From assembly GCA_014190235.1 (NCBI GenBank), contig BJGC01000001.1, forward strand, positions 1 to 44,549: a stretch of 44,549 nucleotides of DNA. Direction: 5' to 3'. The DNA comes from Actinomycetes bacterium. GTDB lineage: Bacteria; Actinomycetota; Acidimicrobiia; Acidimicrobiales; Ilumatobacteraceae. The position numbers and the translations under genes were made by a program. Position 1 is the first letter of the stretch. Every line of letters begins with the position of its first letter. Below, one piece after another: positions 1-44,549 of this stretch. The notes under the pieces are model-generated. The model did no database searches and was not told the origin of the DNA. It saw only the letters and a program-made list of their open reading frames with translations.

Positions 1-233
1 TAACGCAATCCACCGTGAATCAGTTTGGAAGACTTAGAGGATGTGCCTGAGGCAAAATCATCTCGTTCGACAAGTGCAGTGGAGAGGCCGCGCGTGATTG
101 CGTCAAGGGCGACTCCAGAGCCCGTGATGCCGCCACCGATAACGAGCACATCAAAGGTGTCGCTGGCGAGGCGTAGGAGCCCAGTCGCACGATCTAAACG
201 TGCATCTGAAGACCAAGTAGACGAAGTAGCCAT
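1..233 (-). CDS. glpD: Glycerol-3-phosphate dehydrogenase, FAD-dependent (N-terminal part)
   Basis: Only the first 77 codons are inside the window; the gene runs off the left edge. Read on the minus strand from the ATG at 233, the protein has an FAD-binding dinucleotide fold, [13 protein letters not shown], at about residues 35-47. The GlpD-type signatures [19 protein letters not shown] and IHGGLR follow. The family oxidises sn-glycerol-3-phosphate to dihydroxyacetone phosphate and passes electrons to the respiratory chain at the membrane. Glycerol kinase, which makes its substrate, lies about 9 kb away on the same strand, so the two are not in one operon here. It is divergent from the PerR-type regulator, with 129 bases between starts. 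Family assignment is firm; aerobic GlpD versus another close paralogue cannot be settled from the N-terminus. Confidence 0.88.
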
Positions 234-309
234 GCACTGTGATACTACGAGTCATCGGCGGGGAGATGACATTGTGCCTCTCCTTGGAATGTGACGCAAT
301 TCGCATCAA

Positions 310-323
310 TTGCTAATTAGCAA
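310..323. promoter_or_regulatory. Perfect palindrome, candidate PerR/Fur operator
   Basis: TTGCTAATTAGCAA is a perfect 14-base palindrome in the divergent region between glpD and the PerR-type gene. It lies four bases upstream of the candidate -35 of the regulator. PerR and Fur boxes are AT-rich inverted repeats of similar size, and these regulators are often autoregulated. That this is the operator is inferred from position and symmetry. Confidence 0.55.
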
Positions 324-326
324 AGC

Positions 327-356
327 TTGCAAAGTATGGGATGTGGTGGCTATCTT
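327..356 (+). promoter_or_regulatory. Candidate promoter of the PerR-type gene (leaderless)
   Basis: A -35-like TTGCAA at 327-332 is followed after 18 bases by a -10-like TATCTT at 351-356. The -10 ends exactly six bases before the ATG at 363, so transcription would start at or next to the start codon. There is no convincing Shine-Dalgarno sequence, which fits a leaderless mRNA. Confidence 0.45.
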
Positions 357-362
357 TGAGGC

Positions 363-770
363 ATGCGTTCGCCAGCAGAACTAACTCAAGCATTTCGCCA
401 GACTGGCCTCAAAGTGACGCCACAGCGTCAACTGCTATTTCGGTTGCTGCATGGCAACACCAGTCACCCAAGTGCTGATGTTTTATTTGCTCTTGCATCA
501 GAAGCGATGCCCGGAATCTCGTTGCGCACGGTGTATCAGACGCTGAACGATCTAGCCACGATGGGTGAACTGCAGTCAATTGATTTTGGTACTGGTTCTG
601 CTCGCTTTGACCCAAACGTCACCGATCATCAGCACGCGGTCTGTAATGAATGTGGTGCAGTGCATGACGTCCATGTCTCACGCGCGCCAAAAATGTCAGG
701 CCTTGAAGGTTTCGATATACACGATGCTCACATTGTGTATCGCGGAATCTGCGCAGACTGCGCATCATAA
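363..770 (+). CDS. perR: Fur-family peroxide-responsive regulator, PerR type
   Basis: A 135-residue Fur-family repressor with an N-terminal winged helix (residues about 10-80) and a C-terminal dimerisation and metal domain. The structural zinc cysteines are present as C94xxC97 and C130xxC133. The regulatory metal site matches Bacillus PerR position by position: H35, D83 (in RFD), H89, H91 and D102. The aspartate at the last position is typical of PerR, where Fur usually has glutamate. PerR proteins sense H2O2 by metal-catalysed histidine oxidation. The next gene is a rubrerythrin, a classic peroxide-defence target, 39 bases downstream on the same strand. I infer that it controls itself and that operon through the palindrome at 310-323. 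A Fur or Zur role is less likely but not excluded. Confidence 0.85.
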   Translation: MRSPAELTQAFRQTGLKVTPQRQLLFRLLHGNTSHPSADVLFALASEAMPGISLRTVYQTLNDLATMGELQSIDFGTGSARFDPNVTDHQHAVCNECGAVHDVHVSRAPKMSGLEGFDIHDAHIVYRGICADCAS

Positions 771-809
771 AAGTTCTCTACTAATACCCATAACAAGAAA
801 GGAAACGTC

Positions 810-1226
810 ATGACTGCTCTCAAAGGCACCAAGACACACGAAAACCTCAAGGAGGCATTTGCTGGCGAGAGCCAAGCAAATCGTCGATACTTGTGGTTCG
901 CACAAAAAGCCGACATCGAGGGTTACCCCGATGCAGCAGCACTGTTCCGCTCTGTCGCCGAAGGCGAAACCGGACACGCCCATGGTCACTTGGATTATCT
1001 TGCCGAGGTTGGAGATCCAGCGAGTGGCGAGCCAATTGGCGAAACAGAAGCCAACTTCAAGGCATCAGTTGCTGGCGAGACCTATGAGTACACGCAGATG
1101 TACCCAGGTTTTTCTAAGACTGCTCGCGAAGAAGGTTTTACTGAAATCGCAGATTGGTTTGAGACATTGGCCCGTGCAGAAAAAAGCCATGCTGGCCGTT
1201 TTGCTCAGGGACTCGCTGCCCTCTAA
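810..1226 (+). CDS. rbr: Rubrerythrin-like diiron peroxidase lacking the rubredoxin domain
   Basis: A 138-residue ferritin-like four-helix protein. Diiron-ligand segments are visible: ESQANRRY near residue 20, [10 protein letters not shown] near 52-61, and [11 protein letters not shown] near the C-terminus. Rubrerythrins reduce H2O2 in the cytoplasm. Classical members are about 190 residues and end in a rubredoxin domain with two CxxC pairs; this one stops after the helical domain, like sulerythrin-type proteins, so it needs an external electron donor. The Fe-S protein encoded next is an obvious candidate, by inference. The start ATG has an AGAAAGGAAA ribosome-binding region. The PerR-type gene directly upstream suggests peroxide induction. 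Confidence 0.9.
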
Positions 1227-1268
1227 ATCATTGGCGTGTCACTACGCCACAGAAATACGCACGGAAAT

Positions 1269-1297
1269 GGGTGGTTGTTGTACAACAGCAGCCACCC
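1269..1297 (+). terminator. Strong intercistronic hairpin (attenuator or processing site)
   Basis: A 13-base-pair stem, including two G-U pairs, closes a 3-base loop between the rubrerythrin stop and the Fe-S gene. The arms begin GGGTGG and end CCACCC. No uninterrupted T-run follows, so full rho-independent termination is uncertain. It could lower expression of the downstream genes or protect the rubrerythrin mRNA end. It overlaps the upstream GTG at 1271, arguing against that codon as the start of the next gene. Confidence 0.55.
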
Positions 1298-1339
1298 AGT
1301 TCCCTGTTGAACTATTTATTAATCCCAGAAAGTTATCCC

Positions 1340-2653
1340 GTGACGATTATCTATGACCCAAAGCATCCGAAATATTTGGATGAGGCCGATACTCGAGAAG
1401 AACTGACACGGGCGTACGACATTTGCCACGGATGTCGCTTGTGTTTTAAATACTGCTCTTCGTTTCCGACACTTTTTAGTTATGTCGATGCACACGAAGA
1501 TCAAGACTCTGGTCGACTAACGCCAGAGCAACAAGATCAAGTCGTCGACGAATGTTTTCAGTGCAAGTTGTGTTACGTGAATTGTCCTTATATCCCGGGT
1601 TTGCACGAATGGGCCTTAGATTTTCCGCGGCTGATGTTGCGCACAGACTCAATGCGCCGCGCCAACGGTCAAGTCTCTTTGCGGAAAAAATTAACGACTG
1701 AGTTCATGGGCCATACAGATGCCTTGGGCAAGGCAGCCACATCAAGCGGACCAATCGCCAATCTGGTCATGGGCGCAGAGCCAGGCTCATTGGTGCGAAA
1801 AGTCATTGAGAAGACTTCAGGTGTCTCATCGGTGCGTCTTTTGCCCCCGTTCGCGCGGATGCGTTTTTCAACATGGTTTAAAAAGAGAGTCGCTCCCGTG
1901 TTGTCAAAAAAACAAGGGTCAGTCGCAATCTTTCCGACCTGTTTGGTGGAATATCAGCAGCCAGGCGTTGGTCAAGACTTGGTCAAGGTGTACGAGCGCA
2001 ACGGCGTGGAATGCTCGTTGGTCGACGGAGCCGGATGTTGTGGTGCGCCGTTTTTGCATAGCGGAGACATGGATGGTTTTACAAAAGTCGCTGCAAAACA
2101 GGTAAAGGCTTTGGCCGATGCAGTGCGCAAAGGGAAAGACATTGTGGTACCACAGCCGACATGCGGATACATCTTGAAAAAAGATTACATCGATTACGTT
2201 GGTGGCCCCGATGCCGAATTAGTGGCTGCACATACATTTGATTCTTCTGAGTATTTGATCAATCTGCACAAAGCAGAGGCCACTGAACTCGACACAAACT
2301 TTGAAGGTGAGATCCCGGCGACGCTCAGTTATCACATTCCGTGTCACTTAAGAGCTCAAAATATTGGTTTGCGCAGTCGTGACTTAATGAAATTAACTGG
2401 CACCAAGATCACTCTGATTGATCAGTGCTCAGGCATTGACGGAATGTGGGGGCTGCGTGCTGAGAACGCGGAGTTTTCTCTGCCCATCGCCAAGAAATTA
2501 GCCGACAAAATCACCGCTGCTGCGAGTGAAGTTGTTGTCGGAGACTGTCATCTAGCGAATACTGCGATTACCGAACAAACGGGGCAAAACCCAATGCATC
2601 CGCTTCAGATGATCGCACGCGCGTACGGAATACCAGAAGAACCACGGAGATAA
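1340..2653 (+). CDS. GlpC/HdrB-like Fe-S protein with CCG (DUF224) domains
   Basis: Counting from GTG 1340 the protein has 437 residues. Two 4Fe-4S motifs come first: C29xxC32xxC35xxxC39 (CHGCRLCFKYC) and C72xxC75xxC78xxxC82 (CFQCKLCYVNC). Two CCG-type cysteine-rich modules follow; the first contains GAGCCGAPF and the second CHLRAQN and CSGIDGMWG. Such proteins pass electrons in heterodisulfide-reductase, GlpC or lactate-oxidation complexes. The frame is open back to GTG 1271, but that codon is inside a strong hairpin and the protein naturally begins VTIIYDPKHPKYL, so 1340 is preferred. Being between rubrerythrin and a DUF3501 gene, it may feed electrons to the diiron protein; that is inference. 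The electron donor and any catalytic role are unknown. Confidence 0.85.
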   Translation: MTIIYDPKHPKYLDEADTREELTRAYDICHGCRLCFKYCSSFPTLFSYVDAHEDQDSGRLTPEQQDQVVDECFQCKLCYVNCPYIPGLHEWALDFPRLMLRTDSMRRANGQVSLRKKLTTEFMGHTDALGKAATSSGPIANLVMGAEPGSLVRKVIEKTSGVSSVRLLPPFARMRFSTWFKKRVAPVLSKKQGSVAIFPTCLVEYQQPGVGQDLVKVYERNGVECSLVDGAGCCGAPFLHSGDMDGFTKVAAKQVKALADAVRKGKDIVVPQPTCGYILKKDYIDYVGGPDAELVAAHTFDSSEYLINLHKAEATELDTNFEGEIPATLSYHIPCHLRAQNIGLRSRDLMKLTGTKITLIDQCSGIDGMWGLRAENAEFSLPIAKKLADKITAAASEVVVGDCHLANTAITEQTGQNPMHPLQMIARAYGIPEEPRR

Positions 2654-2655
2654 CA

Positions 2656-3243
2656 ATGAGCCGCAAACTAATATTAGAAGACATTCAAGATCTGCGTGCA
2701 TATGAGCGCGAACGAGAGTCATTTCGTGCGCACATGATTGCCGTCAAAGAGCGCAGACGAGTAGCGATCGGCACATTAGTGACTGTGATGTTTGAGAATC
2801 GCGACACAATGCGTCTGCAGATTCAAGAAATGTTGCGAGCTGAAAAAGTCATGAGTGATGATGGCGTACTTGAAGAACTCAATGCGTATAACCCGATGGT
2901 TCCAGAACTTGGTCAGTTGTGTGTCACGCTGTTTATCGAACTGACATCTGACGAAGCGGTTCGCGAATGGTTGCCCAAACTTGCAGGTATCGAAAACAGT
3001 GTGCAGATTCGGTTGTCCGATGGCACGATCATTCGCGGAACACTTGATGCTCAGCATGAGGCTGGCTTGACAAGACCTGAGATCACGGCGGCGGTGCATT
3101 ATTTGACCTTTGACTTTGACCCCGCTCAGGTAGAGGTGTTCGCCCGCGGTGATGTCCGTATTGAGATTGCCTTGAGCCAGTACCTAGAAGCAACTCACTT
3201 GTCTCCTGACGTGGTTGCAGAACTGCTCTCGGATTTGCGTTAA
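2656..3243 (+). CDS. DUF3501 family protein
   Basis: A 195-residue protein matching the DUF3501 pattern as I recall it: an N-terminal segment LEDIQDLRAYERERESFR, then FENRDTMRLQIQEMLRAEK, then a later FIELTSDEAVREWLPKL. Its biochemical function is not established. It starts two bases after the stop of the Fe-S gene, so the two are almost certainly translated from one mRNA. DUF3501 genes commonly sit beside rubrerythrin and HdrB-like Fe-S genes, which suggests a joint oxidative-stress or iron role. No signal peptide, membrane segment or cysteine cluster is visible. Confidence 0.85.
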   Translation: MSRKLILEDIQDLRAYERERESFRAHMIAVKERRRVAIGTLVTVMFENRDTMRLQIQEMLRAEKVMSDDGVLEELNAYNPMVPELGQLCVTLFIELTSDEAVREWLPKLAGIENSVQIRLSDGTIIRGTLDAQHEAGLTRPEITAAVHYLTFDFDPAQVEVFARGDVRIEIALSQYLEATHLSPDVVAELLSDLR

Positions 3244-3257
3244 GACTCTCCCACTAG

Positions 3258-3279
3258 CCCCTCTGGTAGCGACCAGGGG
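3258..3279 (+). terminator. Possible terminator hairpin after the DUF3501 gene
   Basis: CCCC and TGGT (3258-3267, with a two-base bulge) pair with ACCA and GGGG (3272-3279) around an AGCG loop. It lies 15 bases after the stop codon, where a terminator would be expected, but no T-run follows, so the call is tentative. Confidence 0.35.
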
Positions 3280-3371
3280 ATGGGCAAGGACTGGGACTTG
3301 CCAAGTGTGACAAGTGGCACCTAGAGTCGGTGTAGCGGGCGCATAAGGCCCCAACATCAATCGGGGGAACG

Positions 3372-3626
3372 ATGTCGCAATCTGAAATGGCATGGAGAGC
3401 ACGGGGGGCATGCAATGGTCTTGATGCCTCGATTTTTTATCCAAACGACGACGACGATCCCCTTGAAGCCAATGCTGACGAAGCACGAGCCGTCTGTGCG
3501 GGATGTTACGTGCGAGTGGCCTGTCTCGAGTATGCGCTTGCTAGCCACGAGCGTGACGGGGTGTGGGGTGGTGCAACAGAGCGCGAACGTCGCAAAATTA
3601 TTCGTCAAAGGCGACGCTCGGCGTAG
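3372..3626 (+). CDS. WhiB-family Fe-S transcription factor
   Basis: An 84-residue protein with the complete WhiB signature: C14, then C42xxC45xxxxxC51 to hold a 4Fe-4S cluster, the GVWGG turn at 63-67, and a basic C-terminal tail RERRKIIRQRRR for DNA contact. WhiB proteins are Actinobacteria-specific partners of the principal sigma factor that respond to redox or NO. A purine-rich GGGGGAA ribosome-binding site lies just before the ATG. It is monocistronic or read with trpD, which begins 12 bases after its stop. The particular WhiB subgroup (WhiB1, WhiB2 or other) cannot be assigned with confidence. Confidence 0.95.
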   Translation: MSQSEMAWRARGACNGLDASIFYPNDDDDPLEANADEARAVCAGCYVRVACLEYALASHERDGVWGGATERERRKIIRQRRRSA

Positions 3627-3631
3627 ATACT
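3602..3631 (+). promoter_or_regulatory. Candidate leaderless promoter of trpD
   Basis: A -10-like GATACT at 3626-3631 ends six bases before the trpD ATG (3638), with a weak -35-like TCGTCA at 3602-3607. It overlaps the end of whiB. The spacing repeats what is seen at the PerR-type gene and bpa. Confidence 0.35.
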
Positions 3632-3637
3632 TAATAC

Positions 3638-4711
3638 ATGACAACTGACTCCGAGTTTCTCGGATGGCCCACAGTGCTTTCTCTGCTTCTTGGTGGACAG
3701 GACCTGTCGGCAGATGTTGCGGCTTCGGCAGTGTCTGAAATTCTTCGCGGAGACGCGACGAGTTCGCAGATCACAGCGTTCATCATTGCTTTGCGCGCCA
3801 AGGGTGAAACAGAGGCAGAACTCACAGGAATGTTAGGCGCGGTGCGCGCTGCGGGTGTCGCTGTGACACTTCCTAAAAACATTGCGAGCCAAGCGATTGA
3901 CATCGTCGGAACAGGTGGAGATAAGAGCAACTCGGTGAATGTGTCAACGATGGCTGCTTTTGTTGTAGCAGGCGCTGGCGTGCCGGTGTGTAAACACGGA
4001 AACCGCGCGTCAAGTTCGAAGTGTGGATCAGCCGATGTACTTGAAGCCCTCGGAGTTGCAATCGATCTAGATGCAGCAGATGTTGCATCGTGTCTGGCAA
4101 CGACCGGAATGGGCTTTTGTTTAGCAACACGTTTTCATCCGTCCTTTCGTCACGCTGGTCCGTCACGCCGAGAAATTGGGGTTCCGACTGCATTTAATCT
4201 CTTAGGGCCAATGGCTAATCCTGCACCGATTGCCAACATGTTGGTTGGAGTTGCACAACCATCAATGATGCACAAGATGGCGCATGTTCTTGCATCGCGA
4301 GGTGTCACGAGTGCCTGGGTTGTGCATGGACACGGCGGCCTTGATGAACTTGCGCTGAGTGGCGCAAATACAGTGGTGCAGTTGCGCAATGGTGATGTCT
4401 CTGAATTCATCGTCGACGCCGCTGATGTAGGTTTCGGGCGGGCGAACCAAGCCGATATCGAGGGCGGTGACGCCAAAGTGAATGCACTCGCTGTTACTGC
4501 AGCCTTGAGTTCTCAAGCAGGACCAGTGCGCGACATCGTGGTGCTCAATGCAGCCGCTGCGCTCGTGATTGCAGGTGCCTGTGCAGATCTTGAAACTGGG
4601 AAGTCCTTGGCTGAGCAGTCCATTGACAGCGGGGCAGCAGCAGGCGTCTTGGAATCATTGGTGCGACATAGCCAAGAATTGGCAGCACACGCCACCTCAA
4701 AAGGCGCATAA
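3638..4711 (+). CDS. trpD: Anthranilate phosphoribosyltransferase
   Basis: A 357-residue enzyme of tryptophan biosynthesis that joins anthranilate to PRPP. The PRPP/Mg-binding segments are intact: GTGGDKSNSVNVST at 91-104 and KHGNRASSSKCGSAD at 119-133. The length is normal for the family. No other trp gene is nearby, so tryptophan genes are scattered here. A similar neighbourhood of trpD close to a pimB' gene occurs in mycobacteria. There is no visible trp leader or attenuator upstream. Confidence 0.96.
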   Translation: MTTDSEFLGWPTVLSLLLGGQDLSADVAASAVSEILRGDATSSQITAFIIALRAKGETEAELTGMLGAVRAAGVAVTLPKNIASQAIDIVGTGGDKSNSVNVSTMAAFVVAGAGVPVCKHGNRASSSKCGSADVLEALGVAIDLDAADVASCLATTGMGFCLATRFHPSFRHAGPSRREIGVPTAFNLLGPMANPAPIANMLVGVAQPSMMHKMAHVLASRGVTSAWVVHGHGGLDELALSGANTVVQLRNGDVSEFIVDAADVGFGRANQADIEGGDAKVNALAVTAALSSQAGPVRDIVVLNAAAALVIAGACADLETGKSLAEQSIDSGAAAGVLESLVRHSQELAAHATSKGA

Positions 4712-4759
4712 GTCGCTCGCGTCGTCAAACCTGTCACACCCCTTTGTCACCGTGGCTCT

Positions 4760-5074
4760 ATGAGCAACGCAGTCCCCACGCCACATCAAAACATCGTCAG
4801 TATTTCTGGTCCACCCCGACCTCTTGATCCAGGAGTTCTCATCATTAGTTGTGACACCTGCGTGATGGCCGCCACTGAGGCCTGTTCGGACTGCATGATG
4901 AACGTTTTGTGCGATACAGAGCATTCTGGAGCAGTTGTTCTTGATATCGCTGAATTCCGCGCCGTGCGTTTGCTGGCAAAAGCCGGTTTAGTGCCTACGC
5001 TTCGTCATCATGCCAACGGTTCCGATCACGACACAGTCTTCCTCGCCACCCAAGGTGAGGCGACGTCGGCGTAA
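4760..5074 (+). CDS. Small conserved-looking CxxC protein of unknown function
   Basis: A 104-residue protein with a compact cysteine cluster, C31xxC34, C42xxC45 and C51, likely to bind zinc or an Fe-S cluster. A helical segment with AVVLDIAEFRAVRLLAKAGLVPTLRH follows. I recognise this type as recurring in actinobacteria but know no function. It starts 48 bases after trpD, and its 3' end overlaps the annotated 5' end of queG, which suggests coupled translation. There is no signal peptide or membrane segment. Confidence 0.7.
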   Translation: MSNAVPTPHQNIVSISGPPRPLDPGVLIISCDTCVMAATEACSDCMMNVLCDTEHSGAVVLDIAEFRAVRLLAKAGLVPTLRHHANGSDHDTVFLATQGEATSA

Positions 5075-6203
5075 CGAGCCATTGCGAGGCGGACCAGAGT
5101 ATTGGCAAGAGCTGCAGCATCTTGCGCTATCAACTGGTCTTCAAGCTGTCGGAGTCGCACCTGTTAGTGAGATGTTGCACACGCGGGAGCAGTTGCGCCA
5201 TCGAATAGAGCAAAAACTTGTGAACGGAATGCAATTCACGTTTCGCAATCCTGAGCGCAGCACAACACCCAGCAACATTGTTCATGGTGCTCAGTCCATG
5301 ATTGTCGCCGCTTTGTCGTACGCGGCGCTCGAAAGTGATGACACTATTGACGCAGTTGATTACCCGGCTCGGGTTGCGCGATACGCCTGGGCCGACTATC
5401 AACAAGTCCTCAAGGACAAATTGACCGTCATCAGTAATCAGTTGCGACATGATGGTCATGCAGCAGTTGTGTTTGCTGATGACAATGCGCTCGTTGACAG
5501 AGAAGCCGCGAAGCGCGCAGGTCTTGGTTGGTATGGAAAGAACGCCAATATTTTAGTTGAAGGCTCTGGAAGTTTTTTTGTACTTGGAAGTGTCGTCACC
5601 ACTGCGAATCTGCCATTTGCAATAGAATCAACTGCAAGTTGCGGAACTTGTGTTCGTTGTCTTCCTGCATGTCCTACAGGGGCGATCGTCGAACCGGGAG
5701 TGGTAGACGCCAATAAATGTTTATCGTGGCTACTGCAAAAACCTGGGGTGTTTGATCGTCAGTACCGCATTGCACTGCAGGATCGTATTTATGGTTGCGA
5801 TGATTGTCAAACAGTGTGTCCACCAACGCTACGAAAATCAGTACCTGTCAAAATCACGGGCGCTGCACTTCGACATATTGATGCACTCTGGATACTCGAC
5901 GCTAGCGATGAAGAACTTATGAAACGCTGCGACCCGTGGTACGTGCATCAACGCAATCCACTGTGGCTGAGGCGCAACGCGCTCGTGATTTTGGGAAACA
6001 TCGCTCGCCCCAGTGACGAGCGAGTGGTGAGTGCGCTACGCGCCAATATTGGTTCCCACGACTCGATCTTGCGGGCGCATGCTATTTGGGCAGCGGCCAG
6101 ACTTGGACTCACAAATCTCTTTGCTCATCTTGAAAACACAATTCAAGATGGCATGGTGCGCGATGAACTTGAAAATCTGCCAACCTTGCGGGGCGACCTA
6201 TGA
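5010..6203 (+). CDS. queG: Epoxyqueuosine reductase
   Basis: A 397-residue cobalamin-dependent, double-cluster Fe-S enzyme that makes the last step of queuosine in tRNA anticodons. The two 4Fe-4S motifs are CGTCVRCLPACPTGA and CDDCQTVCP, after the QueG-type segment AKRAGLGWYGKNANILV. The C-terminal 100 residues look like the HEAT-type tail of longer QueG proteins. The ATG at 5010 makes a 65-base overlap with the preceding gene; the in-frame GTG at 5055 would reduce it to 20 bases and may be the true start. The stop overlaps the next start in ATGA. No other queuosine gene is in the window, so the rest of the pathway or salvage must be elsewhere. Confidence 0.93.
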   Translation: MPTVPITTQSSSPPKVRRRRRNEPLRGGPEYWQELQHLALSTGLQAVGVAPVSEMLHTREQLRHRIEQKLVNGMQFTFRNPERSTTPSNIVHGAQSMIVAALSYAALESDDTIDAVDYPARVARYAWADYQQVLKDKLTVISNQLRHDGHAAVVFADDNALVDREAAKRAGLGWYGKNANILVEGSGSFFVLGSVVTTANLPFAIESTASCGTCVRCLPACPTGAIVEPGVVDANKCLSWLLQKPGVFDRQYRIALQDRIYGCDDCQTVCPPTLRKSVPVKITGAALRHIDALWILDASDEELMKRCDPWYVHQRNPLWLRRNALVILGNIARPSDERVVSALRANIGSHDSILRAHAIWAAARLGLTNLFAHLENTIQDGMVRDELENLPTLRGDL

Positions 6204-7321
6204 AGCATTTGTTGGTAACGAATGATTTTCCTCCAAAGATTGGAGGTATTCAGTCCTTGTTGTGGGAGTGGTGGCGCCGACTTCCGCCTGATTCTTTTGC
6301 TGTGCTCACGAGTCCCCACGATGGCGCCGCTGAATTTGATGCAGCACAACCGTTTGAGATTCGGCGTACTCGGGAACCAGTTTTGTTGCCTCACCCATGG
6401 ATGGTGCGTCAGATCAATGCGTTTGCTCGCGAATGTGGCGCCGACTTTGTTGTTCTTGATCCGGCGCTCCCGTTAGGACTAATCGGACCAGCGCTCGAAC
6501 TTCCGTATTGGTTAATCCTGCACGGAGCGGAAGTAACAGTTCCAGGTCGATTGCCAGTATCGAAACACGTCCTGGGTCGCGTATTGCGCGGAGCGACACA
6601 CATCATTGCGGCTGGTGGTTATCCAGCAGCAGAAGGCGAGCATGCTGCCGGAAAAAAACTACCGATGACAATCATTGCGCCGGGTGTTGATGTCGATCGT
6701 TTTGTGCCACTCACAGCACAAGAGCGCACAACAGCACGAGCACATTTCGGCCTTGACGACAATGCCGAAGTTGTGTTGGGAGTGAGCAGACTGGTGCCAC
6801 GTAAGGGCTTTGATGTAGTAATTCGCGCTGTTGCGATGCTCGCACGTGATCGACCAAATCTGGTTGCGGTCATCGGCAGCACAGGGCGAGACCTCAAGAG
6901 ACTCAAAAATCTTGCGCATGAACTGCAAGCACCAGTGGAATTTCTGGGACGAGTGAGTGATGCAGATCTCCCAAAACTCTTTGGATGTGCAGACGTGTTT
7001 ACGATGATGTGTCGCAATCGGTGGGCTGGGTTAGAGCAAGAAGGGTTTGGCATCGTGTTTCTTGAAGCTGCAGCATGTGGAGTGGCTCAGATTGCCGGAA
7101 ACAGCGGCGGTGCAGCAGAAGCAGTGCAGCATGGTGTCACCGGACACGTGATTGATGATCCACAAAACGTTGATGCACTGGTCAGTTCGTTGGTGGCGCT
7201 GCTGTCGAATGATTCGTTGCGTGCGCAGATGGCTGTTGCATCACGCCAAAGAGCTGTCGAGATGTTTAGTTATGATGTTTTGTCCAAACAATTAGCAGTG
7301 GCCCTGCACGCACTGACATGA
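6200..7321 (+). CDS. pimB: GT4-family mannosyltransferase, PimB'-like
   Basis: A 373-residue retaining GT-B glycosyltransferase. The N-terminal nucleotide-independent domain begins LLVTNDFPPKIGGIQS, the hallmark of the PimB' group. The donor-binding half carries GVSRLVPRKGFD and EGFGIVFLEAAACG with the conserved glutamate pair. PimB' adds the second mannose of phosphatidylinositol mannosides from GDP-mannose at the inner face of the membrane. The downstream membrane protein, SRPBCC protein and ROK kinase overlap or nearly abut it, as in other actinobacteria. Specificity for PIM rather than another glycolipid is inferred. It overlaps queG by four bases. Confidence 0.85.
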   Translation: MKHLLVTNDFPPKIGGIQSLLWEWWRRLPPDSFAVLTSPHDGAAEFDAAQPFEIRRTREPVLLPHPWMVRQINAFARECGADFVVLDPALPLGLIGPALELPYWLILHGAEVTVPGRLPVSKHVLGRVLRGATHIIAAGGYPAAEGEHAAGKKLPMTIIAPGVDVDRFVPLTAQERTTARAHFGLDDNAEVVLGVSRLVPRKGFDVVIRAVAMLARDRPNLVAVIGSTGRDLKRLKNLAHELQAPVEFLGRVSDADLPKLFGCADVFTMMCRNRWAGLEQEGFGIVFLEAAACGVAQIAGNSGGAAEAVQHGVTGHVIDDPQNVDALVSSLVALLSNDSLRAQMAVASRQRAVEMFSYDVLSKQLAVALHALT

Positions 7322-7872
7322 TGTTAGAAATGTCAAACGATGTACAAAATCCTGGTGCTGTGATTCTGCGAATCAACGTGTTCATGACAAGTGTTTTTGC
7401 CGTGGCATCTATTCTGTCTGCCGTCTTGTTTCGCCAGCCCTGGAAGGGGATTGCCGTCGTGGTGTCGTTAGTATGTTTTTCTGTAGGCGTTGTAGTTTTT
7501 TTGTGGGGATACTGGAACGCAGTGCAGCGCAGTCGCACGGACAATATTGGAGTCGGCGAAATGTATTTCTTGCTCAATGGCATCGCACCGCGTGGGATGA
7601 GTTACTCAATGAACGGGTGCCTTGGCGCACAATGCGTTGTTGCATTGGCCGCGGCATTGGCCCGGGGCACAACAGATGGACGAGCAGGCAGCACATTGGC
7701 CTTTGGCATCTTGGCACCGATGCTTGGGCTTGGGCTCAATGGTCTATGGGCGGCTTTTCATGGCAGTTTTGGACTACGAGGAGATGGCCAGGAGTCGCCA
7801 GTCTCTGACGAAAATCAGCAAGGGTCATCCACGGGAGGGTCTCAGACGAGGCAAGATAAAGACCATGACTGA
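7318..7872 (+). CDS. Membrane protein of unknown function, about four TM segments
   Basis: A 184-residue protein with hydrophobic segments at about residues 16-40, 43-66, 101-117 and 124-147, then a hydrophilic, Ser/Gln-rich cytoplasmic tail ending QTRQDKDHD. I do not recognise a named family. It begins inside the stop of the PimB'-like gene (ATGA overlap) and its end overlaps the next gene by eight bases, so it is translationally coupled to both. A role in envelope lipid or glycan metabolism is possible from context only. Confidence 0.75.
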   Translation: MMLEMSNDVQNPGAVILRINVFMTSVFAVASILSAVLFRQPWKGIAVVVSLVCFSVGVVVFLWGYWNAVQRSRTDNIGVGEMYFLLNGIAPRGMSYSMNGCLGAQCVVALAAALARGTTDGRAGSTLAFGILAPMLGLGLNGLWAAFHGSFGLRGDGQESPVSDENQQGSSTGGSQTRQDKDHD

Positions 7873-8296
7873 TCGCGCTGCCCAGACCTCCTTGATACAA
7901 GCGTCGATTGAAAGGTGCTACGCCGTTGCACTTGACTTCGAGGCATACCCGTCATGGGCCACTGATGTCAAAGATGCAAAAATCATTGCTCGCGATGAGC
8001 AAGGCCGTGCGTCTCGTGTTGAGTTTCGGGCATCAGCACTTGGTCGCAGCACTCACTACACATTGCAGTATGACTACAGCGATGCGCCAGCGCGCTTGGC
8101 GTGGAGTCTTGTAGATGGTGACATCATGAGGGCAATCGACGGTGCGTACTCTTTTGTTGCAGTCGAGGATGGCACACAAGTGTTTTACGAAGTTGCAATT
8201 GAGTTAGTTATTCCACTGCCAGGTTTTGTGAAGCGTCGTGCTGAGGCTCGTATCCTCGATACCGTGAAAGAACTTAAAGCTCGCGCTGAATCGTGA
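7865..8296 (+). CDS. SRPBCC (polyketide cyclase/START-like) protein
   Basis: A 143-residue protein with the START-like pattern: an N-terminal strand then SIERCYAVALDFEAYPSWATDVKDAKII, a long beta sheet, and a C-terminal helix KRRAEARILDTVKELKAR. These folds bind hydrophobic ligands. The ATG at 7865 begins right at the domain; the same frame is open far upstream, but that region is the preceding gene. A comparable SRPBCC protein lies near pimB' in mycobacteria (TB16.3 region, from memory), supporting a conserved actinobacterial block. Ligand unknown. Confidence 0.85.
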   Translation: MTDRAAQTSLIQASIERCYAVALDFEAYPSWATDVKDAKIIARDEQGRASRVEFRASALGRSTHYTLQYDYSDAPARLAWSLVDGDIMRAIDGAYSFVAVEDGTQVFYEVAIELVIPLPGFVKRRAEARILDTVKELKARAES

Positions 8297-9153
8297 ACGC
8301 CATTGGCATTGACGTCGGTGGTACAAAGTGCCTCGGAGTTCTTACCGACGAAGCTGGAAACATTTTGTCTTGGGTACGCAGGCCCACTCCGTCAACGGCA
8401 GATCTGATCGACACCTTGCATGAGATTGTGCAAGAGCTTGGTGATGCGCCAACAGTTGGTGTTGGGCTTCCGGGGCTAATTACTCCGACTGGAATCATGC
8501 AAGCCGCACCAAATCTAAAGGATGTTGTTGTACTTTCAGTCGCGACAGACTTAGCAAATAGATGTGGCCGAAAAGTTCATGTCGACAATGATGCAACGTC
8601 AGCCACGTATGCAGAATGGAAAATTGGGGCAGCACGCGGTGTTGCCGATGCTGCATTCGTCGGACTTGGGACCGGCATTGGCGCGGGTTTTATCATCGGT
8701 GGACAATTGCAGCACGGAGCCCATGGATATGCCGGCGAGATAGGGCACATGGTGGTGCAGGCTGACGGCATCGAGTGTGTTTGTGGTCTTCGTGGTTGTT
8801 GGGAGCGTTATGCCTCGGGCTGGGCTCTAGGAAACTTTGCTGGTGGAGTTGCCGGTGAAATAGTGGCGCAGCGTGCGGCAGATGGTGATGCAAAAATGAT
8901 TGAGGTCGTCGATATTTTTTCTCGATGGGTGGCCGTGGGTCTTGCAAATCTTGCCAACATCATTGACCCTGAGGTAATTGTGATTGGTGGCGGCGTCATT
9001 GAATCATCCGAAGTCTTTATGCCCGTTGTGCAAAAATGGTTTTCTCAATTGCTGTATTCATCGGCGAGCCGTACTCATCCACGACTCGAAAGTGCACAGT
9101 TGGGAGAACGAGCAGGGGCGATTGGCGCGGCTCTGTTGGGTGCGACGATGTAA
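8293..9153 (+). CDS. ROK-family sugar kinase (probable glucokinase)
   Basis: A 286-residue cytoplasmic kinase. The ATP phosphate loop is IDVGGTK at 5-11, the catalytic aspartate lies in VDNDATSA, and the ROK zinc and substrate region reads EIGHMVV then CVCGLRGCWE. These features fit glucokinase, phosphorylating glucose with ATP or polyphosphate; the sugar is not certain. The GTG start overlaps the SRPBCC stop by four bases, so it ends the pimB' block. It converges on glpK with abutting stops. A second ROK kinase is at 13375-14280. Confidence 0.9.
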   Translation: MNAIGIDVGGTKCLGVLTDEAGNILSWVRRPTPSTADLIDTLHEIVQELGDAPTVGVGLPGLITPTGIMQAAPNLKDVVVLSVATDLANRCGRKVHVDNDATSATYAEWKIGAARGVADAAFVGLGTGIGAGFIIGGQLQHGAHGYAGEIGHMVVQADGIECVCGLRGCWERYASGWALGNFAGGVAGEIVAQRAADGDAKMIEVVDIFSRWVAVGLANLANIIDPEVIVIGGGVIESSEVFMPVVQKWFSQLLYSSASRTHPRLESAQLGERAGAIGAALLGATM

Positions 9154-10602
9154 TTAGTCCGTGTCCCACCGCAGTGAGCGTTGAACAGCGCGGGTCCACT
9201 CGGCATAGTTGCCAGACATGGGTTCAGGTTCAAAACGTCTGTCGAGTCGCCACGTTTGACTAATCGATTCACGTGAGGGCCAGACTCCAACGGCAAGACC
9301 TGCCAAGAATGCCGCGCCAAGCGCAGTGGACTCAGTATCGACGGGACGAAGAACAGGAACTGCGAGTTCGTTGGCTTGATGTTGCAACATAAAATCCATT
9401 ACAGATGCACCGCCATCAACGCGCAGTTCTGCGAGTGGAACCCCAGATGCTTGCGTCATCGCATCAATTGCATCGCGCGTTTGAAACACCATTGATTCAA
9501 CGACTGCACGTGCGATGTGAGCGCGAGTGGTGCCACGGGTGATACCGACAATTGTTCCGCGCGCATGCGGATCCCACCATGGACTACCGAGTCCGGTGAA
9601 AGCAGGCACAACATAGACTCCACCCGTATCAGTCACCGACTGCGCAAGGGGCCCAATCTCAGCAGATGTTTCGATAATGCCAAGTCCGTCGCGAAGCCAT
9701 TGAATTGCTGCGCCCGTGACAAAAATAGATCCCTCTAGTGCGTATGTCGGTGAGCCGTCGCCAAGATCCCACGCCACAGTCGTGAGCATGCCATCCGTGG
9801 GTGGTGGACATTTTGAGCCGATGTTCAACAGAACAAAACTGCCTGTGCCGTACGTATTCTTGGCCATGCCGACATCAAAACAGGCTTGTCCAAAGAGAGC
9901 AGCCTGTTGGTCGCCGGCAACGCCCGTAATCGCAATACCCGTCGGAAGTCCTTCGACAGAAGTACTGCCAAAATGACCACTCGATGGCAGAACCTGCGCA
10001 AGTGCATGCATCGGTACGCCTAAGAGAGTGCACATCTCAGAACTCCATGACATTGTGTTGATGTCAAACAACATTGTTCTCGATGCGTTTGTGGGATCTG
10101 TGACAAATGAAGCACCGCCGGTCAGTTTCCAGATCAACCAAGAATCAATGGTGCCAATAGCAAGATCGACTGTGTCTGGAACGCCGTGTTGGAGTAGCCA
10201 TGCCGCTTTTGTGCCGGAGAAATATGGATCGAGAACGAGTCCAGTTGTTTTGCGCACAAGAGGCAAAGATGACGCAAGCGACTCGCACATACTTGCTGTG
10301 CGACGATCTTGCCAGACGATGGCTTTGGCATACGCACGCCCAGTTGATGTGTTCCAGGCAACAACAGTTTCGCGTTGGTTGGTGATTCCGATTGCGGCAA
10401 TGTCTGTCACGCGAGAGATGACGTCACGCAAAGTCTCAAGTACTGCGGACCAGATCTCTTCGGCATCGTGTTCGACCCAACCTGGCTGGGGAAAATACTG
10501 AGGAAACTCTCGATATGACGAAATGGATGGTCGGCCGTCTGCAAAGACTGCTCGAGTTCGTACTCCAGTAGTGCCAGCATCAATAGCAAGAACTGTTGTC
10601 AT
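9154..10602 (-). CDS. glpK: Glycerol kinase
   Basis: A 482-residue FGGY kinase that converts glycerol and ATP to glycerol-3-phosphate. It starts TTVLAIDAGTTGVRTR, with the family signatures GWVEHDAEEIW and TNQRETVVAW, a middle GVAGDQQAALFGQACF, and a C-terminal LRVDGGASVMDFMLQ. The start is the ATG at 10602; the frame extends 12 codons further but that region is the inter-gene gap. It is the last gene of a minus-strand unit after the inositol-phosphatase gene, seven bases away. With glpD at the left edge it provides glycerol use. Confidence 0.96.
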   Translation of the reverse strand: MTTVLAIDAGTTGVRTRAVFADGRPSISSYREFPQYFPQPGWVEHDAEEIWSAVLETLRDVISRVTDIAAIGITNQRETVVAWNTSTGRAYAKAIVWQDRRTASMCESLASSLPLVRKTTGLVLDPYFSGTKAAWLLQHGVPDTVDLAIGTIDSWLIWKLTGGASFVTDPTNASRTMLFDINTMSWSSEMCTLLGVPMHALAQVLPSSGHFGSTSVEGLPTGIAITGVAGDQQAALFGQACFDVGMAKNTYGTGSFVLLNIGSKCPPPTDGMLTTVAWDLGDGSPTYALEGSIFVTGAAIQWLRDGLGIIETSAEIGPLAQSVTDTGGVYVVPAFTGLGSPWWDPHARGTIVGITRGTTRAHIARAVVESMVFQTRDAIDAMTQASGVPLAELRVDGGASVMDFMLQHQANELAVPVLRPVDTESTALGAAFLAGLAVGVWPSRESISQTWRLDRRFEPEPMSGNYAEWTRAVQRSLRWDTD

Positions 10603-10609
10603 TGGACGA

Positions 10610-11395
10610 CTATGCGCTTGCTCGCATAATGAGAGCACTCAGTTCGCGGTGTATCTCGGGTTGACAAGCAAGCACCTCTGCAGGATGAACAGTGTTGCCG
10701 GAGAAATCAGTGACGATGGCACCTGCTTCGGTTGCAATGAGTTGACCTGCAGCAAGATCCCACGACAAGAGATTTTCTTCAAAATATGCATCAAAGCGAC
10801 CACACGCAACGAAACACAGATCAATTGCAGCAGCTCCGAAACGGCGAATATCGCGAACCTTTTCAATAATGATTGGAATGCGCTGCGCTTGCGACACCCT
10901 TTTTTGCGCAGAGTAACTAAATCCAGTGCAGACAAGTGCATCACTCAGAAGCGGATTCTTTCGAACAAAGATGGGTTGGTCGTTCAGGAACGCTCCATGA
11001 CCACGGATAGCGGTGAATGTTTCGCCGAGTGCTGGGATGTACACCACACCGACAAGACTTCCGTTGTCGTCGACTGCTGCAATTGACACTGCCCACGTTG
11101 GCAGGTCAAAGAAAAAGTTAGTTGTTCCATCAATGGGGTCGATGTGCCACGTGATTCCAGAAGCAGACTCTTGCCGTGCGCCTTCTTCTCCGATGATTCC
11201 GTCAGAAGGGCGTGCGCGACGGATTCCGTCAGTGATAAGCGCTTCGCTTGCTTTATCGAATTCTGTCACCATGTCGGTGGCTGTAGATTTTGTGTCCACA
11301 TTGCTCAAACCTTGTTTGCGTCCTGCAAGCGCCATGTCTCCAGCGGTGTGGGCGAGTGAGATCGCGAGATCTAGCAAGTCTTCATCACATGACAT
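10610..11395 (-). CDS. Inositol monophosphatase family protein
   Basis: A protein of about 261 residues with the full Mg-dependent phosphatase motif set: GEEGA, WHIDPIDGTTNF (both metal aspartates) and WDLAAGQLI. Family members hydrolyse inositol-1-phosphate, histidinol phosphate, fructose-1,6-bisphosphate or PAP; inositol phosphate is plausible in an organism that makes PI lipids. The ATG at 11395 is used here; a TTG at 11404 that overlaps the upstream stop as TTGA is an equally possible start. It lies between a membrane protein gene and glpK on the same strand. Confidence 0.9.
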   Translation of the reverse strand: MSCDEDLLDLAISLAHTAGDMALAGRKQGLSNVDTKSTATDMVTEFDKASEALITDGIRRARPSDGIIGEEGARQESASGITWHIDPIDGTTNFFFDLPTWAVSIAAVDDNGSLVGVVYIPALGETFTAIRGHGAFLNDQPIFVRKNPLLSDALVCTGFSYSAQKRVSQAQRIPIIIEKVRDIRRFGAAAIDLCFVACGRFDAYFEENLLSWDLAAGQLIATEAGAIVTDFSGNTVHPAEVLACQPEIHRELSALIMRASA

Positions 11396-11400
11396 ACGAG

Positions 11401-11685
11401 TCAACCGAATCTTTTCGAAGGGGAGTCATGAAGTTCGCGCCATTCACCTTGGGCACGCAGAACGAGAACTGACACGATGGCGGTCCCGCCAGCACACAGC
11501 AGTGCGCCAGCCAGGATGCCAAGACCTAGAGGCACAGAGCAGTCACCGGAACACTGCAAATCAACGACGGCGTATCCAATGAGGCCACCAGAGAGCCCGC
11601 CAATGCAAATTGCCACAAACGCCAAGGCCCGAGAGAGGCGCGATGGAATTGCCGAGAGGCTCGTGTCAGGGGTATCTGGTTGCAT
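11401..11685 (-). CDS. Small membrane protein, two TM segments, function unknown
   Basis: A 94-residue protein with two hydrophobic helices (about residues 20-43 and 50-77) joined by a short loop containing CSGDC, and a charged C-terminus. No family recognised. It is the first gene of the minus-strand unit with the inositol-phosphatase-like gene and glpK, and is divergent from dinB with only 23 bases between starts, so the two promoters must overlap the opposite coding regions. Confidence 0.65.
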   Translation of the reverse strand: MQPDTPDTSLSAIPSRLSRALAFVAICIGGLSGGLIGYAVVDLQCSGDCSVPLGLGILAGALLCAGGTAIVSVLVLRAQGEWRELHDSPSKRFG

Positions 11686-11697
11686 GTTGGATTAGCG

Positions 11698-11703
11698 TAA
11701 TAG
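11698..11703 (+). promoter_or_regulatory. Candidate -10 box of dinB
   Basis: TAATAG ends five bases before the GTG start of dinB, which would give a leaderless or nearly leaderless mRNA. No good -35 or LexA-type SOS box was recognised around it. Confidence 0.3.
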
Positions 11704-11708
11704 TTGAC

Positions 11709-12965
11709 GTGTCTACTTCTCGCTCCATCTTGCATGTTGACATGGATGCGTTTTTCGTATCCGTGGAGTTGTTGCGACGCCCAGATCTGGCAGGGCAGCC
11801 AGTGGTGGTAGGTGGTACGGCAGGTCGTGGGGTGGTGGCGGCGGCGTCATACGAAGCAAGGCGATTTGGAGTGCACTCTGCAATGTCGTCCTCGCAAGCA
11901 CGCCGACTCTGTCCGCAGGCAGTTTTCTTGCCCGCGAATCACTCGTTATACCAAGAGATCAGTCACCAACTTCATGACATCTTTTTGTCTTTCACGCCGT
12001 TAATAGAACCCATTTCTGTTGACGAATCATTTTTGGATGTGACTGGTTCAGAAAAACTATTAGGCAGTGCTGTAGACCTTGCATGGAAGATAAGGGCGCG
12101 AGTGCAGGACGAATTAGGATTGACCTGCAGCGTGGGCCTTGCCAGAAATAAATTTTTGGCAAAACTTGCATCAGATTTTGCCAAGCCCCGCGCAAGTGCT
12201 CAAGGAATTGAGCCAGGACATCAGGTGTATTGCGTTGCAATAGACGCAGAACTTGAGTTTTTGTATCCACTGCCGGTGCGGGCGTTGTGGGGAGTTGGTC
12301 CTGTCACTCTCAAAAAATTAGAAAGTATCGGCATCAGGACTGTTGGAGATTTGGCCGCGCTACATGAGAGCGACCTGCAGGCAGCCGTTGGTATGTCTCA
12401 CGGTTCGCATCTTTTTGCACTTGGACGCGCCGATGATGATCGCCCTGTCGAGCCAGATCGCGTTGCAAAATCAATCGGTCATGAAGAAACTTTTTCCGTC
12501 GATCTAGTCACCGCGCAAGAGATGCGTGACGAAATAGTTCGATTATCTGAGGCAGTTGCCCGACGAGTACGTCGTGCCGGAGTGGCTGCCGGAACCGTGC
12601 TCTTAAAGGTCAAGTTTTCCGATTTTCAAACCATCACGCGATCTGTGACTCCGCGTACTCCGATTACGACTGCTCCCGCTTTTGTCGCGGCACTTTTGCC
12701 CTTGCTTGCCAAAATTGATGCGACGCAAGGCGTACGGCTACTTGGTGTTCATGCCCAGAAATTAGGCGAAGCGTCAAGTTCTACACGGATGTTTGTGGAA
12801 GCAGATGATTCGGTTGAAGAAGTCGAACATCTTTGGTCGGCGACGAACGAGGCTATTGATGAGATCGTGAGTCGATATGGACGCGAGGCTATTAGGCCCG
12901 CCAGTGCGCTTGCAGACCGCAAGGCTCCAGGGGATTCCCCGTACGGTCCAGATGAACTTGTTTGA
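11709..12965 (+). CDS. dinB: DNA polymerase IV (Y-family)
   Basis: A 418-residue translesion polymerase. Starting at GTG 11709 the protein opens STSRSILHVDMDAFFVSVE, the usual Pol IV N-terminus with the first catalytic aspartate. SVDESFLDVT holds the second catalytic pair, and LTCSVGLARNKFLAKLASD, the HhH region WGVGPVTLKKL and a little-finger domain follow. The frame is open to 11610, but that part is antisense to the neighbouring membrane gene and is not family-like. It lacks the QxxLxxF clamp-binding motif in an obvious form at the C-terminus. Pol IV bypasses damaged bases at low fidelity. Confidence 0.95.
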   Translation: MSTSRSILHVDMDAFFVSVELLRRPDLAGQPVVVGGTAGRGVVAAASYEARRFGVHSAMSSSQARRLCPQAVFLPANHSLYQEISHQLHDIFLSFTPLIEPISVDESFLDVTGSEKLLGSAVDLAWKIRARVQDELGLTCSVGLARNKFLAKLASDFAKPRASAQGIEPGHQVYCVAIDAELEFLYPLPVRALWGVGPVTLKKLESIGIRTVGDLAALHESDLQAAVGMSHGSHLFALGRADDDRPVEPDRVAKSIGHEETFSVDLVTAQEMRDEIVRLSEAVARRVRRAGVAAGTVLLKVKFSDFQTITRSVTPRTPITTAPAFVAALLPLLAKIDATQGVRLLGVHAQKLGEASSSTRMFVEADDSVEEVEHLWSATNEAIDEIVSRYGREAIRPASALADRKAPGDSPYGPDELV

Positions 12966-12983
12966 AACAACTTGGTGTTTGCG

Positions 12984-13012
12984 TTGCGTTGTGTGCAAAA
13001 AAGTGGAACACT
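12984..13012 (+). promoter_or_regulatory. Candidate leaderless promoter of the DUF3040 gene
   Basis: TTGCGT (12984-12989), a 17-base spacer, then AACACT (13007-13012), which ends six bases before the GTG at 13019. The spacing matches other candidate leaderless starts in the window. Confidence 0.35.
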
Positions 13013-13018
13013 AGAGTC

Positions 13019-13369
13019 GTGCCACTTTCAGATGAAGAACAACGCATATTGCGCGGAATCGAAGAACAACTTCAAACCGATGAGCGATTTGCTCAGGCAG
13101 TATCGTCCTCAGGGCTTTATCGACACTCTGCCAAGACAGTCAGATGGGCAGTCTTGGGGATCATCGTTGGGTTATTGGTGATGGTGATGTCGCTCCAAAT
13201 TCATTTTGTGGTGTCGTTTGCTGGTTTCATGATCATGTTGGTGAGTGCGCTGTCGATTGAGCGACAAGTTCGCCTCATGGGCAAGGCTGGCGTGCAAGAC
13301 ATTGCTCAGTCGTTGCGTGGCCCGCGTCAAGCGGCACAAAAAATGCGCGACCGTTTTCCTAGGGAGTAG
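13019..13369 (+). CDS. DUF3040 family membrane protein
   Basis: A 116-residue protein beginning PLSDEEQRILRGIEEQL after a GTG start, the signature of the actinobacterial DUF3040 family. Two adjacent hydrophobic segments lie at about residues 43-60 and 65-82, and the tail is basic. Function unknown. The family is typically encoded close to mraZ in actinobacteria; here it is 3.9 kb before it, with other genes between. The frame extends upstream to 12962, but that part overlaps the end of dinB and is not family-like. Confidence 0.88.
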   Translation: MPLSDEEQRILRGIEEQLQTDERFAQAVSSSGLYRHSAKTVRWAVLGIIVGLLVMVMSLQIHFVVSFAGFMIMLVSALSIERQVRLMGKAGVQDIAQSLRGPRQAAQKMRDRFPRE

Positions 13370-13374
13370 CGACA

Positions 13375-14280
13375 GTGTCTTTAAGTACTGCGTCAAGCGA
13401 CGCATACTTGGCGGTTGACATCGGTGGCACAAAAATTTCCGTTGGAGTAGTAAACACGGCGCGAACAGTGGTGTACGAATCTCGGATCTCCACGCCGACA
13501 ACACAGGTGTGGGAATCGCTAGCCAAACAAGTTTCAGGCGCGTTGGCATGGAGTTCTGCAAACAACGTGTGTCTGCTCGCATGTGGCGTGGGTTGTGGCG
13601 GACCAATGCGTGTGGACGAGGGCGTTGTATCGCCTTTACATATTCCAGAGTGGCGTGATTTTCCTCTGGTTTTTGAGATGAAAGAACTAGTTGGACTAGA
13701 TGTCGTTCTTGAAAATGATGCGAAGGCACTTGTGCTTGCCGAGCACTGGAGCAGGCGAGAGAAAAATATCAATACCGTTCCTTCGATCATGATGTCGGTG
13801 TTGGTGTCAACCGGAGTCGGAGCAGGAATAATTGCTGACGAAAAATTGCTGATGGGTCGCACCGGAAATGCGGGCCACATAGGTCATGTGATTGTGCAAG
13901 AAAATGGCAACAAGTGTGCGTGTGGTGCCAGAGGATGCCTTGAAGCGCACATCAGCGGACCTGCGATTGAGCGCGCAATCGGTGCGCCTGCATCAAAGGC
14001 AAATATCCAGACACGTGTGGCCGCAGGCACGCTGCTTGGGCAAGCAATTGCCAGCGTGGCAGCCACGATGGATCTCACAGATGTCACTGTGGGTGGTTCG
14101 GTGGCACTTGGCTTTGGGGACGAGTTTTTTCAGGCCGCGCAGATAAGTGCACGCAAGCACGCCGGTCTTACTTTTTTAAAAGACCTCACGATTAGTCCCG
14201 TTGCCGACAGAAGTCTTGCCCCACTCGTAGGTGCGGCGGCTCTTGCCAAGTACTCTATAGAACATGCATCCTGCCTATAG
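13375..14280 (+). CDS. ROK-family sugar kinase, second copy
   Basis: A 301-residue ROK kinase with VDIGGTKISVGV near the N-terminus, the catalytic aspartate in LENDAKALVLAEHW, GTP/ATP-loop residues STGVGAGII, and the zinc region GHIGHVIV followed by CACGARGCLEAH. It is clearly diverged from the ROK protein at 8293-9153. Substrate unknown; glucose, N-acetylglucosamine or N-acetylmannosamine are all possible in this family. It starts with GTG five bases after the DUF3040 stop and overlaps the acyl-CoA dehydrogenase gene by 17 bases. Confidence 0.88.
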   Translation: MSLSTASSDAYLAVDIGGTKISVGVVNTARTVVYESRISTPTTQVWESLAKQVSGALAWSSANNVCLLACGVGCGGPMRVDEGVVSPLHIPEWRDFPLVFEMKELVGLDVVLENDAKALVLAEHWSRREKNINTVPSIMMSVLVSTGVGAGIIADEKLLMGRTGNAGHIGHVIVQENGNKCACGARGCLEAHISGPAIERAIGAPASKANIQTRVAAGTLLGQAIASVAATMDLTDVTVGGSVALGFGDEFFQAAQISARKHAGLTFLKDLTISPVADRSLAPLVGAAALAKYSIEHASCL

Positions 14281-15481
14281 TCCCGAAGCTGAAACATACC
14301 GCGAAAAAGTACGCGCTTTCTTGGCTGAAAAACTTCCCACATCATGGAAGGGCATCGGTCAATTAGACGGAGACGATCTCTTGTCATTTGTTGCGGAGTG
14401 GCGTGCCACGTTGGCGAGTTCTGGATACTTGGCACCAAGTTGGCCAGTTGCTTACGGAGGCGGCGGACTATCAGAACTAGAACAAGTGATTGTTGCTGAG
14501 GAGTTTGCTCAGGCCGGAGTTCCGACGGGCGCTCCGAACGACACTTTCAGTATCAAGATGCTCGGCAACACTTTGTTGCAGTGGGGAACTGAAGAACAAA
14601 AAAAGTATTATCTCCCTCGAATCTTGTCTGGCGACGATGTGTGGTGCCAGGGCTACAGCGAACCTAATGCCGGATCAGATCTGAGCAATATTGGTTTGCG
14701 CGGGCAACTTGATGGTGATGAGTGGCTTTTGAATGGTCAAAAAATTTGGACAAGTGCAGGGCACCTTGCAGATCACATTTTTACGCTTGTGCGCACCGAT
14801 CCTGATGCGCCTCGGCATAAAGGAATCAGTTTCTTACTTGTCGACATGCGTCAGCCCGGAATCGAAGTACGACCAATTCGCATGATCTCAGGTGATAGCG
14901 AATTCAACGAAGTGTTTTATACAGACGCCAAGTGCCCCAAAGACAATGTCGTCGGGGGCGTCAATAATGGTTGGGCCGTGGCGATGACATTGCTCGGATA
15001 TGAGCGTGGCGAAGCGGCTGCAACACTTCCCATCCGCTTTCAGGGCGAGATAGATCGTCTATGCATCTTGGCGAAAGAGCGCGGTGTTTCATCTCATCCA
15101 GTTATTCGTCAGCGTTTGGCTTCTTGTTACTCACAAGTGCAGGTCATGCGTTTTCTGGGAATGCGAACACTGACGCAGTTCTTGTCTGGTCACCAGCCGG
15201 GTCCAGATGGTGCAATTTTTAAGCTGTACTGGAGTGAGTATCACAAAGTGATTACAGAACTCAGCGTTGATATTTTGGGACTTGAGGCCTTAGTACCAAC
15301 CGGTCGCAAACCATCAAGTGCTTTTCAGACGGATGACGAAGGTGCTGCCAATACGAGCAACAGTTGGGTCGGAACGTTTCTTAATGCGCGAGCCGGAACG
15401 ATCTACGCTGGCTCATCGCAAATTCAACGCAACATTATTGGTGAAATGGTTCTCGGTCTGCCCAAGGAACCGCGGGTCTAG
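14264..15481 (+). CDS. Acyl-CoA dehydrogenase
   Basis: A 405-residue flavoenzyme of the FadE type with all three domains. An N-terminal helical part comes first; the middle FAD-binding part has GYSEPNAGSDLSNI and NGQKIWTSAG; the C-terminal helical domain has GYERGEAA and ends ARAGTIYAGSSQIQRNIIGE. It oxidises an acyl-CoA at the alpha-beta bond and passes electrons to ETF. The chain or side-chain substrate cannot be read from sequence; related actinobacterial paralogues act on fatty acids or sterol side chains. It overlaps the upstream kinase gene. Confidence 0.95.
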   Translation: MHPAYSPEAETYREKVRAFLAEKLPTSWKGIGQLDGDDLLSFVAEWRATLASSGYLAPSWPVAYGGGGLSELEQVIVAEEFAQAGVPTGAPNDTFSIKMLGNTLLQWGTEEQKKYYLPRILSGDDVWCQGYSEPNAGSDLSNIGLRGQLDGDEWLLNGQKIWTSAGHLADHIFTLVRTDPDAPRHKGISFLLVDMRQPGIEVRPIRMISGDSEFNEVFYTDAKCPKDNVVGGVNNGWAVAMTLLGYERGEAAATLPIRFQGEIDRLCILAKERGVSSHPVIRQRLASCYSQVQVMRFLGMRTLTQFLSGHQPGPDGAIFKLYWSEYHKVITELSVDILGLEALVPTGRKPSSAFQTDDEGAANTSNSWVGTFLNARAGTIYAGSSQIQRNIIGEMVLGLPKEPRV

Positions 15482-15483
15482 TC

Positions 15484-15771
15484 ATGGAGAGTGGTCGGCA
15501 AAGTCAACGAAACATCCTTTCAGTGCGGGTGTTGTTGGCGATCGTCAGCCGACCCAATTTGTGGGTGACTGCTATTGGTCAGGTGTTTCGATTAGCGCCC
15601 ACAGGGTGGTGGAAACGTTTACCTCACTTGCCACTGCCTGGCGCCGAGTACCTGGAGTTTCGTTTGGTCACGCAATACGGCGGAGACCCTGCAACTCAGA
15701 TGACCAAGCCGCAGCCCCAAGACGTGGTGGATTATCTGCGCTGGTGTCGCGACTGGAACCGAACACGATGA
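15484..15771 (+). CDS. Small basic protein of unknown function
   Basis: A 95-residue protein starting two bases after the acyl-CoA dehydrogenase stop. It has no clear motif except a tryptophan-rich middle (APTGWWKRLPHLPLPGAEYLEFR) and a C-terminal YLRWCRDW. A hydrophobic stretch near residues 15-35 is too weak to call a membrane helix. Similar short proteins occur in related actinobacteria as far as I recall, but no function is known. Confidence 0.65.
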   Translation: MESGRQSQRNILSVRVLLAIVSRPNLWVTAIGQVFRLAPTGWWKRLPHLPLPGAEYLEFRLVTQYGGDPATQMTKPQPQDVVDYLRWCRDWNRTR

Positions 15772-15830
15772 CACGGCAATCTGATGTCATTTGTTGCGCG
15801 CAGTTGAGACGGGCGAGACGGTAGGTTCGC

Positions 15831-16328
15831 ATGAAAAGCGCGCTCGTACTTAATGCTACGTACGAACCGCTGAGCGTTGTGTCATCTCAGCGAGCCATTT
15901 GCCTTGTGTTGTGCGATAAAGCAGACATTGTTGAAGACGACGGATCGGTGATGCATGCTGAGAAATTACAGTTGCCAACGCCTCTCGTCATTAAATTACG
16001 GTATGTCGTAAAAGTCCCGTATCATCGCCATGCTGCATTGTCACGACGTGCAATCTTTGCTCGAGATAATCACAAGTGTGCATACTGCGGCGGTCTTGCT
16101 GACAGCATTGATCATGTTCATCCTCGATCGCGTGGTGGCGAACATATCTGGGAAAATGTGACTGCCGCATGTCGCACATGCAATCTGCACAAGAGAGATC
16201 GCACTCCCGACGAAGCCGGGATGAAGCTACGCACCATTCCACTCGTCCCCCTTGAAACGGCATGGATTACTTTTTCTGTGGGCTCTGTGCCCGACGAATG
16301 GAAGCCGTACTTGGCGCAAGCAAGTTGA
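15831..16328 (+). CDS. HNH endonuclease family protein
   Basis: A 165-residue protein with a C-terminal HNH domain. Zinc pairs CAYCG and CRTCN flank the catalytic core DHVHPRSRGGEHIWENVTAA, and the N-terminal half (ALVLNATYEPLSVVS) is typical of the chromosomal actinobacterial HNH group, not of homing or restriction enzymes in mobile elements. It is a standalone housekeeping-type gene with no methyltransferase beside it. Its biological role is not established. Confidence 0.92.
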   Translation: MKSALVLNATYEPLSVVSSQRAICLVLCDKADIVEDDGSVMHAEKLQLPTPLVIKLRYVVKVPYHRHAALSRRAIFARDNHKCAYCGGLADSIDHVHPRSRGGEHIWENVTAACRTCNLHKRDRTPDEAGMKLRTIPLVPLETAWITFSVGSVPDEWKPYLAQAS

Positions 16329-16344
16329 CCGGCAAGAGCGAAGC

Positions 16345-17016
16345 GTGTCGAGCAATCTCCCATTAACCCCTCTTGATTGGACTCTCAGTGATTATGTAGG
16401 GACAGCCCGTCAGTTTCATGCAATGGATCTGGACTGGCAACGTGGTGTGTGGCTATGTCGACCAACAGATACCGCTTTGGTGCTGGGGTCCGCTCAAGAT
16501 GAATCGGATATCGATCAAGAGCGTGCTCAACTAGATGGAATCGATATCGTGCGGCGCCGAAGCGGTGGCGGCGCGGTGTATCTCAGTTCTGCATCTGCCG
16601 TGTGGATTGATGTTGTCATTACGCGCGGAGATGCGCATTGGGTAGACGATGTTTCACAAAGTGCGTTGTGGTTGGGACATGCATGGTGTGCAGTGTTGGA
16701 GCAATTTGGAATTGCCGATCTCGAGGTGTACAACGCATCAATGCTGAAATCTGTTGTGTCGCGATCAGTGTGTTTTGCTGGCATGGCCTCGGGGGAGGTT
16801 CTTTCGGGCGGGCGCAAAGTCGTGGGGATTAGTCAGCGACGAAATCGCGACGGCGCGCGATTTCAGTGCGTGTTGTATCGCCAATGGCGCCCCGAAGAAT
16901 ACGCGCACCTTTTTGTGAGCGAAGCAGTGCGAGACGCTGTGCTCTCCCTCGACGTGATCGAAGTGCCGTGTGAACCAGGCGATGTGTTCGTGGCACTTGC
17001 TGCTCAGCTTGGCTAA
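16345..17016 (+). CDS. Lipoate/biotin protein ligase fold protein (LplA-like)
   Basis: A 223-residue protein of the BPL/LplA/LipB superfamily. The substrate-binding motif RRRSGGGAVYL lies near residue 60, and the conserved lysine region SGGRKVVGISQRR follows about 90 residues later. Members attach lipoate or octanoate to carrier lysines. Sequence alone does not tell ligase from octanoyltransferase or a substrate-transfer variant. The start is the GTG at 16345 with a purine-rich GGCAAGAGCGAAG upstream; the longer frame reads into the HNH gene. It is the last gene before the mra cluster. Confidence 0.8.
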   Translation: MSSNLPLTPLDWTLSDYVGTARQFHAMDLDWQRGVWLCRPTDTALVLGSAQDESDIDQERAQLDGIDIVRRRSGGGAVYLSSASAVWIDVVITRGDAHWVDDVSQSALWLGHAWCAVLEQFGIADLEVYNASMLKSVVSRSVCFAGMASGEVLSGGRKVVGISQRRNRDGARFQCVLYRQWRPEEYAHLFVSEAVRDAVLSLDVIEVPCEPGDVFVALAAQLG

Positions 17017-17033
17017 CCCCGCGCTAACCCCGC
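17012..17033. repeat. Tandem 11-base duplication
   Basis: GCTAACCCCGC occurs twice in tandem, covering the stop codon of the LplA-like gene. It is short and could be chance or a small slippage event. Confidence 0.5.
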
Positions 17034-17140
17034 ACGAATCACGCCTCCGGGCGATGTAACGATTCGTTATTGAGTCTTCCCGACCGTGGGGCACCCCCGG
17101 TTTCGGCCCAAAAAGACTTCTCCTTGATGACGCATCTCTA

Positions 17141-17211
17141 AGGGGCATGGTGGGGTTAAGGTGGATAAAAAAGGGGATAAATGGTTGACAGTGGGGACTA
17201 GTGGGGATAAT
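17141..17211 (+). promoter_or_regulatory. Array of 10-base-spaced MraZ-type boxes
   Basis: GGGG-containing or TGG-containing units start at 17141, 17151, 17162, 17172, 17182, 17192 and 17202, that is, nearly every 10 bases. The clearest are TGGGGTTAAG, TGGGGACTAG and TGGGGATAAT. MraZ of E. coli binds direct TGGGN repeats with 5-base spacers in its own promoter, so the period matches. The array covers the mraZ promoter, as expected for autoregulation. Assignment is by pattern only. Confidence 0.7.
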
Positions 17212-17213
17212 GT
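17185..17213 (+). promoter_or_regulatory. Sigma-70-type promoter of the mra/dcw cluster
   Basis: TTGACA at 17185-17190 (perfect -35), a 17-base spacer, then TAATGT at 17208-17213 (near-perfect -10). Transcription should start near 17220, giving a leader of about 40 bases before mraZ. The boxes of the MraZ array overlap both elements. Confidence 0.8.
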
Positions 17214-17259
17214 GTTGGGCGGAGGGAAGCGGTCCCCGCTTCCGTGGAGCGGAGAAGGT

Positions 17260-17676
17260 GTGTTTGTAGGAGTCCACGAGCGACAACTTGACCCCAAGGG
17301 TCGGCTTGCTCTGCCTGCTTCTTTTCGGCCGCGGCTAGAGCCTCGCTGTTACTTGGCATTTGGGCAGGACAAGTGTGTTGACGTTTTAACTGCTGAAGCC
17401 TTTGACCAAGTTGTTCAAGAGACATTGAACAAAGTTCGTTCAGGTGAAATCAATCGCAATCAACAGCGTGCATTGGCTGCCAACACCGTCGAAGTATCGA
17501 TAGATGCGCAGGGTCGAATCAATATCGAAGAGAAGTTACGCGAATACGCCGGACTATCACTGAACACAAAGGTCATTGTTGCTGGCTCATTCGACCGCGT
17601 TGAAATTTGGGACCCAACGAGACACCAACGAATTACTGATGCAGGCACACAGCAAATTGCTGGAGATAGCAAGTGA
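17260..17676 (+). CDS. mraZ: MraZ, transcriptional regulator of the mra/dcw cluster
   Basis: A 138-residue protein with two AbrB-like half-domains, marked by DPKGRLALP and DAQGRINIE. MraZ forms a ring-shaped oligomer that binds repeated boxes in its own promoter and represses the division and wall cluster. The start is the GTG at 17260, with a GGAGAAGG ribosome-binding site at 17251-17258; the frame is open to 17161, but that part is the promoter itself. The first gene of the cluster, followed by a 176-base structured leader before rsmH. Confidence 0.95.
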   Translation: MFVGVHERQLDPKGRLALPASFRPRLEPRCYLAFGQDKCVDVLTAEAFDQVVQETLNKVRSGEINRNQQRALAANTVEVSIDAQGRINIEEKLREYAGLSLNTKVIVAGSFDRVEIWDPTRHQRITDAGTQQIAGDSK

Positions 17677-17852
17677 TGCGTGATGTACGCAGTGAATCTT
17701 TATACACAACAACCATGTCGAGGACTCCGGTCCTTGGCAGTTTCCCGGATGGCACGGTGTGCAGCTTTAACTCCGCCCGCTGTCATCGCGTCCATTCCGG
17801 GGAGAAATCCCGGGGACATTTGCTGTTCGGGAAACTGCCAAGGACCGGCGTT
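17677..17852 (+). ncRNA. Structured leader RNA of rsmH (candidate mraW motif)
   Basis: The 176 bases between mraZ and rsmH hold a small hairpin, TGCGT/ACGCA at 17677-17691, and then a long one. Arms 17727-17747 and 17828-17848 are 21-base perfect complements around an 80-base loop. The loop itself can fold (GCAC/GTGC at 17752-17762; CCGGG/CCCGG near 17794-17812). The right arm contains AAGGA at 17840-17844, the apparent ribosome-binding site of rsmH, which would pair with TCCTT in the left arm. A conserved RNA called mraW is known upstream of this gene in actinobacteria; identity with it is a proposal, not shown. The frame is open across the leader, but this is not coding by family comparison. 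Confidence 0.7.
17727..17848. repeat. 21-base perfect inverted repeat in the rsmH leader
   Basis: Arms at 17727-17747 and 17828-17848 are exact reverse complements, with an 80-base spacer. The left arm starts CCGGTCCTTGGC and the right arm ends GCCAAGGACCGG. Confidence 0.95.
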
Positions 17853-18800
17853 GTGAGCAACAACATGTTTACGCATGAACCCGTCATGCTGGCCGAGATT
17901 CTGGATGTGTTTTCGGATCTCTCAGGCGGAGTATTTTTTGATGCGACTTTGGGTGGAGCGGGACACGCACAAGCGGTGCTTGAGGCTCATCCAAAAATTG
18001 AACTTCTCGGCATCGATCGCGATGAGCATGCAATTGCATTTGCTCGCGAGAGATTGTCTGTTTTTAGCGAGCGTGTCACCCTCCGGCACGCTCGCTTTGA
18101 TCGCGTTGCTGAAGTGTTGACACAGACCAATACCCACTCACTCGCTGGAGTGTTATTTGATCTTGGCGTGTCATCTCCTCAGTTGGATCATGCAGATCGC
18201 GGGTTTTCATATCGCCACGATTCACCACTTGATATGCGAATGGATCAATCGCAGTCTTTCAATGCACTTCAGGTCGTCAATGAATTCACAGCAGAACATC
18301 TCGTCCAAATATTAAAAGAGAATGCTGACGAAAGATTTGCTGGGCGAATTGCCAAAGCAATTGTCCGATCCCGTCCAATACTTACAACTCTTGAGTTAGC
18401 TGAAGTGGTCATCACGGCGATTCCCGCTGCCGCCAGACGTCGTGGTGGCCACCCGGCAAAGCGCACTTTTCAAGCAATTCGCATTGAAGTGAATCATGAG
18501 CTTGCCGTACTCCCCGTTGCTCTTTCGAGTGCCATAGATGCACTTGCTCCTGGCGCACGATTGGCAGTTCTGACGTATCATTCCGGCGAGGATCGCATCG
18601 CAAAGAGCATCATGCGTGATGCCGAGACAGGTGGGTGCGCTTGCCCAGCAACGCTGCCCTGCGTATGTGGACGAAAGGCACTTGTTCGACGGGTGCGCAC
18701 TCCAAAGACACCCTCCGATGCTGAGCAGACTATTAATCGCCGTTCAACAGCAGCGCGTCTACGGGTGGTCGAGCGTCTTGACTCTGGGCTGGAGATATAG
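17853..18800 (+). CDS. rsmH: 16S rRNA (cytosine-1402-N4) methyltransferase
   Basis: A SAM-dependent methyltransferase of about 315 residues (formerly MraW). It begins MFTHEPVMLAEIL after four codons, then DATLGGAGHAQAVL and GIDRDEHAI for SAM, and later FDLGVSSPQLDHADRGFSY and HPAKRTFQAIRIEVN. It methylates C1402 in the ribosomal P site. GTG 17853 is preferred because AAGGA lies 8 bases upstream; ATG 17865 is the alternative. The cysteine-rich insertion CACPATLPCVCG near residue 265 is typical. Its ribosome-binding site is sequestered in the leader hairpin. Confidence 0.95.
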   Translation: MSNNMFTHEPVMLAEILDVFSDLSGGVFFDATLGGAGHAQAVLEAHPKIELLGIDRDEHAIAFARERLSVFSERVTLRHARFDRVAEVLTQTNTHSLAGVLFDLGVSSPQLDHADRGFSYRHDSPLDMRMDQSQSFNALQVVNEFTAEHLVQILKENADERFAGRIAKAIVRSRPILTTLELAEVVITAIPAAARRRGGHPAKRTFQAIRIEVNHELAVLPVALSSAIDALAPGARLAVLTYHSGEDRIAKSIMRDAETGGCACPATLPCVCGRKALVRRVRTPKTPSDAEQTINRRSTAARLRVVERLDSGLEI

Positions 18801-18802
18801 CC

Positions 18803-19267
18803 GTGGCACTCGCATTCAGGCAGCCATTTGGGTTGGAGCAACCGCAAAAAATATCGAAGCCCTCTTTGACCGTTGTTCCAAGAACACGAATGTATGTGAG
18901 CAGAACAATGGCTTTTATATTTGTCCTCACGGTATTATTCGGTGCCGTTGTTGCACTGCGAACATATATGGCGCAGCAACAAATGCGCTTAGATACAATT
19001 AGTCGCGACATAGAACGATCACGCAATTACTTTGACGAGTTGCGTGCTATTCGTGCAGAACTGCAGTCCCCGAGTGTTCTTTTGCAAAAGGCGCGTATTA
19101 TCGGCATGGTCCCTGTTTGGGGAACGAAGGTTTTAGAAATCCCTGCTGACGTTGCGGCCGAGGTCGCTGCCACTGTCGGAAAAGTGGATGTTGATGTCGC
19201 AGATGGAGCAGGATCACCTCTCGAAGAATTTGGAAAACTGAAGGCAAAAACGGGAAGTATTCGATGA
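18803..19267 (+). CDS. ftsL: FtsL/DivIC-type division protein
   Basis: A 154-residue bitopic protein in the usual ftsL place between rsmH and ftsI. A cytoplasmic N-terminus of about 34 residues is followed by one membrane helix (about 35-53, AFIFVLTVLFGAVVALRTY), then a heptad-like segment QQQMRLDTISRDIERSRNYFDELRAIRAEL. In the divisome FtsL works with FtsB/DivIC and FtsQ to activate FtsWI. Sequence conservation in this family is low, so the name rests on size, topology and context. It overlaps ftsI by four bases. Confidence 0.82.
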   Translation: MALAFRQPFGLEQPQKISKPSLTVVPRTRMYVSRTMAFIFVLTVLFGAVVALRTYMAQQQMRLDTISRDIERSRNYFDELRAIRAELQSPSVLLQKARIIGMVPVWGTKVLEIPADVAAEVAATVGKVDVDVADGAGSPLEEFGKLKAKTGSIR

Positions 19268-21204
19268 GGGCTCCCCGCACAAGTCGCGCAATCGCCGCAT
19301 TGTCGTTGCGTTATCGCGCTGCACCATCTAGTAGTCGATCGACTCAGGGGCGTTCAGCAGCTCATCGACCCACAAGTCGTCCCGTTAGTCGCTCAACTTC
19401 AAGTCGAACGCCTCCGCCACAACGTGCGCAAAAGAATTCAGTCAAAGAAGCATCGGTTGTTGTTGACAAACGGATTCACTTTCGTCTGGCATTTTCTTTA
19501 GTGGTTTTTATCATCGTTTTTGTTCTGATATTGGGAAGAACAGTGATGTTGCAGACAATCAGTCGAGACTCTCTTCACGCAGCCAGTATCGACCAACGAA
19601 CACGCACGGTCGTTTTGCGCGCTGATCGTGGCGCAATATTTGATCGAAATGGACACGAGATTGCACTCTCGGTACCGAGCCAAACACTGTTTGTCGATCC
19701 TCGTATGGTGACAGATCCGATTGGGACAGCTCGCGCGATTGCCGGAATATTGCAGATCACTCCTGAGCGTGAAGCGAAGATTCAACAGGTGTTGACAGAC
19801 AAGGCGAGTGCTTTTTTGTATCTTGCTCGGCAAGTCGATAAATCAACCGCGGATACCGTTTTAGCACTTGGTCTTCCAGGGGTATCGTCGTATGAAGAAC
19901 CCATGCGTGTTGTTGAAAGTGGTGTTGCCGGGGCAGTGATCGGACGTACAGATCCAGATGGCGTCGGAACTGCAGGGCTTGAGCTGCAATACGACAAAAT
20001 TCTAGCGGGCGTTGATGGAGTGAGCACGCGGGAACTTGATGGCCGCGGTAATTCGATGACGAATAGCAGTCCAAACGGAAATTCAGGAAAACCCGGAGAT
20101 GATTTAGTTCTGACGATTGACAAGTCTCTGCAGTTTCAAACTGACCAAGCATTAATTCAACGCGTGACCCAACTAAGTGCAAAAGCGGGAACTGTCATCA
20201 TGATGAACTCGCGCACTGGCGAAATATATGCGATGTCAAATGTGCGACGGGCACTTGATGGAACGGTTGGGTTAGCAACAGGAAACTTTGCTGCGGTTGA
20301 AGCCCACGAACCTGGCTCAGTAGCAAAAGTTTTTAGTGTGAGTTCGGCGCTTGACTTGGGGAGGGCTACCGAAGATTCTTCGTACAAGGTTCCCGGCTCT
20401 TTGCGGGTCGACAAGTTTACAATTCGTGATGCGTATTCTCACGGCTTAATATCAATGACCACTCGGGATATCGTGCGTGATAGTTCAAACCTTGGCGCAG
20501 TGAAAATCAGCGAGACAGTAACGCTTGATGAAAAACGTAACTATCTACGGGCATTCGGGTTTGGCGAGAAAACTGGACTGCAATATCCGGGTGAGAGTAG
20601 GGGAATCTTGCGACCAATAAAAGACTGGTACGGCACCCAAAAAATAACCGTGGACTATGGCTACGGTTACGCCACGACACCGTTGCAGATGTTGGCTGGT
20701 GTAAATGTTGTGGCCAATGGTGGTCAATACGTGGCCCCGAAACTCATTAAAGGAATAATTGATGAAGATGGAGTGATCCATGACACTGCCGCCTCAGCAA
20801 CACATCAAGTTCTAAAAGAATCAACGGCGACAACTATGACAAGCCTGCTCAAGGAAGTTGTCTGCGCAGGTACCGGAAAACTTGCACAAGTTAAGGGAAT
20901 GAAAGTGGCTGGCAAGACGGGCACAGGATACAAAGCACAGGCAAATGGTACCTACACAACCAATACTGGTGGACGAAAGTATTTCGCTTCGTTTGTCGGT
21001 TATTTCCCTGCAGACGACCCTCAAATTACGATGCTTGTCAATATTGATGAACCCAATGGAAATACTCGCGAACGATTTGGCGGAACTGCGGCGGCAACTG
21101 TTTTTTCTCGCCTGGCAGAGGTCGCAATACACGAGTTGCAGATACCTCCAACGGGAGTTGGTAGCGGCTGTCGAAAACTCTCCGCCACAGCGAGTTCACA
21201 CTGA
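19264..21204 (+). CDS. ftsI: Septal peptidoglycan transpeptidase FtsI (PBP3/PBP2b class)
   Basis: A 646-residue class B penicillin-binding protein. A basic, Arg/Ser/Pro-rich cytoplasmic tail of about 75 residues is followed by one membrane helix (about 77-97) and the pedestal domain starting RGAIFDRNGHEIALS. The transpeptidase domain has the active-site SVAK at 352-355, SSN at 407-409 and KTGT at 551-554. No PASTA repeats follow, in contrast to many Gram-positive homologues. It crosslinks septal wall with FtsW. Start and stop are consistent with tight operon packing. Confidence 0.95.
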   Translation: MRAPRTSRAIAALSLRYRAAPSSSRSTQGRSAAHRPTSRPVSRSTSSRTPPPQRAQKNSVKEASVVVDKRIHFRLAFSLVVFIIVFVLILGRTVMLQTISRDSLHAASIDQRTRTVVLRADRGAIFDRNGHEIALSVPSQTLFVDPRMVTDPIGTARAIAGILQITPEREAKIQQVLTDKASAFLYLARQVDKSTADTVLALGLPGVSSYEEPMRVVESGVAGAVIGRTDPDGVGTAGLELQYDKILAGVDGVSTRELDGRGNSMTNSSPNGNSGKPGDDLVLTIDKSLQFQTDQALIQRVTQLSAKAGTVIMMNSRTGEIYAMSNVRRALDGTVGLATGNFAAVEAHEPGSVAKVFSVSSALDLGRATEDSSYKVPGSLRVDKFTIRDAYSHGLISMTTRDIVRDSSNLGAVKISETVTLDEKRNYLRAFGFGEKTGLQYPGESRGILRPIKDWYGTQKITVDYGYGYATTPLQMLAGVNVVANGGQYVAPKLIKGIIDEDGVIHDTAASATHQVLKESTATTMTSLLKEVVCAGTGKLAQVKGMKVAGKTGTGYKAQANGTYTTNTGGRKYFASFVGYFPADDPQITMLVNIDEPNGNTRERFGGTAAATVFSRLAEVAIHELQIPPTGVGSGCRKLSATASSH

Positions 21205-21221
21205 CAGGTGATGGAGATTTG

Positions 21222-22673
21222 ATGATGGCGGCTCAAGCAGAATGCAAGACCCTGACAGTGCAGGAGCTCTGCGCGCAAACTAAGGCGTCGGAATATGTTA
21301 TTTCTGGTGTCTCAAATCGTTTGGTGAGCGGAATCACAATGGATTCACGCTCTGTCGTTGAAGGGGATTTGTTCTGCTGCGTGCGTGGGGCAAACTTTGA
21401 TGGCCATGCTTTTGCAGTCACTGCCGTTGAAGGTGGTGCATCAGCTTTGTTGGTCGAGCACTATCTCCCAGAAGTTGAGAACGTTTCACAAATCATTGTT
21501 GCCAATGTTCGCGAAGTAATTGGTCACTATGCAAAAACGCTGTATGGCGACCCCTCCACAAAGCTGAGAGTCGTCGGAATCACCGGGACAAATGGCAAGA
21601 CAACAACTGCGTCAATATTGTCATCGATTCTCAATGCTGCAGGAGTAACGAGTCAGGCGCTTGGGACCTTAACGAATGAACGCACAACTCCAGAAGCACC
21701 TATTCTTCAAAGGCAACTCGCACAAGCCGCTGAAAACGACATGCAAGTAGTGATTATGGAAGTCACATCACATGCAATTGACCAAAGTCGTATCAACGGC
21801 ATCCAGTTTGAAGTAGCGGTGTTTACGAACATCAGTCGCGATCACTTGGACTACCACGAAACGCAAGAAGCATATTTTGCGGCAAAGGCAGCGTTATTTC
21901 GCCAAGATCACGCCATTCGTGCGGTGGTCAATAAGGACGACACTCGTGGTCGCTTACTGTTTGATGCGGCAACAATTCCAATGGCAACATTTTCATTGGA
22001 CGATATTGCGGCAGTTAAAATAACTGCTTCGTCAATTGAGTTTGAGTGGGAGGGAGTAAGTATCGCAGCCCCAATTGGTGGGAGATTTAATGTGATGAAT
22101 CTTCTTGCCGCTTGTACTGTCGCACGTGAGTTAGGACTCACGCCTAAAGAGATTGCTCGCGCAGCGACTCAGGTTCAATCAGTTCCGGGAAGATTTGAGC
22201 GAGTCGATGCTGGGCAAGACTTTACTGTGGTTGTTGATTTTGCCCATACGCCCGAGGGTTTGGCAGAAGTATTACAAGCAGGACGTGCTGTCTGCGCCGG
22301 ACGTGTGCATGTTGTGTTTGGATGCGGGGGCGACCGAGATTCTGGCAAAAGGCCTCTCATGGGTGGCGTTGCCGCGCAATACGCTGACAACGTGATGGTG
22401 ACATCAGACAATCCCCGAACCGAGGATCCTCTTGACATCATCAAACAAATACTCGGAGGTATTCCGGCGAGTGCGCCGTGCATTGTGAAGAGCAATTCAG
22501 ACCGTCGGGCAGCGATCTCAGATGCTTTGCAATCTGCGCACATGGGTGACATTGTGATTGTTGCCGGAAAAGGGCATGAGACCACGCAAGAGTTTGCCCA
22601 CCACCGTGAAGAGTTTGATGATGTTGCCGTGGTACGTGATTTACTGAACTTGCGGATTGGAGGGCCCGCATGA
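21222..22673 (+). CDS. murE: UDP-MurNAc-tripeptide synthetase MurE
   Basis: A 483-residue Mur ligase that adds the third amino acid of the wall peptide. The ATP loop is GTNGKTTT near 122-129; SHAIDQSRINGIQFEVAVFTN follows, and TSDNPRTEDP near 400 carries the DNPR motif that marks meso-diaminopimelate as the substrate. The start ATG at 21222 has GGAG five bases upstream. Its stop overlaps the start of mraY, so no murF intervenes, unlike the common murE-murF-mraY order. Confidence 0.95.
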   Translation: MMAAQAECKTLTVQELCAQTKASEYVISGVSNRLVSGITMDSRSVVEGDLFCCVRGANFDGHAFAVTAVEGGASALLVEHYLPEVENVSQIIVANVREVIGHYAKTLYGDPSTKLRVVGITGTNGKTTTASILSSILNAAGVTSQALGTLTNERTTPEAPILQRQLAQAAENDMQVVIMEVTSHAIDQSRINGIQFEVAVFTNISRDHLDYHETQEAYFAAKAALFRQDHAIRAVVNKDDTRGRLLFDAATIPMATFSLDDIAAVKITASSIEFEWEGVSIAAPIGGRFNVMNLLAACTVARELGLTPKEIARAATQVQSVPGRFERVDAGQDFTVVVDFAHTPEGLAEVLQAGRAVCAGRVHVVFGCGGDRDSGKRPLMGGVAAQYADNVMVTSDNPRTEDPLDIIKQILGGIPASAPCIVKSNSDRRAAISDALQSAHMGDIVIVAGKGHETTQEFAHHREEFDDVAVVRDLLNLRIGGPA

Positions 22674-23731
22674 TTGCCGTCTTACTTTCTGGCGCGGTGG
22701 CGATGGCTCTATCGTTAGCGGCGACCCGCTTGCTGATGCGATTTTTTGCGAATCTTGGAGTTGGGCAGCCCATCTTGGGCAAAGAGGACAACGGCCCCGT
22801 GCATCACATGGCAAAACAAGGAACACCAACGATGGGTGGCACAGCCATTATCGGATCAGCGTTTATCGGCTGGGTGGTCGCGCATTTGCGTCACGGTCTG
22901 GCGTTTTCTGATCAAGCACTCATCATGTGGCTAGGTATTGCAATTTTGGCTGTCATGGGATTTCTTGACGACTATCTCAAAGTGCGTTACGCGCATAATC
23001 GTGGAATATTTTGGAAAAAGAAAGGGTACATAACATTCGGAATTGTTGTGGCGGTGATGACTCTCATGCTGACGAGCACAGGAGTCAGTGAAACATTGTC
23101 GTTTACTCGCTGGAATCTTCCTGGATGGCAATTGCAGCCCGTCATCTGGGTCGTTTGGACATCTTTGATGGTGTGGGCAACGACCAATGCAGTCAATGTC
23201 ACAGATGGTCTAGATGGACTGGCCGCCGGTTCTGCGTTATTTGGGTTTTTGGCATTCACGATTATTGCTTATTGGGCATTTCGTAATCCCACTATCTATC
23301 AGTTAGTGAATCCGCTTGACCTTGCTGTGATGTCAGCGGCGTTGGCGGGAGCATGCGGTGGGTTTTTATGGTGGAATGCGGCACCGGCGCGAATTTTTAT
23401 GGGTGATGTCGGGGCACTGGGAATAGGTGCGGCACTTGGCATGATGGCGGTAGCGACCAATACACAGTTGCTGCTGCCACTAATTTGCGCACTCAACGTG
23501 ATGGAGGCTGGATCGGTTGCAATACAGATGACCGTGTTCAAAGCATCTGGTCGTAAAAAAAGACTCTTTCGAATGTCACCCATTCACCATCATTTTGAAC
23601 TGAAGGGATGGCCTGAGACGACGGTGATTATCCGTTTTTGGATTATTTCCGGTATTTGCGTTGCGGCATCATTGGCGATATTTATTGCAGATTTCACGCG
23701 TCTTTCAGACTTAACACGAGGCCTCAAGTAA
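22670..23731 (+). CDS. mraY: Phospho-MurNAc-pentapeptide transferase MraY
   Basis: A 353-residue integral membrane protein with about 10 helices that links phospho-MurNAc-pentapeptide to undecaprenyl phosphate to make lipid I. Family motifs are HHMAKQGTPTMGG, the catalytic GFLDDYLKV, NAVNVTDGLDGLAAG, and MSPIHHHFELKGW near the C-terminus. The ATGA overlap with murE and a one-base overlap with murD (TAATG) show translational coupling. Confidence 0.96.
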   Translation: MIAVLLSGAVAMALSLAATRLLMRFFANLGVGQPILGKEDNGPVHHMAKQGTPTMGGTAIIGSAFIGWVVAHLRHGLAFSDQALIMWLGIAILAVMGFLDDYLKVRYAHNRGIFWKKKGYITFGIVVAVMTLMLTSTGVSETLSFTRWNLPGWQLQPVIWVVWTSLMVWATTNAVNVTDGLDGLAAGSALFGFLAFTIIAYWAFRNPTIYQLVNPLDLAVMSAALAGACGGFLWWNAAPARIFMGDVGALGIGAALGMMAVATNTQLLLPLICALNVMEAGSVAIQMTVFKASGRKKRLFRMSPIHHHFELKGWPETTVIIRFWIISGICVAASLAIFIADFTRLSDLTRGLK

Positions 23732-25089
23732 TGAGACGAGCAGCCGTCTACGGACTAGGGATTGCGGGCCAAGCAACTGCCAAAGCGATGAGCGCAAGAG
23801 GGATTGGCGTGCGAGTTGGCGATGATGATGAATCTGAAAATCTTCAAAACTTTGCAGAGAGCATAGATTCGCCATTCACTCGCGTGCATGATGCCAAAAC
23901 GTTGCGAACTTTCTTGCACAACGTCGAAGTGCTTGTGCCAGCACCTGGTGTTGCTCCCTCGCATCCAGTTCTTCTTGCAGCGCGGGCCCAGCGGATTGCT
24001 GTGCGCTCCGAAATTGATATCGCTTATGAATGGGAGCAAGACAGAGTCGGTGGTGCACGACCAATATTGGCGGTCACAGGAACTGATGGCAAGACAACGA
24101 CAACAATGTTGGCTGCCGCGTTAATCCGTGGTGCCGGCAAGCGTGTGGCAGAAGTGGGCAACACCGATCTTCCATTTATTGCCGCGCTGGAGCAAAACAT
24201 TGATGTCTTCGTTGTCGAATGTTCTAGTTTTCGTCTTGAGTTCACCCAAATGTTTCGGGCCTCTGCGAGCGTATGGCTCAATCTTGCACCAGACCATTTA
24301 GATTGGCACGGAAACCTTGAGAATTATGTGGCTTCTAAGCAAAAGATCTGGGCACATTCCGGCGAGGGAGACATTGCAATTGTTCCGGTTGAAAATGAGA
24401 TGATTCGCGACGCTGCACGTGCCTCAGGACTACGCACGGTCACCTTTGGATTAACTGGCGCTGACTATTGCGTCAAGGATGGAGTGCTTGTTGGGCCACA
24501 GGGGTCTATATGTGATGTATCTCACCTCTGGCGCGCACTACCGCATGACATTACAAATGCATTAGCCGCGTGCGCGCTCGTCCTTGAGTCGGGCGTCGCC
24601 GATCGCGCCACACTTGCATCGAGTTTGTCCTCCTTTGTTCTTGCTCACCATCGAATTGAGTTAGTAATGACTGATAAGGGTGTCTGCTGGTATGACGATT
24701 CGAAGGCGACGAGTCCTCATGCATCGTTGACGGCTATTAAAAGTTTTGAAAGTATCGTGCTAATAGCTGGGGGCCGCAATAAAGATCTTGATTTGACATT
24801 TTTGGCATCGGAACCAAAACGCATGCGCGGTGTGGTTGCAATTGGCGAAGACGCCGCACTGGTCGAAGCTGCATTTCAGGGCATTTGTGAAATACGTTCT
24901 GCCCAGACAATGAAACAAGCGGTCGAGCAGGCCGCAGCGATGGCAAAAAATGGTGATGCTGTTCTTTTGTCTCCGGCGTGTACGAGCTATGACTGGTATG
25001 CCAATTACAACGAACGTGGCGATGATTTTCAGCAATGCGTACGAGATTTATGCAGTAATCAATCCATCAATCAAGGGAGCAGAGAGTGA
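23731..25089 (+). CDS. murD: UDP-MurNAc-L-alanine:D-glutamate ligase MurD
   Basis: A 452-residue Mur ligase adding D-glutamate. An N-terminal Rossmann-like start RRAAVYGLGIAGQATAK, the ATP loop TGTDGKTTTT, NLAPDHLDWHG in the central domain, and a C-terminal domain with YDDSKATSPHAS are all visible. The frame is open to 23638, but mraY occupies it; ATG 23731 overlaps the mraY stop by one base. Normal length. Confidence 0.95.
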   Translation: MRRAAVYGLGIAGQATAKAMSARGIGVRVGDDDESENLQNFAESIDSPFTRVHDAKTLRTFLHNVEVLVPAPGVAPSHPVLLAARAQRIAVRSEIDIAYEWEQDRVGGARPILAVTGTDGKTTTTMLAAALIRGAGKRVAEVGNTDLPFIAALEQNIDVFVVECSSFRLEFTQMFRASASVWLNLAPDHLDWHGNLENYVASKQKIWAHSGEGDIAIVPVENEMIRDAARASGLRTVTFGLTGADYCVKDGVLVGPQGSICDVSHLWRALPHDITNALAACALVLESGVADRATLASSLSSFVLAHHRIELVMTDKGVCWYDDSKATSPHASLTAIKSFESIVLIAGGRNKDLDLTFLASEPKRMRGVVAIGEDAALVEAAFQGICEIRSAQTMKQAVEQAAAMAKNGDAVLLSPACTSYDWYANYNERGDDFQQCVRDLCSNQSINQGSRE

Positions 25090-26279
25090 CAACCACGCAA
25101 GCACTACCACGACCACGGAGTATGTCTGAGAGGCGAATTCATACGCTGCAAAAATCAGGTACTGCGGCGAAACGTAAACTGTCGCAAAACGCGCCAACTA
25201 CGACATATTACGGAATTTTGATTATTGTTACTTTTTTGACATTGCTCGGCATCGTGATGGTGCTGTCATCATCTGCTGTGACGTCCTTTCAAGTAGGAAA
25301 TTCCCCGTGGAGTCTTTTTAGACGGCAGTTGCTCTGGGCCGTCTTTGGCTCAATTGCGATGGCGTTTACCTATCGAACTCCATATAACGACTATCGACGG
25401 TCTGTGAAGTGGCTGCTTGGTGGTGCGTTTCTGCTCAATCTGCTTCCTTTATTTCCTGGAATCGGCAAAGAAGTCAATGGGGCACGAGCATGGGTGAACG
25501 CCGGCGACTTCAGTTTTCAGCCATCGGAGCTGTCAAAGATCGTCGTAGTTTTATTCTGCGCTGATCTAATTGCGCGAAGACACCGTTATCTCAATGTGTT
25601 CAAAAAAACATTGATGCCATGTTTGTTGGTCATGTCCGTGGGGGCAGGCCTCAGTGGACTACAGAGTGACTTTGGTTCTGCACTTGTTTTCGTCGGGATC
25701 GTGTTGATGATTTGTTTCTTTGCGGGCATGCCCCGGAAATGGGTCGGATCTATTACTGCAGTATCTGCCATTGTCGGCCTGTTGATCTTTGCGACACAAG
25801 AAGTTGCTCGCAATCGCTTGACTGCATTTTTGAATCCGTCGGAGACCAAAGGAAGACTCGGATACCAAGTACATCAATCACTCTTGGGAATTGCCAACGG
25901 TGGAACCACGGGTGCAGGTATCGGACAAGGGAGCACAAAATGGGGCTATTTACCTCTAGCTCATAGCGACTTTATCTTTACCGTCGTTGCGGAGGAACTT
26001 GGTGCGATCGGCTCAATCACGGTGATTGGATTATTTATGTTTCTTGTTATTTTGGGCATGAGAGTCGCGCTTGGGGCTCGTGAAATGTTTGGTTCACTGC
26101 TCGCTGCCGGTATCGCTGGCTGGTTTGCGTTTCAGTCGATTATCAATATTGGGGGCGCAACAGGCAGTCTTCCGCTAACAGGGTTGACTCTTCCGTTTAT
26201 GTCTTCAGGAGGATCTTCACTGATGGTGTCAATGGCTGCTGCTGGAGTGTTGCTCAATGTTGCCCGTAACATGAAATAG
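25086..26279 (+). CDS. ftsW: SEDS peptidoglycan polymerase FtsW
   Basis: A 397-residue SEDS protein with about ten hydrophobic helices after a basic 40-residue cytoplasmic tail. SEDS signatures are NGARAWVNAGDFSFQPSELSK, HSDFIFTVVAEELG and LPFMSSGGSSLM. Together with FtsI it polymerises septal glycan from lipid II. RodA is the alternative, but the position in the division cluster next to murD and murG supports FtsW. Start GTG overlaps the murD stop. Confidence 0.93.
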   Translation: MTTTQALPRPRSMSERRIHTLQKSGTAAKRKLSQNAPTTTYYGILIIVTFLTLLGIVMVLSSSAVTSFQVGNSPWSLFRRQLLWAVFGSIAMAFTYRTPYNDYRRSVKWLLGGAFLLNLLPLFPGIGKEVNGARAWVNAGDFSFQPSELSKIVVVLFCADLIARRHRYLNVFKKTLMPCLLVMSVGAGLSGLQSDFGSALVFVGIVLMICFFAGMPRKWVGSITAVSAIVGLLIFATQEVARNRLTAFLNPSETKGRLGYQVHQSLLGIANGGTTGAGIGQGSTKWGYLPLAHSDFIFTVVAEELGAIGSITVIGLFMFLVILGMRVALGAREMFGSLLAAGIAGWFAFQSIINIGGATGSLPLTGLTLPFMSSGGSSLMVSMAAAGVLLNVARNMK

Positions 26280-26282
26280 AAC

Positions 26283-27407
26283 ATGTCCTCTACAGATGTC
26301 TTTGCAGTTGTCACGGGTGGTGGCACAAGTGGTCATGTTGTCCCTGCGATTGCGATACTCGAACTTCTCCAAGACGCTGGGCATGTACCTCAGTCTCTGC
26401 GCTATGTCGGGAGTCGTCGCGGTATTGAGAAAACATTAATGAAAGACCTCATATTTGACTGTGAGTATCTACCGATTTCTGGTTTGCAAAGAAGCGCGAG
26501 TCTCAAGTCAGTGTTACGTAATGCACTCTTGCCACAAGCGATGGTGAGATCGTATGTGCAGGCGTATCGTTTGATTCGACGATGGAAGCCCGCTGTTGTT
26601 GTTTCCGTCGGGGGTTATGCCAGTTCTCCAATGGCTTTTGCAGCACGTCTGAGTGGAGTTGCCCTTGTCTGTGTGAGTTACGACAGAACACCTGGCTTAG
26701 CGACTCGTCGTCAGGCAAAACATGCAACTTCTGTGGCAGCAGCCTTTGACGGTTCGCCGCTACCTGGCGCTGTTGTGACGGGCGCCCCGGTTCGTCGTGA
26801 AATTCGCGAGTTAGATGTTGCGACGCGACGAGTGAATGCTCGTCTTGCACTAGGGGTGCCACAAGATCGCATCATGTTCACGGTTGTCGGTGGCTCACTG
26901 GGCTCGGCTGTCCTGAACGACAATATTGATCGCATCTTGCAATCCTTAGGAGAACAACAAGCAAATTCAACTGCTCTGTACCACGTCTGCGGTCGACGTC
27001 ATGTTGATGGACCAGCACCTCAGCCACCATCAGGCGTGTGGTACTCGCGCGTCGCCTATGAAACTCGCATGACAGATCTCTTAGCGGCAACCGATGTCAT
27101 GATCTGTCGCGCGGGTGCAAGCACTGTTGCAGAAATTGCAGCAGTGGGCGTTGCGACAATATTTGTGCCATGGAAAAACGCAGCGGAGGATCATCAACAA
27201 CTCAATGCTGGGTGGTTGCGCGAACATGGAGCAGCACTTGTTGTCAAAGAATCAGATCTAGCGACAGGTGCATTGACCGATGCCATCTTCTCTTTGCTCA
27301 AAAACCCGCTAGAGCGCCAGAATCTTGCAATGGCCGCTCGAAATTGCGGTGAATTACACCGAGGCACCACCCTGAGGGATGTGATTGAAGACGCAAGCCG
27401 TCGTTGA
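26283..27407 (+). CDS. murG: UDP-GlcNAc:lipid I N-acetylglucosaminyltransferase MurG
   Basis: A 374-residue GT-B (GT28) enzyme at the inner membrane face that makes lipid II. GGGTSGHVVPAIA opens the acceptor domain, with PAVVVSVGGYAS and TVVGGSLGS further on, and ICRAGASTVAEIAAVG and PWKNAAEDHQQLNA in the UDP-GlcNAc-binding half. It begins three bases after the ftsW stop. Confidence 0.96.
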   Translation: MSSTDVFAVVTGGGTSGHVVPAIAILELLQDAGHVPQSLRYVGSRRGIEKTLMKDLIFDCEYLPISGLQRSASLKSVLRNALLPQAMVRSYVQAYRLIRRWKPAVVVSVGGYASSPMAFAARLSGVALVCVSYDRTPGLATRRQAKHATSVAAAFDGSPLPGAVVTGAPVRREIRELDVATRRVNARLALGVPQDRIMFTVVGGSLGSAVLNDNIDRILQSLGEQQANSTALYHVCGRRHVDGPAPQPPSGVWYSRVAYETRMTDLLAATDVMICRAGASTVAEIAAVGVATIFVPWKNAAEDHQQLNAGWLREHGAALVVKESDLATGALTDAIFSLLKNPLERQNLAMAARNCGELHRGTTLRDVIEDASRR

Positions 27408-27449
27408 AACGTCTCCAATACAATCATGGCGTGAGACAATGGAGCAGTG

Positions 27450-28862
27450 ATGAAATTAGAAATTGATCTCAATCATGCTCAGCGCATTCATGTGGTGGGA
27501 ATCGGTGGACCCGGCATGAGCGCAATTGCCATCGTGTTGCATGAAATGGGACACATGGTCACCGGATCTGACATTCGTGAGAATGCGGCGGTGCAATCCC
27601 TGCGGTCGCGCGGAATCAATGTCTCTATCGGCCACTCTGTAGATGTTGTTGCTGACGTCGATGCGGTGACGTATTCCACCGGAGTTCCTCGTGACAACAT
27701 CGAGATTCTTGCGGCGTCTGGCGCCGGAGTCTCGGTGCTACACCGATCGGAGATGCTGGCGGCAATCTGCTCTTTAGTGCGCAGTATCGGAGTCGCAGGT
27801 ACTCACGGCAAAACCACAACATCGGCAATGTTGGTTCACATCCTGCTCGCCGCAGAGTTGAGACCGTCCTATGTCATCGGAGCGGAGGTTTTAGAAACCT
27901 CCTCAGGCGCATCGTGGACCGGTGAAGATGTCTTTGTCGTGGAAGCCGACGAGAGCGACGGTACTCACGCAGCACTTTTCTTGCGAGCAGCAGTCATCAC
28001 CAATATTGACAAGGATCACTTGGATTACTTTGGGTCTCTCGACGAGATTAGACAATCGTTTATTTCGTTTGCAGACAATGTTGCTGGGCCAGTTATTGTG
28101 TGTCATGACGATGCGCAGGTCGTCAAGATGCTGTCCGAAGTGCGCTCAAGTAGCCGTGAGATTGAGTTCATAACATACGGCGTGACATCACAGGCTGACG
28201 TCCTGATATCGAATCTTTCTTTGACGCCAACATCGTCAGAGTGTGACGTCAATATAGACGGCAATACACATCGCATTTCTCTGCCAACGTTTGGCAGACA
28301 CAATCTCTTAAATGCTGTCGCGGCATTGGTGATGGCGCATCAATTTGGCATCACAGTTCAGGTCGGTATTAAAGCGCTGGCTTCTTTTGACGGCGTTGAA
28401 CGGAGATTTCAAGATCGGGGTACCTTCAATGGTGTCGTGCTCATTGACGACTACGCGCATTTGCCAACAGAAATCGCAGCAGTCATTACGGCAACCAAGC
28501 AGAGATTTCCGCAACGTCGATTATTGGCGGTGTTTCAACCGAATCGTTTTCACCGCATTGCGGCAATGGCAGGGGACTACGCCGAGTGTTTTGAAGGAGC
28601 AGACCTTGTGGCTATCACAGATGTCTACGCCTCGGGAACCCCGCGGATTGAAGGAATAACTGGAGAACTTGTCGTACAGGCAATTCGCGGAGCAGATGCC
28701 GACAAGGCGGTTGCATGGTGTCGTACTCGAGATGAACTAGTGCAATATGTTTTTGAAGAACTCAGGCCCGGCGATGTTTGTCTGAGTATGGGATGCGGAG
28801 ACATCGAGCAGTTTCCGGATGAAATCTTAATGGCGCACGATGCCAGAAAAAATAGTCGATGA
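27450..28862 (+). CDS. murC: UDP-MurNAc:L-alanine ligase MurC
   Basis: A 470-residue Mur ligase that adds the first L-alanine. The Rossmann start HVVGIGGPGMSAIA, the ATP loop GTHGKTTTSAM, EADESDGTH and TNIDKDHLDYFG are characteristic. Two starts are available, GTG 27447 and ATG 27450, with GGAG just upstream of both. A GACAAT hexamer ends six bases before the GTG and might be a local -10, but the ribosome-binding site makes a leadered start equally likely. Overlaps murB by four bases. Confidence 0.95.
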   Translation: MKLEIDLNHAQRIHVVGIGGPGMSAIAIVLHEMGHMVTGSDIRENAAVQSLRSRGINVSIGHSVDVVADVDAVTYSTGVPRDNIEILAASGAGVSVLHRSEMLAAICSLVRSIGVAGTHGKTTTSAMLVHILLAAELRPSYVIGAEVLETSSGASWTGEDVFVVEADESDGTHAALFLRAAVITNIDKDHLDYFGSLDEIRQSFISFADNVAGPVIVCHDDAQVVKMLSEVRSSSREIEFITYGVTSQADVLISNLSLTPTSSECDVNIDGNTHRISLPTFGRHNLLNAVAALVMAHQFGITVQVGIKALASFDGVERRFQDRGTFNGVVLIDDYAHLPTEIAAVITATKQRFPQRRLLAVFQPNRFHRIAAMAGDYAECFEGADLVAITDVYASGTPRIEGITGELVVQAIRGADADKAVAWCRTRDELVQYVFEELRPGDVCLSMGCGDIEQFPDEILMAHDARKNSR

Positions 28863-29884
28863 TGCGCACTGCTCAATGGACTGATGTCGCCGCAAAGATC
28901 GCCAAGACGGGCGCTACTACTGAACTGTCGGTACCGGCGTCTCGCCTGACGACATACCGGATTGGTGGCATGGTGGCACTTGTTGTCACTATCACAAAAG
29001 CAGAACAGGCTCTCGCCCTGCACGCATGTATTTCGGACGAGATTGAAGTGGTTGTGGTCGGAAACGGAAGCAACATTTTAATTAGCGATGATGGATTCGA
29101 CGGAGTCGCCGTCGTATTGCATCTTGGCGATGACGACACAACGATGAGCGTTGTTGAATCAACAGAACACTCGGCACTGCTTGACGCAAGAGCCAACATT
29201 CGACTGCCCATGCTGGCACGCCGCAGCGCGGCTCTCGGGTGGCACGGACTGGAATGGGCGGTCGGAGTGCCTGGCTCACTTGGTGGGGCTGTGCGGATGA
29301 ACGCAGGTGGCCATGGCTCCGACATGGAAAAATCACTATTTGATGCCGAACTCATCAATCTTCGAAGCGGCCGCACGGCGCGCGTTGCAAAGCAGAATCT
29401 AGGCTTGCGATTTCGTGGTTCTGCGATCACTGACGAGATCTGTGTCGTTGGAGCGCGATGCCAAGTGACGCGCGGTAATGCCGAGCAAAGTCAAAAGGAA
29501 ATTGCAGAGATTGTTACTTGGAGACGAGATAATCAACCCGGCGGTCAAAATGCGGGTTCCGTGTTTGTTAACCCTGCTCAAACCACAAGAAGTGCTGGTG
29601 CGTTGATCGATGAGGCAGGGCTTCGCGGCAAGAGGCACGGCTCTGCAGAGATTTCTCAAAAACATGCAAACTTTATTCAGGCAGACGAGAACGCAAGAGC
29701 AGCAGACGTCGTTGCATTGATGTGCGAGGCTCAAGACACAGTCTTTGCTCGCACTGGCGTCATGATGCACAGTGAGGTGAGGTTGCTCGGCTTTACACAA
29801 GAAATAACGCATCGGTTTTTGGACAAACATCATTCGCATCTCGAACTGGCGCGGGCGCAAGAAACGCTGAAATCGCTGCTATGA
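28859..29884 (+). CDS. murB: UDP-N-acetylenolpyruvoylglucosamine reductase MurB
   Basis: A 341-residue FAD enzyme that reduces UDP-GlcNAc-enolpyruvate to UDP-MurNAc. TTYRIGG, VVGNGSNILISDDGFDGV, EWAVGVPGSLGGAVRMNAGG and the catalytic-serine segment QNAGSVFVNP are visible, with a C-terminal type I-like extension. It stands between murC and ftsQ, an order found in several Gram-positive groups. ATG 28859 overlaps the murC stop; ATG 28862 is an alternative. Confidence 0.93.
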   Translation: MMRTAQWTDVAAKIAKTGATTELSVPASRLTTYRIGGMVALVVTITKAEQALALHACISDEIEVVVVGNGSNILISDDGFDGVAVVLHLGDDDTTMSVVESTEHSALLDARANIRLPMLARRSAALGWHGLEWAVGVPGSLGGAVRMNAGGHGSDMEKSLFDAELINLRSGRTARVAKQNLGLRFRGSAITDEICVVGARCQVTRGNAEQSQKEIAEIVTWRRDNQPGGQNAGSVFVNPAQTTRSAGALIDEAGLRGKRHGSAEISQKHANFIQADENARAADVVALMCEAQDTVFARTGVMMHSEVRLLGFTQEITHRFLDKHHSHLELARAQETLKSLL

Positions 29885-30909
29885 CTCCTCAAGACGAACC
29901 CCTTGTGACCCCGATTGAGTCCGCGGTGACGGATGTCCCGGAGTCACTGCTAAGTGAGCTCAAAGAGATTCTGCAACGAGATGTTGAACAAGTCATCAAG
30001 ATTACCGACGCCACACCGGAGGCATCCTCATCGACCCCTGTTGAGCCGCAAATTGAAGCAGGTCTTTCATCGTCGGTAATTGTGATTGACGATTCTGTTC
30101 ACGAGACGGAGGTAACTGAATTAGCCGAGCACGATCGCATTTTGATCGTTGATCAAGACGAACCAGACGTTCGCTTTGAAGAGCGCCGGAGAAAGCGTGA
30201 GAGACGTGAACGATTAAAAAACCAGCGCTGGAAACTTATTTTGGGTGCTGGAGTGGCTGGAGTGATTGTGGTGTTGATTGTTCTGGCGTCTCCGATCTTT
30301 AAAATTCACGACATTGACTTTGAAGGAAAGGTGTACGCATCGAGCGACAAGATCGAGCAAGCTCGAGTCATGCTGCGCGGTCAGACTATTTTTTCACTTG
30401 ACTCTGGACGAGTGGAGCAAATGCTGAGCCAAGACCCATGGGTGGATGATGTACGAATCACAACGCATTTTCCGCGGCGAGTGGTTGTGGAGATTTCCGA
30501 ACGCCAACCAGTGGTTTGGTTTCTGGGCGGCGATAACAAAGCGCGGATCATTGATGCAAGTGGATATGTGATCTCTGTGACCGTTGGTCGTCCAACGAAA
30601 TACTTACAAGTCACTGGTGTCGGCCCTTCGCTCGAGGCCGGAGCAGTTGCTGACGATGTCTACCGAGCGGCGGCACAGCTTTTTGTTGCCTTGCCAGAGG
30701 AGATTCGTCCGAAAACTAAAGAACTTGGAGTCTCTGTATCAGGAGAACTTTCCATGACCCTGGCCTCTGGAACATTGGTTCGGTTCGGACCACCAACGAA
30801 CTTGCAAAACAAATTGGTGGCCGTTGTCGTACTGCTTCGCCGTCAGGATCCCGCTGGCTTAGCCGTAATTGACGTATCAACGGGGGAGCCCACGGTGCAG
30901 CCCAGATGA
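29881..30909 (+). CDS. ftsQ: Cell division protein FtsQ/DivIB
   Basis: A 342-residue bitopic protein. A long acidic N-terminal cytoplasmic part (about 1-95), then a basic cluster ERRRKRERRERLKNQRWK, one membrane helix at about 118-137, then a POTRA domain beginning FKIHDIDFEGKVYAS and the FtsQ beta domain. It scaffolds the FtsLB subcomplex in the divisome. The acidic tail is longer than usual. Starts within the murB stop. Confidence 0.92.
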   Translation: MTPQDEPLVTPIESAVTDVPESLLSELKEILQRDVEQVIKITDATPEASSSTPVEPQIEAGLSSSVIVIDDSVHETEVTELAEHDRILIVDQDEPDVRFEERRRKRERRERLKNQRWKLILGAGVAGVIVVLIVLASPIFKIHDIDFEGKVYASSDKIEQARVMLRGQTIFSLDSGRVEQMLSQDPWVDDVRITTHFPRRVVVEISERQPVVWFLGGDNKARIIDASGYVISVTVGRPTKYLQVTGVGPSLEAGAVADDVYRAAAQLFVALPEEIRPKTKELGVSVSGELSMTLASGTLVRFGPPTNLQNKLVAVVVLLRRQDPAGLAVIDVSTGEPTVQPR

Positions 30910-31010
30910 GCAAAATAGTGCCGTATTTATGGGTAACAGCGCGGAAATTGTCGCAAGGCATGCGGAATTACACCATTTAGCGTTGCCAATGTGTGAAACT
31001 AATAGAACCA

Positions 31011-31025
31011 CGGTCCTAGTGACCG
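31011..31025 (+). promoter_or_regulatory. Hairpin in the ftsZ upstream region
   Basis: The 138 bases between ftsQ and ftsZ are the largest gap inside the later half of the cluster. CGGTC and GACCG (31011-31015 and 31021-31025) form a five-base stem with a five-base loop. A weak promoter, TTAGCG then TAATAG about 17 bases on, lies just before it. An ftsZ-specific promoter in this gap is plausible and known in other actinobacteria, but not proven here. Confidence 0.35.
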
Positions 31026-31047
31026 ACGTTCTCGGAGGTAGGGGCCA

Positions 31048-32148
31048 ATGGCCGGAGCACCACAAAACTATTTAGCAGTGATCAAAGTCATCGGTGTCGG
31101 TGGTGGCGGTGTTAACGCCATTAATCGAATGATTGATGCCGGTCTCAGAGGTGTGGAGTTTGTCGCAGTAAATACTGATGCGCAGGCACTCTTAATGAGT
31201 GATGCAGATGTCAAACTCGATATCGGACGCGAGTTGACGCGAGGACTTGGTGCAGGTTCTGACCCAGAGATCGGTCGGGCGGCGGCTGACTCACACCGTG
31301 ATGAGATCGAAGAACTACTCACTGGCTCAGACATGGTATTTATTACGGCAGGCGAAGGCGGCGGTACCGGAACAGGTGCGGCGCCAGTTATTGCAGAAGT
31401 CGCCAAAGGACTCGGAGCACTCACAATTGGAGTGGTGACTCGTCCGTTTGCATTCGAAGGAAAACGACGCGCAGTTCAGGCCGAAAACGGTATTCAAAAA
31501 CTTAAAGAAAAAGTTGACACGCTGATAGTGATTCCAAATGATCGCTTGCTGATGGTTGCCAATGACAAGACCAGCCTGATCAACGCTTTCAAGATGGCAG
31601 ATGAAATCTTGTTGCAGGGCGTGGCGGGTATTACAAGTCTCATCACTACTCCAGGGTTAATTAACACTGACTTTGCCGACGTCAAGAACATTCTCACTAA
31701 TGCTGGTTCAGCATTGATGGGAATCGGTATCGCAAGCGGCGACAATCGTGCCGTGGTGGCTGCTAAGACAGCGATTTCAAGCCCAATGCTTGAGGCCGCA
31801 ATCGATGGCGCGCGCGGAATCTTGCTGAACATCACCGGTCCATCCAGCATGGGCTTGTTTGAAGTGAACGCCGCGGCAGAAGTTGTTCACGGAGTTGCGC
31901 ATCAAGATGCAAACATCATCTTTGGAACGGTGATTGATGATGAGTTGGGTGATGAAATCAAGATCACCGTCATCGCTGCAGGGTTTGAGAGATGGGATCC
32001 AGCGACATCTCACGGCGGCATCGGGACACGGGCAGGGCGCACTTCAGAACCTCGTGTTGGATCCGTGAGAGACCTCTTTGGCGATACTCAGTCGGATCCA
32101 CTCGATGACGACGATGACGACTTTGATGTTCCATCATTTTTGAAGTAG
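31048..32148 (+). CDS. ftsZ: Cell division GTPase FtsZ
   Basis: A 366-residue tubulin homologue forming the Z ring. The nucleotide-binding segments are [14 protein letters not shown] and [13 protein letters not shown]; the T7 loop region reads [11 protein letters not shown]. The C-terminus ends DFDVPSFLK, the conserved tail that binds SepF and other partners. A strong GGAGG ribosome-binding site precedes the ATG. Confidence 0.98.
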
Positions 32149-32161
32149 CAAGACCAGAGTG

Positions 32162-32869
32162 ATGTCGTCGGCATCTGTCGACTTTGAAGCAGTTTGTGAA
32201 AACGTCTCTAAGATTCGCCAGCGAATTGTGGTAGCTGGTGGTAACGCAGTTCAATTGATTGCTGTCACAAAAGGTTTCGGAATCGACGCCATAGAAGCGG
32301 CAACGTCGGCTAATTGTGATGGTATTGGCGAGAACTACGCTCAAGAACTCTTGAAGAAGTATTCCAAAGACGGCAACTTTCTTGGGGTAAAAGCAAAGAG
32401 GTTGCCCGTGCATTTCATCGGACAACTGCAGTCCAATAAAATTCTCGGACTACTTGGAGTGGTGAACTATTGGCAGACAGTCGATCGAGTGTCTGTCATC
32501 ACGCAACTGTCCAAGTCTCAACAAGCGCCCGCCCCAGAAATTTTCGTGCAGGTCAATTCCACTGGCGAGCAGTCCAAAGGCGGATGTGCTCCTCACGAAG
32601 TAGAAGGATTATGCATCGCAGCTACTCAGGCGGGTCTTGTTGTGGTCGGATTAATGACGATTGGCCCAACGAATGGCTCAATTCAGGAGTGTGAGAAAGC
32701 GTTTAGAGGGGTGCGAAAAATGGCAGACAATCTCGGACTGGCACAGTGTTCGATGGGAATGTCGGACGATTTTGAGTGTGCGGTTGGCTGTGGGTCGACA
32801 ATTGTGCGAGTTGGAAGTGGCATCTTTGGCGCGCGTCCCCCATCGGCTCGCGCGAGTGAGATAACCTGA
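32162..32869 (+). CDS. YggS-family PLP-binding protein
   Basis: A 235-residue single-domain PLP protein of the alanine-racemase fold. The PLP lysine lies in LIAVTKGF near 36, with IGENYAQELL and HFIGQLQSNK following, and VRVGSGIFGAR at the end holding the phosphate. Such proteins maintain PLP homeostasis without known catalysis. The yggS-sepF-yggT order after ftsZ is standard in Gram-positives and actinobacteria. A yfiH gene usual between ftsZ and yggS is missing. ATG 32162 is used; GTG 32159 is in frame. Confidence 0.92.
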   Translation: MSSASVDFEAVCENVSKIRQRIVVAGGNAVQLIAVTKGFGIDAIEAATSANCDGIGENYAQELLKKYSKDGNFLGVKAKRLPVHFIGQLQSNKILGLLGVVNYWQTVDRVSVITQLSKSQQAPAPEIFVQVNSTGEQSKGGCAPHEVEGLCIAATQAGLVVVGLMTIGPTNGSIQECEKAFRGVRKMADNLGLAQCSMGMSDDFECAVGCGSTIVRVGSGIFGARPPSARASEIT

Positions 32870-32873
32870 CGCC

Positions 32874-33404
32874 ATGTCTATGTGGCGCCGTGCGATGGAT
32901 TATTTAGGGTTGAGCGGAGAGGACTCCTTTGACGACTACGACATGTCGGCCGAATACGATCGGCCCGTTCGTCAGCGTGAGCCCAGCATGCCCACTCAAA
33001 GGCCTCGGGGCGGATACGCGCCTGAGTTTGGTGATGATGCGTCGCATCCCACTGCGCGAGGTCGCGTGGACGATACGGGCAGTGCTCGTCGTCAAGATGA
33101 CTCTGGATTGCAAGTGAGGCCAACCGGTAGCGCCCGATCAAATGTGCGCGCGATTGGTCTTGCTGCAGGAGAACCAACAACTGTGCGACCATTGCAATTT
33201 AATCAAGCCCAGGAAATCGCTGATCACTTCAAGGGTGGTACACCAGTCATTATTAATTTAGAAGATGCCGATGATGTGGTCTCTCGCAGAATCATCGACT
33301 TCGCAAGTGGCTTGTGTTACGCGATGAGTGGCTCAATGGAAAAAGTGGCACGTGGTGTGTATTTGCTCAAACCACCCGTAGTGGCACCACACAACCGATC
33401 CTGA
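32874..33404 (+). CDS. sepF: SepF, membrane anchor of FtsZ
   Basis: A 176-residue protein. It starts with a short amphipathic membrane-targeting helix (MSMWRRAMDYLGL), then a charged, low-complexity linker to about residue 95, then the SepF core TTVRPLQFNQAQEIADHF and VINLEDADDVVSRRIIDFASG. SepF tethers the FtsZ tail to the membrane and is essential in actinobacteria that lack FtsA and ZipA. No ftsA is seen in the cluster, which fits. Confidence 0.94.
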   Translation: MSMWRRAMDYLGLSGEDSFDDYDMSAEYDRPVRQREPSMPTQRPRGGYAPEFGDDASHPTARGRVDDTGSARRQDDSGLQVRPTGSARSNVRAIGLAAGEPTTVRPLQFNQAQEIADHFKGGTPVIINLEDADDVVSRRIIDFASGLCYAMSGSMEKVARGVYLLKPPVVAPHNRS

Positions 33405-33410
33405 GGCGCC

Positions 33411-33656
33411 ATGAATCTTGTGTGTACTGCTGGAAACCTGTATGTGTTCGTCATTCTTGCGAGATCTGTTTTGTCGTGGTTTCCAGTCACTCCAAGCAGC
33501 CCAGTCGCGCAGATTGCCAGAGTAGTTTTTAATATCACCGAACCAGTTCTTGCGCCCGTGCGTCGAGCAATGCCGCGAATGGGCCAATTTGATCTCTCAC
33601 CACTTGTCGTGTTGGTGGGACTGCAGATCTTCATGGGTCTTGTTTTGGGGTGCTGA
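33411..33656 (+). CDS. YggT-family membrane protein
   Basis: An 81-residue protein with two hydrophobic helices, about 4-22 and 58-79, and the family motif LARSVLSWFPVTPSSP followed by TEPVLAPVRRAMPRMG. YggT proteins have no fixed function; the place next to sepF links it to division or osmotic tolerance. It has a close partner gene upstream and ends the division part of the cluster. Confidence 0.88.
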   Translation: MNLVCTAGNLYVFVILARSVLSWFPVTPSSPVAQIARVVFNITEPVLAPVRRAMPRMGQFDLSPLVVLVGLQIFMGLVLGC

Positions 33657-33682
33657 GGTAGTTCGCCTCTACGCTTACTTTC

Positions 33683-36600
33683 GTGCCATACCCCTCAGTC
33701 GATCCGCAACCACGATTTCCGGCCCTCGAAGAGGAAGTACTGCAATCCTGGAAGTTACAGAACACATTTGAACGGTCGATTGCATTACGTGAGGCTGGCG
33801 AAAATGGAGCAAACGAGTTTGTCTTTTATGACGGCCCTCCGTTTGCAAATGGTTTGCCACACTACGGACACTTGCTCACTGGATATGTCAAAGATGCCAT
33901 CCCGCGGTATCAAACGATGCGAGGGCATCGTGTTGAGCGTCGGTTTGGCTGGGATTGCCATGGCCTCCCTGCAGAAGTAGAAGCAGAAAAAGAATTGGGT
34001 ATCGCGGGACATCCTGCGATCGCAGAGTTTGGTGTTGACCGATTCAACGAAGCATGTCGAACAAGCGTGTTGCGCTACACAGATGAATGGCAGCGATACG
34101 TCACCCGTCAGGCTCGATGGGTTGACTTTGAGCACGGATACAAGACGCTTGATCTGTCGTACATGGAAAGCGTGATGTGGGCTTTTCGCACGTTGTGGGA
34201 CAAGGGACTGATTTATGAAGGGTTCCGAGTGTTGGCGTATTGCTGGCGTTGCGAAACCCCGCTATCAAACACCGAGACGCGCATGGACGATGTCTATCGC
34301 AATCGTCAAGACCCGGCACTAACCGTGAGTTTTGTACTTGAAACAGGAGAACGCATCTTGGCATGGACAACCACTCCATGGACATTGCCTGCCAATTTGG
34401 CATTGGCAGTAGGCCCAGAGATTGAGTACTCAATACTGCAGAACGCTGCAGGTGAACGATTTATCATTGCCGATGAGCGACGCAGTGCCTACGAAAAAGA
34501 ACTAGCCGATTTCACTGTTGTTGGATCAGTAACTGGTGCAGAACTCGTCGGTCGTTTGTATACGCCGATGTTTGATTTTTTTGCCGACACTTCGAATGCA
34601 TTCCGTGTGCTCTCTGCAGATTTTGTGACAACACAAGAAGGCACTGGCGTGGTGCATATGGCGCCAGGTTTTGGCGAAGACGACCAAGTCGCCTGCCTGG
34701 CTGCTGATATCGCCACTGTATGCCCGATGGATGAGCATGGGTGTTACACATCAGAAGTAGCGCCATGGGCAGGAATACATGTTTTTGATGCCAATCCAGA
34801 CGTCATTCGCAGTCTCAAAGAAAAAGGTGTTGTTCTGCGTCATGAAACATACGACCACCCGTATCCGCATTGCTGGCGTTGCAGTGAACCGCTTGTGTAT
34901 CGCGCAGTCTCATCATGGTTTGTCAAGGTCACTGCAATTAAAGATCGAATGGTTGAACTGAATCAAGACATCACATGGGTGCCAGAGCACTTAAAAGACG
35001 GAAGTTTTGGTAAATGGATCAGTAACGCTCGCGACTGGGCCATTAGCCGTAATCGATTTTGGGGTTCACCTATTCCGGTCTGGAAAAGCGATGATCCCAA
35101 TTATCCGCGAGTCGATGCATATGGCAGTTTGGCCGACCTCTCGCGAGACTTTGGTGTAGAGGTTACGGACCTGCATCGGCCAGCAGTCGATGAGTTGGTG
35201 CGTCCAAATCCAGACGACCCAACGGGCATGTCGATGATGCGACGTGTTCCAGAAGTTTTGGATTGCTGGTTTGAGAGCGGCTCGATGCCCTATGCCCAAG
35301 TGCATTACCCGTTTGAAAATCGTGAATGGTTCGAAGATCATTACCCGGGTGACTTCATTGTTGAATACATCGGACAAACTCGCGGATGGTTCTACACCTT
35401 GCATGTTTTAGCAACAGCTTTATTTGATCGTCCTGCATTTTCTACTTGCGTCAGTCACGGAATTGTTCTAGGTGATGATGGTGTCAAAATGTCTAAGAGC
35501 CTGCAGAACTATCCAGATCCCATGAAAGTATTTGATACGTATGGAGCAGATGCCATGAGGTGGTACTTGCTTTCTTCGGCGATCTTGCGCGGGACTGATT
35601 TCTCGGTGACCGAACAAGGCATTCGAGACACCGTGCGACAAGTGCTATTACCACTCTGGAACTCGTGGTATTTCTTGTCCTTATATGCAAATGCAGAAAA
35701 CAAAAGCGGTGCCGTCTCGACTGACTCGAGCAATCTATTGGACCGTTATATTCTGGCCAAGTTGCAACGAACCACCGTCGAGGTCACTGTGTCAATGGAC
35801 AAGTACGACCTATTTGGTGCCTGCCAGCAAGTGCGGACATTTTTAGATGTCTTGACGAACTGGTACATACGCCGTAGCCGTGATCGTTTTTGGGCAGGAG
35901 ACCAGGACGCAATCAACACGTTGCATACCGTTCTTGAAGTTCTTGTGCGACTTGCTGCACCATTGTTGCCCCTCATCACAGAGAACATTCATGCTGGTCT
36001 GGTGGCCAACGCTGACAGTGTGCACTTGCGAGACTGGCCGAGTTCAGAAACGTTGCCAATAGATGATGAACTCGTAGACGCCATGGATCTTGTGCGAGAC
36101 GTGTGTTCTGCGACGCTTTCTGTACGAAAGGCGCACGGACGCCGAGTGCGACTACCACTCAGTTCACTGACAGTGGCTGTCGCAAACGCCGAGGCACTCG
36201 GTTCATATGTGAGCATAATTTCGGATGAAGTCAATGTGAAATCAGTGAATTTGAGATCAGACGTGGCAGCCGTTGCGAGCTACGAATTGCAAGTCGTACC
36301 TGCAGCGCTGGGTCCACGATTAGGAAAGAAGACTCAGCAAGTCATCGGCGCGGTCAAGCGTGGTGAATGGTCTCGTGTCGATGATGCAATAGCAGTTGCT
36401 GGAGAAATGCTGACAGAAGGGGAGTATCTCTTGAAGTTGGTGACGTCTGGAGATGCGCCAAGTGCAACGCTGTCTCACGGTTCAGGAATCGTGATGCTTG
36501 ACATCGAGGTCACTCCGGACCTGGAAGCCGAAGGACTTGCCCGAGACATCATCCGGGCGGTGCAACAAGCGCGTCGTGAGGAAGAACTGGATGTTTCAGA

Positions 36601-36775
36601 CCGCATTTCGTTAACGGTGGCAGCGGATTCCGTGGTTGAGGCTCAAGTTAGGCCCTTTGTCGCGCTCGTGATGGCGGAGACTCTGGCAACAGAACTGTTA
36701 TGGGATCAACAAGGAGTACGTGAAATCTCGATAGAAGGCCACATGATTGGCGTATTGGTGCGGATTGCACGCTGA
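33683..36775 (+). CDS. ileS: Isoleucyl-tRNA synthetase, type 2 (eukaryote-like)
   Basis: A 1030-residue class I synthetase charging tRNA-Ile. The HIGH-type motif is HYGH at 60-63 in [14 protein letters not shown], an editing CP1 domain sits in the middle ([12 protein letters not shown]), and KMSKS is at 602-606. The GLPHYGH motif, the length and the lack of a C-terminal zinc finger place it in the type 2 group, commonly mupirocin-tolerant. Mycobacterial IleRS is of this type too. The GTG start is close to yggT, in the position where divIVA is often found. Confidence 0.96.
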
Positions 36776-36778
36776 TTT

Positions 36779-36791
36779 GGGTTCGAAACCC
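36779..36791 (+). terminator. Short hairpin after ileS
   Basis: GGGTT and AACCC with a CGA loop, four bases after the ileS stop. The stem is short and followed by no T-run, so termination is doubtful. Confidence 0.25.
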
Positions 36792-36848
36792 TCTAACCTC
36801 TTGCCACCACAGATGCGCGTGTGTGTGGGGTAACCAGAGGATGAAGAG

Positions 36849-37328
36849 ATGACCAAGAAAAAAGCACCAGCCAAAAAAGCACCAGCCAAAAAAGCACCAA
36901 CAAAAAAGGCCCCAGCCAAAAAAGTCGTGAAAAAAGCGCCGGCTAAGAAAGTGGTCGCAAAGAAGGCCCCAGCCAAAAAAGTCGTGAAAAAAGCGCCGGC
37001 TAAGAAAGTGGTCGCAAAGAAGGCCCCAGCCAAAAAAGTCGTGAAAAAAGCGCCGGCTAAGAAAGTGGTCGCCAAGAAGGCCCCAGCCAAAAAAGTCGTG
37101 AAAAAAGCGCCGGCTAAGAAAGTGGTCGCAAAGAAGAAAAAGCGCCGGCTAAGAAAGTGGTCGCAAAGAAGGCCCCAGCCAAAAAAGTGGTCGTCAAAAA
37201 AGTCGTCGTTCCCAAAGTCGTCGTTCCCAAAGTCGTCATCAAAAAAGTACCGCCACCACCAAAGCGCTTCGTCATCGTCAAGGGGCCATCACAAGACGGT
37301 GTCTCTTCAACAAAAGAATTTGATCTAA
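36849..37328 (+). CDS. Lysine-rich KAPAKK tail of a TraR/DksA-like protein (5' part, frameshifted)
   Basis: The first about 96 codons encode a histone-H1-like tail of KAPAKK and KKVV repeats. At about 37137-37141 the frame meets an A-run of five where the parallel repeats have six. Beyond it the reading (residues about 97-159) is an out-of-frame translation rich in Arg, Trp and Ser. One added A at this run would join the tail to the DksA-like domain encoded to 37690. Start ATG has AGAGG and GAAGAG purines before it. The basic tail is likely to contact DNA or RNA. I treat this as one gene with a frameshift, either real or a sequence error, not as an independent 159-residue protein. Confidence 0.6.
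   Translation: MTKKKAPAKKAPAKKAPTKKAPAKKVVKKAPAKKVVAKKAPAKKVVKKAPAKKVVAKKAPAKKVVKKAPAKKVVAKKAPAKKVVKKAPAKKVVAKKKKRRLRKWSQRRPQPKKWSSKKSSFPKSSFPKSSSKKYRHHQSASSSSRGHHKTVSLQQKNLI
36909..37171 (+). repeat. 57-base tandem repeats with a truncated fifth unit
   Basis: Four 57-base units (36909-36965, 36966-37022, 37023-37079, 37080-37136) are nearly identical; unit 3 has one A-to-C change. A fifth (37137-37171) keeps only 35 bases, missing 22, which changes the frame. Each unit encodes APAKKVVKKAPAKKVVAKK. Repeats of this kind are prone to slippage and to assembly errors. Confidence 0.9.
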
Positions 37329-37690
37329 AATTTCTCTTTGCACAACGCGAACAACTCCAAAATTCACGTGCGCAATTAGTGCGACAGAGCGCCAGACTCG
37401 AGATTGAGGCCAATGCAATTATTGAGCACGGAGAAATGGGAGATGTCAAGTTTGACGACGAGGGCGGAGAAGGCGACACCATGGTTGTTGAGCGAGAGCG
37501 CGATCTCACATTGTCAGCCCAAGCATTACAAACTGTGATCGAGATTGATGAGGCGTTAGCGCGCATCAAAAAAGGTGAGTACGGATACTCTTCGGTCTCT
37601 GGTTTGCCAATTCCCAAAGAACGCTTGCGAGCGCTGCCATGGGCCACCGAACTCGTCATCGAACGAGCCGGTGGGCTTGGGCGCAAATAA
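37157..37690 (+). CDS. TraR/DksA-like protein, C-terminal part (cysteine-less zinc-finger fold)
   Basis: The downstream frame holds the main domain. A coiled-coil-like region (KFLFAQREQLQNSRAQLVRQSARLEIEANAI) is followed by DLTLSAQALQTVIEIDEALARIKKGEYGYSSVSGLPIPKERLRALPWAT. The latter matches the DksA/TraR C-terminal finger G-YG-C--CG--IP--RL-ALP-A, but the cysteines are replaced by Ser, Val and Glu; the whole protein has none. DksA proteins enter the RNA polymerase secondary channel to tune initiation. The GTG at 37157 is only the first in-frame start after the shift; the real N-terminus is most likely at 36849. Next gene lspA is 32 bases away. Confidence 0.75.
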   Translation: MVAKKAPAKKVVVKKVVVPKVVVPKVVIKKVPPPPKRFVIVKGPSQDGVSSTKEFDLKFLFAQREQLQNSRAQLVRQSARLEIEANAIIEHGEMGDVKFDDEGGEGDTMVVERERDLTLSAQALQTVIEIDEALARIKKGEYGYSSVSGLPIPKERLRALPWATELVIERAGGLGRK

Positions 37691-37722
37691 CAAGAGACAA
37701 GACACCCACTGCGGGTGACGAC

Positions 37723-38208
37723 ATGAGCACCGTTCCCTTGAAAAGATCAAACACCAAACTCTTTGCCATGGTGGCCGTGATTGTGGTCATTGCAGATCAA
37801 GTCACTAAGCATTGGGCAACCTCATCGCTCAATGATGGACATGTTGTACATGTGATTTGGACGTTGCAGTTTTCCCTGGCATTTAATAGCGGAATGGCTT
37901 TTTCACAGGGAACAAACTTTGGACCAGTGATCGGAATTCTTGCAATGGGCGCGCTCGTGGCACTGGCGTTTGCTCTCGGAAAATCGCCGACAACTTTAAC
38001 TGGAGTCAGTTTGGGGTTGGTTCTGGGCGGAGCAGTGGGGAATGTTCTCGATCGGCTGTTGAGGGGTCAAGGCTGGCTGCGAGGAAGTGTGGTTGACTTC
38101 ATTGATCTGCAGTGGTTCCCCGTCTTTAATATCGCTGACATGGGCGTCACTATTGGTGGAGCACTTTTGGTGCTTGGAGCGCTGACTCAAAAAGAGGTGT
38201 TGTCGTGA
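37723..38208 (+). CDS. lspA: Prolipoprotein signal peptidase (signal peptidase II)
   Basis: A 161-residue membrane aspartyl peptidase with four hydrophobic helices. The catalytic pair is in GGAVGNVLDRLLRG and FPVFNIADMGVTIGG. It removes lipoprotein signal peptides after lipidation. The start ATG at 37723 follows a GGGTGACGAC stretch; the frame is open to 37639 in the preceding gene. Coupled to the next gene by a four-base overlap. Confidence 0.94.
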   Translation: MSTVPLKRSNTKLFAMVAVIVVIADQVTKHWATSSLNDGHVVHVIWTLQFSLAFNSGMAFSQGTNFGPVIGILAMGALVALAFALGKSPTTLTGVSLGLVLGGAVGNVLDRLLRGQGWLRGSVVDFIDLQWFPVFNIADMGVTIGGALLVLGALTQKEVLS

Positions 38209-39137
38209 TCATTGAAGAAACAATTCCGCAGGCTTTGGCTAACGAGCGTTTGGACCGAATCGTGGCTCTCATTCTGGATGTATCACGTGCTGATGCAGCA
38301 GTACTTGTCGAGGCAGGTGGCGCAAGTATTGACGGACAGAGTGGAGTTTCTGGAAAAACGCGTTTGACGCTTGGACAAGTGGTGTCGGTGGATCCAAGTT
38401 TTCTGCCCGTGGCTCCACGCCCAGCCCCAGATGCGACGCTGCCACTTGATGTTGTGTATTTCGATGACGACGTCATTGTTGTGAATAAACGCGCCGGGGT
38501 AGTGGTGCACCCCGGAGCCGGAAACAACGAGGGAACTTTAGTGAATGCGCTTCTTGCGCAGTTTCCAGAAATTGCAGATGTCGGTGAAGTAATTCGGCCC
38601 GGAATAGTTCATCGACTCGATGTCGGAACGAGCGGACTACTGGTAGTGGCGCGTTCCAACACTGCCTATGCAAATCTGACCGAAGCACTATCTCGTCACG
38701 AAGTTGAACGTGAATATATTGCGCTTGCATGGGGTGCGTTTGATTCACCGACTGGTGTCATTGAAGCGTCAATTGGGCGCGATCATCGTGACCCACTACG
38801 CATGGCTGTTGTCAGAGAAGGCAAGTGGGCTCGAACTCATTTTGCGGTGGAAGAAACTTTCAATATTCCAGCAGCACTCACTCGCTTGCGGTGCACTCTT
38901 GAAACTGGTCGAACGCATCAGATTCGGGTTCACCTTTTGGCTGTCGGACATCCGGTGGTTGGTGATGCGACATACGGTGGTGCAAAATCTGCGCTTGTTG
39001 CACCACGACCAATGCTGCATGCAACGCGATTAAAATTTGTGCATCCGGTGAGTGGAGTCACGATGGAGTTTGTGGCAGAAATTCCAGACGATATGCGCGA
39101 AATCTTGTCGCAGTGCGGCAATAAGGCTGTCGACTAG
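38205..39137 (+). CDS. rluD: RluA-family rRNA pseudouridine synthase
   Basis: A 310-residue pseudouridine synthase. An N-terminal S4-like domain (residues about 10-75) precedes the catalytic domain, which has RPGIVHRLDVGTSGLLVVAR with the catalytic aspartate. GRTHQIRVHLLAVGHPVVGD follows. It modifies uridines in 23S rRNA; lspA followed by an rluD-type gene is a common pairing. Exact target position (RluD versus RluC type) is inferred. GTG start overlaps the lspA stop; convergent with the Rrf2 gene, six bases apart. Confidence 0.92.
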   Translation: MIIEETIPQALANERLDRIVALILDVSRADAAVLVEAGGASIDGQSGVSGKTRLTLGQVVSVDPSFLPVAPRPAPDATLPLDVVYFDDDVIVVNKRAGVVVHPGAGNNEGTLVNALLAQFPEIADVGEVIRPGIVHRLDVGTSGLLVVARSNTAYANLTEALSRHEVEREYIALAWGAFDSPTGVIEASIGRDHRDPLRMAVVREGKWARTHFAVEETFNIPAALTRLRCTLETGRTHQIRVHLLAVGHPVVGDATYGGAKSALVAPRPMLHATRLKFVHPVSGVTMEFVAEIPDDMREILSQCGNKAVD

Positions 39138-39143
39138 ATGAAA

Positions 39144-39602
39144 CTAATGGGAGTGAGGCAGATCAGCTTCGGGCCACGCTTTGTCTCCGTTGGCAACACT
39201 GGCAATGTCAGCAAGCGTGTATGCGCCAAGATGTTCTCGCATGTGGCGTCCAGCAAGATCCCAAATCGCAAGCAAAACGCATTGTCCGTCGTGGTCGCAG
39301 GCACCGTTCTGATGTGGCGCACCAAAATCTCCCAAGGTAATTGGACCATCAACAGCAGAAATTATGTCCGACAAACGAATCTCAGAAGTCGGGCGAGCCA
39401 AAATGTACCCGCCTCCAACTCCGCGTTTAGATTTCACCAAGCCAGCACCTTTAAGTGCCAACAAGATCTGCTCAAGATACGGCTGCGGAAGCGCCGTTCG
39501 TTCAGCGATGTCGCGTACCGAGGTTGGACACGCTGTTTCGGCGTGGATGGCGAGCGAAAGCAGGGCTCGACAGGCATAGTCACCTCGGGTAGAAACGCGC
39601 AC
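39144..39602 (-). CDS. Rrf2-family transcription regulator
   Basis: A 152-residue protein with the Rrf2 winged helix. It begins RVSTRGDYACRALLSLA after a GTG at 39602; then TSVRDIAERTALPQPYLEQILLALKGAGLVKSKRGVGGGYILAR. Rrf2 proteins often sense Fe-S clusters or NO through three cysteines; here the region shows only two, in GACDHDGQC, so a standard IscR or NsrR cluster is not assured. The longer open frame to 39839 is antisense to the neighbouring gene. It is divergent from the phosphodiesterase gene with 23 bases between starts. Confidence 0.88.
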   Translation of the reverse strand: MRVSTRGDYACRALLSLAIHAETACPTSVRDIAERTALPQPYLEQILLALKGAGLVKSKRGVGGGYILARPTSEIRLSDIISAVDGPITLGDFGAPHQNGACDHDGQCVLLAIWDLAGRHMREHLGAYTLADIASVANGDKAWPEADLPHSH

Positions 39603-39625
39603 ATCATCATCGTAGGTGCTGGAGT

Positions 39626-40768
39626 ATGGGCGTGACGGACTACAGCAAAACTCACGGGGCGCAACCTGCAATGGTGCTCCCTGATTATCGTCGCGCCAAT
39701 CTGTCTGGCATCGTGCCAGCGCTGTTTGGGCCACACGGAACCACGTCGTTACCTGACTGGATGCCTCCGTGTTTGGCGGGTGCGCGTGCCGTCGTGCTGC
39801 TTGTCCTAGACGGCTTGGGATGGCTCCAGTTTGAGGCACATCGCTCTTGGATGCCCACTTTGAGTTCTTTCCAAGGCGGCGCCATCACAACAGTTGTGCC
39901 AAGCACCACTGCAACGGCGCTCACGTCGCTCGCTACGGGGTTAGCGCCTGCTGAGCATGGTTTAGTCGGATACCGCATCGACATGGGCGACACAGTGATG
40001 AATGTTTTGCGATGGGGCGATGAGTCAGACGATCTTCGACGGAGATATCCACCTCAGCAAGTGCAATCATGCCCACCATTTTTGGGAGCAAGCGTGCCAG
40101 TGTTAAGCAAAGCAGAACTAGCGGGCAGTGGATTTACGCTCGCACATCTCAACGGCGTGCGTCATCATGATTGGCGAGCATCGTCAAGTATTGCGGTGAC
40201 AGTAAAACAATTAGTTGACGCTGGTGAGACTTTTGTCTATGCATACTATGACGGCATTGACAAGATCGCTCACGAGCGTGGTTTTGGGGATTTTTATGAT
40301 GCCGAATTACGAACCGCAGATACTTTAGTCACTGATATTTTGAGAGGATTGCCTTCAGACGTTGCACTGCTAGTCACTGCAGATCATGGCCAAGTCAATG
40401 TTGGTACGAACACAATTATTTTGTCGTCGGAAATCATGAGTCACGTTCATCATCAATCTGGCGAAGGTCGTTTTCGGTGGTTGCATGCGCGTCGTCTGTC
40501 AGCCAGTGCTCTTTTAGAACTGTGTCGCGATACCTATGGTGACGTTGCATGGGTGGTATCGCGTCAGCAAATACTTGACGAAGGTTGGTTCGGGCCAACG
40601 ATGGCAACCGAGATCCAACGCCGTCTTGGAGATGTCGCCCTTGTTCCGTTTGCTGATGTGAGTTTTGAAGATCCAGCCGATGGTGGGGCGTTTCAATTGG
40701 TCTGTCGGCATGGCTCGTTGACTGAGGCAGAAATGCGTGTTCCGTTACTGTGTCGCATGGGCGGCTAA
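39626..40768 (+). CDS. Alkaline phosphatase superfamily protein (NPP-type phosphodiesterase)
   Basis: A 380-residue metal-dependent hydrolase. VLLVLDGLGW holds the first metal aspartate, VPSTTATALTSLATGLAPAEHG holds the nucleophile threonine, YYDGIDKIAHERG and TADHGQVNV complete the zinc ligands, and CRHGSLTEAEMRVPLL ends the domain. No signal peptide is visible, so it appears cytoplasmic. Substrate unknown. A second ATG at 39671 is an alternative start. Confidence 0.88.
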   Translation: MGVTDYSKTHGAQPAMVLPDYRRANLSGIVPALFGPHGTTSLPDWMPPCLAGARAVVLLVLDGLGWLQFEAHRSWMPTLSSFQGGAITTVVPSTTATALTSLATGLAPAEHGLVGYRIDMGDTVMNVLRWGDESDDLRRRYPPQQVQSCPPFLGASVPVLSKAELAGSGFTLAHLNGVRHHDWRASSSIAVTVKQLVDAGETFVYAYYDGIDKIAHERGFGDFYDAELRTADTLVTDILRGLPSDVALLVTADHGQVNVGTNTIILSSEIMSHVHHQSGEGRFRWLHARRLSASALLELCRDTYGDVAWVVSRQQILDEGWFGPTMATEIQRRLGDVALVPFADVSFEDPADGGAFQLVCRHGSLTEAEMRVPLLCRMGG

Positions 40769-40793
40769 GAATTTTTCTGGCACTTTTTTCAGG

Positions 40794-40799
40794 CATAAT
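40794..40799 (+). promoter_or_regulatory. Candidate -10 box of bpa (leaderless)
   Basis: CATAAT ends six bases before the ATG at 40806. The upstream 25 bases are T-rich (ATTTTT, CTTTTTTC) but give no clear -35. No Shine-Dalgarno sequence is seen, which fits a leaderless mRNA. Confidence 0.45.
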
Positions 40800-40805
40800 G
40801 GATCC

Positions 40806-41297
40806 ATGAGTCAATCAAATATCCCCGAGCATCTCCAAGCACCAGAAGTGATGAACACAACCACCACCGACGCTGTCGACGCAGAAGCGCAGAATCTCAC
40901 CGAGTCTGTGATCGCGCCGGCAAAAGTAATGCGCATTGGCTCGATGGTGAAGCAGTTACTTGATGAACTCAAAGGAACTCCGCTTGACGAAGCGTCAAGA
41001 GAACGTCTTGCCGAGATTTATGAACGTTCGGTGGCCGAGGTTGCATCGGCATTGTCGCCAGACTTAGCGGAAGAACTGCGCACCCTTGTATTGCCATTTC
41101 GTGATGGTGAGGTGCCATCAGAGGCCGAACTGCGGGTTGTGAAAGCCCAACTAGTGGGTTGGCTCGAAGGACTCTTCCACGGAATCCAGGCCACGTTGTT
41201 CGCCCAGCAGCTCGCCGCCCGACAGCAGTTCGAGCAATTACGTCAGATTCCTGCTGGTGGACGAGAAGCAACAGAGCCTGGCGGCACCTACCTCTAG
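40806..41297 (+). CDS. bpa: Bacterial proteasome activator Bpa
   Basis: A 163-residue protein with the Bpa (DUF2587) core: RIGSMVKQLLDELKGTPLDEA, then SVAEVASALSPDLAEELRTL, then VKAQLVGWLEGLFHGIQATLFAQQ. It ends GGTYL, close to the GQYL tail that docks into the 20S proteasome ring. Bpa forms a dodecamer that opens the proteasome gate without ATP for unfolded substrates. It implies this organism has a 20S proteasome, encoded elsewhere. The frame is open to 40737, but ATG 40806 fits the family. Upstream is a candidate leaderless promoter. Confidence 0.93.
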   Translation: MSQSNIPEHLQAPEVMNTTTTDAVDAEAQNLTESVIAPAKVMRIGSMVKQLLDELKGTPLDEASRERLAEIYERSVAEVASALSPDLAEELRTLVLPFRDGEVPSEAELRVVKAQLVGWLEGLFHGIQATLFAQQLAARQQFEQLRQIPAGGREATEPGGTYL

Positions 41298-41354
41298 GTA
41301 ATTCAAGGAATATGGCGGTTGGTCATCTTGGGCGACACACCTGACTGCTAATTT

Positions 41355-41376
41355 CGTGACACCGCACGGCGTCACG
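41355..41376 (+). other. Hairpin between bpa and dnaE
   Basis: CGTGAC at 41355-41360 pairs with GTCACG at 41371-41376. CCG and CGG inside add pairing with one A-C mismatch. It may be part of a bpa terminator or of the dnaE leader. Confidence 0.45.
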
Positions 41377-41381
41377 TGAGG

Positions 41382-41398
41382 CACAAAAACCTTTTGTG
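41382..41398 (+). terminator. Second hairpin between bpa and dnaE
   Basis: CACAAAA and TTTTGTG form a perfect seven-base stem around an ACC loop, six bases after the first hairpin. The stem is AT-rich and no T-run follows, so this could be weak termination or a protein-binding palindrome. Confidence 0.4.
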
Positions 41399-41436
41399 TT
41401 GTGGCGTTGAGGCGTGACAACAGCGGAGGAAATTTC

Positions 41437-44400
41437 TTGGGCGACTCATTCACCCACTTGCATGTACACACCGAGTACTCCATGCTTGACGGCGCCGCCA
41501 AACTGACTGAACTTGTCGCCAAGGCTGCCCAAGACGGTCAAGAAGCTCTCGGAATCACCGATCACGGCAATATGTACGGTGTTATTGAGTTTTACAAAGA
41601 GTGTCGCAAACAAGGCGTCAAACCCATCGTGGGGATCGAAGCCTATATGGCTCACGATCATCGAACCGAGCGCATCGCGCGACGCGGGCGACATGACGAC
41701 AATGGCGGAACTGGCGATCAGGGGCGCAAGCAGTACTACCACCTCACGCTGCTAGCCGAGAACAATGACGGATATCGAAACCTGATCCGACTGTCGAGTT
41801 TGGCATTTCTGGAAGGATTTCATTACAAGCCCCGCATCGACTGGGAATTGCTCGAGAAATTTAGCAAAGGGCTGATTGCTTCCACTGGGTGCTTGGGTGG
41901 ACATGTTTTACAATCGTTACTCAACGGTGACGAGCGCGGTGCACTCGAAAAAGCCTCTCGACTACAAGATATTTTCGGCAAAGATAATTTATTTGTCGAA
42001 CTTCAAGATCACGGCTTACCAGAACAAATCCAGACAAATCCGCAACTTATCAAAATTGCGGCTGCTATTGGTGCGCCATTGCTTGCGACAAATGATTCCC
42101 ATTATGTGCATCAGCACGACCATGAATCACACGATGCTTTGTTGTGCATTCAAACCGGAGCCTTGCAGTCCGATGCCAATCGCTTTCGTTTTACCGGAAC
42201 AGAGCACTACCTAAAAACATCTCAAGAGATGCGATACATCTGGCGAGAGACGCCAACTGCTTGCGACAATACGCTGTGGATTGCTGAGCGATCAAATGTA
42301 GAAATCGAATTTGGAGTAAACAAATTACCGATCTATCCAGTCCCTGACGCCAATGTGTCCGAGGGTGAGTATCTCGACAAACTCACTTGGGAAGGAGCCC
42401 AACGTCGATGGGGATCAGATCTGTCGCCAGAGATCGTGGAGCGTCTGTCATACGAATTGGCAATCATCAAGTCAATGAACTTCGAGTCATACTTTTTGAT
42501 TGTTTGGGATCTCATTAACTATGCCCACAACAAGGGAATCCGGGTTGGCCCGGGTCGTGGGTCGGCTGCTGGTTGTGCCGTGGCATATTGCTTGCGCATC
42601 ACAGATCTTGATCCCCTCAAGTATGACTTGCTGTTTGAGCGCTTTCTTAACCCAAGTCGACAGAGCATGCCTGACATCGACATGGACTTTGACTCGCGAT
42701 ATCGCGAAGAAATGATCCAATACGCGGCCCAAAAATATGGTCGCGACCACGTGGCACAAATCATTACGTTTGCAACAATTAAATCTCGCAATGCTGTGCG
42801 CGACGCCGCCCGCATTTTGGGCTACGAATACGGAGTCGGGGATCGCATCGCTAAGGCCATGCCGCCACTTATGCAAGGTCGCGACACAAGCCTGATTCAC
42901 TGTCTCGTAAAAACACCAAAATTCGAAGACGGCTTCGCTGCCGCGGCAGATCTGCGGGCGATGTATGACACTGATGAAGTCGTACATAAAGTCATCGAAG
43001 TTGCTAAAGGCATCGAGGGACTCAAACGGTCTGATGGAATTCACGCAGCAGCAGTAGTCATCACGCGCGAGCCGCTCATTGAGAGTTTACCGATTCAACG
43101 TAAACCGATTGATGGCGACATAAATGCCGGACCCGTAGTCACGCAATATGAAATGAATGCAGTAGGCGAGTTGGGTCTGCTTAAGATGGACTTTTTAGGA
43201 CTACGAAACCTAGATGTCATTAGCGACACTCTCCAAATGGTGCGCGAGCAACTCGACTCCGAATTTGATATCGATCAAGTCTCCCTAGACAACAACGCGA
43301 CGTTTGAGTTGTTAAGTCGCGGCGACACGATTGGGGTGTTCCAGCTGGAGTCTCCACCCATGAGAACTCTGCTGCGCAGCATGAAGCCCACGAGTTTTGG
43401 AGATGTGTGCGCCGTGATTGCGTTATATCGACCAGGGCCCATGAAGGCCAATATGCATAACAACTATGCCGACTATAAAAACGGTCGTGAACCCGTTGCA
43501 TATTTCCATCCCGACGCTAAAGAATTGCTTGATGATACGTATGGCTTAATGGTGTATCAAGAAAGCATGATGCGTGTTGCTCAAAAGTTTGCGGGCTACA
43601 CATTGGCTCAAGCAGACAACCTACGTGCTGCGTGTTCAAAGAAAGTTCGAGAGAAAATGCTCGAAGAACGGGTTCGGTTTGTTGAAGGCTGCGAAAACAC
43701 CGGCTACGGAAAAGTTCTCGGAGAACAACTCTTCAAAGTCATCGAGGGCTTTGCTGACTACGCTTTTAATAAAAGCCATGCATACGGATACGGATTACTT
43801 TCGTACCAAACGGCATACCTCAAGGCCAACTATCCGGTGCAATACATCGCTGCATTGCTCTCTTCGGTCAAGGGAAACTACGAAAAAGCGGCGATCTATT
43901 TAGCCGATGCCCGCGCTTCGAATGTCGCTGTACTTCCCCCGGACATCAATCTCTCACGATCAAACTTTGTTGCCGGAACCGCCGATGGCGGCAGAACAAT
44001 TGCATTTGCCTTGTCGGCTATTCGAAACGTTGGTGAAGGCATTGTTGAACAGATTGTCTCCGAGCGCGACCGAGGCGGAAGATTTGAGTCGTTTTACGAT
44101 TTTGTTCAACGAGTTCCCGAGCAGGCGCTCAATAAGCGTGCAGTCGAGTCGCTTATTAAAGCGGGTGCATTCGACCTGCTAGGACATGAACGACGCGGAC
44201 TGTTGTTGGTTTGTGAACAAGTAGTTGACGAGATCTTGACCAAGCGACGCGAACACGACAAGGGAGTGTTCAGTCTTTTCGACTCGGTCATTGACGGCGA
44301 AATCGACTGGACTGGAGTGACGGCTATTCCAGATCTTAAATTTGTCAAAGCCGACCAATTGCGGCACGAAAAAGAGATGTTGGGTTTGTATATCTCCGAT

Positions 44401-44549
44401 CATCCACTCACGGGTCTGCAAAATATCCTGCAACAACGAGTTGATTGCAGTCTTGCTTTTCTCTCAGAGCGAGACAAGGGACCTGTTGCGATCGGCGGTG
44501 TGATCACCGCAATGAATCGACGATTTACAAAAAAAGGCGACCAAATGGC
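41437..44549 (+). CDS. dnaE: DNA polymerase III alpha subunit (3' end beyond the window)
   Basis: The first about 1037 codons of the replicative polymerase. It starts with TTG, supported by a GGAGGA ribosome-binding site six bases upstream. The PHP domain opens HLHVHTEYSMLDGA at 7-20, followed by ITDHGNMYG, GIEAYMA and STGCLGG. The metal-binding residues look intact, so proofreading by the PHP domain, known for mycobacterial DnaE1, is possible. The catalytic aspartates are in PDIDMDFD (D413, D415). The OB domain begins at the right edge (VITAMNRRFTKKGDQMA). Length and domain order are normal for DnaE1. No frameshift seen. Confidence 0.95.
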   Translation, partial: MGDSFTHLHVHTEYSMLDGAAKLTELVAKAAQDGQEALGITDHGNMYGVIEFYKECRKQGVKPIVGIEAYMAHDHRTERIARRGRHDDNGGTGDQGRKQYYHLTLLAENNDGYRNLIRLSSLAFLEGFHYKPRIDWELLEKFSKGLIASTGCLGGHVLQSLLNGDERGALEKASRLQDIFGKDNLFVELQDHGLPEQIQTNPQLIKIAAAIGAPLLATNDSHYVHQHDHESHDALLCIQTGALQSDANRFRFTGTEHYLKTSQEMRYIWRETPTACDNTLWIAERSNVEIEFGVNKLPIYPVPDANVSEGEYLDKLTWEGAQRRWGSDLSPEIVERLSYELAIIKSMNFESYFLIVWDLINYAHNKGIRVGPGRGSAAGCAVAYCLRITDLDPLKYDLLFERFLNPSRQSMPDIDMDFDSRYREEMIQYAAQKYGRDHVAQIITFATIKSRNAVRDAARILGYEYGVGDRIAKAMPPLMQGRDTSLIHCLVKTPKFEDGFAAAADLRAMYDTDEVVHKVIEVAKGIEGLKRSDGIHAAAVVITREPLIESLPIQRKPIDGDINAGPVVTQYEMNAVGELGLLKMDFLGLRNLDVISDTLQMVREQLDSEFDIDQVSLDNNATFELLSRGDTIGVFQLESPPMRTLLRSMKPTSFGDVCAVIALYRPGPMKANMHNNYADYKNGREPVAYFHPDAKELLDDTYGLMVYQESMMRVAQKFAGYTLAQADNLRAACSKKVREKMLEERVRFVEGCENTGYGKVLGEQLFKVIEGFADYAFNKSHAYGYGLLSYQTAYLKANYPVQYIAALLSSVKGNYEKAAIYLADARASNVAVLPPDINLSRSNFVAGTADGGRTIAFALSAIRNVGEGIVEQIVSERDRGGRFESFYDFVQRVPEQALNKRAVESLIKAGAFDLLGHERRGLLLVCEQVVDEILTKRREHDKGVFSLFDSVIDGEIDWTGVTAIPDLKFVKADQLRHEKEMLGLYISDHPLTGLQNILQQRVDCSLAFLSERDKGPVAIGGVITAMNRRFTKKGDQM

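Follow-up and report, generated by a model that had tools for sequence, protein, structure and literature searches.

An RNA already described from the position ahead of rsmH is the mraW RNA (RF01746), known from Actinomycetales (PMC2864571), and observation of a mraW leader transcript is reported for Corynebacterium glutamicum (PMC3890552). In the copies read, this RNA sits between mraZ and rsmH and forms a long hairpin with a C-rich conserved apical loop, as does the leader analyzed here. The leaders of S15, L20, and S4 offer a further parallel, as each precedes a gene of the translation apparatus and is structured, with a loop that resembles the rRNA site bound by the gene product, whereas the product here is a modifying enzyme and a candidate binder at most, and the likeness is short. 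The 23S methylase gene ermC is reportedly autoregulated through rRNA-like mRNA, and its leader, like the present one, is a structured leader of an rRNA methylase gene that occludes the start; however, ermC confers resistance, is induced by the drug, and has a stalling peptide, while rsmH serves a housekeeping role and no stalling peptide is in evidence for it. In cmpA, a stem covers the mRNA start region and translation can depend on RsmH activity, but that short stem occupies the stretch from the ribosome-binding site to the first codons (PMC13317604). The element here differs from cmpA in being the leader of rsmH itself, with a far more stable stem and a conserved loop.

The window, by which we mean the whole stretch of 44,549 nucleotides from a member of the Acidimicrobiales (class Acidimicrobiia, phylum Actinomycetota), contains a hairpin between mraZ and rsmH that is far beyond chance. 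Its 21-base arms (CCGGTCCTTGGCAGTTTCCCG on the left), which an earlier note on this DNA had reported, are exact reverse complements when the sequence is read directly, AAGGA lies 8 nt 5' of the GTG at 17853 and faces TCCTT in the opposite arm, and GTTG/CAAC spans the start codon region at 17850–17861, all of which proved correct to the base. The hairpin ranks top among the eight inverted-repeat pairs listed for the window (44.5 kb), where its extended arms (17724–17754 and 17821–17851) are 87% complementary, and none of 200 shuffles is as stable as the native fold, either for a 241 nt segment (z = −6.5) or for a 128 nt segment (z = −8.9). The 80 bases that had been described as its loop do separate the arms, but they are closed rather than open and fold into two further hairpins, both conserved. 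RNAalifold on an alignment of 32 leaders (A1, below) returns three helices in a branched arrangement with 29 pairs in the longest, and the element is accordingly modeled as a branched RNA in which a long stem, P1, bears the hairpins P2 and P3 (Table 1). Two class members carry short copies without P3, from which P1 and the P2 loop look like the core of the element. A simple scan of 17000–18000 found neither terminator nor promoter. Just 5' of mraZ, the window also shows repeated GTGGGG/AGTGGGGA motifs at 17140–17235, which may be MraZ DNA boxes.

Table 1. Features of the mraZ–rsmH region in the window (positions count from the first base of the window)
Feature	Position	Strand	Basis or remark
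Whole leader RNA element, P1+P2+P3	17719..17852	+	R1 match of 138.6 bits, the window copy itself belonging to the R1 training set; RNAalifold structure
P1 5' arm	17724..17753	+	Holds left arm 17727-17747 and TCCTT 17731-17735; mapped from A1
P1 3' arm	17822..17851	+	Holds right arm 17828-17848
P2 5' arm	17755..17765	+	Alignment A1 / RNAalifold
P2 loop UUUAACUCCGCCC	17766..17778	+	Most conserved unpaired stretch
P2 3' arm	17779..17788	+	Alignment A1 / RNAalifold
P3 hairpin CCGGGG-AGAAA-UCCCGG	17797..17813	+	L163 and L164, both short copies, lack it
AAGGA, candidate ribosome-binding site for GTG 17853	17840..17844	+	Paired within P1
GTG, previously proposed rsmH start	17853..17855	+	Overlaps, as GTGA, the TGA of the 57-codon ORF
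GGAG and, on the mraZ stop, GTG 17673-17675, a candidate rsmH start further upstream	17662..17675	+	Would place the hairpin within the CDS
57-codon upstream ORF across the hairpin	17683..17856	+	TGA overlaps GTG 17853; basis is the open frame only
mraZ	17260..17676	+	Start picked by eye; ORF open from 17161
rsmH (mraW)	17853..18800	+	ORF open from 17673; PF01795 at G000:C1:17868-18776

A 701-base stretch around the leader found matches in 34 of the 61 own and related genomes, and the closest named rsmH match, at 94% identity, comes from an Acidimicrobiaceae metagenome-assembled genome (L006). A1 comprises 32 distinct leaders aligned with MAFFT, with structure not used in aligning; only leaders with CTCCGC[CT] were admitted (L017 and L020 were excluded), so the invariance of the loop in A1 is partly built in. 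A second alignment, A4, fits 99 model-found sequences to the structure of R1, a covariance model built from the 32 leaders, and leans toward that structure by construction, which A1 does not; alignments A2 and A3 were set aside because they included antisense matches. In A1, 94.7% of the cells are paired, a value that drops to about 46% when the partner is shifted by one base, and two-sided changes occur at 25 of 44 pairs against a shuffle mean of 15.2, with none of 500 shuffles attaining any of the five covariation measures. In A4, two-sided changes occur at 41 of 44 pairs and, again, none of 500 shuffles is as good. The earlier note had proposed a conserved RNA leader of rsmH and covariation of its arms in relatives as the check; the element passed this check in both alignments, and the proposal is borne out by them and by its presence in 146 genomes of the order.

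With stricter filters in all searches over more than 40 genomes, so that absences are lower bounds, R1 matches 146 of the 248 genomes of the order, in 94 of 159 genera, and 9 of the 246 genomes in a draw from the phylum, all nine of them in the same class. A broader model, R2, matches 22 of the 296 genomes in a second phylum draw, 21 of which belong to the class; the remaining match (G205) was judged false, as it adjoins an nrdG-like ORF and no rsmH-like ORF is among those listed within 2.5 kb. Within the class, families beyond this order's own also carry the element, and no credible match to it was found outside the class in these two draws of 246 and 296 genomes. Each of the 126 copies examined (out of 135 sense copies, L134, L139, L149, L150, L156, L178, L181, L186, and L223 being omitted) is followed by rsmH in the same orientation, and mraZ lies upstream in 157 of the 157 distinct loci tested, its stop codon being mis-assigned in some of these, e.g., L093 and L096. 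The element is a real, class-wide structured RNA family. It is apparently undescribed so far, as no description of it was found in open-access full text or in Rfam 15.

Among 22 rsmH loci from R1-negative genomes, R2 recovers the element in nine (one cut at a contig end) and finds no match in 13, so the element is dispensable. Seven loci of the same family (L270, L272–L276, and L279) gave no R2 match. At L270, L273–L276, and L279, rsmH stands close behind mraZ with the element absent, and these are natural losses; L272 has kept a longer mraZ–rsmH gap, yet is without the element.

The earlier note had suggested that the leader may be a divergent member of the mraW RNA family or a different element, and the membership was rejected. 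RF01746 gave no match in the window at gathering score, none in 17300–18100 even at E up to 10, and none over the cut-off in the 61 own and related genomes or in 15 further leader loci, while the same model, as a positive control, scored over the cut-off in 8 of 197 phylum genomes and in Corynebacterium glutamicum. In the reciprocal direction, R1 found none in 10 mraW loci (L116–L125) at E up to 1, and R2 found none in L116–L125, L301, L302, L316, and L321 at E up to 0.1. Weak RF01746 matches (E up to 10) were present in 13 genomes, and in the 11 compared, G037 and G044 being omitted since no rsmH was found there, none coincides with the place of the leader or rsmH. Fold and loop differ as well: the mraW RNA folds as one hairpin, unbranched and with an internal pattern peculiar to it, whereas the element here is branched into P1, P2, and P3, and the mraW loop, ACUUCCCC, is shorter than the ACUCCGCCC on P2. 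By these models, the mraW RNA and the element are separate families in an equal position, which may still share a common descent beyond the models' reach. The five other Rfam matches in 17300–18100 are eukaryotic microRNA and lncRNA families far below their cut-offs and were discarded as chance matches of the kind that any long hairpin gives.

Two further loci show structures of another kind near rsmH. In a small genome of another class (L296), the mraZ–rsmH gap holds a palindrome unlike the present one, TGCCGGCTGAGAG ... CTCTCAGCCGGCA, on the minus strand of the locus, and a 9.2 Mb genome of the phylum (L309) carries a hairpin-like CCTTCCC ... GGGGCGGGGA upstream of rsmH, also on the minus strand of the locus, which from its sequence is perhaps another rsmH leader type.

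A conserved, covarying structure fixed upstream of one gene is what is found in this family, and in that respect it resembles a cis-regulatory leader. We consider it probable, although well short of certain, that the leader acts in cis on the translation of rsmH and that its loop is read by a trans-acting factor. P1 would end at the rsmH start region, the P2 loop, with the near-invariant consensus ACUCCGCCCGCU, would serve as the recognition site, and P3 would usually be present. The folded P1 would restrain rsmH translation. Whether the stem opens would be decided by a trans-acting factor that reads the P2 loop, or else by ribosomes coming down from mraZ. A point against this reading is the stability of P1, about −80 kcal/mol by folding and so high that an opener must exist.

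The earlier note had rsmH switched off by sequestration of its ribosome-binding site and start codon, and this part of its reading is supported in about half of the family. A pattern scan found a start codon at one conserved place of the P1 3' arm: in 61 of 126 copies it follows a purine run and is in frame with rsmH, in 30 of 126 it opens a separate ORF, and 35 of 126 have no start there. A looser count, which accepts any ATG or GTG that falls in frame within the final 36 nt, gives 69 of 126, 63 of these with an SD-like motif. L131 and L228 are examples with both SD and ATG in the arm. In a typical 3' arm, GGUCGAGGGGCUGCAGAUGAGC, the purine run and the AUG are paired to the 5' arm. The stem persists in the 35 copies without a start, so burial of the start cannot be its sole function, and for the species of the window sequestration is doubtful.

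In the genus of the window, the region between mraZ and rsmH appears to be read by ribosomes. The distance from the loop to rsmH is constant modulo 3 at 24 of 24 distinct loci, where the spacers measure 36, 45, or 90 nt on the 5' side of the element and 0, 6, 9, 15, 18, 24, 27, 30, or 48 nt on the 3' side, so that all lengths, three upstream and nine downstream, are multiples of 3. The rsmH frame runs through the element without a stop, being interrupted at none of 27 loci. The mraZ end is correctly displayed for 22 of the 24 loci, and every one of these has a GTG that overlaps the mraZ stop and is preceded at 7 nt by GGAG, the GGAG doubling as mraZ code. The composition of the spacers gives the rsmH frame +23.6 bits and the other two −57.0 and −165.7, with the first 60 nt of rsmH as a positive control (+69.2, −238.6, and −33.8). 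The spacers show no third-position excess (0.562/0.524/0.565), which is against the coding reading; this codon-phase count had no usable positive control, as the rsmH stretches were unaligned, and the composition test with its control replaced it. In this genus, ribosomes most likely cross the RNA in the rsmH frame from 17673, to judge from frame and composition, and the GTG at 17853 is then perhaps a secondary start, or an internal one. Since the region is probably translated from 17673, sequestration of 17853 may not be the main control here. The RNA would then have been absorbed into the translated region, either in an N-terminally extended rsmH, whose candidate extension encodes a peptide such as GSLPDGTVVSSNSAR, or in an upstream ORF with a GTGA/ATGA overlap, and control would work via ribosomes traversing the stem. 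The rsmH frame is open over 17673–17852, and the annotated RsmH start in the genus may err by about 60 codons in either direction.

Translational coupling is the foremost alternative to the favored cis-regulatory reading, and a possible one, although we hold it to be the less probable: ribosomes that have translated mraZ, or a small ORF running through the hairpin to a GTGA/ATGA junction with rsmH, would melt the stem and restart on rsmH. A second frame that spans the hairpin and whose stop overlaps an rsmH start is present at 24 of 24 loci of the window genus and at all four loci of the L009 group, where it starts at an ATGA on the mraZ stop. Such a frame exists at 105 of 157 distinct loci, but this is weak evidence since frames elsewhere are mostly open; outside the window genus and the L009 group, the three frames are open in 108, 100, and 88 of 129 loci. 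In the window genus, composition favors the rsmH frame over the small ORF, and coupling alone leaves the near-invariant loop unexplained.

The P2 loop reads UCCAACUCCGCCC in most members of A1, its pattern fits 125 of 126 model-found copies (the exception is L252), and in the 99 sequences of A4 its columns hold C98 U99 C99 C99 G94 C99 C99 C97 G95 C97. Since the leaders that trained R1 were selected by part of this pattern, some of the invariance in model-found sequences is built in as well. The stretch CCGCCCG at 17773–17779 of the window equals positions 1399–1405 of 16S rRNA and, in the genome's own rRNA, occurs once in 16S and is absent from 23S. We take 16S positions 1396–1405 (E. coli numbering) to be the segment that RsmH methylates, in which case C17776 would be the equivalent of C1402. 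When the loop consensus was scored along the 16S and 23S rRNA of the same genome in windows of 40 nt, its best score fell at this site, where ACUCCGCCCG agrees with ACACCGCCCG at 9 of 10 positions; the other rRNA windows all score lower, and 1.7% of shuffled windows reach the score of the site. In an ungapped profile scan, the site tops 16S with 13.5 bits, but 23S reaches 14.2 with two places higher than the site, and shuffled rRNA has a median maximum of 14.9, which puts the site within chance. The match is suggestive, and within chance by one of two tests. The comparison of rRNA windows gave no support for P3 as a mimic of the other h44 strand or of the RsmH site, and the mraW RNA loop has no clear support as a mimic of that site, better 23S places existing for it. 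Pairing of the P2 loop to rsmH or mraZ sequence showed no excess over shuffled loops at 157 loci, the mean fraction of shuffles with a complement at least as long being 0.56 downstream and 0.58 upstream; in the window alone, an 8-nt complement to the loop is present (GGCGGAGT).

On this likeness one could build substrate-mimic autoregulation, in which RsmH would bind the P2 loop as a copy of its 16S site around C1402 and so limit its own synthesis, an idea that we regard as attractive but unlikely. The agreement at the site favors it, as does the fact that the gene controlled encodes the enzyme for that very site, and rRNA mimicry by ribosomal-protein leaders is well documented (PMC7247131). 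The profile scan and the shuffled windows that equal the site weigh on the other side; moreover, the loop of the window itself ties with one 23S place, U at the place of A1398 is invariant (99 of 99 in A4), and P3 is unlike the site. The substrate of RsmH was reported to be 30S subunits and not free 16S rRNA (PMC5053481), and the homologue METTL15 binds RNA via the backbone without sequence specificity (PMC10828496). We are equally doubtful about the wider proposition that rsmH is controlled via a class-wide RNA whose loop copies the C1402 nucleotides of the decoding center, as an RsmH decoy or a methylation sensor, with the start in the same stem.

Methylation feedback would require no binding of RsmH to the leader: a buried start would make rsmH translation need RsmH-methylated ribosomes, and the leader would sense methylation through them. 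We rate this somewhat lower still. In Bacillus subtilis, MraW-modified ribosomes better translate mRNAs with stem-held early codons, according to a 2026 preprint (PMC13317604), and the rsmH start lies within the stem in nearly half of the leaders (61 of 126). However, an over-stabilized stem abolished translation in that preprint, and P1 is very stable; the feedback also leaves the near-invariant loop and the start-less copies unexplained.

That the element is protein code, namely an N-terminal domain of RsmH with the hairpin as a by-product, seems to us very improbable. The open rsmH frame across the element and the frame-preserving spacers of the window genus point in its direction, but base pairs change in a compensatory manner in A1 and A4, the composition of the element is negative in every frame in the window genus, and no third-codon-position excess is present within it. 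Outside the window genus and the L009 group, moreover, the loop lies in differing frames relative to rsmH (38/63/28 of 129 loci). With this frame unlocked there, and few stops in any of the three, the family taken together is RNA, not protein code. A mobile or chance palindrome, or a mere RNase III processing site, is hardly credible either, since the long near-perfect stems that would be typical of such elements are here those of a leader that is single-copy, its sole full-length match in the genome being its own locus (for which a mobile repeat was rejected), and that is fixed before rsmH in all copies examined, while a double-strand cutter alone would not need a near-invariant loop.

The operon for cell wall and division starts with rsmH, whose product fine-tunes the decoding center, yet the control of RsmH synthesis is hardly known. 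Actinomycetales have the mraW RNA before rsmH, and a second, class-wide RNA at that place suggests that this gene came under RNA control more than once, or that such control has diverged unrecognizably. The near-invariant loop is a short and directly testable recognition site, and in the genus of the window a regulatory RNA has apparently been taken into coding sequence.
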